A stretch of 64,000 nt of DNA from Erythrobacter sp. QSSC1-22B (lineage in GTDB: Bacteria > Pseudomonadota > Alphaproteobacteria > Sphingomonadales > Sphingomonadaceae), in the NCBI RefSeq assembly GCF_001678665.1, contig NZ_LZRP01000003.1, positions 186,001-250,000 on the forward strand. The letters run 5' to 3'. The position numbers and the translations under genes are program-made. Numbering within the stretch: position 1 is the first letter of the stretch; the number at the start of each line of letters is the position of its first letter. Under the pieces are notes generated by a model. That model searched no databases. It was not told where the DNA came from and was given only the letters and a program-made list of their open reading frames with translations. This document shows positions 1 to 64,000 of the stretch, in pieces.

Positions 1-687
1 ATCGAATCCGCGCATCTTGCGGCCGTACTTGGCGCGGAAATCGTCGAAGATGGCCGGGTTCTTGACCCCGTCCTGATTTGCTGTTCCTTCGCTGCTGCGC
101 CGGACCGGCTTGCCGACCATGGATCTGGCAAAGGCGATTGCATCGGCTTCCAGTGTGTCCTCGCCCACGACCGCGTCGAGCAGGCCGATGGCCTTGGCGG
201 CTTTGGCGGAGATGGGGTCGCCGATAGCCACGAGCGGAAGAGCGGCTTGTGCCCCGACCAGCCGGGGAAGGCGCTGCGTACCCGCAGCGCCGGGGATCAG
301 GCCGAGCTTGACCTCGGGCAGGCCGATCTTCGCGCTTGGTACGGCGACCCGATAGTGACACGCCAGCGCCACTTCGCACCCGCCGCCCAGCGCGGTGCCG
401 TGAATCGCCGCGACAACCGGCTTGTCGCTGGCTTCCAGCTTATCGAGCGCCTCGGGGAGGTTTGGACCCTGAGGTTTCTTGCCGAATTCGGTGATGTCGG
501 CGCCTGCGAAGAAAGTGCGCCCGTCGCAACGAACCACGATGGCTTCTACGGAATCGTCCGCCAATGCCTCGGCGATACCATCCGCAAGCCCCTCGCGGAC
601 GGCCTGGCCCAGCGCGTTGACCGGGGGGTTGTCGGATATGATGACCAGAACATTGTCGTGGCGCTCGGTGCGGATTGGGGATGTCAT
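1..687 (-). CDS. Crotonase/enoyl-CoA hydratase domain of a FadJ-type protein (3' end outside window)
   Basis: The minus strand is open from an ATG at 687 to the window edge, giving 229 codons with no stop. The translation begins [16 protein letters not shown] and has the crotonase hallmarks: the oxyanion segment [10 protein letters not shown] near residues 60-70 and the [15 protein letters not shown] helix near 95-110, followed by [21 protein letters not shown]. This is typical of the N-terminal hydratase/isomerase half of FadB/FadJ multifunctional beta-oxidation proteins. After the crotonase core the frame continues through a linker ([16 protein letters not shown]), so a 3-hydroxyacyl-CoA dehydrogenase half probably lies outside the window; that part is inference. 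It is divergent from the thiolase at 950 and would supply the hydratase (and perhaps dehydrogenase) steps of the same acyl-CoA spiral. Confidence 0.85.
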
Positions 688-949
688 GGGCGTGTACTCC
701 TTTGCATGTCGCGGTGTCTGATATTGTTTCTGTGGCTTCGTGGAGCGCCCTTTGCCCCTCTGTTCAACGCTTCGATACGACCATACCTCAGATTTATAAT
801 CTTAAGGCAGTTGCATCGCATACAGAGCGAAAACTCTCATACCTTAATTTTAGACAATACGTCGCGACCCTTGCTTTGCCAAGCCTTGCGTGGCTAACTC
901 CGGCTCGAAGCCGACTGCGAGTCGGTGCAATTGTGAAGGATTGTCCGAA
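688..949. promoter_or_regulatory. Divergent promoter region between FadJ-type gene and thiolase, with a 13-bp dyad
   Basis: This 262-bp gap is AT-richer than its flanks and must hold the promoters of two divergent beta-oxidation genes. At 790-802 there is a perfect hyphenated dyad, AGATT-TAT-AATCT, which contains the -10-like hexamer TATAAT (795-800). It sits inside a longer imperfect dyad (CCT...AGATT/AATCT...AAGG). A CATACCT(C/T)A motif is also repeated near 783 and 839. TetR regulators commonly bind short dyads between divergent catabolic genes, and a double TetR-type protein is encoded at 3969, so this is a plausible operator. The assignment is inferred from position and symmetry only. 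Confidence 0.35.
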
Positions 950-2128
950 ATGCGTGATGCCGTCATCGTTTCCACTGCCCGTACCCCGCTTGCCAAATCG
1001 ATCCGCGGCGCCTTCAACGCGACCCACCCGGTAAAACTCGGAGCCTTGAGCGTGGAGGCTGCTATCGCGCGTGCGAGCCTTGATGGCGGGGAGGTCGAGG
1101 ACGTCGTGATCGGTGCCGCCAGCCAGGGCGGGGCGCAGGGTTTCAACATGGGCCGCCAGATCGCGCTGCGTGCAGGACTACCGGTCGATGTCGCCGGGAT
1201 GACCATCGACCGCCAGTGTTCGAGTGGGCTGATGGCCATCGCGACGGCGGCAAAGCAGATCATCGTCGATCGCATGGACATCTGCGTCGCTGGCGGGATC
1301 GAATCGATCACCGCGATCCGGAACAACACCGGCAAGCCTGCGCGCGACGAAGAACTCCTCAAGATGCACCCCGACATCTTCATGCCGATGATCGGCACCG
1401 CAGAAGTGGTCGCCAAGCGATACGGCATCAGCCGCGAGGATCAGGATGCCTACGCGCTGCAGTCGCAACAGCGCACTGCTGCGGCGCAGGAGTCCGGCAA
1501 GTTTGCGGACGAAATCGTCGAAGTGACCACTGTGATGGACGTCAAGAACCGCGAGACCGGTGAGGTATCACAGCAGGATGTCACCATCGCGATGGACGAC
1601 TGCAACCGGCCCAATACGACTGCGGAAGGGCTCGCCAAACTCGACCCGGTGATGGGCGAAGGGCACACGATCACCGCCGGCAATGCCAGCCAGCTGGCCG
1701 ATGGGTCCGCTGCCAGCGTGCTGATGGAGGCGGAGGTCGCCAAAGCGCGCGGATTGACGCCGATGGGACGTTATGTCGGCATGGCGGTCGCGGGGACCAA
1801 GCCCGACGAGATGGGCATCGGTCCGGTCTTCGCGATCCCGAAGCTGCTTGAGCGGTTCGGGTTGAAGGTCGACGACATCGGGTTGTGGGAATTGAACGAA
1901 GCCTTTGCGGTGCAAGTGCTCTACTGCCGGGACAGGCTCGGCATTCCGGACGACAGGCTCAACGTCAACGGCGGCTCGATCTCCATCGGCCATCCCTTCG
2001 GCATGACGGGTGCCCGCTGCGTCGGGCACGCGCTTATCGAAGGCAAGCGGCGCGGCGCGAGATACGTCGTCGTAACGATGTGTGTCGGCGGTGGTATGGG
2101 CGCGGCCGGCCTGTTCGAGGTGCTATGA
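950..2128 (+). CDS. Acetyl-CoA acetyltransferase / thiolase
   Basis: 392-residue thiolase. It should catalyse thiolytic cleavage of 3-ketoacyl-CoA (or the reverse condensation) in the cytoplasm. All three signature regions are present: nucleophilic Cys90 in [10 protein letters not shown], His348 in [12 protein letters not shown], and Cys378 in [11 protein letters not shown] near the C terminus. Length is normal for the family. The open frame extends 20 codons upstream, but ATG 950 is chosen because GAAGGA lies 9 bases before it and the protein then starts [13 protein letters not shown], the usual thiolase N terminus. The stop overlaps the start of the acyl-CoA ligase (ATGATG), so the two are probably translationally coupled. 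The true chain-length or substrate preference cannot be read from sequence. Confidence 0.95.
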
Positions 2129-3879
2129 TGGCGACTGCGAGCAAACAGCAAGACCTCGCCTCGGCCATCGGCTGGGTTCCGCCCGCGAGCTGGCCCGCGC
2201 GCAGCCGCGCGGAATGCAAGGCCATCCTTACCGCGCCTGGCATGCGGTTCGAGATGGAAGAGATCGACATCCGCGGCGTGACCGTCCGCACCTGGAAGAA
2301 CGCTCCGCCGAATTTGCGCGCCATCGCGCTGCTCGGCCAATCGCACGGCGCGCGCGAGTTCGTGATCTACGAAGACGAGCGCATGACCTACGACGCCTGG
2401 TTTCGCGCGGTCGCGGCGCTGGCGCATGAATTTCAGGCGCGCGGCGTTAAGAAAGGTGACCGCGTCGCGCTGGCCATGCGCAATCTGCCCGAATGGCCGG
2501 TGGTCTTCTTCGCCGCCGTGACGATCGGAGCGATCTGCGTGCCGCTCAACGCCTGGTGGACGAGCGACGAGCTGGCTTACGGCCTCGCCGATTCCGGAAC
2601 CAAGCTTTTGGTGTGCGACGAGGAGCGATGGGAACGCGTCGCGTCCCATCGCGGCGAATTTGCCAATGTCGAAACCGTACTGGTCACCCGCGCGGAACTC
2701 GCGCTCGCCGGTGCCGAGACGCTGGAGTCGATCATCGGCACGCCCGCGCAGTACGCGGATCTGCCCGCTGCGACGCTGCCTCATGTCGAGATCCGTCCGG
2801 AAGACGATGCCACGATTTTTTACACCAGCGGCACCACCGGCAAGCCCAAGGGCGCGCTGGGCACGCATCGCAATTTGTGCACCAACATCCTGTCGAGCGG
2901 CTACAACGCTGCCTGCGCAGTGCTTCGCCGGGGCGAGGAATTGCCTTTGCCGCAGCCCAAGAAAGGCCTCACGGTCATTCCGCTGTTCCATGTGACCGCC
3001 TGTTCTGCCGGATTGATGGGGAACCTCGCCGCGGGGAACACCATGGTCTTCATGTACAAATGGGACCCGGTCGAGGCCTTCAAGATCATCGAGCGTGAGA
3101 AGGTGTCTTCCACGGGCGGTGTACCGACCATCGCCTGGCAACTGCTCGAACATCCGGAACGCAAGAATTACGATCTCTCGAGCATCGAGGCGATCGGCTA
3201 TGGCGGCGCGCCCGCCGCGCCCGAACTCGTGCGCAAGATCCGCGAAGTGTTCGGCGCGTTGCCGGGCAATGGCTGGGGCATGACCGAGACGATGGCGACG
3301 GTGACCGGGCATTCGTCCGAAGACTATCTCAACCGTCCCGACAGCTGCGGCCCACCGGTGGCCGTCGCCGACCTCAAGATCATGAGCGAGGATGGAGCGC
3401 GCACGCTCGAAGTCGGCGAAATCGGCGAATTGTGGGCACGTGGGCCGATGGTTGTGAAGGGGTACTGGAACAATCCCGAAGCCACCGATGAAACCTTCGT
3501 CGATGGGTGGGTGCGGACCGGTGACCTCGCCCGTCTGGACGAGGAAGGCTGGTGTTATATCGCCGACCGCGCGAAGGACATGATCATCCGCGGTGGGGAA
3601 AACATCTATTCCTCGGAAGTCGAGAACGCGCTTTACGACCATCCCGCGGTGACCGACGCGGCGCTGATCGGCCTGCCGCACCGGCAATTGGGTGAAGAAC
3701 CAGCCGCGATCGTCCATCTCGCGCCCGGGATGCAGGCGAGCGAGGCGGAGCTGCAGGATTGGGTCGCGCAGCGGCTGGCGAAGTTCAAGGTGCCGGTGAA
3801 AATCGCTTTCTATCCGGAAACCCTGCCGCGCAACGCCAACGGAAAGATATTGAAGAAAGAGCTGGCGCGTTTTTTCTGA
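2125..3879 (+). CDS. AMP-forming acyl-CoA synthetase (ligase)
   Basis: 584-residue ANL-superfamily enzyme that should activate a carboxylic acid to its CoA thioester through an acyl-adenylate. Visible motifs are the P-loop-like A3 motif [14 protein letters not shown] near residue 230, the A5 motif GWGMTET near 382, the A7/A8 region [11 protein letters not shown] with [20 protein letters not shown] near 466-500, and the A10 motif [13 protein letters not shown] with its catalytic lysine near the C terminus. The start ATGATG at 2125 overlaps the thiolase stop by 4 bases. As the first activating enzyme of a cluster with three acyl-CoA dehydrogenases, a hydratase and a thiolase, it probably commits the substrate to CoA-dependent degradation. 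Substrate identity is unknown. Confidence 0.93.
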
Positions 3880-3968
3880 GCGAAGGCCGCCGGTCGCTCA
3901 CGATTCGCGCGCGCTCACCATTGGAGAGTGCGAGGAGGTGATGTAGGTCAACGCTACTGGGGGAACAC

Positions 3969-5204
3969 ATGGCGAAGAAGCCCGATGTGACGAGCAAATA
4001 CAGTGAGAAGCGCAGCGCGATCGTGCATGCGGCATCCGTACTGATCAACGAAACGGGAGTGCAGGCGACCACACTGACCAAAGTCGCGCGAGCGATCGGG
4101 CTCAATGCGACCAGCGTTACCTATTATTTCCCGCGTAAGGACGAGCTGATCATCACGGTCTATGCCGAGACGATCGCCATGTTGAAAAATCTGGCGCAGG
4201 AGGCACTGGCCGAGCCGACCGCAGCGGAACGGATCGCTGCTTTCGTCAAGCTGCACGTGGCCCTGCGCGACCGGATCCGGCGTGGTGAGCGTGGTCTTAT
4301 GACGGCGCTGTCTGAAATCCGCTCACTGGACCAGGAGCATCAGGACAAGCTGCTGCAGGATTACCGCGAAGTCGTGAACGACGTGCGCCTGTTCTTCGGC
4401 GAACCGGCGAACGAGCAGGCACGGGCGCTTTACTCGGCGCGGGCGCATATCTTGATAGAGGCGATGCTGTGGTGGCCGGTATGGTCGCTGCGCTATTCGG
4501 TGCTCGACTTCCCGCGCGTGGAAAAGAAGATGGTCGAGGTCCTTTGCCACGGAATTCCGGCGCAGCACGGCGAATGGAATCCCTCAGCGCTGCCCGATGG
4601 CGGTTGGCGCAGCAATGGCGAGCAACCTGTCCAGCAGAACGACGAATTTCTCAGAGCGGCGACGCTAATGATCAACGATCTCGGTTATCGGGGCGCATCG
4701 GTCAACCGCATCGCCGAGGCGCTGAACGTCACGAAGGGCAGCTTCTATCATCACCACGACGCCAAGGACGATCTGGTGATGGAATGCTTCCAGCGCAGCT
4801 ACGATCGCCTTTCGAAGGTCCAAATGGCGGGGCACAAGGTGGAGGGCTCTTACTGGACGCGGATCTCGAGCGTCCTCAACGAATTGATGGAGCTGCAGTT
4901 CTTCGACGCGATGCCGCTGCTGCGCACCACGGCGCTGCAGGCGCTGGACAGCGAGCACAAGACGGATGTCGTGATGCGCTCCAACCGGCTGGCGCGGCGG
5001 TTCGCCGGCTTCCTGATCGATGGGTTCGCAGATGGGTCGGTGCGGGCGATCGATCCGCTCGTCGCCAGTCAGATCATCATGTCGACACTGAACGGCGCTT
5101 ACGAAGCCCGGCGATGGGCTCGGCGGTTCGATGATCCCTCGAGCGCCATCGCGACTTATCTCTCGGTGCTAAGCGAAGGCATGCTGGCCGAGGTCCGAGC
5201 CTAG
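3969..5204 (+). CDS. Regulator with two tandem TetR/AcrR domains
   Basis: 411-residue protein about twice the usual TetR length. A first TetR-type helix-turn-helix lies at residues about 13-60 (TLTKVARAIGLNATSVTYYF) followed by an alpha-helical ligand-type domain. A second complete TetR HTH lies at about 225-272 (SVNRIAEALNVTKGSFYHHH) followed by a second helical domain. GGGGGA precedes ATG 3969. It lies 89 bp after the acyl-CoA ligase on the same strand and converges on the acyl-CoA dehydrogenase/MFS operon (10 bp between stops), so it is the likely local regulator, perhaps sensing an acyl-CoA. The fusion is continuous, with no stop or frameshift in the linker, so it does not look like an assembly error. 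Ligand and operator are not known. Confidence 0.92.
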   Translation: MAKKPDVTSKYSEKRSAIVHAASVLINETGVQATTLTKVARAIGLNATSVTYYFPRKDELIITVYAETIAMLKNLAQEALAEPTAAERIAAFVKLHVALRDRIRRGERGLMTALSEIRSLDQEHQDKLLQDYREVVNDVRLFFGEPANEQARALYSARAHILIEAMLWWPVWSLRYSVLDFPRVEKKMVEVLCHGIPAQHGEWNPSALPDGGWRSNGEQPVQQNDEFLRAATLMINDLGYRGASVNRIAEALNVTKGSFYHHHDAKDDLVMECFQRSYDRLSKVQMAGHKVEGSYWTRISSVLNELMELQFFDAMPLLRTTALQALDSEHKTDVVMRSNRLARRFAGFLIDGFADGSVRAIDPLVASQIIMSTLNGAYEARRWARRFDDPSSAIATYLSVLSEGMLAEVRA

Positions 5205-5214
5205 ACCTGGCCGA

Positions 5215-6501
5215 TCACCAGGCCACGGGTCGGTTGCGCGGCTCCTTCACCATAACGACAAGCAGAACGAGCGCGGTGACCTGCGCCGCGAGCACGATCG
5301 CGAACAGCGGCAGAAAGCCGCTCGCGGCAACCAGCAGGCCTGCGAACACGGGACCGGCTGCGGCGATTGCGCCTTCCAGCGTCGTCACAAAGGCCAGGCG
5401 CATTGGCGTGTCTTCGGTCTTGCCGAATTCCAGCACCATGGTGGTCGAAGCCAGCATCCAGCCCGAGCCCCCCACGCCGAGGAAGGCGAAAGCGGCATAG
5501 ATCGGCCCTGCCGTGTCACCGATGATCAGGAGCGCCACGCCCACAACCGAGCTTATCAGCGCCAGGACATATATGATCTTGAAGCCGAAGCGATCGCCCA
5601 GCGGGCCCCACAGGACATTGGAGAGCGTGTCCGAGCCGAGAAACACGAAACTCAAACCGCCGATCAGCGCGCCGTCCAGCCCAAGCTGCGTCCCGGCGTA
5701 AACCGTCCAGAATGGGGCGCCGACCCGGGCCATGGTGGAAAAGCACTGCACCACCAGGAACCAGGCGAAGTCGCGGTCCTGCAGGAGTTCGGGAAATTGC
5801 CGGATCCGCTGCAGCATGGGCATCTGCGGGCGCGACACAGGCGCAGCGGGTTCCCGGATCATGGTCTTGAGGACCACCAGTCCGGCGCTGGTCAGCAGGA
5901 ATGCGAACAGGAACGTGGTGGCGTAGCCATTGCCCAGCCACTCGTCGGCGATCAGGTAATTCCCCGCAGCCCATGCCAGTACGGCCGCGATCAGTCCGCC
6001 CGCGAAATTGCGATATCCCTGCAACCGCCCGCGCTTGCGGATCGGGATCAGCTTGCTCATCAGCATCTGGAAGGCCACGCGCTGCGCACCGGTGAAGAAA
6101 CCGAGCAGCAGGAAGCAGGCGAAGGTACCGATCAGCAGCGCGTTGCCGGTAAGGAGATAGCCGGTCAGCGCCAGGCCCAGGATCATCAGCCGCATCATCG
6201 ATCCGACGCGAATGGCGTAGGACAGGATGTGGCTGCGATGCTCGATCCGCGAGCCGCTGGCGATCGGGCTGATTGTGGCCCCCAGCTGCAGCAACGCTGC
6301 GCCCAGTCCAACGGCCGCTGTGCTGCCGGTCAGAAGCAGCAGGTAGGCGGGGATGATCGTCGGCGCATAGATCAGCCGGAACCCTGTCATCCCCAGCACG
6401 CCATGGATGAAGTTGGCGAGGTAATTGCGCTTCAGGTTCTCGTCGACGAAACGCGCATGTTCGGCCAGCGCGCGTTGCTGCGCGCCGGCCGCGTCATTCA
6501 T
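5215..6501 (-). CDS. MFS transporter
   Basis: About 428 residues with roughly twelve hydrophobic segments spread along the chain and no signal peptide, consistent with a major facilitator superfamily permease. A cytoplasmic N-terminal tail (about 40 residues) precedes TM1. The frame is open to 6591, but that would overlap the upstream acyl-CoA dehydrogenase; ATG 6501, 31 bases after that gene's stop and preceded directly by GAAGGA, is preferred with moderate certainty. It is the last gene of the minus-strand operon 13105-5215 and ends 10 bp from the convergent regulator. Substrate unknown; by context it may import the compound degraded by the cluster or export an intermediate. Confidence 0.85.
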   Translation of the reverse strand: MNDAAGAQQRALAEHARFVDENLKRNYLANFIHGVLGMTGFRLIYAPTIIPAYLLLLTGSTAAVGLGAALLQLGATISPIASGSRIEHRSHILSYAIRVGSMMRLMILGLALTGYLLTGNALLIGTFACFLLLGFFTGAQRVAFQMLMSKLIPIRKRGRLQGYRNFAGGLIAAVLAWAAGNYLIADEWLGNGYATTFLFAFLLTSAGLVVLKTMIREPAAPVSRPQMPMLQRIRQFPELLQDRDFAWFLVVQCFSTMARVGAPFWTVYAGTQLGLDGALIGGLSFVFLGSDTLSNVLWGPLGDRFGFKIIYVLALISSVVGVALLIIGDTAGPIYAAFAFLGVGGSGWMLASTTMVLEFGKTEDTPMRLAFVTTLEGAIAAAGPVFAGLLVAASGFLPLFAIVLAAQVTALVLLVVMVKEPRNRPVAW

Positions 6502-6532
6502 TCCTTCGGGATCCGCTAACGGATCCAAGACC

Positions 6533-7603
6533 TCAATAGCCGCCCAGCGTGGCGAACCGGTCTTCGAGATAGCCCGACGATCCGAAGGCATTTTCGAGCA
6601 CGCGGGCGCGCTTGAAATAGAGGCCGATATCGTATTCGTCGGTCATGCCGATGCCGCCGTGAAGCTGGATGCCCTCGTTCGACATGATGTGGAGCACCCG
6701 GTTCGCCTCGGCCTTGGCAATGGTTGCCGCTCGAGCGATACCGAAGCCGGAATCGACCGCCTGCAGCCCCGCTTCCACTGCGCTGCGCATCTGGGCAAGA
6801 TCCGCAAACAGGTTGGCCATGCGATGCTGCAACGCCTGGAAGCTGGCCAGGACCTGGTTGAACTGCACGCGCTGCTTGAGATAGCCGAGCGTGGTGTCGA
6901 ACACCGCCTGGGCCATGCCGAGCATCTCGGCGGCAGTGAGGATACGCGCGCGGTCGAGGACATCGTTGAGAAGGCTGTCGCCCCCATTGGCCAGCCGATC
7001 TGCCGGCGCGCCGTCGAACGTAACATCCGCATGGCTGCGCTGGTCGGTGAGCTTGCGCGTGGTGAGCGACACGCCGTCACCCTTCTCGACGAGATAGAGC
7101 CCGTCTTTGGCCGCGACCACGAACAGGTTGGCACCGTGCGCCTCGGGGACGAACGCCTTGGTGCCGGTGAGCTTGCCGCCCGAGACCGATGCCTCGATCC
7201 GTGCCGGATTGTGGTTCGCGCCTTCATCGATGGCGAGCGTGGCGATAGCTTCCCCGCTGGCGAGTTGGGGCAGCCATCTGGCTTTCTGTTCGTCGCTACC
7301 ACCAAACATGATGGCCGACGCTGCGACCGTGTTCATCACCATTGGACTGGCGGTGAGCGTCTTGCCCAGTTCCTCGACTACGAGGCCGGCGGAAAGATAT
7401 CCGAAGTCGCTGCCGCCTTGGTCTTCGGGTATAACGACCCCGGCCCAGCCCATTTCGGCCATCGTCGCATAGGCATCGCGGCTGAAGGCCTCGGGCTCGC
7501 CTCGGCTGCGCACCTTGCGAAACTCGGTAACCGGGCTTTCGTTGGTCGTCCATTCGCGCGCCATGTCGCGCAGCATTTCCTGCTCTTCGTTGAGAATTGC
7601 CAT
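6533..7603 (-). CDS. Acyl-CoA dehydrogenase family protein (short, 356 aa)
   Basis: 356-residue acyl-CoA dehydrogenase: helical N-terminal domain, central beta domain (about residues 120-210) and C-terminal four-helix domain containing IQLHGGIGMTDEYDIGLYFKR, the typical C-terminal signature. It should form a CoA-thioester C=C bond with FAD as cofactor, passing electrons to ETF. It is immediately downstream of a 398-residue acyl-CoA dehydrogenase (21 bp gap). Adjacent short and long pairs of this kind often form alpha2beta2 heterotetramers in steroid and other bulky-acyl degradation; that is family knowledge, and the pairing here is inference. Start ATG 7603 gives the normal N terminus MAILNEEQEML. 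Confidence 0.92.
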   Translation of the reverse strand: MAILNEEQEMLRDMAREWTTNESPVTEFRKVRSRGEPEAFSRDAYATMAEMGWAGVVIPEDQGGSDFGYLSAGLVVEELGKTLTASPMVMNTVAASAIMFGGSDEQKARWLPQLASGEAIATLAIDEGANHNPARIEASVSGGKLTGTKAFVPEAHGANLFVVAAKDGLYLVEKGDGVSLTTRKLTDQRSHADVTFDGAPADRLANGGDSLLNDVLDRARILTAAEMLGMAQAVFDTTLGYLKQRVQFNQVLASFQALQHRMANLFADLAQMRSAVEAGLQAVDSGFGIARAATIAKAEANRVLHIMSNEGIQLHGGIGMTDEYDIGLYFKRARVLENAFGSSGYLEDRFATLGGY

Positions 7604-7624
7604 GTCGTGTATTTCCCGTCGCGC

Positions 7625-8821
7625 TTATTGATGATCCAGCATGCCGAGCACACGCTTGGCGATGATGTTGTTCTGGATTTCGGTCGAACCGCCGTAGATC
7701 GTCGTCGCCTTGCCATAGAGCCAGGCACGTACCCCGCCGAGTTCGGCAGCGCTGAACTCATCGCCTTCCCAGCCCAGGCCCTGCAGCCCCATGATCTGGA
7801 TGGCGAGTTCGGCGCGTTCCTGCCCGAGTGTCGTCCCGAGCTTCTTCAGGGCGGAACTGATTTCGGAGACGCCGCCCAGAGCCTTGGATTCCTCGACCGC
7901 GCGCCGCGCCGTCAGCAGGAAGCTGTTCCAGCGAATTTCGAAATTGGCGATCCGGTTGCGCATGACCGGATCGGCCAACCTGCCATCGGCATCCACCTCG
8001 CCGTACTTCTTGGCGATGTCCGCAAGGCCGGCGCTCGCGCGGCCACCGCCGCCCGACAGATTGGTCCGCTCGTGCTGGAGCAGGCGTTTGCCGATCGTCC
8101 AACCCTGGCCTTCCTCGCCTACAAGGTTCTCCTTGGGCACCTTCACATCGGTGAAGAAGGTCTCGCAGAACGGGCTGGTCCCGCTGATCATATTGATCGG
8201 GCGAACTTCGATGCCGGGCGTATCCATGTCGATCAGCATGAAGCTGATGCCCTTGTGCTTGTCCGACCGGTCTGTGCGGACGATGGCAAAGCACTTGTCC
8301 GCCCATTGGCCGCCGCTGGTCCAGGTCTTCTGGCCGTTGACCAAATAGTGGTCGCCCTTGTCCTCTGCCGTGGTTTGCAGATTGGCGAGATCGGATCCGG
8401 CGTTGGGTTCGGAATAACCCTGACACCAGCGAATTTCGCCGCGACAGATCGGTGGGATGTGCTCTTGCTTCTGCTTTTCGCTGCCGTATTCCAGCAGCGT
8501 CGGGCCGAACATCATCACGCCCATCCCGGCGATCGGATTGTAGGCGCCGGCCTTTGCCAGATCCTCGTTGATGATGCCCGCCTGCTTGCGGTTCAAACCG
8601 CCACCGCCGTACTCCCTGGGCCAAGTCGGCGTGCCCCAGCCGCGCGCGCCGACAGCTTCACGCCAGATTTTTTGCGCCGGGGTTTCGGCGGTTGGGTCGA
8701 GGCCTGCGCCCGCGCTGCGGTTCTTCAGCTCTTCCGGAAAGGTATCGGCTATGAACTGGCGGACCTCGAGGCGGAATGCTTCGGCATCATCTTTTCTGTC
8801 GATCTTTGGCTGGGAGGCCAT
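7625..8821 (-). CDS. Acyl-CoA dehydrogenase family protein (398 aa)
   Basis: 398-residue acyl-CoA dehydrogenase. The CoA/FAD segments GYSEPNAGSDLANLQT and NGQKTWTSGGQWADK are intact, and the C terminus has ATTIYGGSTEIQNNIIAKRVLG. Many fatty-acid acyl-CoA dehydrogenases have YEGT(S/A)EIQ here, with the catalytic glutamate. This protein has YGGSTEIQ, so that glutamate is absent from its usual place, as in several members of heterotetramer-forming families where the base is elsewhere or on the partner subunit. AGGAG lies 7 bases before ATG 8821. It is followed 21 bp later by the 356-residue homologue, its likely partner. Substrate unknown. Confidence 0.93.
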   Translation of the reverse strand: MASQPKIDRKDDAEAFRLEVRQFIADTFPEELKNRSAGAGLDPTAETPAQKIWREAVGARGWGTPTWPREYGGGGLNRKQAGIINEDLAKAGAYNPIAGMGVMMFGPTLLEYGSEKQKQEHIPPICRGEIRWCQGYSEPNAGSDLANLQTTAEDKGDHYLVNGQKTWTSGGQWADKCFAIVRTDRSDKHKGISFMLIDMDTPGIEVRPINMISGTSPFCETFFTDVKVPKENLVGEEGQGWTIGKRLLQHERTNLSGGGGRASAGLADIAKKYGEVDADGRLADPVMRNRIANFEIRWNSFLLTARRAVEESKALGGVSEISSALKKLGTTLGQERAELAIQIMGLQGLGWEGDEFSAAELGGVRAWLYGKATTIYGGSTEIQNNIIAKRVLGMLDHQ

Positions 8822-8844
8822 GGCTTACTCCTGCGTTTGGGGGG

Positions 8845-10320
8845 TCATTGAGCCGGTTGAGGGATTTCGTCAGCATCGCGGGCGGCGGAACGATCGCGTT
8901 TTTCCAGTTCCGCCAGACTTGCTTCGTGCGTGGAACGGTCGATGCGGTAGCCGAAGAGAAAACCCGCGCCGCCGATGTAGAGAACGATGAGGGTCGGCAC
9001 ATACGCCAGGGCAAGCATGCGCGGGACTTCGGGATCGATGGTGGCAGGGCTCATTCCCGGAGCGATCCCGACCAGTGAGACCAGCATTCCCGCCGCGAAC
9101 ACCCCAAGGCCCGATGTGCTTTTCTGCATCAGCGTGTTCGCCGCATAGAACAGACCTTCGCTGCGGCGACCGGTCGCCAGCTGGCTCTCCTCCACTACAT
9201 CGCCCACCATGGCGTGGATCAGGATGGCGGACGAGACACCGCACATCTGGAACATCGCGGAAAATATGAAGATGGCCGGGACGAGGAGCGGGTCGCCGTT
9301 TTCGAAGAAAATGCCGCTCAGACGAAGGATGTAGGGCAGGCTGCCGAAAACTACCGCGACGATGGCCAGTCCAAGTGCGGCGTTGCGCTTGCCGACTTTA
9401 CGCGACGCGATGGGGGCGATGAACATCGCGAGGAAGGCGCCGATCAGGGAATCGATCGTGAGGACGGCGAGCTGGGCAGAATTCAGACCCCAGAGGTAGG
9501 TCCCGAAATAGATGCTCAACGCCGAGGTCATCCCGACCGAGGTGTACTTCAGAACGCCGAACGCAAGTATCGCAAGGAAGCCCTTGTGCCCGAACGTGCT
9601 TTTCATCTGCACCAGCGTCTTGATCGGGCCGATCTTCTCGGGCGTCGGCGGCATGCGGAAATATTTCACCCTGTGGATCGTACCGAGGCTCGAGATCAGG
9701 ATCGCGGCAAACATGACCGCCGCGCCGACGATGGCGAAGGTGTGGTAGCCCTCGGGGTTGAGCTGGCCGACAGGATATTCTTCCGTCGGCGCCAGGAACA
9801 CGAGCAGCGTCAGGAACGCCATACCGACGCCGCCCAGATAGGCGAAGAAGTAGCGGAAGCTCGCGATGGAGGTGCGCTCGTCGTAGTCGCTCGTCAGTTC
9901 GGGGGCGAGCGCGCTGCTCGGGATCTCGAAGAAAGTGATGAAGGTCCGCACGCAGCAACCGACCACCAGGATGTACCAGAAGATCTGCATGTCGCTCAGC
10001 CCGTCGGGCGGAAAGAACAGGAACAGCAGGCTGCCGGCCGCCGGAATGGCGCTCAGGAACATGAAGGGGTGGCGGCGGCCCCAGCGGGTCCGGGCGGTGT
10101 CGGACCATTGTCCGACGATGGGGTCGGAAATCGCGTCCACGCACAGCGCGACCAGGATGGCGAAGGAAACGAGCTCGGCGCGCACTCCGACAACCTGGTT
10201 GTAGTAGAGCAGCAGGAACGACCGGAAGGCGACGTCCTTGACGCCATAGCCGATCGACCCGAAGCCATAGACCATCTTGGTCGCGAGGCCGAGTTTGGGA
10301 GCGGAGGGATCTGCGACCAT
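8845..10320 (-). CDS. MFS transporter, GPH/MFS_2-like (copy 1 of a tandem pair)
   Basis: 491-residue membrane protein with about twelve transmembrane segments. The N-terminal GFGSIGYGVKDVAF...LLLYYNQVVG and DAISDPIVGQWSDTARTRWGRRHPF segments match the glycoside-pentoside-hexuronide:cation symporter (MFS_2) type, where the Asp in the SDP motif region is conserved. It is exactly as long as the next gene upstream and clearly paralogous to it. Start ATG 10320 has an AAGG-type site about 9 bases upstream and lies 7 bp after that gene's stop. Proteins of this family outside sugar operons also move other organic anions, so the catabolic context does not necessarily mean a sugar substrate. Confidence 0.88.
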   Translation of the reverse strand: MVADPSAPKLGLATKMVYGFGSIGYGVKDVAFRSFLLLYYNQVVGVRAELVSFAILVALCVDAISDPIVGQWSDTARTRWGRRHPFMFLSAIPAAGSLLFLFFPPDGLSDMQIFWYILVVGCCVRTFITFFEIPSSALAPELTSDYDERTSIASFRYFFAYLGGVGMAFLTLLVFLAPTEEYPVGQLNPEGYHTFAIVGAAVMFAAILISSLGTIHRVKYFRMPPTPEKIGPIKTLVQMKSTFGHKGFLAILAFGVLKYTSVGMTSALSIYFGTYLWGLNSAQLAVLTIDSLIGAFLAMFIAPIASRKVGKRNAALGLAIVAVVFGSLPYILRLSGIFFENGDPLLVPAIFIFSAMFQMCGVSSAILIHAMVGDVVEESQLATGRRSEGLFYAANTLMQKSTSGLGVFAAGMLVSLVGIAPGMSPATIDPEVPRMLALAYVPTLIVLYIGGAGFLFGYRIDRSTHEASLAELEKRDRSAARDADEIPQPAQ

Positions 10321-10327
10321 TTTCAGG

Positions 10328-11803
10328 TTACCTTACGGGCGAGCCAAAGGCGCCGTCGCGGATCGTCTGTTCGCGCGCCTCGGCCTCGCGAGAGCGCAGC
10401 CGATCGACGTTATCGCGATGCGACGCTTCGGTGATTGGGTAGAAGAAGAGGAACAGCGAACCGATGATCCACAGCCCGGCAGAGGCGGGGATGTAATGGA
10501 TCAACAGGCTCTTCTCCATCGCGACGGTGACCTGCGACACATCCACCTGGGTCGGGAATTGCGCCAGTTCGAGCACGATGCCGGCGACCAGGATACCAAG
10601 GCCGGTGGAGCATTGCTGCATGAAGCTGGACGCAGCGAAGAACACGCCTGCCGTATGCTGCCCGGTGCGAACCGCATGATCCTCCACCACATCCGCCAGC
10701 ATGGAAGAGGTGTTGATCAGCGAGACCGCGATCATCGCCCCGTAAACGGCACCGATGACGAAAAGGGTCGGCACCAGCCTCGCGTCACCAGGGCGGAAGA
10801 ACAGATCAAAATAGGTCAATATCAGGGGTGACAGGCCCAGAGTGATCCCGACGATTGCCATGAACATCGACGTGTTGCGCTTGCCGAACCAGGCCGAGAA
10901 CTTCGGCGCGAGCGGGGCGGCGAGGGTAGCGGCGACAAGACTGTCGAAGGTGAGCAGCGCGAGCTCGCCCGCCTGCAACTTGAAAACATACGTCCCAAAA
11001 TAGAGCGTCGTCGCTGCATACAGGCCGATGGCGGTGTATTTGAAAACGCCGAAGCCGAATATCGCAAGGAAGCCGCGGTTGCGGAAAGCGCTGAACATCT
11101 CCTTGAAATGGGAAGGCGGCGTAGCGCCTTCTCCCAATTCGTCGCGCTGGCGCAAATAGGGGACGCGCCGCAACGTTCCGAGGCCGCAGACCAGAATGGC
11201 GATGAAGATAAGTGCGCCACCGAGCCAGGCGAATTTCACATAGCCTTCGGGGTTGAGCTGTCCGAGTTCGAATTCGGGTGTGGCCACGAAAAATACGGCC
11301 AGCGAGAATGCGGTGAAACCGAAGGTGCCGACATACCCGAACCAATAGCGCAGGCCGAACAGCTTGGTCCGCTCGGAGTAATCGTCGGTCAGTTCGGGGT
11401 TCATGGCGCTCGACGGGATCTCGAAGGCACTGATCGACATGCGGGTGAGCGACGCGATCGTGAAGATCCACACCCCCATCTGGAAGTCAGTAAGGCCGTC
11501 CGGGGGGAACCACGCCAGGATAAAGAAAAATGCAGTCGGCAGGGCGGAGCCCAGGATGAACGGATGCCGGCGCCCGATACGCGAGCGGGTCAGGTCGGAC
11601 CATCGTCCGAGAAAAGGATCGGCCACCGCATCCACCAGCAGGGTCAGCGCGACCGCAATCGACACGATCGAAGCCGGCACACCGAGAACCTGGTTGTAGA
11701 ACAGCAGCAGATAGGTCGAAAATGCGGCGTTCTTGATGCCGTTCGCGACCGCGCCGAAACCGTAGCTCATTCGCTGGCCGCGCGTGATGGGGGGTATCGT
11801 CAT
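10328..11803 (-). CDS. MFS transporter, GPH/MFS_2-like (copy 2 of a tandem pair)
   Basis: 491 residues with about twelve transmembrane segments, paralogous to the gene immediately downstream: both share YGFGA/SIxxGxKxxAF, LLxFYNQVxGV, and DAxxDPxxGxWSDxxRxRxGRRHPF at the same positions. The sequences have diverged well beyond recent duplication. It begins 6 bp after the acyl-CoA dehydrogenase stop with GGAG about 10 bases before ATG 11803. A cation-coupled importer is the family expectation; substrate is unknown. Having two divergent copies next to each other in one operon suggests two related substrates or a hetero-oligomer. Confidence 0.88.
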   Translation of the reverse strand: MTIPPITRGQRMSYGFGAVANGIKNAAFSTYLLLFYNQVLGVPASIVSIAVALTLLVDAVADPFLGRWSDLTRSRIGRRHPFILGSALPTAFFFILAWFPPDGLTDFQMGVWIFTIASLTRMSISAFEIPSSAMNPELTDDYSERTKLFGLRYWFGYVGTFGFTAFSLAVFFVATPEFELGQLNPEGYVKFAWLGGALIFIAILVCGLGTLRRVPYLRQRDELGEGATPPSHFKEMFSAFRNRGFLAIFGFGVFKYTAIGLYAATTLYFGTYVFKLQAGELALLTFDSLVAATLAAPLAPKFSAWFGKRNTSMFMAIVGITLGLSPLILTYFDLFFRPGDARLVPTLFVIGAVYGAMIAVSLINTSSMLADVVEDHAVRTGQHTAGVFFAASSFMQQCSTGLGILVAGIVLELAQFPTQVDVSQVTVAMEKSLLIHYIPASAGLWIIGSLFLFFYPITEASHRDNVDRLRSREAEAREQTIRDGAFGSPVR

Positions 11804-11809
11804 GGTCGC

Positions 11810-13105
11810 CTACTCCGCCGCCTCTACGATTTCCTCGACCGGGTCGTACATGTCCTGCGCCCGCGCGCGGCGTTCGATCAGCGAATAGTCCGGGAACATC
11901 GGATCGGCGACATCGCGATATTGGCGCAGGTGTTGCTTGGCGACCGTGACCTTGTGGACCTCGGTTGGGCCATCGGCGATGCCCATCACGATCGAGCCGA
12001 TGAGGCTGCCGACGAAGGGCATTTCGTTCGACACACCCAGCGAGCCGTGGATGTGGATGCAGCGGTGCGCGATGTCGTGATAGACCTTAGGCATCAGCGC
12101 TTTGATCGCGGCGATGTCCTTGCGAACCTTGCGATAATCCTGGTATTTGTCGATCATCCACGCGGTCTTGAGCACAAACAGTTTGAACTGTTCCAGCTCG
12201 ATATAGCTGTCGGCGATCTGCATCTGCACTGCCTGGTAATCGGCGATCGTACCGGTGCGCGTCTTACGGCTGACCGCCCTGCGGCTCATAGCATCGAGCA
12301 GGCGACGACAATTGCCGACCGTGCGCATGGCATGGTGAACACGTCCGCCACCAAGGCGGGTCTGCGAAATGGCGAAAGCTCCGCCCTGTTCGCCGAGGAG
12401 GTGATCGGCCGGAACGCGGACGTCGGTGTAGCGAATGTAGCTCTCCGAGCCGTTCTCCTGTCCATAGACTCCGACGTTGCGGACGATTTCGACGCCGGGC
12501 GTATCGACCGGCACGATGAACATGCTCATTCGTTCGTGCCGCGCTGCTTCGGGATCGGTGACGGCCATGACGATCAGGAAATCGGCCCACTTCCCGTTGG
12601 TCGAGAACCATTTCTCGCCGTTGATTTTCCAGTGATTGCCGTCGAGCTCGGCCTTGGTAATGAAGTTGGTGGGATCGGACCCGCCCTGCGGCTCGGTCAT
12701 GGAGAACGCCGAGACGATCTCGTTCGCGAGCAGCGGGTTGAGATACCGCGTTTTCTGCTCGGGTGTACCGTAGTGCGCAATTATCTCCGCATTGCCGGTA
12801 TCAGGGGCCTGGCAGCCGAAGACGATCGGCGCGAAGCTCGCCCCACCCAGAATTTCATTCATCAGACCGAGTTTGACCTGGCCATATCCCTGCCCGCCAA
12901 GTTCGGGGCCAAGATGGCAAGCCCATAGTCCCTTGTTTCTCACCTCGTCCTGAAGCGGGCGAACGAGTTCATTGCGGCGAGCGTTCTTCACATCGTAGGG
13001 ATGGATGCCGAGCAATCCGAGCGGCTCCACTTTCTCGCGGACGAATTCATCCATCCAGTCGAGCTTTTCCTGAAATTCTGGATCGGTTTCGAAATCCCAC
13101 GCCAT
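11810..13105 (-). CDS. Acyl-CoA dehydrogenase, ACAD10/11-like (431 aa)
   Basis: First gene of the six-gene minus-strand operon. The 431-residue protein has SMTEPQGGSDPTNFITKAEL and NGEKWFSTNGKWADFLIV in the middle and ends with HIHGSLGVSNEMPFVG and GIADGPTEVHKVTVAKQ. The GP(D/T)EVH form of the C-terminal signature is typical of the ACAD10/11-type clade. It is a FAD enzyme that should desaturate an acyl-CoA. The frame is open to 13414, but ATG 13105 (GGAGAG about 6 bases upstream) gives the normal N terminus MAWDFETDPEFQEKLDWMDEF; the upstream 103 codons look non-coding. It probably acts on a different substrate from the short/long pair at the other end of the operon. Confidence 0.93.
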   Translation of the reverse strand: MAWDFETDPEFQEKLDWMDEFVREKVEPLGLLGIHPYDVKNARRNELVRPLQDEVRNKGLWACHLGPELGGQGYGQVKLGLMNEILGGASFAPIVFGCQAPDTGNAEIIAHYGTPEQKTRYLNPLLANEIVSAFSMTEPQGGSDPTNFITKAELDGNHWKINGEKWFSTNGKWADFLIVMAVTDPEAARHERMSMFIVPVDTPGVEIVRNVGVYGQENGSESYIRYTDVRVPADHLLGEQGGAFAISQTRLGGGRVHHAMRTVGNCRRLLDAMSRRAVSRKTRTGTIADYQAVQMQIADSYIELEQFKLFVLKTAWMIDKYQDYRKVRKDIAAIKALMPKVYHDIAHRCIHIHGSLGVSNEMPFVGSLIGSIVMGIADGPTEVHKVTVAKQHLRQYRDVADPMFPDYSLIERRARAQDMYDPVEEIVEAAE

Positions 13106-13946
13106 CGTTCGCTCTCCGCTTTGGCGCGGTGGTCCACGCTCTTGAAGAAAACATACCGAATTTTCAGAAAGGAACAAGGGCCATGATCGATGCGCGCAAA
13201 AGAACACGATAATTGCGCCCTCTCGGGGCCAGATTAATCGGTTCGGGCCAAGGGGGCTTGCTGCAGTTGGCAATGATCCGCGAGAGGCATCGCCCATAGT
13301 CCGCGGCAGGGCGAAGCGTGGTCTGGAAGAGTCGCCGGAAGAAATCCGTGCCTCGTGCGGCAGGACCTGGAGCGCGACTTCTGGCAAAGCGTTCGCTTCC
13401 ACCGCCCTTGCCATAAAACAGCCATGCGCACGTCGCCGCTATCGGTCAGCTGGATGCCTTGTCCCTCGCGCTAGCTGCGCGCCCGGCTTTGTCGGGCAGC
13501 ATCCAATACCCCGAATCCGGATTTTTCTTACCCCCGATTTACCCCCCACTTGCATCTGGCCAAGGGCGGATCGTCTTGGAAGGAGTAGGACTCGGAAATG
13601 TCGGAATCGTGAAGGCTAGCGTGTAGGTCTGGACGGTCTTGGGCCGCCTGGAACAAAAAAGTAGTGGCGGAGACGGAGGCCGCTAATTACGATTGATACT
13701 ATTTGTTTTTTTACGAAGCTTTCAGTTCAGCCATAATCTCTGCCATAACATTATGCGCGTTCGTTGGCGGTTCACAACGGTCCTTACCGAACGATATGCG
13801 CAATTGGCCTGATCGCTTCAACCGTTGCATGCACAGCCCTTACCAGCTGCGCAGGCCTTTCGCAGGCAACCCAGTTAGAGTCGAATGGCACCGGTAATCC
13901 GAAGTCTGTGATTGCCAATCATTCACAGCTGATGGAGATCGCGAAG
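13106..13946. other. Long intergenic region with a tRNA-3'-end-like fragment
   Basis: About 840 bp without a convincing gene. It must contain the promoter of the catabolic operon (leftward from 13105). At 13665-13679 the minus strand reads CCTCCGTCTCCGCCA, which resembles the acceptor/T-arm 3' end of tRNA-Ser/Leu-type or tmRNA genes, where integrative elements often insert. No matching upstream tRNA body is present, so it can only be a fragment or chance. It coincides with a change from the tight catabolic operon to loosely packed small genes and AT-rich tracts (13700-13760). I see nothing else definable here. Confidence 0.3.
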
Positions 13947-14372
13947 ATGCTCGCACTCCTAGCCGCTATCGCCATCATCCCAGCTGGTCAGTCCTTCGAT
14001 TGCACACCCGTCGCGGTATGGGATGGCGATGGTCCGGTCTGGTGCGAGGAAGGACCGCGCATTCGCCTTTCCGGCATTGCGGCACGTGAGATGGACGGCA
14101 CCTGTAGCGTAGGCCATCCTTGCCCCGATGCGACAGCCGAGGACGCGCGAGACGCATTAGTGTCGCTGGTGGGAGTGCCGACGGGTCGATCATCACACGG
14201 ACACATCACCGTCGAAGGTCCAACGATGCGTTGTCTGTCGGTTGGTGGTGGTGGCGGAAACAGAATGGCAGCCTGGTGCGTGTCTACTCGTGGCGGTGAT
14301 CTGTCTTGCGCTATGGTCAGCGGAGGCTGGGCAGCACGCTGGGATCGGTATTGGCGCGATCACAAATGTTGA
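13947..14372 (+). CDS. Small secreted staphylococcal-nuclease-like (thermonuclease family) protein
   Basis: 141 residues. An N-terminal hydrophobic signal sequence (MLALLAAIAIIPAGQS) precedes FDCTPVAVWDGDGPVW and RIRLSGIAAREMDG. The VxDGD and RLxGIxxxE elements correspond to the metal-site Asp and the Arg/Glu of the SNase active site, so it resembles the short thermonuclease-family proteins of sphingomonads. Cysteines are abundant (about eight), suggesting disulphides in the periplasm. A second active-site Arg is not obvious, so activity is uncertain. ATG 13947 is chosen because GGAG lies 9 bases upstream and it gives a clean signal peptide; the frame is open further upstream. Confidence 0.6.
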   Translation: MLALLAAIAIIPAGQSFDCTPVAVWDGDGPVWCEEGPRIRLSGIAAREMDGTCSVGHPCPDATAEDARDALVSLVGVPTGRSSHGHITVEGPTMRCLSVGGGGGNRMAAWCVSTRGGDLSCAMVSGGWAARWDRYWRDHKC

Positions 14373-14511
14373 TCGAGGGAGCGGTCAGCGCTCGTTGGTT
14401 CGCCGAACGTCTGCAAAGGTTTGCTCCATTGTCCGTCAGCTTTCGGGAAGCGCAAATCTCAGCGCGAATGGCGTATTCTGGGGTGGTTCGCTGACATTCC
14501 TGCTGGACAGC

Positions 14512-14543
14512 AAAACGCCGCCAGTCTTTCGATCAGCGGCGCT
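14512..14543 (-). terminator. Likely terminator of the minus-strand PEP-CTERM gene
   Basis: On the minus strand, AGCGCCGC and GGCGGCGTTTT flank a short loop about 24 bp after the stop at 14567. The same stem sequence and T-run follow the plus-strand PEP-CTERM gene near 16960, which supports it being a functional, co-duplicated 3' end. Confidence 0.5.
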
Positions 14544-14566
14544 CTGCAATACGCTTGGAGTTCCAA

Positions 14567-15163
14567 TCAAGCGTAGGAGACGGTAACTTTCTGACGCCGT
14601 TTTGCAGCCCGCATAGCACCGCCAACAAAGCCAAAACCAAGCAGCATCATAGCCCATGTGGTGGGCTCAGGGACTGCCGGAGCAGTGCCCGTCGAATAGA
14701 GTCTGGAATTGGAGAGGCCGGCAAGATTAAAGCCAATGCTGCCAAACCCACCTGCGACATTTCCGGCGTCAAAACGATAGAAGGCCGTCGACTGGTATCC
14801 GACACCCGCAGGATTTCCACGAGCCGCCCCAACGTGAAAGCTGACCACAGTATCGCCAAATAGGGGCGTCATAAAGTTCACGCTGTTGCCACTCAGGCTG
14901 TCCAAATTCTCCAGCCAAGTCAAAGTTTGGCCGGTATAGCTCGTTCCAAGGAGCGCATTCAAAGCGGTTGCGGAGTCCGCTTTCATCTTTGGGCTGCCTC
15001 CGTTCAGGTTGCCTCTATACCAGCCGCCACATGCGCTTGCAGACGGAGTCACATCCGCTAGGGCACAATCAGTGCTCCCGAGAACAAGCGCGGCAGATGC
15101 TGGAGCTGAAAGCCCGAACGCACAAATCGACGCACCGAACGCCATCAGAACTGCCTTGCGCAT
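14567..15163 (-). CDS. PEPxxWA-CTERM sorting-domain protein
   Basis: 198-residue exported protein with an N-terminal signal peptide (MRKAVLMAFGASICAFGLSAPASA), a small beta-rich middle, and the C-terminal sorting tail VPEPTTWAMMLLGFGFVGG followed by AKRRQK. This PEP-TM-basic architecture directs proteins to exosortase-dependent surface processing; the PEPxxWA variant is typical of Sphingomonadales. No exosortase gene is in the window. ATG 15163 has GGAG about 6 bases upstream; the frame extends five codons further. Its last 30 codons and downstream terminator closely match those of the PEP-CTERM gene at 16269 on the opposite strand. The biological role is not evident. Confidence 0.85.
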   Translation of the reverse strand: MRKAVLMAFGASICAFGLSAPASAALVLGSTDCALADVTPSASACGGWYRGNLNGGSPKMKADSATALNALLGTSYTGQTLTWLENLDSLSGNSVNFMTPLFGDTVVSFHVGAARGNPAGVGYQSTAFYRFDAGNVAGGFGSIGFNLAGLSNSRLYSTGTAPAVPEPTTWAMMLLGFGFVGGAMRAAKRRQKVTVSYA

Positions 15164-15523
15164 ATCTCGCTCCACCACCGGTCCGACTCAAATTCGAGTC
15201 AAAGTAGGTTTGATTACTTATCGGGCGCGGCGCGAATCCTTAGAAGTGGATGTCCCATTCAGGAACAGGCGAGGGGTCGAGCGAGAGATCGCTTCTGAGC
15301 TTCCAGGCCCTGGTGAGGCGTCACCCGCCACGCTGTTTGAAAAAAACAGGTCAGAGGCCAGCTCCTCTGAATGCCCGGAATTGGGTCGCTTGCAGACAGG
15401 CAGGAAATCTCGGCGATCTGGAAAAAGCCGCCCTTCAGCTAGCGACCCATTTGCCGAACTCGACTTACGGGGATATGATTGCTTGGCCTCAGCGCATCCA
15501 AGTTGGCGGGAGCCGGGAACCAA
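15164..15523. other. Intergenic region, no supported gene
   Basis: 360 bp. Contains short motifs related to the dispersed intergenic repeat seen at 17592 and 30737: a reversed GGGTCGCTTGCAGACAGG copy near 15377 and AGCGACCCATTTGCCG near 15442. Overlapping reading frames of about 100 codons on both strands lack ribosome-binding sites and are treated as chance. Confidence 0.4.
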
Positions 15524-15802
15524 ATGAGACAATGTCCTAACTGCAATTCACGGATTAGCTTTTTCACCTTCGCTTACCCTCGCTTTTCTGACCCGATCAA
15601 ATGTCCGGCGTGCTCGGCGAAGCTAAAGCTCTATGGCGTATTCGCTTGGGGGACCGAGTTGGCCCTTTTGCTTATTTCCTACGGAATTTACTCGGCCATA
15701 AAAGGTAATTTGGTTGAGCTACTCTTCATGCTTCCAATCAGTGCGGTTTTGGTTTTTCTCCAGTATCATTACGTCGGCTTGAGAATTCTAAAGCCCGGCT
15801 AG
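15524..15802 (+). CDS. Small zinc-ribbon membrane protein, unknown function
   Basis: 92 residues. The N terminus has two CxxC knuckles (CPNC at residues 4-7 and CPAC at about 27-30), a likely zinc ribbon, followed by two hydrophobic segments (about 40-55 and 63-83) predicted to span the inner membrane. ATG 15524 is preceded by GGGAG/GGGA about 8-15 bases upstream. It is AT-richer than its neighbours, fitting an accessory origin. The function is unknown. Confidence 0.6.
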   Translation: MRQCPNCNSRISFFTFAYPRFSDPIKCPACSAKLKLYGVFAWGTELALLLISYGIYSAIKGNLVELLFMLPISAVLVFLQYHYVGLRILKPG

Positions 15803-16268
15803 GCGCGATACGCTGGTCCGCTTACCACCCCAATATCGGTCACGCTGCACCCAGTTAAGCGCACCCGAAAGCCGACGTTCGGCTTTACCCGGTGTTCAGC
15901 CAAGACCTGCCCTTCAGCAACCGACCCATGTGTGGACACTCGGTCAGCCAGTTGGTTTCCCGAAAGCTGCTATTTAATCGAACTACGCTTACGATGAGAT
16001 ATGCGCCGTTCTCAGCTGCTCGCCTGTTAACCCCAAGCACTGGACCAGAGTAGGATTTTGTTTCCATTGCCAATGCTCCGAACCCCGTCGTTGAAGAAGT
16101 GGAAGTATTTGCTGCGGGTGCCTTGCTGCTTGGCAACTTCCAACCCGGAGTGAGCAGCGAAAACCAAGACTCGCGATGATGGTTAAGTCATGTTAATACT
16201 CTCTCACGGGCGTAAACGAGTTGCCGACGCGAAGAATCGCGCGGGGGCTAGGAGAAGGGAGCACGCAC
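15803..16268. other. Intergenic region, no supported gene
   Basis: 466 bp containing another degenerate copy of the dispersed repeat core (CTGCCCTTCAGCAACCGACCCA near 15908) and the promoter region of the PEP-CTERM gene at 16269. An 83-codon minus-strand frame (15885-16136) has no ribosome-binding site or recognisable features. Confidence 0.4.
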
Positions 16269-16937
16269 ATGAAACACGGACTTCTACTTATCGGCAGCAC
16301 ACTCGCGCTCGCCCTACCACAGGCCGCATCGGCGGCGATCATCTGGACCGATTGGACGCAAGCCGGTGGGAACACTGTCGTGGGCACGGTCGGCGGTGTT
16401 GGCATAACCTACACGGGCGATGTCGTCGCTCCGACGCGGGTCAGTGGGGCCGGTATTCAATACTGGAACCCGTTCCCCAGCGGCGATGGCCCTTTCACGG
16501 GGCCCGATCCACTGGACATTATCGCCACCAGCACCAGCGGAACGAAGACGATCGTGTTTGGATCGGCTGTCACCGACATCTACCTCGCGCTCAACAGCTG
16601 GAACGGTCAGACGGCAACTTTCAATGCGCCGTTCACCGTCCATTCCGATGGGTGCGGATACTGGGGTTGCGGCACGGCGGTCGTCAGCAACGGTAACACG
16701 ACGGTGTTCGGCGATGGCGAGTTGCACGGTATCCTGAAATTCTCGGGGACGTTCACCAGCCTCACCTACACCGACACGTTCGACGAATACTGGCACGGTA
16801 TTCAGGTCGGCATCGGCAGCGCTGGCGCGGTGCCCGAGCCATCGACGTGGGCGATGATGCTGCTTGGCTTTGGCTTCGTCGGTGGCGCGATGCGTTCTGC
16901 AAAGCGGAGGCGGAAGGTTACGGTCTCCTACGCCTGA
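16269..16937 (+). CDS. PEPxxWA-CTERM sorting-domain protein
   Basis: 222-residue exported protein. The signal peptide is MKHGLLLIGSTLALALPQAASA; a glycine- and threonine-rich beta-type domain follows; the C terminus has VPEPSTWAMMLLGFGFVGG and a basic KRRRK end. GGAGAAGGGAG precedes ATG 16269. The architecture predicts export, membrane tethering and exosortase cleavage. The terminal 35 residues are nearly identical to those of the 14567-15163 protein although the remainder is not obviously related, so the two genes share a duplicated 3' module. The role could be in the cell surface or extracellular matrix. Confidence 0.87.
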   Translation: MKHGLLLIGSTLALALPQAASAAIIWTDWTQAGGNTVVGTVGGVGITYTGDVVAPTRVSGAGIQYWNPFPSGDGPFTGPDPLDIIATSTSGTKTIVFGSAVTDIYLALNSWNGQTATFNAPFTVHSDGCGYWGCGTAVVSNGNTTVFGDGELHGILKFSGTFTSLTYTDTFDEYWHGIQVGIGSAGAVPEPSTWAMMLLGFGFVGGAMRSAKRRRKVTVSYA

Positions 16938-16959
16938 TTACACTTTTCAGATCAGCTCA

Positions 16960-16991
16960 AGCGCCGTTGGTCGAAAGGCTGGCGGCGTTTT
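16960..16991 (+). terminator. Likely terminator of the plus-strand PEP-CTERM gene
   Basis: GCGCCG...CGGCGTTTT stem-loop with a short T-run, 24 bp after the stop. The stem is short (about 5-6 bp), but the same element follows the other PEP-CTERM gene (14512-14543, opposite strand), which supports it. Confidence 0.5.
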
Positions 16992-17155
16992 GCTGTGTGG
17001 CGGAGTGTCAGCTTGCCACCCCAATTTTGGACGTTCGCAGCGTGAGCGCGCACACGTAGGAGCGGACCGGCAGCTTGCCCTCTATCTCTGCTGAAAGCGG
17101 CATGGCAGCAAACGACCCACTTGCGGCCATTCGCGTTCGGGAGCAGACTTGGCGA

Positions 17156-17584
17156 ATGGGGAACTTCGGCTTTTCGAGGCGGGCATTGAACCTCTCAATT
17201 GGGTGGGGGGCTATTCTCGTTTCCTCCTGCCAACCCCCAGAGGCGGGCAGCAGACACTCCGACACCACCGCCTCACCCGAGCCTTACTGGCTTGCTACTC
17301 CCTCCCTGCCTGCGCAGCCTCCAGCCTTTTGCACGACGGCGAGTGCAATCATGCAGAGCCAGTTCGAAGTGACGGACATCAAATGCAAAGCATCTTCGGC
17401 GACGGGCTATGGGATCAGAGGTAAGCGACGGGGTTCGGAAGTCGTGGTGCTGCTCGGCGCTAACGAGGAATGGTTCGCCTTCGCCTATCTGGCTAAAAAA
17501 GAGCAGTCCCCGGCTCGTCTCTCTGATACGGAACTGGGCGGTCTCGTCGATAGCCTTGAGCAAGCCTTTCTGGTCCCAAGCTAA
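17156..17584 (+). CDS. Putative small lipoprotein, unknown function
   Basis: 142 residues from ATG 17156. A basic-hydrophobic N terminus (MGNFGFSRRALNLSIGWGAI) ends in LVSSC, an acceptable lipobox, followed by a proline-rich stretch and a C-terminal domain with two further cysteines. The frame opens 27 codons earlier, but that part lies in intergenic repeat-like sequence. The Shine-Dalgarno match (GGAG, about 12 bases upstream) is weak, so both start and reality of the gene are uncertain. No family recognised. Confidence 0.4.
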   Translation: MGNFGFSRRALNLSIGWGAILVSSCQPPEAGSRHSDTTASPEPYWLATPSLPAQPPAFCTTASAIMQSQFEVTDIKCKASSATGYGIRGKRRGSEVVVLLGANEEWFAFAYLAKKEQSPARLSDTELGGLVDSLEQAFLVPS

Positions 17585-17591
17585 ACGTCCG

Positions 17592-17700
17592 CTCCCCACC
17601 CAATTCACGTCGTTCCCAGTGGGTCGTCACGACCCTAAAACCGGCCAGGCTGCTATCGTCAGATTGTTACCAAAAGCTGCCTGTCGCGAAACGACCCTAA
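17592..17700 (+). repeat. Dispersed intergenic repeat, copy 1
   Basis: This 109-bp stretch aligns along its whole length with 30737-30846 (roughly three quarters of positions identical by eye), including the shared blocks CAGGCTGCTATCG and CTGCCTGTCGCGAAACGACCC. It lies between a small lipoprotein and the ATPase at 17761. A shorter core (CTGYC...AACGACCCA) recurs in other gaps of the window. Confidence 0.7.
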
Positions 17701-17760
17701 TTTGCGACGTTGCGCGCTGCCCTACCATTGCCCGAAAACCGACATTGAAGGAGAGGTACT

Positions 17761-18291
17761 TTGGGATCATTTCACGTCATACTTTCCGGATGTTCGGGTG
17801 GCGGGAAATCGACTCTCCTCGCGGAACTGAGCCGTAGAGGATTTGTGGGTGTGCCCGAACCAGGTCGTAAGATTGTAGAAGAAGAGTTGCGCGGTGATGG
17901 TACAGCACTGCCTTGGATCGACCTGACCGCATTCGCGAAGCGAGCTATCGACATTGCGGGTGCCGACAAAAAGCGTTCTGCAGATGAAACCGGTTGGGTA
18001 TTCTTCGACCGTGGTTTGGTGGACGCTGCTGTGGCTCTACAGCAGGTTACAGGGCGATCAATACACGAAGTGCTAGCGTTCTTCGAGCGTTATCACGAAA
18101 AGGTTTTCTTGGTGCCTCCTTGGCCTGAAATCTACGTGAACGATGATGAGCGGCAACATAGTCTGAACGAGGCTATCTCGGAATATGATCGCCTTACTAT
18201 CGCCTACCAAGAGCTTGACTACGAAACGATCATCGTTCCAAGAATCAGCGTCGAGGAACGAGCAGATTTCGTTCTCCGCCATCTCACCTAA
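17761..18291 (+). CDS. AAA-family ATPase/kinase-like P-loop protein
   Basis: 176 residues beginning at a TTG codon with GGAGAGG about 6 bases upstream; no better ATG exists. The Walker A motif GCSGGGKST is at residues 10-18, a VFFDRGLVD Walker-B-like segment near 81-89, and arginines near the C-terminal YDRLTIAYQ. This layout is that of the small NadR/Ttd14-like AAA_28 ATPases, which often act as nucleoside or small-molecule kinases. It stands alone between repeat-rich gaps. The substrate is unknown. Confidence 0.8.
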   Translation: MGSFHVILSGCSGGGKSTLLAELSRRGFVGVPEPGRKIVEEELRGDGTALPWIDLTAFAKRAIDIAGADKKRSADETGWVFFDRGLVDAAVALQQVTGRSIHEVLAFFERYHEKVFLVPPWPEIYVNDDERQHSLNEAISEYDRLTIAYQELDYETIIVPRISVEERADFVLRHLT

Positions 18292-18486
18292 CCATTTTGC
18301 GACGCGCTTAGACCGAGTGTCTGCTTTTTCCGGCTCGGTAGTTGAACCCGACCGTCGCAAAACCACCCCACTTTCAGTCATTCGGGGCGGAGCGGCTCGA
18401 TCCTTAAACCTGCCGGGCAGCTATCGCCTCCATTTTGCCAGAAGCGGAATTTCTCGAAGCGACTCAAAAGCAGCCATTGGGCGCTC

Positions 18487-19407
18487 TCACGCCATGGGCG
18501 ACATCAAGCCTAGAAGGGCGACGCAGCCGATCACTAACGCCGCCAAGCTCAACTCGGTAAGCAAGCTGCTGCGTAGTTGCGGCAGCAACGACGCAGCAGT
18601 CAGCCGTCCATCCAAGCTCTCCCGCGCGGCGCGAGGACCGAGCCGCGCATTGCGCGCGGCGAACAGAAGCATCGCGCCAACCAAGGCGATCTTGATTGCC
18701 AGCAGAACGCCGTAGGGCGTTCCTAAAACCGCGATGCTCATCTCGAGTCCGAACACGAGGTGCGCGTTCAAAATGCCGGTCACGGCGACGATGCCCACTA
18801 GCGTCGCACCCAATGGAGCAAAGCGGTGCATTGTTTCCAGCAAGGTGGCCGTAACTGGGCGGTCTGGCTGTCGATGCGCAGCCAAAACCAGATACGCGAA
18901 CCATCCGATCGCGCCTAGCCACAACCCCGATGCCAGCAGGTGCAGCGCGTCGTTCAGCCGGTGCAACAGGCCCAACACGCCCTCGTTGGCGGCCGCGTGA
19001 CCACTCCAGGGCAGGGTCGCTATGGCCAAGCCTAGGAGTATAGCGGCTGCTGCCCGGCTCCAGGGTTTCGGCGGCAACGCCAGCGCACCGATTGCGGCGA
19101 TCAGCAGCGCAAGCCGCGCAGCGAAAGCCCAGCCCAAGTTGGTCGACGCGACCATGACCTCGATTGTCGCCCACTCCAGCGCCGCGACCTGCTGCCCCAT
19201 CATTTCGGCAATCGCCACGAGGATTAACGCAGCGGAGATCACCGGCGCAACGATGGCGCCTGTGAAGACGATGCCACGCAACTCCGGCAGGCTTCCGGTC
19301 GCAGCAAGCCTCCCGAGACACAGTTCGCGGAAGGCTAACAGTCCGAACAGGCCAAGTAGCAGGGCATAATGCGCAAACCGCAGTAGCGGGTGCAGCCAAT
19401 CATCCAT
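18487..19407 (-). CDS. copD: Copper resistance membrane protein CopD
   Basis: 306 residues with about eight transmembrane helices. The N-terminal MDDWLHPLLRFAHYALLLGLFG and the mid-chain RLNDALHLLASGLWLGAIGWF segment, with membrane histidines, match CopD. CopD is the inner-membrane partner of periplasmic CopC in copper handling. It is the last gene of the minus-strand copABCD operon, 10 bp after copC. Identity is supported by gene order and by the His positions. Confidence 0.9.
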   Translation of the reverse strand: MDDWLHPLLRFAHYALLLGLFGLLAFRELCLGRLAATGSLPELRGIVFTGAIVAPVISAALILVAIAEMMGQQVAALEWATIEVMVASTNLGWAFAARLALLIAAIGALALPPKPWSRAAAAILLGLAIATLPWSGHAAANEGVLGLLHRLNDALHLLASGLWLGAIGWFAYLVLAAHRQPDRPVTATLLETMHRFAPLGATLVGIVAVTGILNAHLVFGLEMSIAVLGTPYGVLLAIKIALVGAMLLFAARNARLGPRAARESLDGRLTAASLLPQLRSSLLTELSLAALVIGCVALLGLMSPMA

Positions 19408-19417
19408 CGCGCCGCGC

Positions 19418-19807
19418 TCAGCCTACGGTAAAGGTAACCGAACCCTTCATCCGATGACCGTCCGCACCCGCAGCCTGCCAGCGCACGTCGTATGTTCCCG
19501 GACGCAGCGGCTGGCGCAGCTTCACAGTCATCGTCTTGTTGTCGTTGGACCAGCCGGTTGTGAAGTTGCGGATTGCCATCTCCCCATGGTTTTTGACGCC
19601 AGGCATCGCCGTCATGACGACGCTGGCTGCAGCCGTGGGCGGAAGCAGCGCTTCGCTGAAGGTTAGTGTTACTGAGCGCGGTCTGGCGACGGTGGATCCC
19701 TGCGCCGGACTGGAAGCCACCACCTTGGCGTGAGCCAGAGCAATTGAAGGAGCGGCGAGGGCCGCGGCGGCTAAGGCGACGCCGCCAATGAGTGCTTGAA
19801 AACGCAT
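19418..19807 (-). CDS. copC: Periplasmic copper-binding protein CopC
   Basis: 129 residues. A signal peptide ends ALA before HAKVVASSPAQGS, placing the Cu(II)-binding histidine at the mature N terminus as in other CopC proteins. The body is a small beta sandwich ending with the conserved ADGHRMKGSVTFTV segment. AAGGA lies 7 bases before ATG 19807, which is preferred to an upstream in-frame codon. It carries copper in the periplasm and probably works with CopD, encoded immediately downstream. Confidence 0.93.
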   Translation of the reverse strand: MRFQALIGGVALAAAALAAPSIALAHAKVVASSPAQGSTVARPRSVTLTFSEALLPPTAAASVVMTAMPGVKNHGEMAIRNFTTGWSNDNKTMTVKLRQPLRPGTYDVRWQAAGADGHRMKGSVTFTVG

Positions 19808-19824
19808 GGGTGTAATCCTTCTCG

Positions 19825-20886
19825 TCAAAACCAAAACCGGATGCCGGCGACGTAACTTGTAACGCTCGGGTCTTCTCCGGCACCGCGCGCGTAATCAGCG
19901 CTGCCACCCACCCGCCAGCTTTGCTCAACACCGATATAGGGGGCGAACTCGCGGGTGATTTCGTAGCGTAGCCTTAGACCAGCCTCGACCTTGTCGATGC
20001 CTGAACCGATGCCCAGCATCGGGACGTCCTGTGCTGACAGGCTTACTTCGGCGCGCGGTTGCAGGATGAGCCGCTGGGTGATCCGTTGATCGACCTCGGC
20101 CTCGATCCGGGCGGTTACATCGCCGCGATGAGAGACGAACAGCGCTGCGTCGACCTCGAAAAGATAGGGAGCGAGACCCTGGATTCCGAGCACCGCATAA
20201 GTGGTGTCTGGCCCCGCCACGTCCTGCCGCAACCCAGCCTGGATGTCCCAGAAAGGCGCGACGGCACGCGAGTAAAGCGCCTGCACCTCGGCGTCCTCCA
20301 CCCGCTCGCCAAAAGGGCCTTCGCCTTCGCTTTTGAACCAGAACCGGCTGGTCGGGCCACCATAGTAGCCTTGTAGATCCCAAAGATAACCGTCGTCGCC
20401 CTCCCGCATTTGCACTTCAAGCCGGTCTCCCTGAAACCAGAACACGGAGAAATCGCCATGCGTTTCGCGCAAATCGCGCCGGGAGTCCCTCATAGCGTCG
20501 GCACCCCAAATCGCATCTGCAGCGCGAGGTGGCCCGCTACCCGCCTCTGGTGGAGGTGGGGTCTCAAACTCCGGTCCGGGAGAGATTGATGTCTCCATCT
20601 GTCCGTGGTTCATAGCGCTGTGGTCCATGGTGCGATGGTCCATCGTGCTGTGGTCGATCGGGCTGTGGTCCATGGAGTTCGGAAGTTCGGCCGAACCAGT
20701 CGCTGAAGAGGCGTGACCGGCGTGCGGATCCGTGGTGGTTGCTTCGGGTTCCGCTGTTTCGGACTGCTCGGGCGTGGCGTGACCCGCATGCTGCCCATGA
20801 TCTATGGTGCCGTGGTCCTGCGCCAGTGTCGGTGTCGCGAGCAAGGCGCTGCCGAGCAAGGGCAGCATTAGAGCATGCGATCTCAT
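19825..20886 (-). CDS. copB: Outer-membrane copper resistance protein CopB
   Basis: 353 residues. After a signal peptide (ending TLAQ) comes a His/Met/Asp-rich stretch with repeats of the type DHSTMDHRTMDHSAMNHG, a likely copper sponge. A C-terminal beta-barrel-type domain follows, with YGGPTSRFWFKSEGEG and the aromatic C terminus GIRFWF expected of an outer-membrane protein. The frame is open upstream, but ATG 20886 overlaps the copA stop (ATGA), so the two are translationally coupled. It should sequester or exclude copper at the outer membrane. Confidence 0.92.
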   Translation of the reverse strand: MRSHALMLPLLGSALLATPTLAQDHGTIDHGQHAGHATPEQSETAEPEATTTDPHAGHASSATGSAELPNSMDHSPIDHSTMDHRTMDHSAMNHGQMETSISPGPEFETPPPPEAGSGPPRAADAIWGADAMRDSRRDLRETHGDFSVFWFQGDRLEVQMREGDDGYLWDLQGYYGGPTSRFWFKSEGEGPFGERVEDAEVQALYSRAVAPFWDIQAGLRQDVAGPDTTYAVLGIQGLAPYLFEVDAALFVSHRGDVTARIEAEVDQRITQRLILQPRAEVSLSAQDVPMLGIGSGIDKVEAGLRLRYEITREFAPYIGVEQSWRVGGSADYARGAGEDPSVTSYVAGIRFWF

Positions 20887-22757
20887 GCTGCGCCCTCCGG
20901 CCCAACCACAGTGACCGTCTGCATCATGCCGGCATGCATGTGGTATAGGAGGTGGCAGTGGAAAGCCCAATCACCTGGTTCGTTGGCAGTCAGGTCGAAG
21001 GTTGCGCTGGCTCCGGGCTGCACAACGAGCACGTTCTTGCGCGGCTGTTGCGCTGGAGCTTGGCCGTTCACAACCTCGAAGAACATACCGTGCAAGTGAA
21101 TGGGGTGTCCCATCATTGTATTGTTGACGAGTTTCACCCGCACCCGCTCATTCCATGCGAAGCGGATTGGCACGTCACTGATCGCCGAATACATCTGGCC
21201 GTCGAACGACCACATATAGCGTTCCATGTTGCCGGTCAGGTGAATTTCCAGCAAGCGAGAGGGCTCCCGCGTGTCACGGTTTGGTTCAAGGGCGGCAAGC
21301 ATCCGGTAGTTGAGCACCCGGTGTGGAACCTCGCTCAAGCCGATGCCTGGATCACCCGTTTTATCGACAGGCGACATCGACACCATGTCGACGCCTGGCC
21401 CTACCTTGACGTCTGGGGGCAAGAGTGAGGTGTCCCGCATGCTCATGGCGTCCATGCTGTGACCACCCATTGCCATACCAGCCATCGCACCGACACTCGG
21501 CTCCGCCGGAGGCACATGACCCATGGCCGTGTGATCCATGGCGTCTGAACCGGTCTCGGCCGCGACACCAGTCATCGCGCCTTCGTTCGCAGCCGTGTGG
21601 TTCATCGCGCCATGGTCCATATCGCTCGAGCCATGGTTCATACCCATGTCGGCCATCGTCAGCAGTGGCGGATCGCGCAGGGCTGGCACGGCAGCTCGAG
21701 CACCGGGACGGCTCGCCAGCATCGCCAGCGCCATGCCCGACCGGTCCATAGACTCACCCACGATGGCATACGCTTCAGCCTTGCCCGGCTCGACGATGAC
21801 ATCATATGTCTCGGCGGTGCCAATCTGAAACTCATCGACTTCGACCGGCTGAACGTTTTGCCCGTCTGCAGCAATGATGGTCATCGGCAAGCCAGGGATT
21901 CGGACGTTAAAGAAGCTTTGCGCCGAACCGTTGATAATGCGCAGGCGCACTCGTTCGCCGGAACGAAACAGGTATTCGAGGCCTTCCTCGGGGCCGCGGC
22001 CATTCGCAAGAAAGGTATAGGTTGGTGCGCCGATGTCCATGATGTCGGTCGCGGGCATACGCATCTCGGCCCACATCCGGCGCTCCTCGCCCGACAGCGG
22101 ATAATCGTCAGTCCAGCTCGTCTGCTGCCGATTGAAGTAGCCCTCTCCGGTGCGCAACCGGCTCATGATGAAATGCGGATCGAGTGTGGTGAAGTCGCTC
22201 AGAAGAAGGATGTAGTCGCGGTCATAAGCGACCGGCTCCGCGCCCGCTGGATCGATGATCATGGGTCCATAATGACCCGACTGCTCCTGGAGCCCCGAAT
22301 GGCTGTGATACCAATAGGTGCCTGCCTGCCGGACTGGAAACTCATACACGAATGTCTCGTGTGGTTTGATGCCTGGGAAGCTGATCCCCGGCACACCATC
22401 CATGTGGAACGGCAAGAGCAGGCCATGCCAGTGGATTGAGGTGTCCGCGTCGAGATGGTTGGTGACGTTCAAGCGGACATTCTGACCCTCACGCAGCCGG
22501 ATGAGCGGACCCGGAACGCTGCCATTCACGGCAATGCCGGGACCTCGCCGACCCTCGACAATGCGGTGGCCGCTGCCAACAGTCAGGTCGATAACGTCGC
22601 CGCTAAGCTCGCCAAATCCTGCCGGGATCAATGGGCCCCCGCGTCCGTGACTGCTGCCGTGGACGCTATGGCCCTGCGCCCATGCGGGGATCGCCAGCAT
22701 GGACGCACCGACACCCAAACCGCCCAGAAGAGTCCTTCGCGAAACTAGATTCGTCAT
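20883..22757 (-). CDS. copA: Copper resistance multicopper oxidase CopA
   Basis: About 624 residues. A twin-arginine signal (SRRTLLGGLGVG) indicates folded export to the periplasm. Copper-site motifs are HWHG near residue 110, WYHSHSG near 155, and C-terminal HPIHLHGMFFE with HCHLLYHMHAGMMQ, covering types 1, 2 and 3 copper. A Met/His-rich insert (MNHGSSDMDHGAMNH and similar) before the last domain is typical of CopA. It should oxidise Cu(I) to Cu(II). The frame also has an ATG at 22769; 22757 is preferred because AAAGGA is better spaced to it. First gene of the copABCD operon, facing the csoR operon across a shared operator. Confidence 0.95.
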   Translation of the reverse strand: MTNLVSRRTLLGGLGVGASMLAIPAWAQGHSVHGSSHGRGGPLIPAGFGELSGDVIDLTVGSGHRIVEGRRGPGIAVNGSVPGPLIRLREGQNVRLNVTNHLDADTSIHWHGLLLPFHMDGVPGISFPGIKPHETFVYEFPVRQAGTYWYHSHSGLQEQSGHYGPMIIDPAGAEPVAYDRDYILLLSDFTTLDPHFIMSRLRTGEGYFNRQQTSWTDDYPLSGEERRMWAEMRMPATDIMDIGAPTYTFLANGRGPEEGLEYLFRSGERVRLRIINGSAQSFFNVRIPGLPMTIIAADGQNVQPVEVDEFQIGTAETYDVIVEPGKAEAYAIVGESMDRSGMALAMLASRPGARAAVPALRDPPLLTMADMGMNHGSSDMDHGAMNHTAANEGAMTGVAAETGSDAMDHTAMGHVPPAEPSVGAMAGMAMGGHSMDAMSMRDTSLLPPDVKVGPGVDMVSMSPVDKTGDPGIGLSEVPHRVLNYRMLAALEPNRDTREPSRLLEIHLTGNMERYMWSFDGQMYSAISDVPIRFAWNERVRVKLVNNTMMGHPIHLHGMFFEVVNGQAPAQQPRKNVLVVQPGASATFDLTANEPGDWAFHCHLLYHMHAGMMQTVTVVGPEGAA

Positions 22758-22783
22758 TGTCTTGCTCATCCTTTGGCGAGGTG

Positions 22784-22805
22784 ATACTATACCCCCCTAT
22801 GGTAT
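22784..22805. promoter_or_regulatory. CsoR/RcnR/FrmR-family operator
   Basis: A 22-bp dyad with 8-6-8 architecture: ATACTATA, then six cytosines, then TATGGTAT (7 of 8 arm positions are complementary). AT-rich arms around a G/C tract are the typical operator of the CsoR/RcnR/FrmR family. It lies between copA (minus) and csoR (plus, 22 bp before its start), so the repressor can shut both operons and itself until metal binds. Confidence 0.75.
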
Positions 22806-22827
22806 TGCAAGGGGTAAGAGGGAGCCG

Positions 22828-23100
22828 ATGACAAAAGACAAGACTGCCATTCTCAACCGGCTGAAGCGCATCGAAGGCCAGGTTCGAGGCGTGGGCCAAA
22901 TGGTCGCCGACGAGCGTTACTGCATTGACATCCTGCATCAGGTGCAGGCGGTAAAAGCTGCGCTCTTAAAGGTGGAAAGCGAGATCCTGAAGGATCACGC
23001 GGCGTGCTGCGTGTCCGAAGCGATCGCATCGGGCGATGCTTTCGAACAGCGTGTTAAATTTAATGAGCTGATCGACCTGTTTGAAAAGGTCAAACGATGA
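22828..23100 (+). CDS. csoR: Copper-sensing repressor of the CsoR family
   Basis: 90 residues, all-helical, with the family core RLKRIEGQVRGV. The metal site reads Cys32, His57, Cys61: the C-x24-H-x3-C spacing matches the Cu(I) site of CsoR rather than the nickel (RcnR) or formaldehyde (FrmR) subtypes, though an extra Cys60 adjoins it. GAGGGAG lies just before ATG 22828; longer upstream codons would run through the operator. It should repress the divergent copABCD and its own operon. The stop overlaps the next start by 4 bases. Confidence 0.88.
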   Translation: MTKDKTAILNRLKRIEGQVRGVGQMVADERYCIDILHQVQAVKAALLKVESEILKDHAACCVSEAIASGDAFEQRVKFNELIDLFEKVKR

Positions 23101-23852
23101 CCGCAAGCAGGACGGCGACCCTATACCGCATGGTGATGGACAAGCATGTCTGTCCTTATGGGCTAAAAAGCAAATACCTGCTTGAAAGCTCGGGCTACGC
23201 TGTTGACGATCGCTGGCTGACAACGCGTGAAGCGACCGACACGTTCAAGGCCGAGCATGGTGTAGAGACGACCCCGCAGACCTTCATCGATGGCAAACGC
23301 ATCGGTGGTCACGACGATCTTCGCCGCCATCTTGGCAAACCGGTGCGCAATCCCGACGCTGTAAGCTACCGCCCGGTGATCGCAATCTTTGCCATAGCGG
23401 CGCTGATGGCGTTGGCCGGAAGTTGGGCGACGACAGGCGCGCTGCTTACCGTGCGCAGCGGCGAGTGGTTCATCGCGATTTCAATGTGCGTTTTAGCGAT
23501 CCAAAAACTGCAGGACGTCGAATCCTTCGCCACGATGTTCCTCGGCTATGATCTACTCGCGCGGCGCTGGCTCCCCTATGCCTATATCTACCCTTTTGCC
23601 GAAGGGCTGGCGGGCGTGCTCATGCTGGCACGCGCGCTCGATTGGCTGTCGATTCCAGTCGCGCTATTTATCGGCGGTATCGGCGCGGCGTCCGTGTTCT
23701 ACGCGGTCTATGTGCAGAAACGCGAGATCAAGTGCGCCTGCGTCGGTGGGGACAGCCGGGTTCCCCTGGGCGTTATTTCTTTGACGGAAAATGTGATGAT
23801 GGTGGCCATGGCCCTGTGGATGCTGTTGGAACCTATGGGAGAGATGCCATGA
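23097..23852 (+). CDS. Glutaredoxin-MauE fusion membrane protein
   Basis: 251 residues. The first 80 form a glutaredoxin-like domain with CPYG at about 19-22 and the cis-Pro/GSH segment TTPQTFIDGKRIGGHDDL. The rest has four to five transmembrane helices of the MauE type, with a cysteine pair (KCACVGG) near the C terminus. The active site is CPYG instead of CPYC, so a monothiol mechanism is expected. MauE-like proteins support disulphide chemistry of exported proteins. Placement directly after csoR suggests a role in keeping cysteine metal sites of copper proteins reduced, which is inference. Confidence 0.82.
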   Translation: MTASRTATLYRMVMDKHVCPYGLKSKYLLESSGYAVDDRWLTTREATDTFKAEHGVETTPQTFIDGKRIGGHDDLRRHLGKPVRNPDAVSYRPVIAIFAIAALMALAGSWATTGALLTVRSGEWFIAISMCVLAIQKLQDVESFATMFLGYDLLARRWLPYAYIYPFAEGLAGVLMLARALDWLSIPVALFIGGIGAASVFYAVYVQKREIKCACVGGDSRVPLGVISLTENVMMVAMALWMLLEPMGEMP

Positions 23853-24358
23853 CCTACACCCGCTTTCTGGCGATGATAGCGACTTCGACTGTCGTGATGT
23901 TCGGCCTGATGTATCTCAATACCTACGCACTCGACCATATCTTCTACAGTCAGACGCGCGCCTGGATGGCTGTCTATATGGGCGCAGTCATGGCGATTAT
24001 CATGCTCGCCTTCATGTGGAAGATGTATGACGGAACGTCCGCGAAGCTGACAATTGTCGGCGCATCGATCCTCGTTTTTGCTGGCTCGCTCTACCTCGTG
24101 CGTAGCCAAGAGACTGTCGATGACGTCAGCTACATGCGCGCGATGATCCCGCATCACTCGATCGCGATCATGACCAGCGAGCGAGCGAAAATCCGCGATC
24201 CACGCGTTCGTGCTTTGGCGGATGACATCATCGAAGCGCAGGTCAGGGAAATTTCGGAAATGAAACGACTGATCGCTGATCTCGAGGCACAGCCAGTTAC
24301 GTCGGGTGCCCCCATCTTGCAGGCGGTGCCAGTGCAAATCACAGAAACGGGGAATTGA
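23849..24358 (+). CDS. DUF305-type membrane protein in the copper operon
   Basis: 169 residues with three N-terminal hydrophobic segments (residues about 5-25, 38-55, 64-82), then the DUF305 signature YMRAMIPHHSIAIMTSERA and a helical tail with repeated EM/EI residues. DUF305 proteins are ferritin-like helical domains found often beside copper genes; the HH pair may bind metal. Overlaps the preceding stop by 4 bases and the following start by 1. The periplasmic or cytoplasmic side of the HH domain is not certain. Confidence 0.82.
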   Translation: MTYTRFLAMIATSTVVMFGLMYLNTYALDHIFYSQTRAWMAVYMGAVMAIIMLAFMWKMYDGTSAKLTIVGASILVFAGSLYLVRSQETVDDVSYMRAMIPHHSIAIMTSERAKIRDPRVRALADDIIEAQVREISEMKRLIADLEAQPVTSGAPILQAVPVQITETGN

Positions 24359-24738
24359 TGGCAAACGGCATCAAAAGCCAAGAGGGGGATGGGCGACACC
24401 GGAATACGCCCGAAGAATTATCCGAAATTCGCCAACGTGCGCTGGCGAGATGGGACAATGAGGGGGGTGCGAACGCCTCTATGGCTCAGATTGCTGCCAG
24501 TGCTGTCCCTGATATGACCAACACCGAACTGGTTCATCTGCGTATCCGGGTCATCGCGCTTGAAAATCTTATGATCGCTGTTCTGGCAGAGGGGTCAGAG
24601 CAGCAGCGCCGGATGGCACGCGAGATGGCCGCTCTCATTACACCTCGACCGGGATACACCCAGCATGAGCTGACTATTCATGCCGCCGATCACATAACTG
24701 ATCTGGTTGAACGCGCAGATCGGTTTCGCACGGACTGA
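24358..24738 (+). CDS. Hypothetical protein in the copper operon
   Basis: 126 residues, soluble, mostly helical, no signal or cysteine pair. The middle segment MTNTELVHLRIRVIALENLMIAVLAEGSEQ looks like a coiled-coil or dimer helix. The start overlaps the DUF305 stop by one base (TGATG) and is followed 80 bp later by the next gene, so it belongs to the operon. I do not recognise a family. Operon membership suggests a cytoplasmic accessory role in metal response, unproven. Confidence 0.65.
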   Translation: MANGIKSQEGDGRHRNTPEELSEIRQRALARWDNEGGANASMAQIAASAVPDMTNTELVHLRIRVIALENLMIAVLAEGSEQQRRMAREMAALITPRPGYTQHELTIHAADHITDLVERADRFRTD

Positions 24739-24818
24739 CGCCGCAGAGACTGTGCTCATCCCCGCAGGAGCAGCCCTGTGGTCGCACCCAGACACCAGCT
24801 GCACCAAGGGAGTTAGAC

Positions 24819-25090
24819 ATGCAAAATCCTACACTTGGCCGCCAAATTGTCCACTGGGGATGGACGCTCAGCGTCTTCATTCTCCTCAGCTTTCTTGTTT
24901 GTGTTGCGTTCGGCCTGCTGCTGCCCGGCCGATTCCATATGCATGAGGCGTGGGCTCCGCTGCTGCCGGGGTTTGAATGGCTGACTTGGTCCGGCTTCAT
25001 CGCAGGCGCAGTCGGTAGCTTTCTGTATGGCTGGTATATCGCGGTATTGATCGTGCCGCTCTATCGCTTCTTCGGGCGTGGACGGCCGTC

Positions 25091-25094
<4 letters not shown>
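24819..25094 (+). CDS. Small two-helix membrane protein (DUF5676-like)
   Basis: 91 residues with hydrophobic segments at about 15-35 and 55-80, and a central [12 protein letters not shown] loop. It resembles the small DUF5676-type membrane proteins encoded directly before copper P-type ATPases. AAGGGAG precedes ATG 24819 and the stop overlaps the ATPase start (ATGA), so it could be a small subunit or partner of that pump. The 80-bp upstream gap (24739-24818) is the only sizeable one in this part of the operon. Confidence 0.72.
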
Positions 25095-27399
<2,305 letters not shown>

Positions 27400-27403
<4 letters not shown>

Positions 27404-28749
27404 CCGAGACCGGGCACGAGGGTCATGCGGCAGGAGGTGATCACGATAATAATCAAGAGAGCAAGGGGACGATAAGCCTTTACGGTGGCATCGCTATGGG
27501 CACCGGCGTGATGATCGGCGCGGGCATCTTCGCGCTGACCGGACAAATCGCCGAACTTGCAGGTCCCCTGTTCCCCCTGTCGTTCGTGGCCGGCGCGCTG
27601 GTTACGGCTCTAGCCGCATACAGCTACATAAAAATGTCCAACGCTTGGCCGTCCTCCGGCGGGATCGCGATGATACTGCAAAAGGCTTATGGTCCAGGGG
27701 TGGTGGCAGCTTCCGCATCGCTCCTCATGGCGCTCTCGATGGTCATCAACGAGAGCCTGGTCGCGCGAACCTTTGCCACATACGCGCTGCGTCCATTCGG
27801 CATGGAACAGAACAGCTTGCTTCTGTCCACGCTGGCCTTGGCTCTAATTGTGTTCGCCTATCTGGTGAACGCAGCGGGCAATCGCTCGGTCAGCGGATTT
27901 TCGCTGGTCATGTCGGCAATCAAAATCGGTGGCATCGCCATTTTCGCCGTGACCGCCATCTGGGCGAGCGGCCTGTTCTCGGGCGCGTTCACCCAAGATG
28001 CGTCGATGGCGAGTGGAGGATCATTCCTGGCGTCAGTTGCCTTTTCCATCCTTGCCTTCAAAGGGTTCACCACAATCACCAACAGCGGCGGTGAAATTGT
28101 CGACCCACACCGTAACGTCGGTCGGACGATAATCTATTCGATCATCATTTGTATCGCTACCTATCTGCTTGTCGCTCTGGCCGTCGGTTCGAGCCTGACT
28201 ATTGGCCAGATCGTGGAAGCACGGGATTACTCGCTGGCTGCGGCGGCCAGACCGGCGCTTGGCCAGGTTGGTTTCTATTTCACGGTCATCATCGCCCTTG
28301 CGGCGACAACCTCCGGCGTCATCGCAAGTGTTTTTGCCGTGTCGCGCATGCTCGCGATGCTGACCAAGATGAAGATGATCCCGCACAGCCATTTCGGTAT
28401 GAGCGGCAGCATCCGCAGCCACATGCTGGTCTATACGGTCGTGGTCGCAGGGGCGCTCGCCGTTCTGTTCGACCTGTCACGGACCGCTTCGCTGGGTGTA
28501 TTTTTCTACCTGGTCATGGATATGCTGGTCCACTGGGGCGTCTTTCGTCACCTGCGCCACGAAATCGGCGCGAAGGCGACGGTCCTTCTGTCAGCCTTGG
28601 CTGCCGATGGAGTGATCCTCGCCGCTTTCACCATGATCAAGCTTCGTTCGGATCCGGTGATTGTCGCTTACGCCTTCGGAGGGATCTTGCTGGTATTCGC
28701 TGCCGAATGGATATTTCTTTCGCGGCAATCCCGCGAGGGGCGAGAGTGA
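27400..28749 (+). CDS. APC-superfamily amino acid/organocation permease
   Basis: 449 residues, about 12 TM helices. The N terminus after a short His-rich tail ([14 protein letters not shown]) has [20 protein letters not shown], the unwound TM1 substrate-site motif of APC permeases. The overlap with the ATPase stop (ATGA) puts it in the copper operon, where a permease is less usual; the His-rich tail could respond to metal. Substrate unknown; import of a metal-chelating or stress-protective amino acid is one possibility. Confidence 0.85.
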
Positions 28750-28804
28750 ATTTCGCAGCTTTGGCCTTTGGGTGGGCAGGGCCCTAGATTGAGCAGGGGG
28801 GTAT

Positions 28805-29260
28805 ATGCGGAACTGTCTCGAGAAGCCGGAAGCCTGGATCGCCATAAATGGCTTCCTCTTGGCGTTCTTGTGGGAAATGCTGCAGATGCCCTTCTACGAA
28901 ATGGGCGGCCTCTCGACTTCTCAGGCGACCAGGAACTGCGCTTTAGCCACGTTCGGAGACGCAGGAATCATGGTATTTGCCTATTGGGTAGCGACAAGGT
29001 TTGCGCCCAATAGCCTCTGGTTGCGACAGTGGCGCATTCGTCCGCTGGCGATCTACCTCAGCGTCGGAATGGCCATAACGGTCGTCGTCGAACATTTCGC
29101 TTTGAGGAGCAATTGGGGCTGGACCTATTCCGAGACGATGCCGACGATAGCGACCATCGGACTGGTGCCCATATTTATGTGGTTGATCGTTCCGGTCCTC
29201 ACGTTGGTGCTGGCAAAACGATCGTTGTTCGGCTCGAAACTTACGGCCGAGGATCGATGA
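28805..29260 (+). CDS. Hypothetical four-helix membrane protein
   Basis: 151 residues with hydrophobic segments near 13-32, 50-66, 80-97 and 115-140 and charged loops. ATG 28805 is preceded closely by a G6 run that could serve as the ribosome-binding site. It sits 55 bp after the permease and probably ends the copper operon. No family is recognised. The Glu/Met-containing motif AFLWEMLQMPFYEMG in the first helix could bind metal, speculative. Confidence 0.6.
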   Translation: MRNCLEKPEAWIAINGFLLAFLWEMLQMPFYEMGGLSTSQATRNCALATFGDAGIMVFAYWVATRFAPNSLWLRQWRIRPLAIYLSVGMAITVVVEHFALRSNWGWTYSETMPTIATIGLVPIFMWLIVPVLTLVLAKRSLFGSKLTAEDR

Positions 29261-29362
29261 TCGCAGCGAGCGAGGTCCGGATGCAATTCGTTGACAGGCA
29301 AAGATGCCCTTGCGAGCGGTTTTCACGAGCATGGACTATCCAATCTCGTATAACTCCTGCTT

Positions 29363-30646
29363 TCAGCGTGCGATTTCGAGCACGGGGGCAAACCCGCCAC
29401 CCGGCGTGCGCATATTGGTTGTCTGTCCCCGATACAGCCTTGCTGCTGTCAAAAGAACCGTTCCATCGTAGGTGTAGAGCCTGACGTCCACCTTCATTTC
29501 CAGCACCTCTCCATCGCGCTCTACACGGCGGATGCTCGGAGGCGCATAGGTTTGCGCGATGTAACCCCCTGCAGTGACGTGCGTCCAAACTTTCCGCGTG
29601 AGCTTGGCGCCGCTGTAGGTAGCCTTGCTGCCGTAGCCCCCGGCGGGCTTGAAAAAGAGATTGCGGCGATCCGCCCAGAGCGTTTCTGCATTCTCGGCTG
29701 TGACGATTGTTGTTTGTGGAACAGCAGCATCAAGGACGTTTACCGCGTCTAAGGGAAGTTCCCATTGGGTAAGAAGCAGGCTGTCAGACAAAAGCGACAA
29801 ATTACGTTTGTCGGCATATAGCGCGTGCACATGCGGGTTTGGTGTGACTACGACCAGCCCCTTCAGATAGGCGCTTCGCAGGCTTGCATGATCGGGGTGC
29901 TTAAACGCGAAGTCGACGAGCCGGTTATAAACCAAATCGATATGAAGCCCATCGAACGACAGTCCGGAAGCTGACCTTGTCAGTGCCCTAGGGTCCAAAA
30001 TCAGTGCTTGAATGCCCTGGCGCTCGAGCGCCGTTTTAGCGAGCAGAAATTCGGGATGAAGAAATTGCGCATCAGGCTCGTCGTCGACAATCGCAACAAC
30101 TGACGGTTTTCCGCTGCGCCCCTGACGTTTCCACTCACTTGCGAACATGGAGCCGATGCGCTCCTCAAAAGCCAGCACGGTTTCATCTGGACGAACAGCC
30201 TTGGCCGTCTCGAAACAGCAAGCGCGCTGCGCGCGGGCGAGCGCGGCGTTTAGGAACGCGCCACCTGCGTTGGTATTGACCTCGATCAGAACAGGCCCGG
30301 CTTCGGTCAGGTGGAAGTCGTAGCCCATCAATGCGCCGACCGGTCCAAAATCATCGGCAGCTATTTGAGGCGCCCACTCGAGCACTGCCGCCCGGAACGG
30401 CGGCAGCGCGGTAGCCATTTCAACTGCCGCAACGACCGCTTTCATCGCGTTCATGCTGTCGGGTGCCAGAAAGACTGGTGAGTTTGCGAATAGGTAAGGA
30501 TGAGAGCCTGCGAGGCGGATGCCGAAACCTTCTGAACCGGTTTCGGTCTCGAGCTTTCGTGCCAGCAATTCCCGATCGAGCGTGAAGCAAAAACACTCTG
30601 CGTTTGCTCGCAGCGCTGCATCGCCCGTCTCTAATCTGTTTCTCAT
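29363..30646 (-). CDS. ATP-grasp-like enzyme of unassigned function
   Basis: 427 residues, soluble. The N-terminal half ends in PVLIEVNTNAGGAFLNAAL, the ExNxNxGG metal/ATP element of ATP-grasp ligases. Then comes a Rossmann-type segment (VVAIVDDEPDAQF...LAKTALERQGIQALILD), and the C-terminal part has a glycine-rich loop KPAGGYGSKATYSG, typical of ATP-grasp nucleotide loops. The order ExN first, glycine loop later, suggests a permuted or two-lobed arrangement. It may ligate a carboxylate to an amine or thiol. ATG 30646 is chosen because AAGGA lies 7 bases before; a TTG precedes it. Monocistronic, between the copper and RND operons. No closer family assignment made. Confidence 0.65.
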   Translation of the reverse strand: MRNRLETGDAALRANAECFCFTLDRELLARKLETETGSEGFGIRLAGSHPYLFANSPVFLAPDSMNAMKAVVAAVEMATALPPFRAAVLEWAPQIAADDFGPVGALMGYDFHLTEAGPVLIEVNTNAGGAFLNAALARAQRACCFETAKAVRPDETVLAFEERIGSMFASEWKRQGRSGKPSVVAIVDDEPDAQFLHPEFLLAKTALERQGIQALILDPRALTRSASGLSFDGLHIDLVYNRLVDFAFKHPDHASLRSAYLKGLVVVTPNPHVHALYADKRNLSLLSDSLLLTQWELPLDAVNVLDAAVPQTTIVTAENAETLWADRRNLFFKPAGGYGSKATYSGAKLTRKVWTHVTAGGYIAQTYAPPSIRRVERDGEVLEMKVDVRLYTYDGTVLLTAARLYRGQTTNMRTPGGGFAPVLEIAR

Positions 30647-31013
30647 GTCCAATTCCTTTGCGGAGATCGCTGCTGAGCAGGCTGATCAGCCCTGCTTCCA
30701 CTTTCCCGTTCTAGCCTCCTAATAGCGGACCGGAAGCTTCCCACCCCATTTAGCGCCGTTCCTGGTAGCTCGTCATGACCCCGAAACCGATCAGGCTGCT
30801 ATCGCAGGATTTTCACGAAAACCTGCCTGTCGCGAAACGACCCAACAGCGGCCATGGCGAGGCACCCTCTTGCTTACCGAAACCTGCCGATTACTCAGCC
30901 CGAGCTTTTCAGCCGATTGTGGGCCGTATGCGGACAGTCCACATATGACGAGCAAAGCGTGACACCGGAACTTTGATGAACGAATTGCCGTCGGGCCCAT
31001 CGAAGCCTCAGCT
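30647..31013. other. Intergenic region containing repeat copy 2
   Basis: 367 bp between the ATP-grasp gene and the RND operon's last gene. It holds the second copy of the dispersed repeat (30737-30846) and otherwise no supported gene. It should contain the promoter of the leftward ATP-grasp gene near 30660-30730. Confidence 0.4.
30737..30846 (+). repeat. Dispersed intergenic repeat, copy 2
   Basis: 110 bp, same orientation as 17592-17700 and aligning over its whole length. Conserved blocks: TTCCCACCC, CAGGCTGCTATCG, CTGCCTGTCGCGAAACGACCC. Located in non-coding DNA, as is copy 1. Confidence 0.7.
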
Positions 31014-31364
31014 TCAAAGCTTTACGCCGAATTGACCGAGCGTCCAGACCATCCCGATGTAGAGAGCGAGGGTCATGCCACAGCCGATGGCAAGCGCGGG
31101 CCAGAACGCGACGCCTCGATTCAATAGCAACGGGATCGCGAGAAACATTGGTAGGCTCGGGATCACGAACCAGAACGTGGCGGCCGAATGCTCAGCCAGG
31201 CGCGTCGTGTCCTGGGTGTCGCGCCATAGCCAGATCATGCCCAGAACCGAAATAAGGGGAAGCGACGCGATGAGGGCACCCAGACCGGGTGCACAGCGAG
31301 CGACCTCGCTGACTATGGCAATGATCAGGCCCGAGAGCGCGGCTTTCAGCAGCAGATAACCCAT
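31014..31364 (-). CDS. DUF3147-type small membrane protein
   Basis: 116 residues with four hydrophobic segments. It matches the DUF3147 layout (ALSGLIIAIVSEVAR, ASLPLISVLGMIWLW, then two C-terminal helices). Last gene of the minus-strand RND operon, 15 bp after the pump gene; the start ATG 31364 has AGGAGGAT a few bases upstream. DUF3147/GlpM-like proteins accompany metal efflux operons in several bacteria but lack a defined role. Confidence 0.78.
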   Translation of the reverse strand: MGYLLLKAALSGLIIAIVSEVARCAPGLGALIASLPLISVLGMIWLWRDTQDTTRLAEHSAATFWFVIPSLPMFLAIPLLLNRGVAFWPALAIGCGMTLALYIGMVWTLGQFGVKL

Positions 31365-31379
31365 GAGACCATCCTCCTG

Positions 31380-34300
31380 TCAGGCCGGTTCGTCGGACAA
31401 CCGTTCGTCCGGTCCGCGGCGATTGCGCATGGCTGCTATGCGCAAATTGTTCACGCCCCAGCCGTCGCGGGTCACCTTCAGGTAGATCGCCGGCAGCACC
31501 AGCATGTTGAGCACTGTCGAGCTCGTAAGGCCGCACAGGATCACGATCGCCATCGGCGCTTGAATCTCACTGCCAGGCTCACCCATTGCAATAGCGAGCG
31601 GCACAAGGGCGAGACCGGCCGAAATCGCGGTCATCAGGATCGGCACAAGCCGTTCCTCGGCGCCGCGTTGCACCGCCTCCGCAAGATCGGTTACACCCTC
31701 GTGAACCTGAAGATGCTTGATATGCGTCACCATCATTACCCCGTTGCGGGTGGCAATACCGAACAGGGTGATAAAGCCGACGATCGTGGCGACGGAGAGA
31801 ATTCCTCCGGTCAGCCAGAGACCGACGACCCCGCCCACCAGCGCAAGCGGCAGGTTGACCATCACCAAGGCGGCGTCGTTCGATGAACGGAAAGCCTGGC
31901 GCAGCAGCAGGAACATACCCACCAGCACGATCAATCCCAACGCCAGAAGGGTTCGGGTGGCGCTGGCGGCGCTCTCGAACTGCCCGCCGAGTTCTATCCG
32001 GGCGCCTTGCGGCAGATCGATGGTATCGAGCGCGGATTCGATATCGGTCACCACTGCGCCCAGATCGCGGCCCTGAACATTGGCCATCACCAGCTGGACC
32101 CGCTCGACACTTTCACGAGTGATTGCGTTGGGTCCCTGATCGCGCACGACATCGGCCACCGCTGCAAGCGGCAGCAGCTGCCCCCCCGGTGCCGCGAGCA
32201 GCATGTTCTCGATCTGCCCGGCATCGTTGTATTGCGACGGGTCGTATCGCACCACGACATCGGTGATCACCGGCTGTTCGACCAACTGGCCGACCTCGGC
32301 ACCGGCGATAGCCGCCTGGATCGCACCGGTGACATCCTCGACAGCCAGCCCGTAGTTGGCGAGATCCGCGCGCCGCACCCGCACCCGCAGGTAGGGCACC
32401 ATGCTCTGGGTGTCCTTCTGGACATCCACCGCACCCGGAATTGCCGTCACCGCGCTTTCGACTTGGGTCGAAAGGCGCTGGAGCGTGTCAGAGTCGGGCG
32501 CGAAAACCTTGATCGCGATATTCGCCCGAGCGCCAGACAGGATGTGGTCGATCCGGTGCCCGATCGGCTGGCCAAAGATCGCCTGGACGCCGGGGACTGT
32601 GCCCACCGCTTCGCGCAAGGCAGTCAGCAGTTCGTCTCGGTCGCGGGCATCCTCACTGAGCGTAGCCTCGATCTCCGAGGCGAAAACCTCTTGGGCGTGC
32701 GGGTCGCCGGGTGCGCGACCGGTCCGACGTGCGGTGGTCTCGACCTCGGGCTGAGACAGCAGCGCCGCCTCGACCTCGCTGGCAGCACGATCGCTGTCCT
32801 CTAGGCTGGTGCCCGGCAAGGTCGTGACATTGACGGTCAGCGACCCTTCGTTAAACTCTGGAAGGAACGCGCGGCCTGCCAGCGCGAGACCGATGCCGGC
32901 GACAACGACCAGCAGCACCGAGCCGATCGCCAGCGACTTCCAGCGAATGAGCCACCGGTCGAGAACGCCGCCATACCAGCCCTTCATCCGGATGACCCAT
33001 TTGGGTTCATTGCCGACGGCTTCGGGTTTGCGGCTCAACAGATCATAGCTGAGTGCGGGGGTCAGCGTCAGGGCAACCGCCAGACTGGCGAGCAGCGACA
33101 CGCCATAGGCTAGGGCAAGCGGTTGCAGCAGACGCCCTTCGATACCCGTCAGGCCGAAGATGGGCAGGAAGACAAGCAGAATGATCAGCGTTGCGAAGAT
33201 AATCGCGCCCTGCACCTCGCTTGTAGCCGAGGCGACCACGGCGATGTCCGACTGCTGCTCCTCAACCGGCTTCTCCCGCTCGAGCCGCAATCGGCGCACC
33301 ACGTTCTCGACCACAATGATCGCATCGTCGACCAGCATGCCCAGGGCGATTGCCAGCCCGCCCAGCGTCATCGTGTTGATCGACCCGCCGCCCGAGTTGA
33401 TGACGATGATCGCGCTGACCACCGATACCGGGATTGCGGCCAATGCCACCGCAGTTGCGCGCCAGCTGATCAGGAAGATGAATACGATGACGGCGACGAG
33501 CACCAGGCCCTCGATCAGGGCCGTGGTTACATTGTTGACCGAACGCTCGATAAAATCCGCCTGGCGGAAAACCTGCGTCTCCAGCTCCATACGATCGGGC
33601 AGGGTGCGCTGGAGATCGACAAAGACGTCGTCCAGCCGATCCGTGAGATCGAGAGTGTTGGCTCCAGGTTGCTTCTGGATCGCCAGGATCACCGCCGGCT
33701 TACCGTTGAAGGCCCCGGTGCCGCGCTTGAGCCCTTCGCCTATACGGATTTCGCCGATTTCGCGGGCGAGCACCGGCAGTCCGCCGGCTTGACCGACTAC
33801 CACAGAGCCAAACTCGTCCGCCTCGCTGGCGCGACCCACGCTCTCGATCAGGAACTCCTGGCCATTTTCCACCACCACGCCGGCGCTCTGGTTGGCGCTC
33901 GCGCGGCTCATGGCCTCGATGACCTGGTTCATACCGATGCCACGCGCCGACAGGCGGGCCGGATCGACTAGCAACTGCACCTGACGTTCGTCGCCACCGA
34001 TGGTCATGACCTCGGCAATGCCGGGGACCGACATCAACCGTCGTCGCACCACCCAATCCGCGATCGACTTCAGCTCCATCGGCTCCGCCGTATCGGAGCG
34101 CAGAGCGACGAACATGATCTCGCCCATGACCGAGCTTGCCGGGGTCATATGCGGCGGAGGGACGTCGTCGGGAAGTTCGTCGCTCGCGACCTGGAGCCGC
34201 TCGTTGGTGACCAGCCGCGCCTGGTCGGGATCGGTCGCCCAGTCGTATTCCATCGTCACAACCGAAAGCCCGGTGGTGCTGTTGGAGCGGATTCGTCTGA

Positions 34301-34535
34301 GGCCCGGCGCGCCGTTGAGCGCGGTTTCGAGCGGAATGGTGATGCGCTGCTCGACCTCGGTCGGCGTGTAACCGCTTGCATCGACCACCACCGTCACGGT
34401 CGGGGCTGTAAGGTCGGGAAGCACGTCGACCGGCGTGCGCGCCGCGATCCAGGCCCCGAATGCGGTCAGCAGGATCGCGATTGCATAGATCACTACCCGG
34501 TTGTCGAGGCTCCAGCGAATGAGGCGTTCTAACAT
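31380..34535 (-). CDS. RND efflux pump inner-membrane subunit (CzcA/CusA-like)
   Basis: 1051 residues in the RND two-lobe architecture: TM1, a large periplasmic loop, six TM helices, and a second repeat. The TM4 proton-relay segment reads ALGMLVDDAIIVVENVVRRL with tandem Asp and the downstream Glu. This is close to, but not the textbook form of, either CzcA (Zn/Co/Cd) or CusA (Cu/Ag), so metal choice is open. ATG 34535 gives MLERLIRWSLDNRVVI, the standard start; an upstream extension would overlap the adaptor. Works with the adaptor and TolC-type genes upstream in the operon as a trans-envelope exporter. Confidence 0.92.
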   Translation of the reverse strand: MLERLIRWSLDNRVVIYAIAILLTAFGAWIAARTPVDVLPDLTAPTVTVVVDASGYTPTEVEQRITIPLETALNGAPGLRRIRSNSTTGLSVVTMEYDWATDPDQARLVTNERLQVASDELPDDVPPPHMTPASSVMGEIMFVALRSDTAEPMELKSIADWVVRRRLMSVPGIAEVMTIGGDERQVQLLVDPARLSARGIGMNQVIEAMSRASANQSAGVVVENGQEFLIESVGRASEADEFGSVVVGQAGGLPVLAREIGEIRIGEGLKRGTGAFNGKPAVILAIQKQPGANTLDLTDRLDDVFVDLQRTLPDRMELETQVFRQADFIERSVNNVTTALIEGLVLVAVIVFIFLISWRATAVALAAIPVSVVSAIIVINSGGGSINTMTLGGLAIALGMLVDDAIIVVENVVRRLRLEREKPVEEQQSDIAVVASATSEVQGAIIFATLIILLVFLPIFGLTGIEGRLLQPLALAYGVSLLASLAVALTLTPALSYDLLSRKPEAVGNEPKWVIRMKGWYGGVLDRWLIRWKSLAIGSVLLVVVAGIGLALAGRAFLPEFNEGSLTVNVTTLPGTSLEDSDRAASEVEAALLSQPEVETTARRTGRAPGDPHAQEVFASEIEATLSEDARDRDELLTALREAVGTVPGVQAIFGQPIGHRIDHILSGARANIAIKVFAPDSDTLQRLSTQVESAVTAIPGAVDVQKDTQSMVPYLRVRVRRADLANYGLAVEDVTGAIQAAIAGAEVGQLVEQPVITDVVVRYDPSQYNDAGQIENMLLAAPGGQLLPLAAVADVVRDQGPNAITRESVERVQLVMANVQGRDLGAVVTDIESALDTIDLPQGARIELGGQFESAASATRTLLALGLIVLVGMFLLLRQAFRSSNDAALVMVNLPLALVGGVVGLWLTGGILSVATIVGFITLFGIATRNGVMMVTHIKHLQVHEGVTDLAEAVQRGAEERLVPILMTAISAGLALVPLAIAMGEPGSEIQAPMAIVILCGLTSSTVLNMLVLPAIYLKVTRDGWGVNNLRIAAMRNRRGPDERLSDEPA

Positions 34536-34548
34536 TATCGCGGATCCA

Positions 34549-36078
34549 TCAATGTGCGTGACCGTGGCCGAAGGCACCGGGCGTTGCCGCCGCCGCCCGG
34601 ACCGCTGCGGCGCCGCGTGTCACCACGCGTTCGCCGGCCTCAAGTTGGCCCTCGATCGCCACGAGATCGCCGCTGCGCGACAGAACCGTCACCGGCCGCC
34701 GCTGGAAGGTCTCACCGGCGATCTGGACGTAGACGACGTCCTGCCCGCCTTCGTTGAGGATGGCGCTGGCGGGAATGGTAAGGCGCTCGGTTGCATTGCC
34801 GGTCCGCAGCTGACCCTGCAGTCGCTGCCCCGGGCGAACCGCGCGGCTGTTCCAGGCAAAGATCACCGGAAGGGTGCGGGTCTGCGCGTCGATCGCCGCG
34901 CCGCGCTGGACAAGCGACACATCGCCGCGACCCAGCGAGATGATCTGGTCGGGCAGGCTAAGGTCGATGCCCGAGGGATTGCCGACCTGCGACGCTAGGC
35001 TCTCAGGCACGCGCGCGACAAGCCACAGCGCTGCTGGATTGCCAAGGCGCATAAGCTGTTGGCCGCCCGTAACACCTTGGCCCTGGACGAGCGTGCTTTC
35101 GATAACCTCGCCCGAAATCGGTGCGACAACGGGCACGCCAGCTCCGCCCCCGGCGACCGAACTGCGGCGCTGGCGTGCGGAGCGCAGCTGCGCTTCGGCC
35201 AGCCTTTGCCCAGTTCGCGCCTCGTCGAGCCGGCGAGCGGGCACCGCTTCGCCCTCGACCAGCTGGTTCATGCGGGCAACTTCGCGCGCCGCTGCGTCGC
35301 GGGCGATGGAAGCTTCGCTGATCGCAAGGTCGAGCGTCGCCACATCCTCGCCGCCGCCCAGCGTAGACGAAATGCTCGCGAGCGTCTGGCCCCGGCTCAC
35401 GTTGCTGCCCGAAGGGTAGATTCGCGCGGCGCGGACGATTCCGTCTACCGGCGCCGAAACGATTGCCTCGGCCTGCGGCTGCATCTGCACATCGATCATC
35501 ACCGGCACGGTTTCGGCCAGCTCAGTCATGACCGCCTCCTGCGTCATGAAGGGAATTCGCCATTGAACCTCCTTGGAGAAGGCGATCGCATCGGCAATTT
35601 CGGTATGGGGAGGAACGGCCTTGGCGCCTTCATCGCTGGTTGCATGAACGGTCACCTCCCCAAGATCATGCGCCGACACCCCTCGCGGCGTCGACAGCAC
35701 CAGACGCAGACGCGCGTTACCGCTCTTCGACGCAGTCAGCAGGGGTCGGAATATTCCCTCGACATCGCTCGGCTCGGCTGGGGCGCGATCGACGCTGCCA
35801 TCCGGCCAGGACAGTTCGGCGGTCAGGGTGCCTTCGGTAACCGGCTCATAGCTGTCGAGCCAGGTGAGATGCGCATCGAACCGCCGTCTGACACCGGTCA
35901 CCAACGGTCGAAACTCGACGAACAGCTCCGTCGTGTCGGTATGGTCGGTGACGATGATTCCGCCTCCACCATGCCCATGCGCTTCTTCGGCAGGAGCAGG
36001 GGTGTCACCGCAAGCGGCGAGCGTCAGGGGTAACAGGGCGGCGGCCATTGCGGCCGGGAGGACACGGAATCGGGTCAT
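34549..36078 (-). CDS. RND efflux periplasmic adaptor, His-rich lipoprotein
   Basis: 509 residues. A lipoprotein signal (LLPLTLAACGDT) is followed by a histidine-glycine run (EEAHGHGGGG). The central part has the hairpin/lipoyl segments (PVDGIVRAARIYPSGSNVSRGQTLASI and GVPVVAPISGEVIESTLVQGQGV) of membrane-fusion proteins, and the C terminus ends GAFGHGHAH. His clusters at both ends suggest metal capture before hand-off to the pump. The extra N-terminal domain (residues about 60-170) resembles that found in CzcB-type adaptors. 13 bp upstream of the RND gene. Confidence 0.9.
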   Translation of the reverse strand: MTRFRVLPAAMAAALLPLTLAACGDTPAPAEEAHGHGGGGIIVTDHTDTTELFVEFRPLVTGVRRRFDAHLTWLDSYEPVTEGTLTAELSWPDGSVDRAPAEPSDVEGIFRPLLTASKSGNARLRLVLSTPRGVSAHDLGEVTVHATSDEGAKAVPPHTEIADAIAFSKEVQWRIPFMTQEAVMTELAETVPVMIDVQMQPQAEAIVSAPVDGIVRAARIYPSGSNVSRGQTLASISSTLGGGEDVATLDLAISEASIARDAAAREVARMNQLVEGEAVPARRLDEARTGQRLAEAQLRSARQRRSSVAGGGAGVPVVAPISGEVIESTLVQGQGVTGGQQLMRLGNPAALWLVARVPESLASQVGNPSGIDLSLPDQIISLGRGDVSLVQRGAAIDAQTRTLPVIFAWNSRAVRPGQRLQGQLRTGNATERLTIPASAILNEGGQDVVYVQIAGETFQRRPVTVLSRSGDLVAIEGQLEAGERVVTRGAAAVRAAAATPGAFGHGHAH

Positions 36079-36103
36079 CTAAGGTTACTCTGCCTTGTCG
36101 CGA

Positions 36104-36286
36104 TCAATGTTCGTGCGGAACGGATTCGTCGTGCGGCTCGGCATCGTCGTGAGCTTCTTCCGCAACCGGTTCGGGAGCATCATTATCGTCTTCCATCACC
36201 GCCGCTTCCGGTGCTTCGGTGGCGGTCTCGCCGCAGGCGGCGAGGGCCAGAGTGGCGGTAATGGCGGCAAGCATGATCTTCTTCAT
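36104..36286 (-). CDS. Small acidic, His-rich lipoprotein
   Basis: 60 residues. Lipobox ALAACGE at about residues 14-20, then an Asp/Glu-rich segment ending in EEAHDDAEPHDESVPHEH. It should be an inner- or outer-membrane-anchored metal-binding tail. Its ATG overlaps the TolC-type gene stop (ATGA) and it precedes the adaptor by 25 bp, so it is part of the pump operon. No named family; a periplasmic metal buffer is likely. Confidence 0.7.
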   Translation of the reverse strand: MKKIMLAAITATLALAACGETATEAPEAAVMEDDNDAPEPVAEEAHDDAEPHDESVPHEH

Positions 36287-37500
36287 TGGTAGGTCCTTCC
36301 ATTTGCTAGGTCGTAGGCCACAGCCGCGAGGGCCGCATCGAGTGCGAGCGCGACAATCGACAGATCGGCATCGCGCGCGGCTTGGTAGGCGTCGAGGAGC
36401 TCGACGACGCCGATTTCGCCGGATTGGTAGGCGGTGTCCGCAATGGTTCCGAGCCGACCTGCATCCGCGCGGGCCTGAACCGCCATCACGGCGGCCTCGC
36501 GCGCTGCCGATGCGCGGGCCGCCGCAGCGGCTCGCTCCGCCTCGGCGCGGCGTCTTGCTATCAGGAGCTCGGATTCTCTTGCGTTGCGCAAAGCCTCGGA
36601 ACGGCGCACCTCGGCGCCGCCGCCGTTCCAGATCGGCAGGCTGACGCCGAGTGAGACCACCGGCCCATACGAGACCCCCAGTCCGTCATCGACGCGCTTC
36701 ACACCGGCTCCGACACCAATCTGTGGCAGTTGGGCCTGTCTGGCCGCCTCGACAAGCTGGGTGGCGGCGGTCAGTCGGCGCTCCTGCGCGACAAGATCCG
36801 CCCGGTCAGCCTCTCCCCCGCCGCTCACCACGCTGGTGATGGCTTCGATCGAGAGCTGGGGATCGTCGATACCGGTGAGCGAGGAAAGCGCGGCGCAATC
36901 GCCGGCGACTTCGCCTCGCGCCATGGCGAGCCTTGCGTCAGCGGAGCGCTGTTCGACACGGACGCGGCGCACATCGTAAACTGCAGTGTCACCGGCCTGC
37001 GCTCTTGCTGTCGAGACCCGTCCAGCCTCCTCCAGTTCGGTGACATATCTCTGCTGGATATCGAGACTGGCTCGCGAGGCGGCACAACGGACATAAGCAG
37101 ACCGGACTTCGCCAACAAGAAGCTGGCGGCGGCGCTCGATGTCAGCGTCCACCGCCCGCGCTTCCGCGCGCGCGGCTTCGCGCAGAGTGCCCCGCCGGCC
37201 ATTGAGGTCGATCGGCTGGACGATGCCCAGTTCCCACTCGCTATCGCCGCCCATGCTCTCGCGCGAAAGCTGGACGGTGGGGTTTTCACGCGGACCGATC
37301 CTGTCGATCTCGGCCAGGGATGCTGCGATCTCGGCGTCCTCACGCGCGGCTAAGCCTTCACGGGCAAGGGCGCCCTCGACCGCGACATCTTCGGACAGCG
37401 GGGTATCCTGTGCCGTAACCGGCATGGAAACAAAAAACACGCACGCGCACAGCGCGACGCTCGACGTAAAGGGTGCGCGATGCACCCGAAATTTGGGCAT
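36283..37500 (-). CDS. TolC-family outer-membrane efflux protein (CzcC-like)
   Basis: 405 residues. A signal peptide (ending MPVTAQD) is followed by alternating long helices with Ala/Arg/Glu-rich coiled-coil composition (ARAEARAVDADIERRRQL; AARASAAREAAVMAVQARA), typical of CzcC/TolC tunnels. It provides the outer-membrane exit for the RND pump. GGAGG lies just before ATG 37500; the frame is open 11 codons further. Second gene of the operon. Confidence 0.9.
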   Translation of the reverse strand: MPKFRVHRAPFTSSVALCACVFFVSMPVTAQDTPLSEDVAVEGALAREGLAAREDAEIAASLAEIDRIGPRENPTVQLSRESMGGDSEWELGIVQPIDLNGRRGTLREAARAEARAVDADIERRRQLLVGEVRSAYVRCAASRASLDIQQRYVTELEEAGRVSTARAQAGDTAVYDVRRVRVEQRSADARLAMARGEVAGDCAALSSLTGIDDPQLSIEAITSVVSGGGEADRADLVAQERRLTAATQLVEAARQAQLPQIGVGAGVKRVDDGLGVSYGPVVSLGVSLPIWNGGGAEVRRSEALRNARESELLIARRRAEAERAAAAARASAAREAAVMAVQARADAGRLGTIADTAYQSGEIGVVELLDAYQAARDADLSIVALALDAALAAVAYDLANGRTYQ

Positions 37501-37548
37501 GAAATCCTCCACACAGCATGACAACCGGGCCACAGCCCGGCAGGAACG

Positions 37549-37923
37549 TCAGGCGGTGCGTGGAGGTCTCAAGAGGGAACCGGGCGCTTTCGTCGGAGGG
37601 TCCTCGCCTCGTCTGTCAAGCGAGTGCGAACTCGCGGGAAACGGAGCGGATATGCTGAATCCGGGACCATCGACATCCGCCATCACCGACAGCACGTCGA
37701 GCGGCAGGTGATTGTGCGCGAAACCTTCGGTCTCATCGGAAGTGGAGCTGTCGTGCGCGTGCTCGGCGATTTTGTCATCGATCACTTCGTGCGAATGGTC
37801 GCCATGATGAACATGTGACTCTGCCGTCGCGATCGTCTCTTCATGCCCGCTGATATGCGCACCCCAAGCCACTCGCGGGATGACCAGCGAGAAAACGAGA
37901 GCGATGAAAAGCAAGCGGAGCAC
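37549..37923 (-). CDS. Histidine-rich exported protein heading the RND operon
   Basis: 124 residues. Signal peptide MLRLLFIALVFSLVIPRVAWG, then clusters SHVHHGDHSHEVIDDKIAEHAHD and FAHNHLP, and a proline/arginine-rich C terminus. Likely a periplasmic metal-binding protein. It lies 48 bp upstream of the TolC-type gene on the same strand and is probably the first gene. Similar His-rich first genes occur in czcCBA-type operons without a settled name. Confidence 0.75.
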   Translation of the reverse strand: MLRLLFIALVFSLVIPRVAWGAHISGHEETIATAESHVHHGDHSHEVIDDKIAEHAHDSSTSDETEGFAHNHLPLDVLSVMADVDGPGFSISAPFPASSHSLDRRGEDPPTKAPGSLLRPPRTA

Positions 37924-38135
37924 AGCGACGTGGTTACCACATGTGCGCGGGAAGACAATCGTTGCGTGGCCGCTTTTGGGGAGCAGGCGAGCCCGTCGTT
38001 AGGTCTGGAATTGGGCGCAAAGCCGACCCACATGCGAGCGTTCGATGGTTGATATCTGCACGGTCGATGGTCGGCATGTAGAATGTGGAGTGATGGTCGG
38101 GCTTTGGCGATTCCTTTGCCCAGCTAGGAGGAAAG

Positions 38136-38261
38136 ATGAATGGCTGGTTCCGGGCCATTCTGAGGCGCAACAGCGCAAATCGGCGGCGGTCCCGCCGATT
38201 TGCTGTGCGTTACCTTCGATCGCTTGGGGCGATCTGGGCGGGATTGTCCTCCAGCCAGTAG
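38136..38261 (+). CDS. Possible 41-aa arginine-rich peptide
   Basis: A strong AGGAGGAAAG site directly precedes ATG 38136, which opens a 41-codon frame, MNGWFRAILRRNSANRRRSRR onward, ending at TAG 38259-38261. The Shine-Dalgarno match is the best in this stretch. It could instead be the 5' remnant of a gene decayed like the two relaxase genes downstream. No family recognised. Confidence 0.3.
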   Translation: MNGWFRAILRRNSANRRRSRRFAVRYLRSLGAIWAGLSSSQ

Positions 38262-38331
38262 GCTTCCGGAAGGCGAAGAATCGAACAAAGCTATCTTGCG
38301 CTACGGCTTCGGCACGTTCACCATATGTTTC

Positions 38332-39675
38332 ATGGTCCAGAAAAGAGAAACCGATGGAGACCTACCTCTCTACCAGCATCAGCTGGAGGCTATTCTCGCG
38401 CGCCGGCGCTTCCTCGATCAGGAAGCGATCGGCGCGTTCCACCGATGCGGACTTCGCAGTTTGCAGAAGTCGGACGTAAGCGGGTCCACCTCGCGCAAAG
38501 GTAAGCCTATCTCCACACCTCGCGCCGGCTTCGATCTCTGCATCCCGAGCCCGCTAATTAAGCGCGATCGCCAGAGCAGCGCCAAGCGCATTCCACACTT
38601 CGACATCAAAACGATAACTGCTCAGGAACAACCCAGCAAGGCGGGCCGAACGCAGCACGGGTCGAAGCAGGGCAGCATGACCGGAAGCGAACATTTCAAT
38701 TATGTGCGTAGCGGTGCTTATCTCACCATCTCTTCGCACTTGGATTATTTGCGACGCCAACACGATTGCGAGAGCCCGGGACAATCTCTCGATGTCGATA
38801 TGTTGGACGAACAGGTCGTGCGCGCCGAGCAGAACGCGCTGGCATATTTTACGAACATTCCAGGCGACGTAGCCCGGCAGCGCTCACTTTTCGAAGCAGC
38901 CGAGAGGATTGACGCCAAACCGAAGACCTTCTATCTCAAGGCTTCCACTGCGAAGCTTGCTTACCTTAAGCAGCTTGCTGTCCAGCGGGATGCTCCCGAT
39001 TGGTTTTTTCCAATGCTGGAGCAATTGCGGAAGGCAAAGCAAGACGCCGATGAGACCGCGAGGAACTGCAGAAAAGAGCAGTGGGATTATCACGCGCAGA
39101 TCGCTAGCGGGTCGGCTGAACAGGTTTACGATTGGCTTTCCGACCTCGAGGCGTATCCGGACCTTAAAGCCGAGGTCGAATGGGAACAGGGGCGGGCGGG
39201 GCGCTCACAAATCAGGTTTGTCGGCGAATTACCGCAGGGTCTCTCACCCAGCGAACGCCACCAAATCCTTACAATGTTCTGCGGGACTCTTGCTGCAGAT
39301 GGGATGATGGTCGCCGCTGCGATCCACCAGCCCGATAGGACCAATGACAAACGCAATTTCCATATACACGTCGATGCGTACGACAGGCCAGCCCAATGGC
39401 TGGAAGAACACGACTGCTGGGACTTCGAGCACTGCGTCCGCAAGAACGGCAAGAACACCTATCCCCTGCGCCAGAGGAAGGTCCGCTACCCGGGGCAATC
39501 GGCGATAATTTTTCGCCAGCGCTTCATCGACATCGTCAATCAGGTCCGCGCAGGTCGCAAAGAGATCGCAGAATATCTGCCGGGGACCTACGCGGAGAAC
39601 GGCGTTGAGCTGACGCCACTGGAGCATATGGGATCGCGTGCGATCGGTCTGGAAAAACGCGGCGCCATCACCTAG
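38332..39675 (+). pseudogene. MobA/MobL-type relaxase, N-terminal part, ended by in-frame TAG
   Basis: The frame encodes the relaxase head: RIPHFDIKTITA near 38595, HFNYVRSGAYL near 38692, and a histidine motif NFHIHVDAYDRP near 39355, which matches the HxH metal site of MobA/MobL relaxases. It stops at TAG 39673-39675 and the same frame then continues without another stop for 767 codons. CAG to TAG (Gln to amber) would explain it by one change. The start is uncertain: the domain begins near 38590 and ATG 38332 has no strong ribosome-binding site. As it stands the protein lacks its C-terminal part, so it would be non-mobilising or rely on amber suppression. Confidence 0.7.
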
Positions 39676-41976
39676 GTTGGGCTGCTCAATGCGCAACGGA
39701 TCGTATCGGATGAGATTGCGACCGCTGAACGGCGAGCGCTTGCCGAGTTTAGAAGAGAGGTCGGTGCGATGGAGAGGTTCCTTCCTCTGTTTCATGCTAA
39801 TCGAAAGGCGGTCGTCGCATCACAGCGCTTCCTGAAATTACGGAAAGAGCAAATCGAACGCCAGCTTTCGAACGAGCTGGGCAAGGTCGCTATCGATGCG
39901 GTTCGATCGCGGGCTGACACGGTCATCAGGACGCTGACCCCTTCGCCTAGGTGTCCGGTGCACGCCCGTGTTGGCGATGAGGAATTGATGGCGGATGCTC
40001 AGGCCCATGTCGCTTGGGTTGAAAGCTTGCGTCCGACTGCGCAGCAGATCGCCGCTGAAACGAGGAAGCTCGATCGGCTGGAGAATCGGATACGCGAGGC
40101 GTTCCAAAGCATGCTCGGCCCGGTTGCAGAGCAAGCAGTCAAGTTCACGCAACAGGAAGAGCTACGTTACGTCCCACGCGCGAATCGAAGCAACCCGGCG
40201 CCAAGACAAGTGCATTCGCAATACGACGATGCAAAGCGCGGTCGATTGGTTGCATGGATTGAGAAGCATGCAGCGGATCCTGACTTCCTGATTATAGATA
40301 TTGGCGGTGTGCGGCTTGGACGATTGGTCCCGCCCTCGATCGACACACTGATGCAGCAGTATTTCTCCGACCGACAGATTCAGAAGCTCCTTCTTGCCGA
40401 ACGGGACCGGCGGGCCCTTCGGCAAACTGAAAACACTTTGCCGAAACCCAAAGAGTCTAAGGCGCCGCAGCCTGCCGCTCTCGACACTCCCACTATTGAT
40501 AACGGCGCTGGCCGCTTCACTGGACGTGCCAGCTCGCAACCGGCGATCCATGGCTCGCCCCTTATCTCGCAGCCGAATCGCGAGGAGCAGGGCGCTGATG
40601 AGAACGAGCGGGCGAGACGCCGAAAGCTAGCTATCGCTGCTAATCTGCAATTCCCGCTGGTCAAGGTTCTATCTCAATCGCTTGAGGTTTCCGGTCTGAC
40701 GAAAGCTATTGGGACGCTAAAGGATGTCGGTGCGCTTGGATCCGTGCCGAAGCTTCCGCAGTTGCCGTATATAGCAACTGCGGGCGAGCACGATTTCTAC
40801 CGCGCCGCCGACCAGAACCAGCGGATTGCACTTCATTCCCAGGTTATCGAAGGACACGGCCAGCCTACTGATCGCACTGCTTCGTTGCTTTGCACCAACC
40901 CGAGCGGGGTTGAGATTCCCCCGCAACCTTCGGACGGATCGAACGATGCCCAAGGCAGGACGCGTCGAGTCCGAGGTGACGTTGTCTCCGAAGTCGATCG
41001 AGCTGTAACCGGTTCAGCCCAACCTCTTTCAACGAGTGCGCGGAGGAGCGAGGAGCTCGGCCTCTATCTGACCGGCGCGGCAATAACCGATACGAAGGAT
41101 CTCCCAGAAACCCCCGGCTTCGTGTGCCAAGCAAGGTATGATGGCCTATACTATTCGCGTAACGACCGCGAAGAACCGGCCTTCATCATTCGGTCCGATA
41201 GGATTGATGTGGCCGGCAATGATGACGAGGAAGTGCTTATCGCTGCGATGCAAATGGCTTCGATCGTATTCCACAGAAAGTTTGCCCTCAACGGTTCTGC
41301 AGCTGCACGCCAAAAAGCTTTGAAGTTGGCCGAGAGAAAGCATCTGAGGCAGTTCATCGATGAAGCAGGTGACGGGCATTCGATCGGTCGCCCGGCTTCG
41401 GAAAAGGGTTTGTCGTCACCCATTTCGAATCTCGCTAACGCCAAGAGGAATCACTCCCATGATCTTCGTAACGCCATCGATAGGATCGATGGGGCCGGGT
41501 CAACAGAGCCGTCCGCAATGCGCGGCACATCGAGGCTCGCAGAGGCCAGATCGCATTCGGCTGAACGGGCGGAGCCCGTCCCGTCTGTGCCTACGATCCC
41601 TGGTTTGGTCCGCGCCAAAGGCAGAATTACGAAGGATGGTGTTTCGCCCGACGTAGCTATTGGCAATCAAAAAGATGGCTTAGGCGGGGCGCCGGTTGAT
41701 CACGACGGCCGCAAGGCGGCAAATCAGGAAAGCGCGAACCGTCAGCCGGGGCATGGACCAGAACCAGTTGACCGAGCGGCAAGAGAATCAAATCAGTCAG
41801 AATTGGCTGATTCTACGACAGCTGGCCGCTCAGACAACAGCGCTCGTCGTGAGCCTGCTGAGAATGCGAAAGCGAGCAACGAAGCTGCTCCTACGCTAAA
41901 GCGTCTCATGGCGAAGGGACCGTCGATCAGTGATGGACCGCCGATAGGCTCTGGAAAAGGGCGAGGGCGAGACTGA
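39676..41976 (+). pseudogene. MobA/MobL-type relaxase, C-terminal part with LPD7-like domain
   Basis: The continuation of the relaxase frame after the amber codon; the longest internal ATG is at 39769, giving 735 residues if reinitiated. Residues read VGLLNAQRIVSDEIATAERR just after the stop, which fits a relaxase linker. Near 41100-41340 there is an LPD7-like region (SDRIDVAGNDDEEVLIAAMQMA and NGSAAARQKALKLAE), found at the C terminus of large conjugative relaxases. Charged, low-complexity tail at 41500-41976. ATG 39769 lacks an obvious Shine-Dalgarno, so independent expression is doubtful. Confidence 0.7.
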
Positions 41977-42221
41977 AAGGCAGGAGGCCGGCGCGCGACA
42001 ATTTGCCAGCTTCCGTACCACTGTCGGACGACCACCAGTATTTCGGTTCGGCGAAAATCGCCTGACGTCATCTGGTCGGCCGTTTGGCTGCGATCCGCCG
42101 CATTCCGCCAAGGCGGTAGCTAGAAAGATTGAAATTGAGGCGAAGCATATCGGGAAGATGAAAATCAGAACGAGGCTTCCGTCGGATCGACCGATCCGGC
42201 GTTCGCAAAGAGGAAGTCTCG

Positions 42222-42731
42222 ATGAACCTCAATCTCGTAAAAGAATACAACCCCGCCCTCCGGCTGCTGGCCCTGCCGCTTGTGGCGATGGCCTGGGCCG
42301 GTCCGATCCGAACGGTCCGATCGGCCTATCTTCCGCCGAGCAGCATCTCCTTCGGGGACTGCAAGACGGTGATCGGCGTGACGCCGGCAGATCCGCCTTT
42401 GTTCATGGACTTCTCCGAGGCCGCTCTCGAGCACGGCAGCGACGTCGTCCTTATTCGTGCTGGACTGTCGCCCGAGGTCGATAATCCGGTGACCGTGGAT
42501 ATCGCGATCCGGACGCCCGCCGAGGTGATCACCTTCGACGGATACCATTTCGTCGAGCGAGCAAACGGAGCGCTCTGGATTTGTGCTGAACGGTCCGAGG
42601 GGCCTGCCATGGAAGTCAGCAGCCGCGGACTTGGGCTGCATATTCGCCAGCCGTTCGGTGAGGAAGAGCGTGCCGACGGCGCATGCCGGGCCGCGGCGCA
42701 GATCGTCCGGCTTTCGCGAGGGACGATCTGA
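42222..42731 (+). CDS. Hypothetical protein with N-terminal hydrophobic segment
   Basis: 169 residues. MNLNLVKEYNPALRLLALPLVAMAWAG looks like a signal anchor; two later cysteines flank a beta-rich domain (DCKTVIGV...LWICAERS). AGGAAG precedes ATG 42222. The stop (TGA 42729-42731) touches the ATG of the frameshifted gene next to it. It belongs to the mobilisation remnant. Unknown function; may be an exported conjugation accessory protein. Confidence 0.55.
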   Translation: MNLNLVKEYNPALRLLALPLVAMAWAGPIRTVRSAYLPPSSISFGDCKTVIGVTPADPPLFMDFSEAALEHGSDVVLIRAGLSPEVDNPVTVDIAIRTPAEVITFDGYHFVERANGALWICAERSEGPAMEVSSRGLGLHIRQPFGEEERADGACRAAAQIVRLSRGTI

Positions 42732-43341
42732 TGGCGAGGCGACCGAAAAGCACTTCGAACGTTTCGATCGAAACCGACCCCGACCGGCCCGAGAGCTGGC
42801 TCTATCTCATCAACGAAGACGACCTGACGTTTGGTGTCCTGCGAGAGAGTTACAAGGGCAGGGGCAACAGTGCCGTCGAGTTCGGAGGGCGAAAACTGCA
42901 GCCTGTTCCCCCACGGGAGAACTCCCTAAGGCGATCACGGCCGAGCGAGCAGACGTCGTTCTGCCGAAAAGTGCAGAGGATCACTTCGTCGAACCTTTCG
43001 CCTTCCTCCAGGGATGCGACGAGATGCGGGTGGATCCTGGTATTCTCATTTACGTAACGGTTCCTTTCCCGGATGCGAACCGTATCCATGAAGCCTGGGA
43101 AACCGCGCGGGCGTTCGCCAAGGTTCTGGCAGATGAGCGTAACCTCGCAGTGCTGGTGATCCAGCATGTGCCGGGGAGAGTGTCATCACCGAACGATCCC
43201 CACGTTCATCTTCTAATCAATCCGAGGACCTGTTCGAACCTCGGACTTCAGTATGGCGGGCTGGATCGAGCGCTTCTGCACGATGAAGGAGCGGAAATCC
43301 TGGCCGAACGGTGGGCAAAATTCATCGCGGCAAATTGCTGA
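42731..43341 (+). pseudogene. Relaxase-like (HxH) protein broken by a single-base frameshift
   Basis: ATG 42731 opens MARRPKSTSNVSIETDPDRP and continues to about 42908. From there the coherent reading is in another frame: LPKAITAERADVVLPKS ... PHVHLLINPR (near 43200) to TGA 43339-43341. Adding one C to the five-C run at 42908-42912 (GTTCCCCCACGG) joins them as QPVPPTGELPKAITAERAD. PHVHLL resembles the catalytic HxH of MobA/MobL proteins. A deletion in a homopolymer is the simplest cause. Whether it is a real mutation or a sequencing indel is open. Confidence 0.6.
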
Positions 43342-43392
43342 GGCTGGGGAAGGGGCGTGACTGGCAACGGATACGCCCCTTTGTTCAGAAAC

Positions 43393-44385
43393 TCAGCTGC
43401 GACGCATCCAAAAGCCCGGAATTAGATCTGCGAAAGTTTCTAACTGTTCGTCGCTTGCGCCCAACACCACCACCATCAGCGAGAACGGCGTGGGCTGCGA
43501 GCGCCCGCTTGTGTCGAGAAACCGAACACGTCCCTGAAGAAAATAGACATCGGCATCGACGCGCAGCGTCTCATGAAACCAGGCCGAGTCCGTGCGCGCC
43601 GGTACCAGGCAAACCACTGTCCGAATATTTCCCGCTCGCCATTGCTCGTGCGCCCGTCGAAGCCACTTCAGTTGCTCGGAAAATGGCGGATTGACGTAAG
43701 CGAGCTTGCCAAACCAGTGATCGGTCAATCCGTCATCGCCATGTTCGAGAATGAATTTCCGCTTCGCGACAACCGGGCTGAGCGGATGAGCGCAGGGATC
43801 GAGATCGATCTCGCCGAAAGCGGCATAGACGCTTTGCATGAAATCATCCGGGGTGAAGCGACTGTCCCGGTCGTCTTTATCGCCCTGTCCCCAGTAGGCG
43901 CGCTCGGGTGCTCGTCGCTTCGCCTTAGGCGCCAGAGCTTCTAGGATGCGTAGCAGACTGGCCACCGAATCGCCTCCCTGCTCGACCGCAGCGATGGTGG
44001 TAGGGGAGAGGCCGGTTCGCTTCGCAAGCGCAGCGACCGACGTCTTCTTTCTAATCCGTTGATTGCGCAATTGCTCGGCGAGTGACTTGCCAGAGGCGAC
44101 GCCGGTCAGCCTAAAATCCAGCGCAACCATTGCAACCTCCAGAGTAGCAGTCGAACCGATACCCCGCTCAAGGCGATGAACGGCTTGGGCGCTTACGCCG
44201 ATCCGGTCCGCGAGTGTCCTTTGAAGCCAGCCTTTGGCTTCCCGCGCGGCGCGCAGATCGTCGATCAGAATATGATGTCTCCAGATATCACATATGCCAG
44301 ATGATAATCCGCTCGCTAAGTTCCGGCAACTGCCAGTTTCTTCGAACTTTCGAGGATAGTCGGCTGCGAGCATCGATGTGGACAA
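43393..44385 (-). CDS. Two HTH domains fused to a phage-type N6-adenine methyltransferase
   Basis: 330 residues. XRE-type HTH 1 lies at about 40-90 (LADRIGVSAQAVHRLERG), HTH 2 at about 100-150 (LAKRTGLSPTTIAAVEQGG). A C-terminal Dam-like domain has IDLDPCAHPLSPV and AYVNPPFSEQLKW; NPPF is the catalytic (D/N)PP(Y/F) motif of adenine methylases of the phage Dam type. It may both bind its promoter and methylate DNA, as an orphan methylase-regulator. The start is uncertain: ATG 44385 or 44373 both lack a good site, and the HTH starts about 40 codons in. Divergent from the gene at 44575. Confidence 0.75.
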   Translation of the reverse strand: MSTSMLAADYPRKFEETGSCRNLASGLSSGICDIWRHHILIDDLRAAREAKGWLQRTLADRIGVSAQAVHRLERGIGSTATLEVAMVALDFRLTGVASGKSLAEQLRNQRIRKKTSVAALAKRTGLSPTTIAAVEQGGDSVASLLRILEALAPKAKRRAPERAYWGQGDKDDRDSRFTPDDFMQSVYAAFGEIDLDPCAHPLSPVVAKRKFILEHGDDGLTDHWFGKLAYVNPPFSEQLKWLRRAHEQWRAGNIRTVVCLVPARTDSAWFHETLRVDADVYFLQGRVRFLDTSGRSQPTPFSLMVVVLGASDEQLETFADLIPGFWMRRS

Positions 44386-44574
44386 GTCCAGCAGAAGTTT
44401 GGCTTACTATAGAGTGTGCGTGATCGTGGCTTCGCGAACTGAGAGGAGGGAGTGTCCGGGCAGACTCGACCCGGTGCTTGCCACGAGGCGGAAATCGCGA
44501 CAGGTAAGTTCCGATTTCAATGATCTTAATGATCAAGTTTGTCCTTGGTTTATGGGATGAAAAGGAACAGAAAA

Positions 44575-45021
44575 ATGAATATCGAAGCCCAAAATAATAT
44601 CATTCTCGCCTATCTGAGCGCCGACGAAGAAATGCTCCTCAACGGCAAGAAAATCGGATCGGGTCTTTCGTTCGCAGGAGGTGATCGCCGAACAGCGGAA
44701 GATCCTCTGCAAGTCGCGAAATTCGCGAAATCGAATGAAGAAGATACAGTTCATCTCGGTTTCGAAAGAATCGATGACGATTACAAGTTCGTCGAACTGA
44801 CTCTTTATATGCCGCGAGATGAGGGAACCTATATCGTATCGGGTTGTCGACTTCATGCTGGGCGCCAAAAGGGTCGAGTCGTAATTCTCCCCCCTGCCGG
44901 TAAGAAGGGCAGCTACCGTGTTGCTCCACGCGAGATCCTTCATGTTCGTAGCGTGCCAGCGGATATCGAAGCTGGGGTTGAGCGTGCAAACACCAGGTTG
45001 AATGCGCTCGTTAGAAAATGA
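44575..45021 (+). CDS. Hypothetical protein
   Basis: 148 residues, soluble and charged, no signal or cysteine motif beyond one Cys. The central beta-type stretch (DDDYKFVELTLYMPRDEGTYIVSG) has no recognised family. ATG 44575 is preferred because AAGGA lies 8 bases upstream; earlier in-frame starts are weaker. Lower GC than its surroundings, consistent with recent acquisition. Its promoter region is shared with the divergent HTH-Dam gene. Confidence 0.5.
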   Translation: MNIEAQNNIILAYLSADEEMLLNGKKIGSGLSFAGGDRRTAEDPLQVAKFAKSNEEDTVHLGFERIDDDYKFVELTLYMPRDEGTYIVSGCRLHAGRQKGRVVILPPAGKKGSYRVAPREILHVRSVPADIEAGVERANTRLNALVRK

Positions 45022-45294
45022 CGGAGCATAAAAATTCCGCAAGAATGAGAACCGTTTAAGTTTTTTTCGATGGGCGCAACCGGTGAAAGACCATCGGGTG
45101 GATCTAACTTAGTCGTAGCAGGGTGAACTACGGCTGCTTTGCGCCCTCCATCGGTCATTCCGACCATTGCGCTGTGATCCTGGAAGCAGCCGTTCGTTAT
45201 GGTTTCTTAACCCAATCTATTTACTTCCCTTGTGGAATTGCTGCGATTTTCCGGGCCTGCCTCGGCTCGCACTCGATCCAGAGGATATGAAATT

Positions 45295-46803
45295 GTGAGC
45301 CAGGAGATAGAGCTTCAGCCTCCGGACGATCAAATTTCCGCCGCCCTCGAGGAAAAGCCGCCGTTGTTCGATTTGTTCTATTCATCAGGCGTCTTCGACG
45401 AGAGAAATGCTGATACCGAAGCGGCGATCGATGAGGTCGTGAGCTCTCTGCAACCTGAAGATCGCCTCAGCGTCGCCGCAGCCATTCGCAAGATCGCACG
45501 GCAGCATTCCGAGGATGCCATCCGTCGGGTCGAAAGCCGAATGCAACTGGCGCAGGAGGTGGGACGGATCGGCTGCTTCGAGATCGACATGCGCGATGGG
45601 ACCAGCGTTGGGACTCCCGCATTTTTTGAACTCTACGGCCTTCCACCAGACCAGGGGAGCTGGTCTCAACACGAGTGGCTCGCTTCAGTTCATCCCGACG
45701 ATCGGGATAACGTAGTTACGCATCTCAAGCAGTTGGCTGCTGGAACCGAGCTTACCAGACTCGAATATAGAGTGGTCAGGACTGATGGCGAGGTTCGATG
45801 GACGGCAAGCAGAGCCCGCATTGAGATTGGACCCGACGGACGTCCGGTCCAGGCCTATGGAATTCAGCAGGACATCACCGAGCGTAAGCTTGTCGAACTT
45901 GCGCTGGCTGAAAGTGAAGAGCACCACCGTCACTTCATCGAGGTCAACCCGGCTTGTTTCTGGACCGCCAACCCCGCCGGCAGGATCAAGGTGGCGAATT
46001 CGGCCGCAGCTATTCGATTTGGAGTTCCATTCGAGGCCGAATCTGCGGTCGCAAACCCTCCTCTCGTTCATCCTGATGAGCGGGCTGAGGTCATGGCGGC
46101 ATGGCAACTTTCGGTCAAAACCGGCAAGCCATACGATATCGAACATCGCATGCAGTGGGGAGATGGCGAGTATCGCTGGGTTCACGCACGCGCTTATCCG
46201 AGATTGGGATCCGGTGGAAAGGTGATGGCCTGGTATGGCGCCACTGAGGACATTCACGAACGGAAATTAGCAGAGCAACGCATGAGTTGGATGGCAACGC
46301 ATGACTCGCTCACCGGCCTTGCCAACCGGTTGCATTTTCGCAATCGGCTGGAGGCCGAAATCATCGGGTGCGAGGGCAGGAAATTCGCGCTTTTCCTCCT
46401 CGATCTTGACGGATTCAAGCTGGTCAACGACACCCATGGTCACGATGTCGGAGACGAACTTCTCGTTGAAACTGCGCGACGCTTGCGGGATCTGGTGGGA
46501 TCGCGCGGTTTTGTTGCCCGTCTTGGCGGCGATGAATTCACTATGATTATGCCGCACGTCGAGAGCGACGCATCGTCGGAAGATTTCAGCAGGCGAGTGT
46601 TGGACGAACTCTCGAAGCCCCTTCCCGTTCGCGGCGCGACCGTGAAAACCTGTGCCAGCATCGGCATCGCCATTTATCCGGATGATGACACTTCGGCTAT
46701 TGAATTGCTGAAGGATGCCGATCTCGCGCTATACGCTGCCAAGTCGCAGGGCCGTAGTTGCTGGGTTAGATTCAGAGCGGAGCTACGCGAACCGGCATGC
46801 TAA
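45295..46803 (+). CDS. PAS-PAS-GGDEF diguanylate cyclase
   Basis: About 502 residues from GTG 45295, which has AGAGGA 9 bases upstream (a GTG at 45232 is also possible but lacks a site). Two PAS/PAC modules: one with QLAQEVGRIGCFEIDM ... YGIQQDITERK, a second with FIEVNPACFWTANPAGRI ... YGATEDIHERK. A C-terminal GGDEF domain has THDSLTGLANRLHF, DLDGFKLVNDTHGHDVGDELL and intact GGDEF at 411-415. It should make cyclic-di-GMP from two GTP. I see no RxxD inhibitory site just before GGDEF. No transmembrane segment, so it probably senses a cytoplasmic ligand. Confidence 0.85.
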   Translation: MSQEIELQPPDDQISAALEEKPPLFDLFYSSGVFDERNADTEAAIDEVVSSLQPEDRLSVAAAIRKIARQHSEDAIRRVESRMQLAQEVGRIGCFEIDMRDGTSVGTPAFFELYGLPPDQGSWSQHEWLASVHPDDRDNVVTHLKQLAAGTELTRLEYRVVRTDGEVRWTASRARIEIGPDGRPVQAYGIQQDITERKLVELALAESEEHHRHFIEVNPACFWTANPAGRIKVANSAAAIRFGVPFEAESAVANPPLVHPDERAEVMAAWQLSVKTGKPYDIEHRMQWGDGEYRWVHARAYPRLGSGGKVMAWYGATEDIHERKLAEQRMSWMATHDSLTGLANRLHFRNRLEAEIIGCEGRKFALFLLDLDGFKLVNDTHGHDVGDELLVETARRLRDLVGSRGFVARLGGDEFTMIMPHVESDASSEDFSRRVLDELSKPLPVRGATVKTCASIGIAIYPDDDTSAIELLKDADLALYAAKSQGRSCWVRFRAELREPAC

Positions 46804-46910
46804 GCTCCTACCTGAAATAGACTTTGAAGCCAGAATGGCACCTGTCGGTTCATTAGCAGGATGAGCTTGTTCGTTCTCCCATTGGCCAATCAAGGCCTAG
46901 GAGAAGACCG

Positions 46911-47543
46911 ATGGGATATTCTAGATTCGATCGACCCTTGCAGCCCCGTGCAGCGTGGAATGCAGGTAAAAATGTCGGAACCAAGCGCCCTCTGACCCAG
47001 AAGCAAATTTGGGCGATCCGTTTCCATCTTGATCGGGAGGGACGCCTGCGAGACAAGGCGCTGTTCGACCTCGCAATCGACAGTAAGCTGCGTGGCTGTG
47101 ACTTGGTCAAAATCAAAATTGGTGATGTCGTTGCAGGTGGAGACGTCAGGTTAAGAGCGATCGTAATCCAGCAGAAGACAAATCGGCCTGTTCAGTTTGA
47201 ACTGACGGCCGACGTGCGTGCAACATTATCGTCATGGCTCGATCGCCGAGGTGGTTCGCCCAGCGACTACTTGTTTCCAAGCAGGATCGATCACGCTGGC
47301 CACATGAGCACGCGCCAATACGCACGCTTGGTTGACGAGTGGGTCACCGCCATCGGCTTACGAAAAGCCGAATACGGCACGCATTCGCTTCGAAGGACCA
47401 AGGCCGCGATGATCTATCGCGCCACGGGCAATATCCGAGCGATCCAGATCCTTCTTGGTCACACGAAGATCGAAAACACGGTGCGGTATCTCGGTGTCGA
47501 TGTTGAAGATGCGTTGCTGTTAGCGGAACGCACGGAAATCTGA
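46911..47543 (+). CDS. Minimal tyrosine recombinase/integrase
   Basis: 210 residues, AGGAGAAG just before ATG 46911. All catalytic residues of the tyrosine recombinase family are present: Arg61 (KLRGCDL), Lys89, His158/Arg161 (THSLRRT), His184 (LLGHTKI) and Tyr193. The normal N-terminal core-binding domain (about 100 residues) is missing, which is usual for this short type common in sphingomonad and rhizobial genomes. It may rely on another protein for DNA recognition. Marks the right end of the mobilisation remnant. Confidence 0.85.
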   Translation: MGYSRFDRPLQPRAAWNAGKNVGTKRPLTQKQIWAIRFHLDREGRLRDKALFDLAIDSKLRGCDLVKIKIGDVVAGGDVRLRAIVIQQKTNRPVQFELTADVRATLSSWLDRRGGSPSDYLFPSRIDHAGHMSTRQYARLVDEWVTAIGLRKAEYGTHSLRRTKAAMIYRATGNIRAIQILLGHTKIENTVRYLGVDVEDALLLAERTEI

Positions 47544-47550
47544 GACCATT

Positions 47551-47584
47551 GCGGTCGGCCGATTATATTCGGTCGACCGCCTTT
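47551..47584 (+). terminator. Likely terminator after the minimal recombinase
   Basis: GCGGTCG...CGACCGC with a further CGA/TCG inner pair forms a GC-rich hairpin 7 bp after the stop, followed by CTTTG; the T-run is short. Confidence 0.4.
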
Positions 47585-47769
47585 GGGGGCCTTCGACTAC
47601 GCGGCGTTCGGCTGCCAAACTGGCCGTCCATTGACCCACCGATAGACTGACAGGCTCGGCCAATTCCACTGCGCAGGTCCCGAATATCTTTCGCAGCTGC
47701 ATCCGCGGCGCGCTTGCAGACGTATCTTATCCTGCAACACAAGTTGTGAGAGATCAGAGGACTGCAATT

Positions 47770-48363
47770 ATGAGCAAGAATAAGTTTCGCGCGAGCGCTG
47801 CCATGCTGGCAATGGGCCTGTCGCTGGCCGCCTGCACGACAATGAGTGACGACATGATGGCGACTTCTGCCAATGCAGGCGCCAGCGTGATGGTTGGCGG
47901 CGCTGCAATGTTCCCCAACCGCACAATAGTCGAAAACGCCGTGAATTCACGCGACCACACCACGCTGGTTGCTGCAGTGCAGGCGGCGGGGCTCGTCGAT
48001 ACCTTGTCCGGGCCCGGACCCTTTACGGTCTTTGCTCCGACCAATGACGCCTTCGCCAAGCTGCCAGCCGGGACAGTCGATACGCTGTTGCAGCCCGCCA
48101 ACCGAGCGATGCTGCAGTCGGTGCTGACCTACCATGTCGTCCCGGGACGCCTCACCGCTGCGGACCTGATGACCCAGATCAGGGCGGGTGGCGGCCAGGC
48201 CCAGCTAACCACCGTCCAAGGTGGAACGCTGACCGCTCGCATGATGGGCGACAAGATCATGCTGGTCGATGCAAAGGGTGGGATGTCTCATGTGACGCAA
48301 GCCAATGTCATGCAATCGAACGGCGTGATCCACGTCACGGATGGCGTCTCGCTTCCAGGCTGA
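47770..48363 (+). CDS. Fasciclin-domain lipoprotein
   Basis: 197 residues. Lipobox LSLAACTTM at about residue 20; a fasciclin (FAS1/beta-Ig-H3) domain with TVFAPTNDAFAKLPAG and the final IHVTDGVSLPG. AGAGGA lies 8 bases before ATG 47770. FAS1 lipoproteins act in cell-surface adhesion or envelope stress and are often in ECF-sigma regulons. It precedes the exported MsrB gene by 71 bp on the same strand. Confidence 0.88.
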   Translation: MSKNKFRASAAMLAMGLSLAACTTMSDDMMATSANAGASVMVGGAAMFPNRTIVENAVNSRDHTTLVAAVQAAGLVDTLSGPGPFTVFAPTNDAFAKLPAGTVDTLLQPANRAMLQSVLTYHVVPGRLTAADLMTQIRAGGGQAQLTTVQGGTLTARMMGDKIMLVDAKGGMSHVTQANVMQSNGVIHVTDGVSLPG

Positions 48364-48382
48364 TGCAGCAGCCACAGTTACC

Positions 48383-48423
48383 GGGACGTCGGGTACCTGT
48401 TTGCCGCGGCGTCCCAACCTTTT
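48383..48423 (+). terminator. Possible hairpin between fasciclin and msrB
   Basis: GGGACG (48383-48388) pairs with CGTCCC (48410-48415), followed by AACCTTTT. It could be a weak terminator or attenuator; the msrB ribosome-binding site follows at once. Confidence 0.3.
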
Positions 48424-48434
48424 GAGGAGGCAAC

Positions 48435-48920
48435 ATGGAACAGTATCTGAGCCGCAGGCTTTTCCTGGGTTCATCCGCCACCGCGATCGTTGCGCTTACT
48501 TTTCCACTTGGCAGTCTGGCAGCGGCAGAGCGTTTTCCGACTAGCAAGTCCCCGCAGCAATGGCGGCGCATCCTCTCGAGGCAACGGTATGCGGTGCTTC
48601 GGGAAGAGAAAACGGAGCCACCCTTTTCAAGCCCGCTTGACCGGGAGAAACGCCGCGGCACCTATGCTTGTGCCGGATGCTCGCTACCGGTGTTCAGTTC
48701 AACCGCGAAGTATGACAGCGGCACTGGCTGGCCCAGCTTCTATGCGCCCTTGCGCAATGCAGTTGGCACGCGCGCGGACAACAAACTCTCTTTCGAGCGC
48801 ACCGAAGTCCATTGCCGCCGATGCGGCGGACACTTCGGACACGTGTTCAACGATGGGCCGAAGCCGACCGGCAAACGCTATTGTTTGAATGGCTTGGCAC
48901 TGTTGTTTAACCCGGGCTGA
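48435..48920 (+). CDS. msrB: Exported methionine-R-sulfoxide reductase MsrB
   Basis: 161 residues. The N terminus has a twin-arginine signal (SRRLFLGSSATA), so it is exported folded; most MsrB are cytoplasmic. Zinc cysteines 79/82 (CAGC) and 127/130 (CRRC) and catalytic Cys150 (RYCLNG) are all present; GTGWPSFY and GGHFGHVFNDG are family motifs. It should reduce methionine-R-sulfoxide in periplasmic proteins. TTTTGAGGAGG precedes ATG 48435. Its neighbour sigma/anti-sigma pair suggests control by oxidative envelope stress. Confidence 0.93.
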   Translation: MEQYLSRRLFLGSSATAIVALTFPLGSLAAAERFPTSKSPQQWRRILSRQRYAVLREEKTEPPFSSPLDREKRRGTYACAGCSLPVFSSTAKYDSGTGWPSFYAPLRNAVGTRADNKLSFERTEVHCRRCGGHFGHVFNDGPKPTGKRYCLNGLALLFNPG

Positions 48921-48946
48921 TCCCCCCCCTGATGCCTGGGCGAAAG

Positions 48947-48981
48947 AGCGGCCCCGTTTGTGCCCCAGACGGGGCCGCTCA
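48947..48981. terminator. Strong 12-bp hairpin between convergent genes
   Basis: GAGCGGCCCCGT, 11-base loop, ACGGGGCCGCTC: a perfect 12-bp stem. On the minus strand it is followed by CTTTCG, so it probably ends leftward anti-sigma transcription and may also block msrB read-through. Confidence 0.6.
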
Positions 48982-49105
48982 AATCGCAGATTGGCCATTT
49001 ATTGCCGCATCGGAGGTTATCTGGACGACGCTGGTTCGAGCCATGGCCCTGATTGGGGTCGGCCTTCGGATGATAAGAGAGCTGTCAGCGTGGCTCTTGG
49101 GTCGG

Positions 49106-49897
49106 CTAACTCAAAGGTGCCAATGCCGCGGCGCCCAGGATCGTCGTGGCCGTCGGTTGCTCGCTCGGTATGTCTGCCTGAGGTTCAAGCGAAAGAGCAA
49201 TCGCACTGCCCGCAGCGATATCGGCACGCATCTCCGGTGAAAGCTCAAGCACGATTGTGGAATTGGCCGAGCTTTGACCAAGGGATCTCAGTCGGCCATC
49301 GGGTCCGATGACCCACAACTCTGGAACCAGCTCTCCCGGAGGGATGGTATCTATGCGAACCGTGAGCTTGCCGGCAGTGTCGTCATAGACTGCGGTCAGT
49401 AGCGGCCCCTCATCCGGGCGATTGACCTGTGCAACCCGCAGCATTTCAGGATTCAGTGGCCGGTCGCCCGAAAGCGCCGCGATTTGCGAACCAAGCGCAG
49501 CGTTATCCCGTCGTTCCTGCAACCACAGACCAGTCAGGACTATCGCGGCAATCGAGGCGGCGATGGTTCCGGTCCGCCAGCCTCTCGATGGGTGACCGCG
49601 GTCGTTTGCCGCGGAAGGTTTGATCGGGTCGGCCAGGTCGGCAGATACACCAATCGATGCTTCCACACGGCGCCACAAATTCTCCGGCTGCCAGTCAGCG
49701 GTATCCGCCTCGGCATCTTGCTCAGTTCTGGACCAGCCTTCGCCCACTTCCTGCCACCGGGTGACGGCAAGTGCGAAACCGGCATCCTCCGCCTGGCGTT
49801 GGCGCGCAGCAGAAAGGGACTCACCCTCGAGAAATCCTAAGGCGAGTTCGGCCGCGAGGAGGTCATCCTTTTCCGTGATGTCCGGGCGCTCAGTCAC
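49106..49897 (-). CDS. Anti-sigma factor (RskA/anti-sigma-K type)
   Basis: 263 residues: cytoplasmic N-terminal sigma-binding segment, one TM helix (GTIAASIAAIVLTGLWL, about residues 108-124), then a periplasmic RskA-type beta domain with LTVRIDTIPPGELVPELWVIGPDG. It should hold the ECF sigma factor inactive at the membrane until an envelope signal releases it. Its start overlaps the sigma stop by several bases (49890-49897), so the two are made together. Confidence 0.88.
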   Translation of the reverse strand: MTERPDITEKDDLLAAELALGFLEGESLSAARQRQAEDAGFALAVTRWQEVGEGWSRTEQDAEADTADWQPENLWRRVEASIGVSADLADPIKPSAANDRGHPSRGWRTGTIAASIAAIVLTGLWLQERRDNAALGSQIAALSGDRPLNPEMLRVAQVNRPDEGPLLTAVYDDTAGKLTVRIDTIPPGELVPELWVIGPDGRLRSLGQSSANSTIVLELSPEMRADIAAGSAIALSLEPQADIPSEQPTATTILGAAALAPLS

Positions 49898-50447
49898 GCG
49901 TCACCTGCGCACGCAAAGCCATCAAGCCCCGCCGGATGCGGGTCTTGACGGTTCCCAAGGGGACACCTGCCTCGTCAGCCACTTGGGAGTAGGTGAGGCC
50001 ACGCAGATAGGCACTGCGAATATAGCTCTGTTCGGGATCGGAAAGCGCATCAATCTCACGCCGAAGGTTTTCAGCTTCCTCTTCACGGATCAGCCGCTCG
50101 TCGGTCAGAGCCGCCTCGTCGGCTACCAAAACCAAGGGGTAATCATTTACCGTCGGCCTCCTGCCGCGAGCGCGCACGCGATCAATCGCACTGTTACGGG
50201 CGATAAAGCTCAGCCAAACCATAGGCGAACCCTTCTCGGGATCGTATCCGGCGGCGCGGTTCCAGACTTTCGTATACACTTCTTGCAATACGTCTTCCGT
50301 CGCCTCGCGGTTTCGGACCACGGCAAAGCAAATTGCATAGAGCTCGCTCGCCGTCGCCTCGTAAAGCCGGCGCATGGCCTCGCTGTCTCTGTCAGCGATC
50401 CCCGTGAGCGCCGCCACCACGTCGGTATTGCAAGAAGATCGTGCCAT
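49890..50447 (-). CDS. ECF-type sigma-70 factor
   Basis: 185 residues. Region 2: LYAICFAVVRNREATEDVLQEVYTKVW; region 4: LRGLTYSQVADEAGVPLGTVKTRIRRGL. The region-2/region-4 layout without region 1 or 3 is the ECF type; the partner anti-sigma and length place it among SigK/RskA-like pairs. First gene of a minus-strand operon, divergent from the DUF4331 gene at 50601. ATG 50447 has no strong ribosome-binding site. It is the likely regulator of the DUF4331 operon and of the fasciclin and msrB genes. Confidence 0.92.
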   Translation of the reverse strand: MARSSCNTDVVAALTGIADRDSEAMRRLYEATASELYAICFAVVRNREATEDVLQEVYTKVWNRAAGYDPEKGSPMVWLSFIARNSAIDRVRARGRRPTVNDYPLVLVADEAALTDERLIREEEAENLRREIDALSDPEQSYIRSAYLRGLTYSQVADEAGVPLGTVKTRIRRGLMALRAQVTRD

Positions 50448-50600
50448 GCTGATGGTAGGTTCGACCCCTTAAGCGATGCCCATCACTAAGGCCAAAAGCA
50501 GTCGCGCGGCAAGGCCGGAGAAAAATTTCCGCATTTCCAAATCCGCAGACTGCCCGCGCCCGTATTGTCACCATGGCCGCGTGTTGATGCTCGGTCTGTG

Positions 50601-51290
50601 ATGAATTTGCGGCGAGATTGCGCTGTGAAATCCAAGACAAGAATACCTCTGGCCGTCGCTTTGACCAGCGCGGCAGCAGGGGCCGGATTGTGGATGGCTG
50701 GTATTGGCCTGACCGCAGCCGATCACCTTGACCCGCCAAGCCGGACTGACCCGGCTCAGGACTCCACTCCCGACCGGGCAGCGGACATCGCCGATATCTA
50801 CGCTTGGCACACTGACACTGAAGTCAATCTCGTCCTCACCTTTGCCGGACCACAGGCGACGACTGCACCTGCCACCTACGATCCCGACGTTCTCTACACG
50901 ATCAACCTCTCAAATTCCGGTCCGCGGACAACGCCTGATCTCCCGATTCAAATTCGTTTCGGTCGCGGCAGCGGCGCGGATGAATTTGGCGTGCAGGTGA
51001 GCGGCCTGCCAGGCGTTGGTGGAACCATTGAGGGGGCCGTCGAAACGGATTTGACCAAGGACGGCGTCCGTGTTCGTGCCGGGCTGTTCGACGATCCGTT
51101 CTTTTTCGATCTTCAGGGCTTTCGCGAGACAGCTTCGACCGGGAAGCTGAGTTTCAATCCCAATCGCGATTTCTTCGCGGGGCAAAACTTGACCGCTGTG
51201 GTGATCAGTATCCCGCGGAATCGGATAGAAAATGGTGCCAATCTGGTTGACGTCTGGGCAACCACCTCGCGCTTCGGAGGGCAGCTTTAA
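50601..51290 (+). CDS. DUF4331-family exported protein 1
   Basis: About 229 residues. A hydrophobic signal-like segment (LAVALTSAAAGAGLWMAGIGLTA) is followed by ADHLDPPSRTDPA, the recurring DUF4331 entry motif, and beta-rich sequence with DVLYTINLSN and AVVISIPRNRI. Start: ATG 50601 is chosen; GTG 50625 is also possible and neither has a strong site. The stop overlaps the next ATG (TAATG). DUF4331 proteins are periplasmic or surface, function undefined. Confidence 0.8.
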   Translation: MNLRRDCAVKSKTRIPLAVALTSAAAGAGLWMAGIGLTAADHLDPPSRTDPAQDSTPDRAADIADIYAWHTDTEVNLVLTFAGPQATTAPATYDPDVLYTINLSNSGPRTTPDLPIQIRFGRGSGADEFGVQVSGLPGVGGTIEGAVETDLTKDGVRVRAGLFDDPFFFDLQGFRETASTGKLSFNPNRDFFAGQNLTAVVISIPRNRIENGANLVDVWATTSRFGGQL

Positions 51291-52012
51291 TGAACAGTCT
51301 CTTTACACCCGCGCGCCGTCGTAAGTTTGTGGTTGCACCGCTTGTGCTCTCGCTCGGGCTCCTATCAGCCTGTTTTGATGGCAACGACGACGATGGCCTT
51401 GCCGCTGTGCCGCCACCGGTTCCGACGCCGGTGCCGACCCCCACTCCGACTCCTGCCAGTTTCAATGTCTCTCCTTGTCTTGATCAGGTGGTGCCGGGAA
51501 CCGGCGGCGTTACTGTTGCTCAAGCGGTCGTCCCCGATACTTTGACCCTGAACCTCGCAGCCGCGTCGGGCTTCCCCAATGGACGCAAATTGCCCGACCC
51601 GGTTATCGATGTGACGCTCGCGGTTATCTTCTTGGACCTGACCGTGCACGGAGCAGGGACATTGGCAGGTCTCCCTCTCAATCCCCCCGCCAACGATGTT
51701 CCTTTTCGCGCAGGCTTCCCTTTCCTTGCACAGGCGCAAGGCTCGCCGCCGCAGCCGTCGGGTGGAAGTTCGTTCGGGTTCAGAACGAATGCTCCGTCTG
51801 CCTATGTCCGGGTAGACCGGATGGGCATGCCGGCAGTGGCAACAGCTCTGATCGGCTCCGACCAGAAAATTCCCTACAATGATGCCAATCCGGCTGACGA
51901 TGCGGCGGGCACTTTCGTGCCTGAACTCGTGGAGCAGTTGACTGGGTTGACCAATGCTCTGGCCGACGACCTGGTCGGTGCCGGGCTAACGCCCTGCGCA
52001 AAGCCGAGCTAG
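51290..52012 (+). CDS. DUF4331-family lipoprotein 2
   Basis: 240 residues. Lipobox LGLLSACFD at about residue 22-30, then a Pro/Thr-rich linker (PPPVPTPVPTPTPTP) and a domain with FPNGRKLPDPVIDVTLAVIFLDL, the DUF4331 C-terminal signature (GR..PD.V.D). It and the previous gene look like the two halves of a longer DUF4331 protein of other bacteria, here separate. One-base overlap with the preceding stop. Confidence 0.8.
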   Translation: MNSLFTPARRRKFVVAPLVLSLGLLSACFDGNDDDGLAAVPPPVPTPVPTPTPTPASFNVSPCLDQVVPGTGGVTVAQAVVPDTLTLNLAAASGFPNGRKLPDPVIDVTLAVIFLDLTVHGAGTLAGLPLNPPANDVPFRAGFPFLAQAQGSPPQPSGGSSFGFRTNAPSAYVRVDRMGMPAVATALIGSDQKIPYNDANPADDAAGTFVPELVEQLTGLTNALADDLVGAGLTPCAKPS

Positions 52013-52038
52013 TCGATTTGCTGCCGCCATTGGTAAAT

Positions 52039-53430
52039 ATGCAGGACGGGTGCGTCTCCGCGCGCACCCGTTTCGCTGCTCTCCGCTGGCAAAACGGACC
52101 GCGTTCAGTCTGGCGGGGACCTGCCCTTGTCCTTGCGGCTCTCCTTATTGTCGCGGCAGGAGAGTATCTTCTCAATCGAGAGGACGAACCGGCGAGAGTT
52201 CAGTTTGCACTCGCTGCGCCCGACTTCGGACCCGCAGACTATCAGGCACATAGCGAGACCCTGAAGGATCGTCTGGAACTCGACCGGGAGCGGGTCGCTC
52301 GGGCACCGGGAGAATGGCTACCGCGTGCAAGTCTCGCGAGCGCTTTGCTCGCCGACTTCAGGGTCACCGGCCGGGTGGAAAGCCTTGAAATCGCCCGGCG
52401 CGAGTATTCGCTGGTGCAGTCGCTGGCTCCCGAACCGGCGGGTGCGCCGCTTGCTCTCGCTGACTTTGCACTGGCCACACACGACATCGCGGCAGCGAAA
52501 TCTGCGCTCGTGGTGTTTTCCCGGTCGGCGGTTCCACCGACCCCGATCGAACGCTCAGAAGCCTTCGCGATGCACAGCGATATTGCCTTTTATAAGGCAG
52601 ACCTTGCCGCAGCACACCAGCGTCTTGCGCAAGCAGAAGGGCTGGCAGCCGGTTCCGGCATCCATATTCGCCAAGCTCTTCTGTTGCGCTCCACCGGCGA
52701 ATTCGATGGCGCGCTTACGAGACTTGCGCATGCCAGCACCAGCACCTCACGCACCCCCCTGACGCTTGCCTCAATTGCCTTGCAGGCAGGGGTGATCGAA
52801 AGCAGCAGAGGAAACTACGCCAAAGCCAGGAACTGGTATGAGACGGCAGAAAGGTTGTTCCCAGGCTATTGGCTAACGCGCCTGCATTTGGCGGAAGCCC
52901 GTCTTGTGGCCGGGGAAGACGTGCAGGCCATCGCAGAGCTTGAAAGTATCGTCGAACAATCTCCGCGCCCGGAGGCGATGGATATGCTGGCGCTTATTTA
53001 CCGTGTCAAAGGTCAGCGAGCGAAGAGCCTCGAATGGTCACGCCGAGCATCTGCGATCTGGCGCCAGCGAGTTGCGGAATTCCCTAACGCATATGGCGCT
53101 CACGCAGCCGAGCACGAACTTGTGTTTGGTGACCCGAACCGTGCTCTGGCGCTTGCAATCCAAAACCGCCGCGCGAGACCTTATGGCGAAGCGCGGATCC
53201 TGCTCGCAAATACCCTTATCGCGAATGGCCAACCCGAGATCGCACTTGATGAGCTAATCGCGGCAGAAGCCAGTGGCTGGCGTTCTGCTACTCTATATGC
53301 GGCGAAGGCACAGGCCTCCGATTTGCTCGGCCACACAGATAACGCCGAGACCTATCGCGAGCAGGCAATCAGCTTGAACCCGGAAATTTTTGCAGCCCGA
53401 ACGAGGATGGTATGGCTGGCACACGGATAG
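52039..53430 (+). CDS. Membrane-anchored TPR protein
   Basis: About 463 residues. An N-terminal TM helix (GPALVLAALLIVAAGEYLL) is followed by repeated 34-residue helical hairpins, e.g. VIESSRGNYAKARNWYETAERLFPGYWLTRLHLAEARL and DMLALIYRVKGQRAKSLEW. TPR proteins act as scaffolds. Start ATG 52039 and TTG 52018 are both without a good ribosome-binding site. It overlaps the HupE gene by 19 bases. Likely binds the DUF4331 lipoproteins in the periplasm, inferred from operon order. Confidence 0.82.
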   Translation: MQDGCVSARTRFAALRWQNGPRSVWRGPALVLAALLIVAAGEYLLNREDEPARVQFALAAPDFGPADYQAHSETLKDRLELDRERVARAPGEWLPRASLASALLADFRVTGRVESLEIARREYSLVQSLAPEPAGAPLALADFALATHDIAAAKSALVVFSRSAVPPTPIERSEAFAMHSDIAFYKADLAAAHQRLAQAEGLAAGSGIHIRQALLLRSTGEFDGALTRLAHASTSTSRTPLTLASIALQAGVIESSRGNYAKARNWYETAERLFPGYWLTRLHLAEARLVAGEDVQAIAELESIVEQSPRPEAMDMLALIYRVKGQRAKSLEWSRRASAIWRQRVAEFPNAYGAHAAEHELVFGDPNRALALAIQNRRARPYGEARILLANTLIANGQPEIALDELIAAEASGWRSATLYAAKAQASDLLGHTDNAETYREQAISLNPEIFAARTRMVWLAHG

Positions 53431-54716
53431 GTCTTGCAGCACGGTTGTTGTTCTTTTGGGTCGTCGCCAATTTTTCGGCACTTGCGCTCGCCCATGTGAC
53501 GCCAAACAGCGAGGGCCAGCTCGACCTTTACGACGACCGGGTCGAGCTGGAAGTCATCATCCCTGCCGCCGAATACAGTTTTGCGAGCGAGCACCCCGCC
53601 GCGAATGACGCCCAGTCCCTGAAACTGGCGGAAACCTATCTGTCAAACCAGATTGGACTGATATCTCCGAGCGGAAACCGCTGGACTACCGAGATCTACG
53701 AGGCCCGGTTTGTGTCTGATGCCGGCCCGATCGATCTACGAGGCCGCATAGTCCTGCGGCCTCCGGCAGGCGAAGGCGCCCGAAGCTTTGATCTGGTGTG
53801 GAACGCGGTGGTCCGCGAAGTGCCCGATCATTTCGCCCTGGTGATGCTGCGCAGCGACTGGGGAGGCAAAATCGGCTCTCAATCGGAGGTGCTGGGCTCC
53901 GTGCGCAACGGAAATACGGTCGTTAAGGTAAGACAAGGAAGGAGCAGCGAGTGGACCCGCTTTGCCAACGCAGTGCGGCTCGGGGCAGACCATATCCTCC
54001 AAGGACTGGACCATCTCGCGTTTCTCCTCGCTCTGGTCCTCACCGCGCCGCTTTTGTTTCAGGAAGGGAAATGGCAGTCGCGAAAAGATTTGGGGCCGTC
54101 TATCCGTTCCGTCGCGATCCTCATCTCCGGTTTCACGGTTGGCCACAGCGCGACATTAATCGCGGCATCTCTCTGGGGATGGAGCTTGCCATCAGGCCCG
54201 GTCGAGGTGGTTATTTCACTTTCGATCCTGGTGGCGGCACTTCACGCTCTGAAACCGATTTTTCCGCAGCGTGAAGCGTTTGCGGCCACCGCGTTCGGGC
54301 TCGTTCACGGATTGGGCTTTGCCGGCTTTTTGAGTTCGACAGATGCCGAACTTTCGCGGAATATCGTCACCTTGCTCGGCTTCAATCTCGGCATCGAGCT
54401 TATGCAACTAGCAATCGCGTCTGTTGTCGTCTCGGCTCTGGTAATTCTGGCAAGCACGCGTTTTTACTCGTGGGTGCGAGTGGGTCTGGCACTTGTCTGT
54501 GCATTTTTGGCATTGTTTTGGACATTCGATCGGCTCGTGGGCTTGCCGATCAATCTGGTCGAGGCAACCGACGCCGCCATAGAGGCATTGAGCCAATATC
54601 TGCTCGTCACCGCCTTCATTGTGATTTTGTTCGGAATTTACTCGCGGACAAATCTGAAATGGTTCGGCCGTTTCCAATGGTTTTCACGGTTTGGTCTCTC
54701 TCGGAGGCCATCGTGA
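53412..54716 (+). CDS. HupE/UreJ-type membrane protein
   Basis: 434 residues. After a signal-like segment (WVVANFSALALA), the N-terminal half is a periplasmic beta domain; the C-terminal half has six to seven TM helices with HILQGLDHLAFLLALVL, GFTVGHSATLIAASLWGW and LVHGLGFAGFL, the HupE/UreJ_2 signature. Histidines in these TM motifs suggest metal binding (Ni or other). GAGGA lies 5 bases before ATG 53412. Probably the core transporter of the DUF4331-TPR operon. Confidence 0.88.
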   Translation: MAGTRIGLAARLLFFWVVANFSALALAHVTPNSEGQLDLYDDRVELEVIIPAAEYSFASEHPAANDAQSLKLAETYLSNQIGLISPSGNRWTTEIYEARFVSDAGPIDLRGRIVLRPPAGEGARSFDLVWNAVVREVPDHFALVMLRSDWGGKIGSQSEVLGSVRNGNTVVKVRQGRSSEWTRFANAVRLGADHILQGLDHLAFLLALVLTAPLLFQEGKWQSRKDLGPSIRSVAILISGFTVGHSATLIAASLWGWSLPSGPVEVVISLSILVAALHALKPIFPQREAFAATAFGLVHGLGFAGFLSSTDAELSRNIVTLLGFNLGIELMQLAIASVVVSALVILASTRFYSWVRVGLALVCAFLALFWTFDRLVGLPINLVEATDAAIEALSQYLLVTAFIVILFGIYSRTNLKWFGRFQWFSRFGLSRRPS

Positions 54717-54846
54717 TAACATCCGTGGAGATCATGACCAACTACGGGGAGAGCTTGATCTCGATCAGGACATTGTCTGCACTCAAACCTGCTGTTTGGC
54801 GAGGGTTTCGCACTTCTTTAAAGAATGGAGGCAAGGAGTAATTCCG

Positions 54847-55227
54847 ATGCTGAGCAACCACAATTTCATTCCTGATGTTACCGCTTGCTTCTGTCCGAAC
54901 TGCGGCTGCAATCTGCGCGAGTCCGAAAGGCTGGCCTACGGCAATATCGTAATCGACGAACGCGGTGATCTCTGGTTCGAAGGTCAGCCCTTGCTTTTGA
55001 CCAGATGCCAGCACCTGATCGTCGAGGCATTGGTCCGAGCGAAGGGGCGCGGACTTACGCGATCCTTCCTCGCAACCATTATCGGCGGCGAAATCTACGA
55101 TCAGACCATTTCCAAATACATTCAACGTGCCCGGGATAGCTTTCGCCACATCGAACCTGGGTTCGATCAGATCACTTCGCTTCGCGGTTTCGGCGCATAC
55201 CGATGGGAGTGTCGCACATCGTTATGA
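54847..55227 (+). CDS. Zinc-ribbon winged-helix regulator
   Basis: 126 residues. An N-terminal CPNCGC cysteine cluster (residues about 15-20) precedes an OmpR/PhoB-type winged helix (LLLTRCQHLIVEALVRAKGRGLTRSFLATII ... SKYIQRARDSF ... ITSLRGFGAYRWE). No receiver domain, so it is not a normal response regulator. GGAG precedes ATG 54847. 130 bp after the HupE gene, and same strand. Candidate local regulator of the HupE operon, with the zinc cluster as a possible redox or metal sensor. Confidence 0.78.
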   Translation: MLSNHNFIPDVTACFCPNCGCNLRESERLAYGNIVIDERGDLWFEGQPLLLTRCQHLIVEALVRAKGRGLTRSFLATIIGGEIYDQTISKYIQRARDSFRHIEPGFDQITSLRGFGAYRWECRTSL

Positions 55228-55545
55228 GTCACAACCCAGCGCAAAATCAGTCAGCGACCCAATGGTCGGATAGGAGATTTGCCTGACTGGCAACCGCCGG
55301 CCGTCAGAATGGGTATCGCAGGCTGACACGAACTTGCCTGGGCTCCACCGGATGAAATGCATAACAGCCGATGGTCACCTTCGCTCATGGAGACAGGCTT
55401 GCCCGAGGCGATCTATCTCTGCAGAACGATGCCGACAGACGTCTGCTTATGCAGATACATTTCCCCGAAGTTGCCAGTCCGCTGTCGGCCCAGCTCACGC
55501 CATTCGCAGGCGACAAATGGATCCGCGCTTTGGTAGGGTGGCCGA
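55228..55545. other. Gap before small CxxC gene; no secure gene
   Basis: 318 bp with a GACCCA repeat core near 55256 and a 112-codon frame (55371-55709) that has no ribosome-binding site. It overlaps the better-supported CxxC frame at 55546, and its last 40 codons are low-complexity. I do not call it. Confidence 0.4.
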
Positions 55546-55722
55546 GTGCGAACAAGATTGAGCATCTGTTTGAAGAAGGTTTCCTACCGCTCGGAGGAGG
55601 AGGCGGTCCTCGTTGTCCAGCGCTCCGGCTTGCAGCTCCGGACTTACCGCTGCGACCGCTGCCGCTTCATTCACCTCACGAGCCGCACGAAAGGCAAACG
55701 CGTTCCTAAGATTGCGGAGTGA
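55546..55722 (+). CDS. Small CxxC protein (58 aa)
   Basis: 58 residues from GTG 55546, with AGGGTGG 4 bases upstream, to TGA 55720-55722. The C-terminal half reads RTYRCDRCRFIHLTSRTKGKR, a conserved-looking CxxC zinc knuckle plus basic tail common as a small sphingomonad protein. Too short for routine length cut-offs and easily missed. Function unknown; nucleic-acid binding is plausible. Confidence 0.55.
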   Translation: MRTRLSICLKKVSYRSEEEAVLVVQRSGLQLRTYRCDRCRFIHLTSRTKGKRVPKIAE

Positions 55723-55872
55723 TAATAGCTGCTGATCCGGCCATTGGTTCAAACGAGCGGCAACTTAACCCATTTTCATACCCCGAACCTGACAGGGAGG
55801 ACACGGCCCAAGCCCGGACCTCAGCCGCGGTTGCGGGTTGCGCGGTGCGGATGAAGCGGCCATCCGGCAGAC

Positions 55873-57129
55873 ATGACCTTCACCGCTTCCCGCCGCGCCG
55901 TTCTGGGCGCTTCGCTCGCCATCCCCGCGCTCGCTTACGCGCCGATCCTGCGCGCCGCGCAGTCCGATCTGTCGCAGCTGTCGGACATGACGAGCGGGGC
56001 GCAGCCCATCACGTCGGCGGAACGACTGGAGCGGATCGCCCGTGCGCAGGCGCTGATGGAAGCGAACGACATCGCCGCCGTGGTCATCGAACCGGGCGCC
56101 TCGCTGACCTATTTCACCGGCGTCGAGTGGGGCCGCAGCGAGCGCGTGACAGGCGCGGTCCTGCCTCGCGATGGCGAGCCGCTGATCGTGACGCCTTTCT
56201 TCGAAGAACCCTCCGTGCGCGAAACGCTGGACATTCCGGCCCAGCTGCGCGTCTGGCAGGAAGACGAAAGCCCGCTGGCGCTGATCGCCGCCTGGCTGCA
56301 CGAGCGCGACCTTGCAAGCGGGCGGCTGGGCATCGAGGAGACCGCGCGCTTCTTCGTGGCCAATGGTCTGGCAGCCCGCCTGCCGCAGATGCGCACGGTG
56401 TCCGCCGATCCGGTGGTGCGCACGCTGCGGATGCACAAGAGCGCGTCGGAAATCGCTCTGATGCAGCTCGCCACCGATGTGACGATGGCCGCCTATCGCT
56501 GGACCTGGCCGCGCGTCGAGGCCGGAATGACCGGCGCGCAGATTTCTGCCCTGATGAGCGGTGCGACGCGGGCGCTGGGCGGCACCCCGCAATTCTCGCT
56601 GGCGCTGGTCGGCGAGGCGTCCGCCTATCCCCACGGCTCGCGGCAGGTCCATAGGATTGCCGACGGCGAGGTGGTGCTGATGGATTGTGGATGTGCGGTC
56701 CACGGCTACGAAAGCGATGTCTCGCGCACCTTTTCCTACGGATCGATCCGTGCAGACGTGGCGCACGTATGGGAGACGGCAGCGCGCGGACAGCGCATCG
56801 TGTTCGACGCGGCGCAGATTGGCACGCCCGCGGCCAGAGTGGACGATGCGGTGCGCGCCTTTTACGAAAGCATGGGCTACGGCCCCGGCTACGCGCTGCC
56901 CGGCCTCTCCCACCGCACCGGCCACGGCATCGGCATGGACGGCCACGAACCGATCAATCTGGTGCGCGGAGAGGAGACTCCGCTGGCGCCTGGCATGTGC
57001 TTCTCGAACGAACCCGGCATCTACCTACCGGGCCGGTTCGGTGTTCGCCTGGAGGACTGCATCTATATGACCGAAAGCGGACCCAACTGGTTTAGCCAGC
57101 CCGCCGCGTCGATCGAGAATCCGATTTAA
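55873..57129 (+). CDS. Exported M24 (Xaa-Pro-type) metallopeptidase
   Basis: 418 residues. Twin-arginine signal (SRRAVLGASLA); creatinase-like N-domain; C-terminal pita-bread domain with LMDCGCAVHGYESDVSRTF (two metal Asp), HRTGHGIGMDGHE (His), SNEPGIYLPGRFGVRLED (two Glu). All five metal ligands are present, so it should be an active aminopeptidase-type enzyme using two Mn/Co ions in the periplasm. The start ATG 55873 gives the Tat signal. No operon partner nearby; about 150 bp upstream is non-coding. Confidence 0.9.
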   Translation: MTFTASRRAVLGASLAIPALAYAPILRAAQSDLSQLSDMTSGAQPITSAERLERIARAQALMEANDIAAVVIEPGASLTYFTGVEWGRSERVTGAVLPRDGEPLIVTPFFEEPSVRETLDIPAQLRVWQEDESPLALIAAWLHERDLASGRLGIEETARFFVANGLAARLPQMRTVSADPVVRTLRMHKSASEIALMQLATDVTMAAYRWTWPRVEAGMTGAQISALMSGATRALGGTPQFSLALVGEASAYPHGSRQVHRIADGEVVLMDCGCAVHGYESDVSRTFSYGSIRADVAHVWETAARGQRIVFDAAQIGTPAARVDDAVRAFYESMGYGPGYALPGLSHRTGHGIGMDGHEPINLVRGEETPLAPGMCFSNEPGIYLPGRFGVRLEDCIYMTESGPNWFSQPAASIENPI

Positions 57130-57504
57130 ACCGGAAATTTCTTTCCAGCTCTCCATCCTCGAAAGTAGGCCGACCTAGACGCGGGGTGAGTATCGCAGGA
57201 ATGGCCGCCTTCATAGCTTGCTCGCTGGAAAGCAGACAGTCTCCAATCGGCACAGTAGCCGCCGGTCGGCTACGCGCCCTAAGTCCGGTCCAACGGGCGG
57301 CTATTCTGATCGTTAGATCACGTCGGAACTCGGGATGCACAGGTTCCCGGGATGTAGGCACAATTGCAAGCGAATGATCACCAAATCTGCTTCAAAATTC
57401 TAATATAACTGGCCGCCGAACACCACCAACGGCAACTTTCGGGGATGGGTCCCATTGAAAGGAACGGCAGAAATCACCATCTGCTGACCATCCAGGAGGA
57501 TGGT
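57130..57504. other. Intergenic region, no supported gene
   Basis: 375 bp. It contains sequence related in style to the dispersed repeat (CGCCGGTCGGCTACGCG near 57262) and the promoter region of the ribbon-helix-helix gene. Frames of about 60-90 codons lack sites. Confidence 0.4.
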
Positions 57505-57918
57505 ATGCCTGCTAATTCAAGTCCGCGACCCACCGGCGATAGCGAAAAGATTACGATCAATCTCGGGTTTGTTGATCTCGGCTCGATCGATCTGCTTGTG
57601 AGGGAAAGCGCCTTTGCCAACCGCACTGATTTCATCCGAACTGCAATCCGAAATGAACTGGCCCGGCATGAGGAGATATCTCGGCAGGTCCGCACTCGTG
57701 AAATGCCAGTGCTGGGTATTAGTCAACTTAGCCGCAAAGATCTCGAAATGGCTCGGGAGGCCGGCGAGATGCTGGAACTTCACGTGCTTGGCTTGCTCAG
57801 CATCGGGAACGACGTCGAACCGGAACTGGCACTAGCTACGATCAAGTCGCTCTCGGTGCTTGGAGCTTTTCGCGCACCTGCCTCCGTAAAATCGGCGCTG
57901 GCCGATCGACTGACCTAA
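57505..57918 (+). CDS. Ribbon-helix-helix (CopG-like) regulator
   Basis: 137 residues. EKITINLGFVDLGSIDLLV (beta strand) and SAFANRTDFIRTAIRNELARHEE (two helices) form an RHH DNA-binding fold; the C-terminal part has LELHVLGLLSIGNDVEPELALATI, a possible effector domain. AGGAGG lies 5 bases before ATG 57505; the frame extends 20 codons upstream. 27 bp upstream of the PHB-depolymerase-type esterase, which it probably controls. Confidence 0.8.
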   Translation: MPANSSPRPTGDSEKITINLGFVDLGSIDLLVRESAFANRTDFIRTAIRNELARHEEISRQVRTREMPVLGISQLSRKDLEMAREAGEMLELHVLGLLSIGNDVEPELALATIKSLSVLGAFRAPASVKSALADRLT

Positions 57919-57945
57919 CATGATGGCCCGCCAAACAGGATATTG

Positions 57946-59034
57946 ATGATGATTCACCCAATGAACGCTCAGATGAAGCATATCCTCGCCTTGACGCGCG
58001 CTGGCAGTCTGAGTGACGCTACTGCTCTAATCCAACGCACGCTGAGCGCTACGAACTTCGTCAAAGCGGAGCCAAGTCTGATGCCGGCGAGGCCCGTCGA
58101 TCTTCGTAAAGAGATGAGTGCTCTTCCCAAATCTCAAGCGATTGTGCGCAAGGGCAAACGCAACGGGCCTCGGGACGGCGCAGCACAAGGAATGAAGCGG
58201 CATTGCTACGACGCTGCCCGTGGCAGCCTTGATTACCTGCTGTATGTGCCCGCGCAGGTCGATGGACCGCTTCCGCTCGTTATAATGCTTCATGGCTGCA
58301 CGCAGTCCGCCGATGATTTCGCCCGTGGCACGCACATGAACGAAATAGGGAAAGAGTTTGGCCTCATCGTCGCTTATCCCGAGCAACGGCAATCCGCAAA
58401 CGCCCAGAAATGCTGGAACTGGTTCCGTCCCGGTGACCAGAAGAAAGGCGCTGGCGAACCCGAGATGATCGCCGGCATCACACGCGAGATCATGGCAAAT
58501 TGCGATGTCGATTCTTCCCGCGTCTATATTGCGGGGCTTTCCGCCGGAGGCGCGGCTGCAGCGATCATGGCGGCTTCCTACCCAGAGCTCTACACTGCCG
58601 TAGGAATTCATTCAGGGCTCGCATGCGGATCTGCACGAGACTTGCCCAGTGCGTTGGCGGCTATGAGAGGTCAAAGAAAAAGCCGACCGGTCTCCGCGAG
58701 CCCGTATATTCCGGTCATCACCTTTCATGGCGACCGCGACAGCACGGTCCATCCGGCAAACAGCGAGCAGATCCATGCGGATTGTGCTTCATCTCCCGAT
58801 CTTGCTTCGCTCGAACGAAGGGTTGAGCAAGGTGTCAGTTCAGCCGGACGCCGCTACCGCAAGACATCGTTAGTAAATTCGGATTGCCGCAGTTTAGCAG
58901 AGAATTGGGAAATCGTAGGTGCGGGCCATGCGTGGTCAGGCGGATCGCCAGCCGGATCCTACACGGATGCCAGTGGTCCTGACGCCTCACGAGAGATGGC
59001 GCGCTTTTTCCTTCAACACCGTAAATGTCGGTAA
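57946..59034 (+). CDS. PHB-depolymerase-family esterase
   Basis: 362 residues, alpha/beta hydrolase. Oxyanion segment VIMLHGCTQSADDFARGT, nucleophile Ser199 in GLSAGGAAAAIMA, Asp in FHGDRDSTVHP, His in GAGHAWSGG. The family degrades polyhydroxybutyrate or smaller esters. There is no clear signal peptide, so it may act on intracellular granules. ATG 57946 has CAGGA 6 bases upstream; TTG precedes it. It follows the RHH gene at 27 bp. Confidence 0.88.
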   Translation: MMIHPMNAQMKHILALTRAGSLSDATALIQRTLSATNFVKAEPSLMPARPVDLRKEMSALPKSQAIVRKGKRNGPRDGAAQGMKRHCYDAARGSLDYLLYVPAQVDGPLPLVIMLHGCTQSADDFARGTHMNEIGKEFGLIVAYPEQRQSANAQKCWNWFRPGDQKKGAGEPEMIAGITREIMANCDVDSSRVYIAGLSAGGAAAAIMAASYPELYTAVGIHSGLACGSARDLPSALAAMRGQRKSRPVSASPYIPVITFHGDRDSTVHPANSEQIHADCASSPDLASLERRVEQGVSSAGRRYRKTSLVNSDCRSLAENWEIVGAGHAWSGGSPAGSYTDASGPDASREMARFFLQHRKCR

Positions 59035-59311
59035 CCGCTGGAGCGTCAGCAATCTTCGATCTGGGCAGGATAGCGACCGCCGCCGTCGATAGCGGTGTCA
59101 CGCTCGCGGTCGTGCCGCTGCGGGTGCTTGCCGAATAGAAGTCATGCTGGACCAGCTTAAGGCGCACGAATTCCGGATCGTGGGACCGGATTGGCGCTGA
59201 TTTCGTGCCCCGGAACGATATTGCCTACCGCCGTTCGTTCCCGATGCGCTGTCCGCTTTGATTGCGACGCATACCGCGCCATAGGGTGGTGGATCGCAAC
59301 GCGGGGGCTGC

Positions 59312-60808
59312 ATGACGGAAGACGAAGCGCGCAGGATCGAGTTTGTCCGAGCCATCGAGCTCGAAGATCGCGAAGCTACGCTCTTCACCAAGGAGGACCG
59401 GGCGGCGGCCGATGCGAGCGGACGACAGGCGGCCGGTTCGTTGAAAAGCGGGCGCTTCGCCAAGGCGTTTTTGATCGCGCGCGCTAATTTCGCCACCGCG
59501 CGGCTGACAACGCGGCACAAGGGGCTGGCGCGGTTGTTGCAGCGCACGCGCTGGTCGGGCTGGATCGGCATTGGGCTCGCGGCAGCGGGGCTGGTGGCGG
59601 GGTTCTCCGCCAATGAGTTCGGCACCGGGCAACGCATGGATCTTTTGGCCGCACCCCTGCTGGGGACGATCGGCTGGAACCTGCTGGTCTATGCATGGAT
59701 ATTCGGGGCCACGATTGCGGGTCTGGTCAGCGGCAACCGCTTGCCTGATCCGCTCGCGCTGGGCATTGCGCGGCTCAGCGGCGTGGGGCGGCGCATCTCC
59801 GACCCTTCCTCAGCGATCGAACGTGCCGCGCGCAATTTTGAGGAGCGTTGGTCGGACGTGACCTCGCCTATCGACGCCGCGCGCGCCCGGCGTTCGCTGC
59901 ATCTGAGCGCAGCGCTGTTCGCAGTCGGGCTGATCGCAGGCATCTATCTGCGAGCGCTGGTGATTGAATATCGCGCGGGTTGGGAAAGCACGTTCCTGGA
60001 CCCTGTGGCGGTGCGCGCCGTGCTGGTCGCCTTGCTTGGGCCTGCCAGCTCGGTATCGGGCGTCGCGATCCCGCCGCTCGCCGACATCAACGCCATGCGC
60101 TGGACGGGAGCGGAAATCTCCGGCGTCAATGCGGCGCCCTGGATTCACCTATACATGCTAACTATCACGGGGCTGGTCATCGTGCCGCGCCTCGCTCTGG
60201 CTAGCTGGCAGAGCCTGAGGGCATTTCAGCTTGCGCTCAGCCTGTCAGTGGCAGGGCGCGACGATTTTTACATTCGCCGCCTCCTGCGCGCGAGCGGCGC
60301 CGCACCAGGACGCGCGCGCGTGATCCCCTATGCTTACCATCCCGGCGAGGAGACCCGCCGACGCCTGATCGCTACGCTGAAACATGTCCTAGGCGATGGG
60401 GCCGAGGTTCGCATCGAAGAGCCGATCGAATACGGGGGAGAAGAGAACTGGATCACTACTCGCGCAATCGATCCCGATGACGATTACTGCGTGCTGCTGT
60501 TTACGCTGTCCTCCACGCCAGAGGCAGAAAACCACGGCTATCTGGCGCAGATCGTGGCGCAGCGACTTAAGGACCATGGTAACGGAACGGTGCTGGGGGC
60601 GCTGATCGACGAAAGCCCATACCGCGTGCATTTCGGCGGACAGTCGGGCCTTGACGAACGGATCGCGACGCGACTGGCTGCCTGGCGCTCGGTTTTCGCG
60701 CCCGCAGGCATCGTTCCCCTCGGCGTGGACCTTTCCGACATCGCGGACGACCGGCTGGCACAACGGATCGAAGCGAATTTGCAGGCCGATTTGGACTTGG
60801 TGCGATGA
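59312..60808 (+). CDS. DUF2868 membrane protein
   Basis: 498 residues. Cytoplasmic N-terminal region, then five or so TM segments between residues 82 and 310, and a C-terminal soluble domain with RARVIPYAYHPGEETRRRL. It fits DUF2868, which is normally coupled to a DUF3482 GTPase, encoded next with a 4-base overlap. Function unknown; a membrane-GTPase module is suggested by family co-occurrence. 277 bp upstream (59035-59311) is non-coding. Confidence 0.85.
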   Translation: MTEDEARRIEFVRAIELEDREATLFTKEDRAAADASGRQAAGSLKSGRFAKAFLIARANFATARLTTRHKGLARLLQRTRWSGWIGIGLAAAGLVAGFSANEFGTGQRMDLLAAPLLGTIGWNLLVYAWIFGATIAGLVSGNRLPDPLALGIARLSGVGRRISDPSSAIERAARNFEERWSDVTSPIDAARARRSLHLSAALFAVGLIAGIYLRALVIEYRAGWESTFLDPVAVRAVLVALLGPASSVSGVAIPPLADINAMRWTGAEISGVNAAPWIHLYMLTITGLVIVPRLALASWQSLRAFQLALSLSVAGRDDFYIRRLLRASGAAPGRARVIPYAYHPGEETRRRLIATLKHVLGDGAEVRIEEPIEYGGEENWITTRAIDPDDDYCVLLFTLSSTPEAENHGYLAQIVAQRLKDHGNGTVLGALIDESPYRVHFGGQSGLDERIATRLAAWRSVFAPAGIVPLGVDLSDIADDRLAQRIEANLQADLDLVR

Positions 60809-62286
60809 GTATGGAAGGCTTGCCCGCAACCGAACCGGCAGGGGACGGAGCGACCGTCAACCTTAGCCTGATCAGCCACACCAATGCCGGCAAAACGACT
60901 CTTGCGCGCACGCTGCTGGGTCGCGACGTGGGCGAGGTCCGCGATGCGGCGCATGTGACCGATCTGTCCACCGGGTATGTACTGGTGCAGAACGATGCCG
61001 ATACGCTGATGCTATGGGACACCCCCGGGTTCGGCGATACTGCTCGTTTGCTGCGGCGGCTGAAAGGTTCCGGCAATCCGATCGGCTGGTTCCTGTCGCA
61101 GGTGTGGGACCGCTGGCGCGAACGCCCGCTATGGTCGAGCCAGCAAGCGGTCAAGAACGCGCGCGAAGAAGCAGACGTCATCCTCTACCTTGTCAACGCG
61201 GCAGAGGATCCCGCCAGCGCCAATTACGTCGATCTGGAAATGGAGGTGCTGGGTTGGATCGGGAAACCGGTGGTTGTGCTGCTGAACCAAATGGGCCCCC
61301 CGCGCGAGGATGTGTCGGGCGAGCAGGCGCGCTGGGCGGATATCGGCGCACCGGGCCAGGTGCGAGCGGTCCTGCCGCTGGATGCTTTTGCCCGCGTGTG
61401 GGTGCAAGAAGGCGCCCTGCTCGACACGGTGGCGCCCCTATTAAATGAAGCGAAGCAGCCCGCCATGGTGCGCTTGCGCGAACGGTGGGAGCTGCTGAAC
61501 TTAGCGCGATACGAAGCGGCGATTGGGGTCCTCGCGCGGTATCTCGCCCGGGCCGCGGCCGATGACGAGGAGGTCGAGGACGCCGGCTGGCAGGGGAAAT
61601 TGGCCGAAGCGGTTTCGGGCCGCGGCAAGAGCGACGGCGCGGCGCGCAAGGCGATGGTCCAGCTCGCCGCGCGACTGGCTGAAGCGACCGCCGCCTCAAC
61701 CGACGAGCTGATCATATTGCACAATCTGTCGGGCAAGGCCGCGAAACAAGTGCTGGAACGGGTGGGCGAGGATTACGCGCATGGTGCCAAGACGCCCGAA
61801 GGCGTGGCGGCGACCTTAGGCGGGTTAATGACGGGTGCGGTCGGCGGGCTGGCGGCTGACGTGATGTCGGGCGGCCTGACGCTGGGCGGTGGCATGATCG
61901 TGGGCGCGGTTCTGGGCGCACTAGGCGGCAGCGGGGTTGCCAAGGGTATCAACATGGCACGCGGCGAGAATGGGTCGAAAATGCGCTGGGCGAACGATTT
62001 TCTCGAGCGGCTAACGGTGACTGCCGTGCTGCGCTATCTCGCCGTGGCCCATTATGGACGCGGCCGGGGCGAATATTCGGAGGGCGAACACCCGGCATTC
62101 TGGCAGAAGGTCGTGGAAGATGAGGTCGCCAAACGTGCCGAAGCTTTAATGATCGCTACCGCTACTAGCCGCTCCGCCATTAACGAGACAGCGCCACCAG
62201 CGATCAGTGAGGAGCTGCGCAGGATCATAAGCGCCGTGTTAAAGCGTCTTTACCCCGAAGCCGGGAAGAATGTCGCTTGGTCTTAA
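60805..62286 (+). CDS. DUF3482-type GTPase
   Basis: 493 residues. G1 ISHTNAGKTTLART near residue 28-40; G3 LWDTPGFGDTARL near 70; VVLLNQMG (G4-like NxxG in place of NKxD) near 155. C-terminal helical domain with a glycine-rich hydrophobic patch GGLMTGAVGGLAADVMSGGLTLGG (about residues 337-360), likely membrane-associated. Partner of the DUF2868 protein. The role of the pair is not established. Confidence 0.88.
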   Translation: MSMEGLPATEPAGDGATVNLSLISHTNAGKTTLARTLLGRDVGEVRDAAHVTDLSTGYVLVQNDADTLMLWDTPGFGDTARLLRRLKGSGNPIGWFLSQVWDRWRERPLWSSQQAVKNAREEADVILYLVNAAEDPASANYVDLEMEVLGWIGKPVVVLLNQMGPPREDVSGEQARWADIGAPGQVRAVLPLDAFARVWVQEGALLDTVAPLLNEAKQPAMVRLRERWELLNLARYEAAIGVLARYLARAAADDEEVEDAGWQGKLAEAVSGRGKSDGAARKAMVQLAARLAEATAASTDELIILHNLSGKAAKQVLERVGEDYAHGAKTPEGVAATLGGLMTGAVGGLAADVMSGGLTLGGGMIVGAVLGALGGSGVAKGINMARGENGSKMRWANDFLERLTVTAVLRYLAVAHYGRGRGEYSEGEHPAFWQKVVEDEVAKRAEALMIATATSRSAINETAPPAISEELRRIISAVLKRLYPEAGKNVAWS

Positions 62287-62467
62287 TCAGTCGGACCAGG
62301 GATGCTTCAATCTGGGCGCGCCTGGGATTCCCGCTAGACCGCCTTTCGGTCGTTAACGGAATGGCAGCTTTCCATACCAGCAAGCTAGAAGCGGGCAGTC
62401 GGCAAACGGCCCAACAGCAGAAATTGCACTGCGAGCCTCCTTTTGACTACCCAAACTACTACCGATT

Positions 62468-62698
62468 CTACATCAATGCTTCCGCTGGCTCGCACACTAA
62501 ATCAGGCCGAACATCACTTTTATGAGCGTTGGCCCGGAAGCTGTCGAGAAGTTCATTTCGGTAGAAATACCAACGCCCTCCTAATTTTTTCGCCGGTATC
62601 AGACCCTGATCGAGCAGGTGATAAATCTCGCGCGGGCTTAGGCCGAGAGCCTTCGCAGCTTCTTTCGCGCCCTTTAACAAGTCATGAGAATCTTTCAT
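62468..62698 (-). CDS. Excisionase/AlpA-like helix-turn-helix protein
   Basis: 76 residues with an HTH_17 fold: AKEAAKALGLSPREIYHLLDQGLIPAKKLGGRWYFYRNELLDSF. This matches excisionase (Xis)/AlpA-type DNA-binding proteins of integrative elements. CAGGAG lies 6 bases before ATG 62698. It diverges from the regulator at 62789, and a palindrome (62712-62727) sits just upstream of its ribosome-binding site. Confidence 0.8.
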   Translation of the reverse strand: MKDSHDLLKGAKEAAKALGLSPREIYHLLDQGLIPAKKLGGRWYFYRNELLDSFRANAHKSDVRPDLVCEPAEALM

Positions 62699-62711
62699 AT
62701 GAAACTCCTGT

Positions 62712-62727
62712 GGATACGTTTGTATCT
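62712..62727. promoter_or_regulatory. Operator-like palindrome 1
   Basis: GGATAC-GTTT-GTATCT, 16 bp, 14 bp before the start of the minus-strand HTH gene. Matches the second site in sequence, length and symmetry. Confidence 0.6.
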
Positions 62728-62760
62728 AAACAGCTAGCTTTTCTGCAGAGTGTGTGCAAT

Positions 62761-62776
62761 GGATATATTCGTATCC
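62761..62776. promoter_or_regulatory. Operator-like palindrome 2
   Basis: GGATAT-ATTC-GTATCC, 16 bp, immediately before the AAAGGAAAG ribosome-binding site of the plus-strand gene. Same GGATAY-N4-GTATCY consensus as 62712-62727, 49 bp centre to centre. Confidence 0.6.
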
Positions 62777-62788
62777 AAAGGAAAGTTG

Positions 62789-63352
62789 ATGCTCAAGTTC
62801 GCACAGGTTGAAATCGCTCTTGCCTCGAATCTCGACGTAAAAGAGGAACATCGTGAAAAGTTTCGAGCCCGTCTCAAGCAGCTCCAGCGTTCCGGATGGC
62901 CCACCGGTGTAAACACTGGTGGCAAACGCCCTAGATACGGAGCGCGCCAATTACTTGAACTCGCGTTCGTTCTCGAATTGCTCGAATGTGGAATTAGCCC
63001 GGACCGGTCCGTGCGATTAATTGAGGGGTGGTGGGAGTCCGTTCGAAAAGCCTTTTTGCAAGCGCGTAGCGCTCCGGACGAGCAAATTATGCTCGGGTTT
63101 TTCCAGACGCACTTCACGGGACTTTCGCTGCAGGCAGGTCAAGCGGATATTGGGGAGCCGGACGAAGGCGCTTTTATCTTCTCGATAACAGCCAACGAGA
63201 GACCTGAAGAACTCTCAAGCCTTCAAGCGATGCTGAGCGCTCCTCGTTACATCACTATAAACGTGAGCAGAATCCTGTTCGGCCTAACTGTCGGTCTGCG
63301 TGAGGCTGGCACTGAGAGTGCATTCGTGTGGGCGCAAACAGAAGAGTGGTGA
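62789..63352 (+). CDS. Putative DNA-binding regulator of the integrative element
   Basis: 187 residues from ATG 62789, chosen for AAAGGAAAG 7 bases upstream; ATG 62759 would place the palindrome inside the gene. The N-terminal part has LKQLQRSGWPTGVNTGGKRPRYGARQLLELAFVLELLECG, a winged-helix/MerR-like pattern, then a helical body. Divergent from the excisionase-like gene with two shared palindromes. Probably the lysis/lysogeny-like switch or copy regulator of the element, inferred. Confidence 0.6.
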   Translation: MLKFAQVEIALASNLDVKEEHREKFRARLKQLQRSGWPTGVNTGGKRPRYGARQLLELAFVLELLECGISPDRSVRLIEGWWESVRKAFLQARSAPDEQIMLGFFQTHFTGLSLQAGQADIGEPDEGAFIFSITANERPEELSSLQAMLSAPRYITINVSRILFGLTVGLREAGTESAFVWAQTEEW

Positions 63353-63401
63353 AAAGATCGGGACATTCTTAGGCGATTATTGGATGTGAGAGTAAATTAA
63401 A

Positions 63402-64000
63402 ATGGCAAGCGTTCGCAAGCGGATATGGAAGTCGAGAGGAATCGAAAAATGCGCTTGGGTCGTCGACTGGAAGGATGCTTCTGGTAAAAGGTTGTCTAAG
63501 CAATTCGCTCTAAAACGAGACGCGGAAGCTCATCGAAGCTCCGTAAGTCAAAAGACGCGCCGAGGCATACAAACGGGAGGTGTCCGATCGGCAACGATTG
63601 CGGACGCAGGTCGCTCGTGGTTATCCAAATGTAAGCTCAATGCTCTGGAGCCGACCACGATCGCTGCTTACGAACAACATGTTCGATTACATATCAATCC
63701 GATCTGCGGTGGACAAAGGATCGGTTCGGTTACGAGAGTTGATGCCGAACTTATCGGTGACGATCTCATCGCAAAACTTAGCCCTGCCATGACTAAAAGG
63801 GTTTTACGCTCCCTTAGGGCAATTGGAGCCGAGGCTGAGCGTATCGGACTCACTGGCGGGAACGTGTTCGTCAAAGTCCAAGCGAAGCGTGGACAGCGAC
63901 GTAACCCGAAGGTGGTGATTCCGCTCAGGGGCGAGCTTATGGCAATGCTGCGGCACTCGCCGATGATGGCAGAAATGATGACGCTGCCACTGGTAATGCT
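63402..64000 (+). CDS. Tyrosine integrase, N-terminal part (3' end outside window)
   Basis: 199 codons with no stop before the edge. MASVRKRIWKSRGIEKCAWVVDW with SGKRLSKQFALKRDAEAHR is an Arm/AP2-like arm-binding domain; AGRSWLSKCKLNALEPTTIAAYEQHVRLHINP is the core-binding (SAM-like) domain. The catalytic domain should follow outside the window. It is 49 bp after the regulator on the same strand. Places an integrative element at the right edge. Start ATG 63402 without a strong site. Confidence 0.85.
   Translation, partial: MASVRKRIWKSRGIEKCAWVVDWKDASGKRLSKQFALKRDAEAHRSSVSQKTRRGIQTGGVRSATIADAGRSWLSKCKLNALEPTTIAAYEQHVRLHINPICGGQRIGSVTRVDAELIGDDLIAKLSPAMTKRVLRSLRAIGAEAERIGLTGGNVFVKVQAKRGQRRNPKVVIPLRGELMAMLRHSPMMAEMMTLPLVM

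Follow-up and report, generated by a model that had tools for sequence, protein, structure and literature searches.

Within a 64,000-nucleotide stretch of the Erythrobacter sp. QSSC1-22B genome (the window), a membrane switch of the SigK/RskA type is proposed, with moderate confidence, to control an exported module for the capture of copper or nickel. Judging from sequence, the SigK-like switch probably turns on the adjoining set of genes for exported proteins, and the likeliest role of this DUF4331-TPR-HupE set is to capture copper or nickel on the outer side of the cell membrane. The locus begins with a fasciclin-domain lipoprotein of the MPT83-like kind (47770..48363, + strand; PF02469, 116.6 bits; lipobox LAAC by eye), followed 71 nucleotides downstream by a Tat-exported MsrB (48435..48920, +; TIGR00357, 158.4 bits; twin-arginine leader SRRLFLG), so that the two may be co-transcribed. 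On the other strand, the gene of an RskA-type anti-sigma factor with one transmembrane segment (49106..49897, -; RskA_C, PF10099, 49.7 bits, cut-off 29.4) overlaps that of a SigK-like ECF sigma factor (49890..50447, -). Divergent from this pair are DUF4331a, the N-terminal part of DUF4331 (50625..51290, +; profile 55.1 bits, cut-off 27; start probably GTG 50625, alternatively ATG 50601), DUF4331b, its C-terminal parts (51290..52012, +; 51.6 bits, cut-off 27; lipoprotein leader and proline-rich linker), a membrane-anchored TPR protein (52018..53430, +; matches to TPR families; by eye, a hydrophobic helix at the N-terminus) and a HupE/UreJ-2 permease with an exported N-terminal Ang-1-like domain (53412..54716, +; HupE_UreJ_2, 127.6 bits, cut-off 24.5). 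A CPxCG-type winged-helix regulator lies beyond them (ATG 54847..55227, +). Every gene of the preliminary description is present, with the sigma/anti-sigma pair divergent from DUF4331-DUF4331-TPR-HupE and with fasciclin and Tat-MsrB on the far side; both of its DUF4331 genes match the profile, but as two parts of one DUF4331 and not as two copies, and the zinc ribbon of its winged-helix regulator is one CPxCG-type knuckle in a protein whose winged-helix match (21.6 bits) falls under the Pfam cut-off of 26.2.

The gene order at the locus is conserved far beyond chance. Checked outside this strain, as had been suggested, in 78 Sphingomonadales loci and 15 loci elsewhere in the Proteobacteria, it held. 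In the 78 related named loci, DUF4331b is present in 76, TPR in 70 and HupE in 49, and the split DUF4331-TPR-HupE operon is found with all four genes in 48; HupE was not found in 29, some of which are ended by a contig edge. The sigma and anti-sigma genes are linked to the split DUF4331 in 24 of these loci and the winged-helix regulator to the cluster in 12. Beyond Sphingomonadales, sigma/anti-sigma genes flank a single-chain DUF4331 in 11 of the 15 loci sampled, and TPR and HupE lie downstream of DUF4331 in 11 of the 15; Pseudoalteromonas plasmids carry the order sigma-antisigma-DUF4331-Ig-TPR-HupE. A further sigma/anti-sigma pair in the window's own genome, with 89% and 83% identity to the first, is divergent from a single-chain DUF4331 and accompanied by an AAATCC-N16-CGTA motif; no close homologues of this single-chain protein were found in 40 relatives. 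Type II secretion genes adjoin DUF4331 in three Rhodobacterales plasmids and, by eye, are linked to this second locus also, an association that serves as a lead secondary to the main interpretation; sortases adjoin DUF4331 in Streptomyces.

An ECF-type promoter motif, (GC/AA)ATCC-N16-CGTA, is found upstream of both DUF4331a (AAATCC-N16-CGTA, 50539..50564, +) and the fasciclin gene (GCATCC-N16-CGTA, 47699..47724, +, 46 nucleotides 5' of the ATG). The motif has two matches in the window, a number reached in 4 of 100 shuffles; the chance expectation of its AATCC form is 0.72 per window. Upstream of sigma-linked DUF4331a genes, the strict motif was present at 10 of 24 loci and a relaxed form at 20 (not found at 4), this form being derived from the same DUF4331a sequences, so that the counts for the strict form, for fasciclin and for other groups are the only semi-independent ones; 603 control upstream regions gave 0 strict and 4 relaxed matches. 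Of 15 sigma-antisigma-fasciclin loci, 12 have the motif ahead of fasciclin; of 15 sigma-linked loci from other groups, 4 have its exact form upstream of DUF4331 and 11 lack it. At loci without a neighbouring sigma gene, it was not found before DUF4331a in 45 of 55 cases. The strict motif was not found upstream of the window's own sigma gene, nor was the strict SigK motif before the Streptomycetaceae DUF4331 or fasciclin genes tested. Genome-wide there was no enrichment (9 matches versus 13 for the reversed pattern), and a regulon drawn from the motif alone was set aside as uninformative. As sequence evidence, the promoter-like motif shared by DUF4331a and fasciclin supports their co-regulation by the sigma factor.

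The best NCBIfam model for this sigma factor is SigK/PRK09646 (135.3 bits, below the model cut-off of 226), and its best PDB match is SigK (4nqw, E 2.4e-22). The SigK-RskA-fasciclin cassette is known, in Gram-negatives also (PMC7509140). The SigK-RskA-MPT83 cassette (Mycobacterium tuberculosis, ECF18; Yersinia enterocolitica, ECF19) resembles the locus in having an ECF sigma factor, which in the window is SigK-like by best match, an RskA_C anti-sigma factor and, alongside, a fasciclin gene preceded by a putative sigma-type promoter (a sequence motif). The window's sigma factor differs in facing a DUF4331-TPR-HupE operon and in lacking the redox cysteine pair of SigK (Cys133/Cys183), replaced by Glu and Gln; this pair is common but not universal, occurring in 56% of ECF19 (PMC7509140). 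The window's sigma factor falls in a DUF4331-linked clade of 17 rows (98/96), in which the pair is absent from all 15 named rows and from both copies of the window's own genome; it is present in 15/15 fasciclin-linked and 15/15 other-group sigma factors.

The hint of metal handling that the preliminary description took from HupE was strengthened, as the modelled protein looks like an Ang-1 anglerase in its fold match and N-terminal histidine. Its exported domain matches the Ang-1 structure 9GCE (VIA Z 11.3, rmsd 3.4, 131 aligned; Foldseek E 5.4e-5, prob 1.00), with model residue 28 superposed on residue 1 of the 9gce chain. Residue 28, at the mature N-terminus predicted by the -3/-1 rule, is His in 39/39 rows, with small residues at -3/-1 in 38/39 and an HX5DH motif kept in 39/39. 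A PDB sequence search with HupE found no relevant relative. RbAng-1a (PDB 9GCE) binds Cu with a Kd of 73.6 nM and Ni with a Kd of 220 nM, and anglerases of the HupE/UreJ-2 type are already published (PMC12537917). The two proteins have in common a signal peptide, a His at mature position 1 (predicted here) and an Ig-like Ang-1 fold, and the HupE/UreJ-2 membrane part is shared with Ang-1 anglerases, at just 12% identity to RbAng-1a over the Ang domain; unlike RbAng-1a, the window's HupE is tied to DUF4331 and TPR by a shared operon. In three Streptomycetaceae plasmids a NicO nickel-transporter protein occupies the permease position, and it starts AxA|H, as HupE does.

The sphingomonad DUF4331 is split into two genes with its C-terminal blocks in swapped order; both blocks were found in 72 of 78 rows, and the order is swapped in 72/72. 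The single-chain DUF4331 (PF14224) of other operons is one collinear chain, alike in its SHREAP/ADHLDPP start, conserved H-x-[DE] and D-x2-D, downstream TPR and HupE, and adjoining sigma/anti-sigma genes. In the window, DUF4331a has LTA|ADHLDPP at the predicted cleavage site. A His placed to give X-X-His after a permitted signal-cleavage site occurs in 34/34 single-chain and 52/55 split DUF4331 proteins, though a coarse cleavage scan ranked this site best in 20/27 single-chain and only 18/55 split copies. At the predicted mature N-terminus, X-X-His would form an ATCUN copper/nickel motif. Modelled, DUF4331a is a beta-rich fold whose best PDB matches fail to convince (in Foldseek, E 4e-3 and prob 0.30; in VIA, antibody rows at Z 6.4 at most), and these searches thus mark it neither as a new fold nor as a known one. 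A PDB sequence search gave no match for DUF4331a or DUF4331b.

An unlikely alternative to metal capture, though the strongest of those considered, is that singlet oxygen triggers the SigK-like sigma factor to produce repair and envelope proteins (MsrB, fasciclin and the DUF4331 operon), metal binding being secondary. The genome has reaction-centre genes (PF00124), which occur in 13/32 genomes with DUF4331a versus 67/364 others among 396 genomes of the order (Fisher p 0.0047), and within the genus DUF4331a is present in 4/4 phototrophs versus 3/27 others (p 0.0011), the genomes in both statistics not being independent. The operon is found in Pseudoalteromonas also, which is not known to be a phototroph, PF00124 is absent from 19 of the 32 DUF4331a genomes, and no repair enzyme regularly adjoins the cluster. 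In Rhodobacter capsulatus, a phototrophic alphaproteobacterium with a similar SigK/RskA-like pair, the SigK-like RpoE and MsrB1/B2 are induced by singlet oxygen, and the available portion of the report states no link of this RpoE-ChrR system to DUF4331 or fasciclin (PMC7074977).

Fairly improbable is a surface matrix with fasciclin and DUF4331 as its adhesive or structural proteins, HupE and TPR as aids to export or stability, and metal ions in a structural role. Fasciclin domains are adhesive, the DUF4331a model is beta-rich and poorly matched, and the secretion genes of the Rhodobacterales plasmids and the sortases of Streptomyces would fit such a role, which leaves the conserved N-terminal His of HupE and its replacement by NicO unexplained.

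Least probable, with no finding that points to hypochlorite itself, is the envelope response to oxidants such as hypochlorite offered in the preliminary description, with methionine repaired by MsrB and metal handled by HupE: MsrB may share a transcript with fasciclin behind the sigma-type promoter, but within flanks of 1.5 kb it is absent from all 78 other DUF4331 loci (fasciclin being near in 1/78) and from the 29 further fasciclin loci, a linkage seen in this genome only, and among the ten proteins scanned there was MsrB and no MsrP-type reductase, the mark of MsrP-type hypochlorite systems.

For the SigK-RskA switch and metal capture, the sigma factor would be held at the membrane by RskA until an envelope signal frees it, and it would then guide RNA polymerase to (GC/AA)ATCC-N16-CGTA promoters, the putative targets being the DUF4331a-DUF4331b-TPR-HupE operon and fasciclin(-msrB). 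The TPR protein may have a docking role. The signal cleavage sites, the metal and the direction of uptake we infer likewise. More tentatively, DUF4331 might be an ATCUN binder of Cu(II)/Ni(II) that passes the ion on a TPR platform to an anglerase permease with His1 (in Proteobacteria HupE/UreJ-2, in Streptomycetaceae the NicO protein), with SigK-RskA existing in these bacteria to run the relay and DUF4331 reshaped in sphingomonads into two permuted chains.

The original idea of an exported system under sigma control, with a metal-related side, is supported by these sequence features. Its novelty applies to DUF4331-TPR-HupE as an operon and to the link of this operon with a SigK-like sigma factor, neither of which was found in the literature searched, and not to the SigK-RskA-fasciclin cassette or the HupE/UreJ-2 anglerases. 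No mention of DUF4331 was found in that literature, and it is absent from the main text of the Ang-1 anglerase paper (PMC12537917). The conserved operon, promoter and structural partner make DUF4331 testable as a metal-capture protein. The SigK-RskA-fasciclin cassette would gain a possible physiological partner, and DUF4331 would exemplify a protein family that has been both split and permuted.

A protein family scan of ten window proteins bore out the gene list drawn up in the preliminary description for the cluster at 47770-55227: a fasciclin lipoprotein, Tat-exported MsrB, an RskA_C anti-sigma factor, a SigK-like ECF sigma factor, DUF4331a, DUF4331b, a TPR protein, a HupE_UreJ_2 protein and a winged-helix gene, with an M24 peptidase gene next, outside the cluster. 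DUF4331a and DUF4331b are the N-terminal and C-terminal parts of DUF4331 (PF14224), split in sphingomonads and single-chain at the loci sampled elsewhere in Proteobacteria. DUF4331a is patchily distributed, occurring in 32 of 396 genomes from the order and in 7 of 31 from the genus. A tyrosine integrase (46911-47543; PF00589, 82.8 bits) lies immediately left of the cluster in a lower-GC stretch and, taken with this patchiness, suggests horizontal arrival. The window also encodes a phage-type Dam N6-adenine methyltransferase fused with HTH domains (43393-44385).

Among 20 loci of relatives picked through HupE or DUF4331a matches, 18 had DUF4331a-b-TPR and 7 had sigma and anti-sigma factors. A search of genome contigs with a 15-row DUF4331a alignment found 374 relatives, the best 80 of which gave 78 loci, some cut off by contig ends. 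In these, DUF4331b was present in 76, TPR in 70 and HupE in 49; all three accompanied DUF4331a in 48 (42 on the same strand), and the sigma/anti-sigma pair in 24. The winged-helix gene was found at 12 of the 78, fasciclin at one and MsrB at none, and no HupE was detected at the Caulobacterales loci among them. Across the phylum, PF14224 was found (E 1e-20 or better) in 16 of 349 sampled genomes. Excluding the own genome, single-chain DUF4331 was adjoined by sigma and anti-sigma factors in 11 of 15 cases, by TPR and HupE in 11, and by all of these in 10; in two further loci, L258 and L259, a weaker ECF/RskA pair lies 2.5-4 kb from DUF4331. Pseudoalteromonas plasmids have the order sigma-antisigma-DUF4331-Ig-TPR-HupE (one lacks HupE), and DUF4331-TPR-HupE occurs on plasmids of Marinobacter, Lichenicola and a Comamonadaceae. 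On three Streptomycetaceae plasmids (L267, L268, L269), DUF4331 and TPR are accompanied by a nickel transporter, a NicO protein that takes HupE's place, likewise starts AxA|HPLGNF and has a sortase next to it; two have fasciclin, and the third has sigK and an anti-sigma gene 7.7 kb away. On Rhodobacterales plasmids L217, L219 and L223, the neighbours of DUF4331 are a cluster of type II secretion genes and an A24 prepilin peptidase, and DUF4331 may be a secretion substrate there.

The closest solved relative of the window's sigma factor is SigK (4nqw, E 2.4e-22). In a tree of 57 sigma factors it forms one clade (98/96) with its paralogue and 15 DUF4331-linked sigmas, separate from fasciclin-linked sigmas. 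Exactly these 17 lack the SigK cysteine pair, which is present in 10 other sigmas linked to DUF4331, in 15 linked to fasciclin and in 15 from other groups; extracts of PMC7509140 link loss of the pair to altered RskA control. A recurrent promoter-like motif, (GC/AA)ATCC-N16-CGTA, precedes DUF4331a and, in the window, fasciclin as well. Within 250 nt upstream, the strict motif was found at 10 and a relaxed form at 20 of 24 sigma-linked DUF4331a loci, at 8 and 10 of 55 without a neighbouring sigma, and at 0 and 4 of 603 control genes from the same loci, the relaxed form, which covers GCATCG...CGTC of Qipengyuania, being derived from these same DUF4331a sequences. The strict motif precedes fasciclin at 12 of 15 sigma-antisigma-fasciclin loci and at 2 of 14 without a sigma in the 1.5-kb flank. 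The exact motif precedes DUF4331 at 4 of 15 other-group sigma-linked loci (L218, L240, L247, L250) and at L256, which has no sigma. The motif is not enriched genome-wide, and therefore lends support only in context.

A second sigma/anti-sigma pair in the own genome (L213:9192-12597, contig C2), 89% and 83% identical to the window's, retains AAATCC-N16-CGTA and, by eye, a short DUF4331a remnant. Divergent from it is a single-chain DUF4331 of 535 aa with no counterpart in 40 other genomes searched, and GspK/GspJ-like genes (by eye) come next, resembling the Rhodobacterales plasmids. On contig C8 (L214:3283-6924), a third SigK-like sigma with RskA precedes a long repetitive ORF; by eye, this ORF looks like a surface adhesin.

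Block order in DUF4331 was compared with a profile of 24 single-chain copies: both blocks were found in 72 of 78 DUF4331b rows, reversed in all 72, and a Caulobacteraceae MAG (L117:7689-8750) carries the DUF4331a and b blocks on one chain in the same swapped order. H-x-[DE] and D-x2-D are common to single-chain and split forms. The conserved histidine lies two residues past a permitted cleavage site in all 34 single-chain copies (Ala at -1 in 33) and in 52 of 55 split ones, the latter taken from the window and 54 of 72 candidate loci. Given this putative site, X-X-His would be an ATCUN motif as described in published abstracts. However, the cleavage rule also permits a cut directly before the histidine in 34 of 34 single-chain copies, and a coarse scan ranked X-X-His top in 20 of 27 single-chain sequences but, among split ones, in only 18 of 55.

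An AlphaFold2 model of HupE (pLDDT 87.9), made with 39 rows from the window and 38 of 46 candidate loci, matched 9gce first in Foldseek (VIA Z 11.3), followed by zinc-binding ZrgA and PA4063. The 9gce structure is the Cu-bound Ang-1 domain of a HupE/UreJ-2 protein; according to extracts of PMC12537917, Ang-1 proteins bind Cu and Ni through a mono-histidine brace and are proposed to feed the permease. Model residue 28 superposes on residue 1 of the 9gce chain; His28 and HX5DH are kept in 39 of 39 rows, with small residues at -3/-1 of His28 in 38, the remaining row being incomplete.

An unlikely alternative is that the sigma system heads a photooxidative-stress module responding to singlet oxygen. 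Reaction-centre genes are present in the own genome and, kinship being ignored, in 13 of 32 DUF4331a genomes of the order versus 67 of 364 others (p 0.0047); within the genus, DUF4331a occurs in 4 of 4 phototrophs versus 3 of 27 others (p 0.0011, kinship likewise ignored). The reaction-centre family PF00124 was found in 24 of 53 DUF4331a genomes. This co-occurrence keeps the singlet-oxygen reading alive. DUF4331 was not found in the titles, abstracts or texts of the literature searched. The switch and the permease type are already known, and the operon joining them is undescribed; our reading of it, a bold one, is as a putative metal system in which a SigK-RskA switch would control exported Cu/Ni capture.
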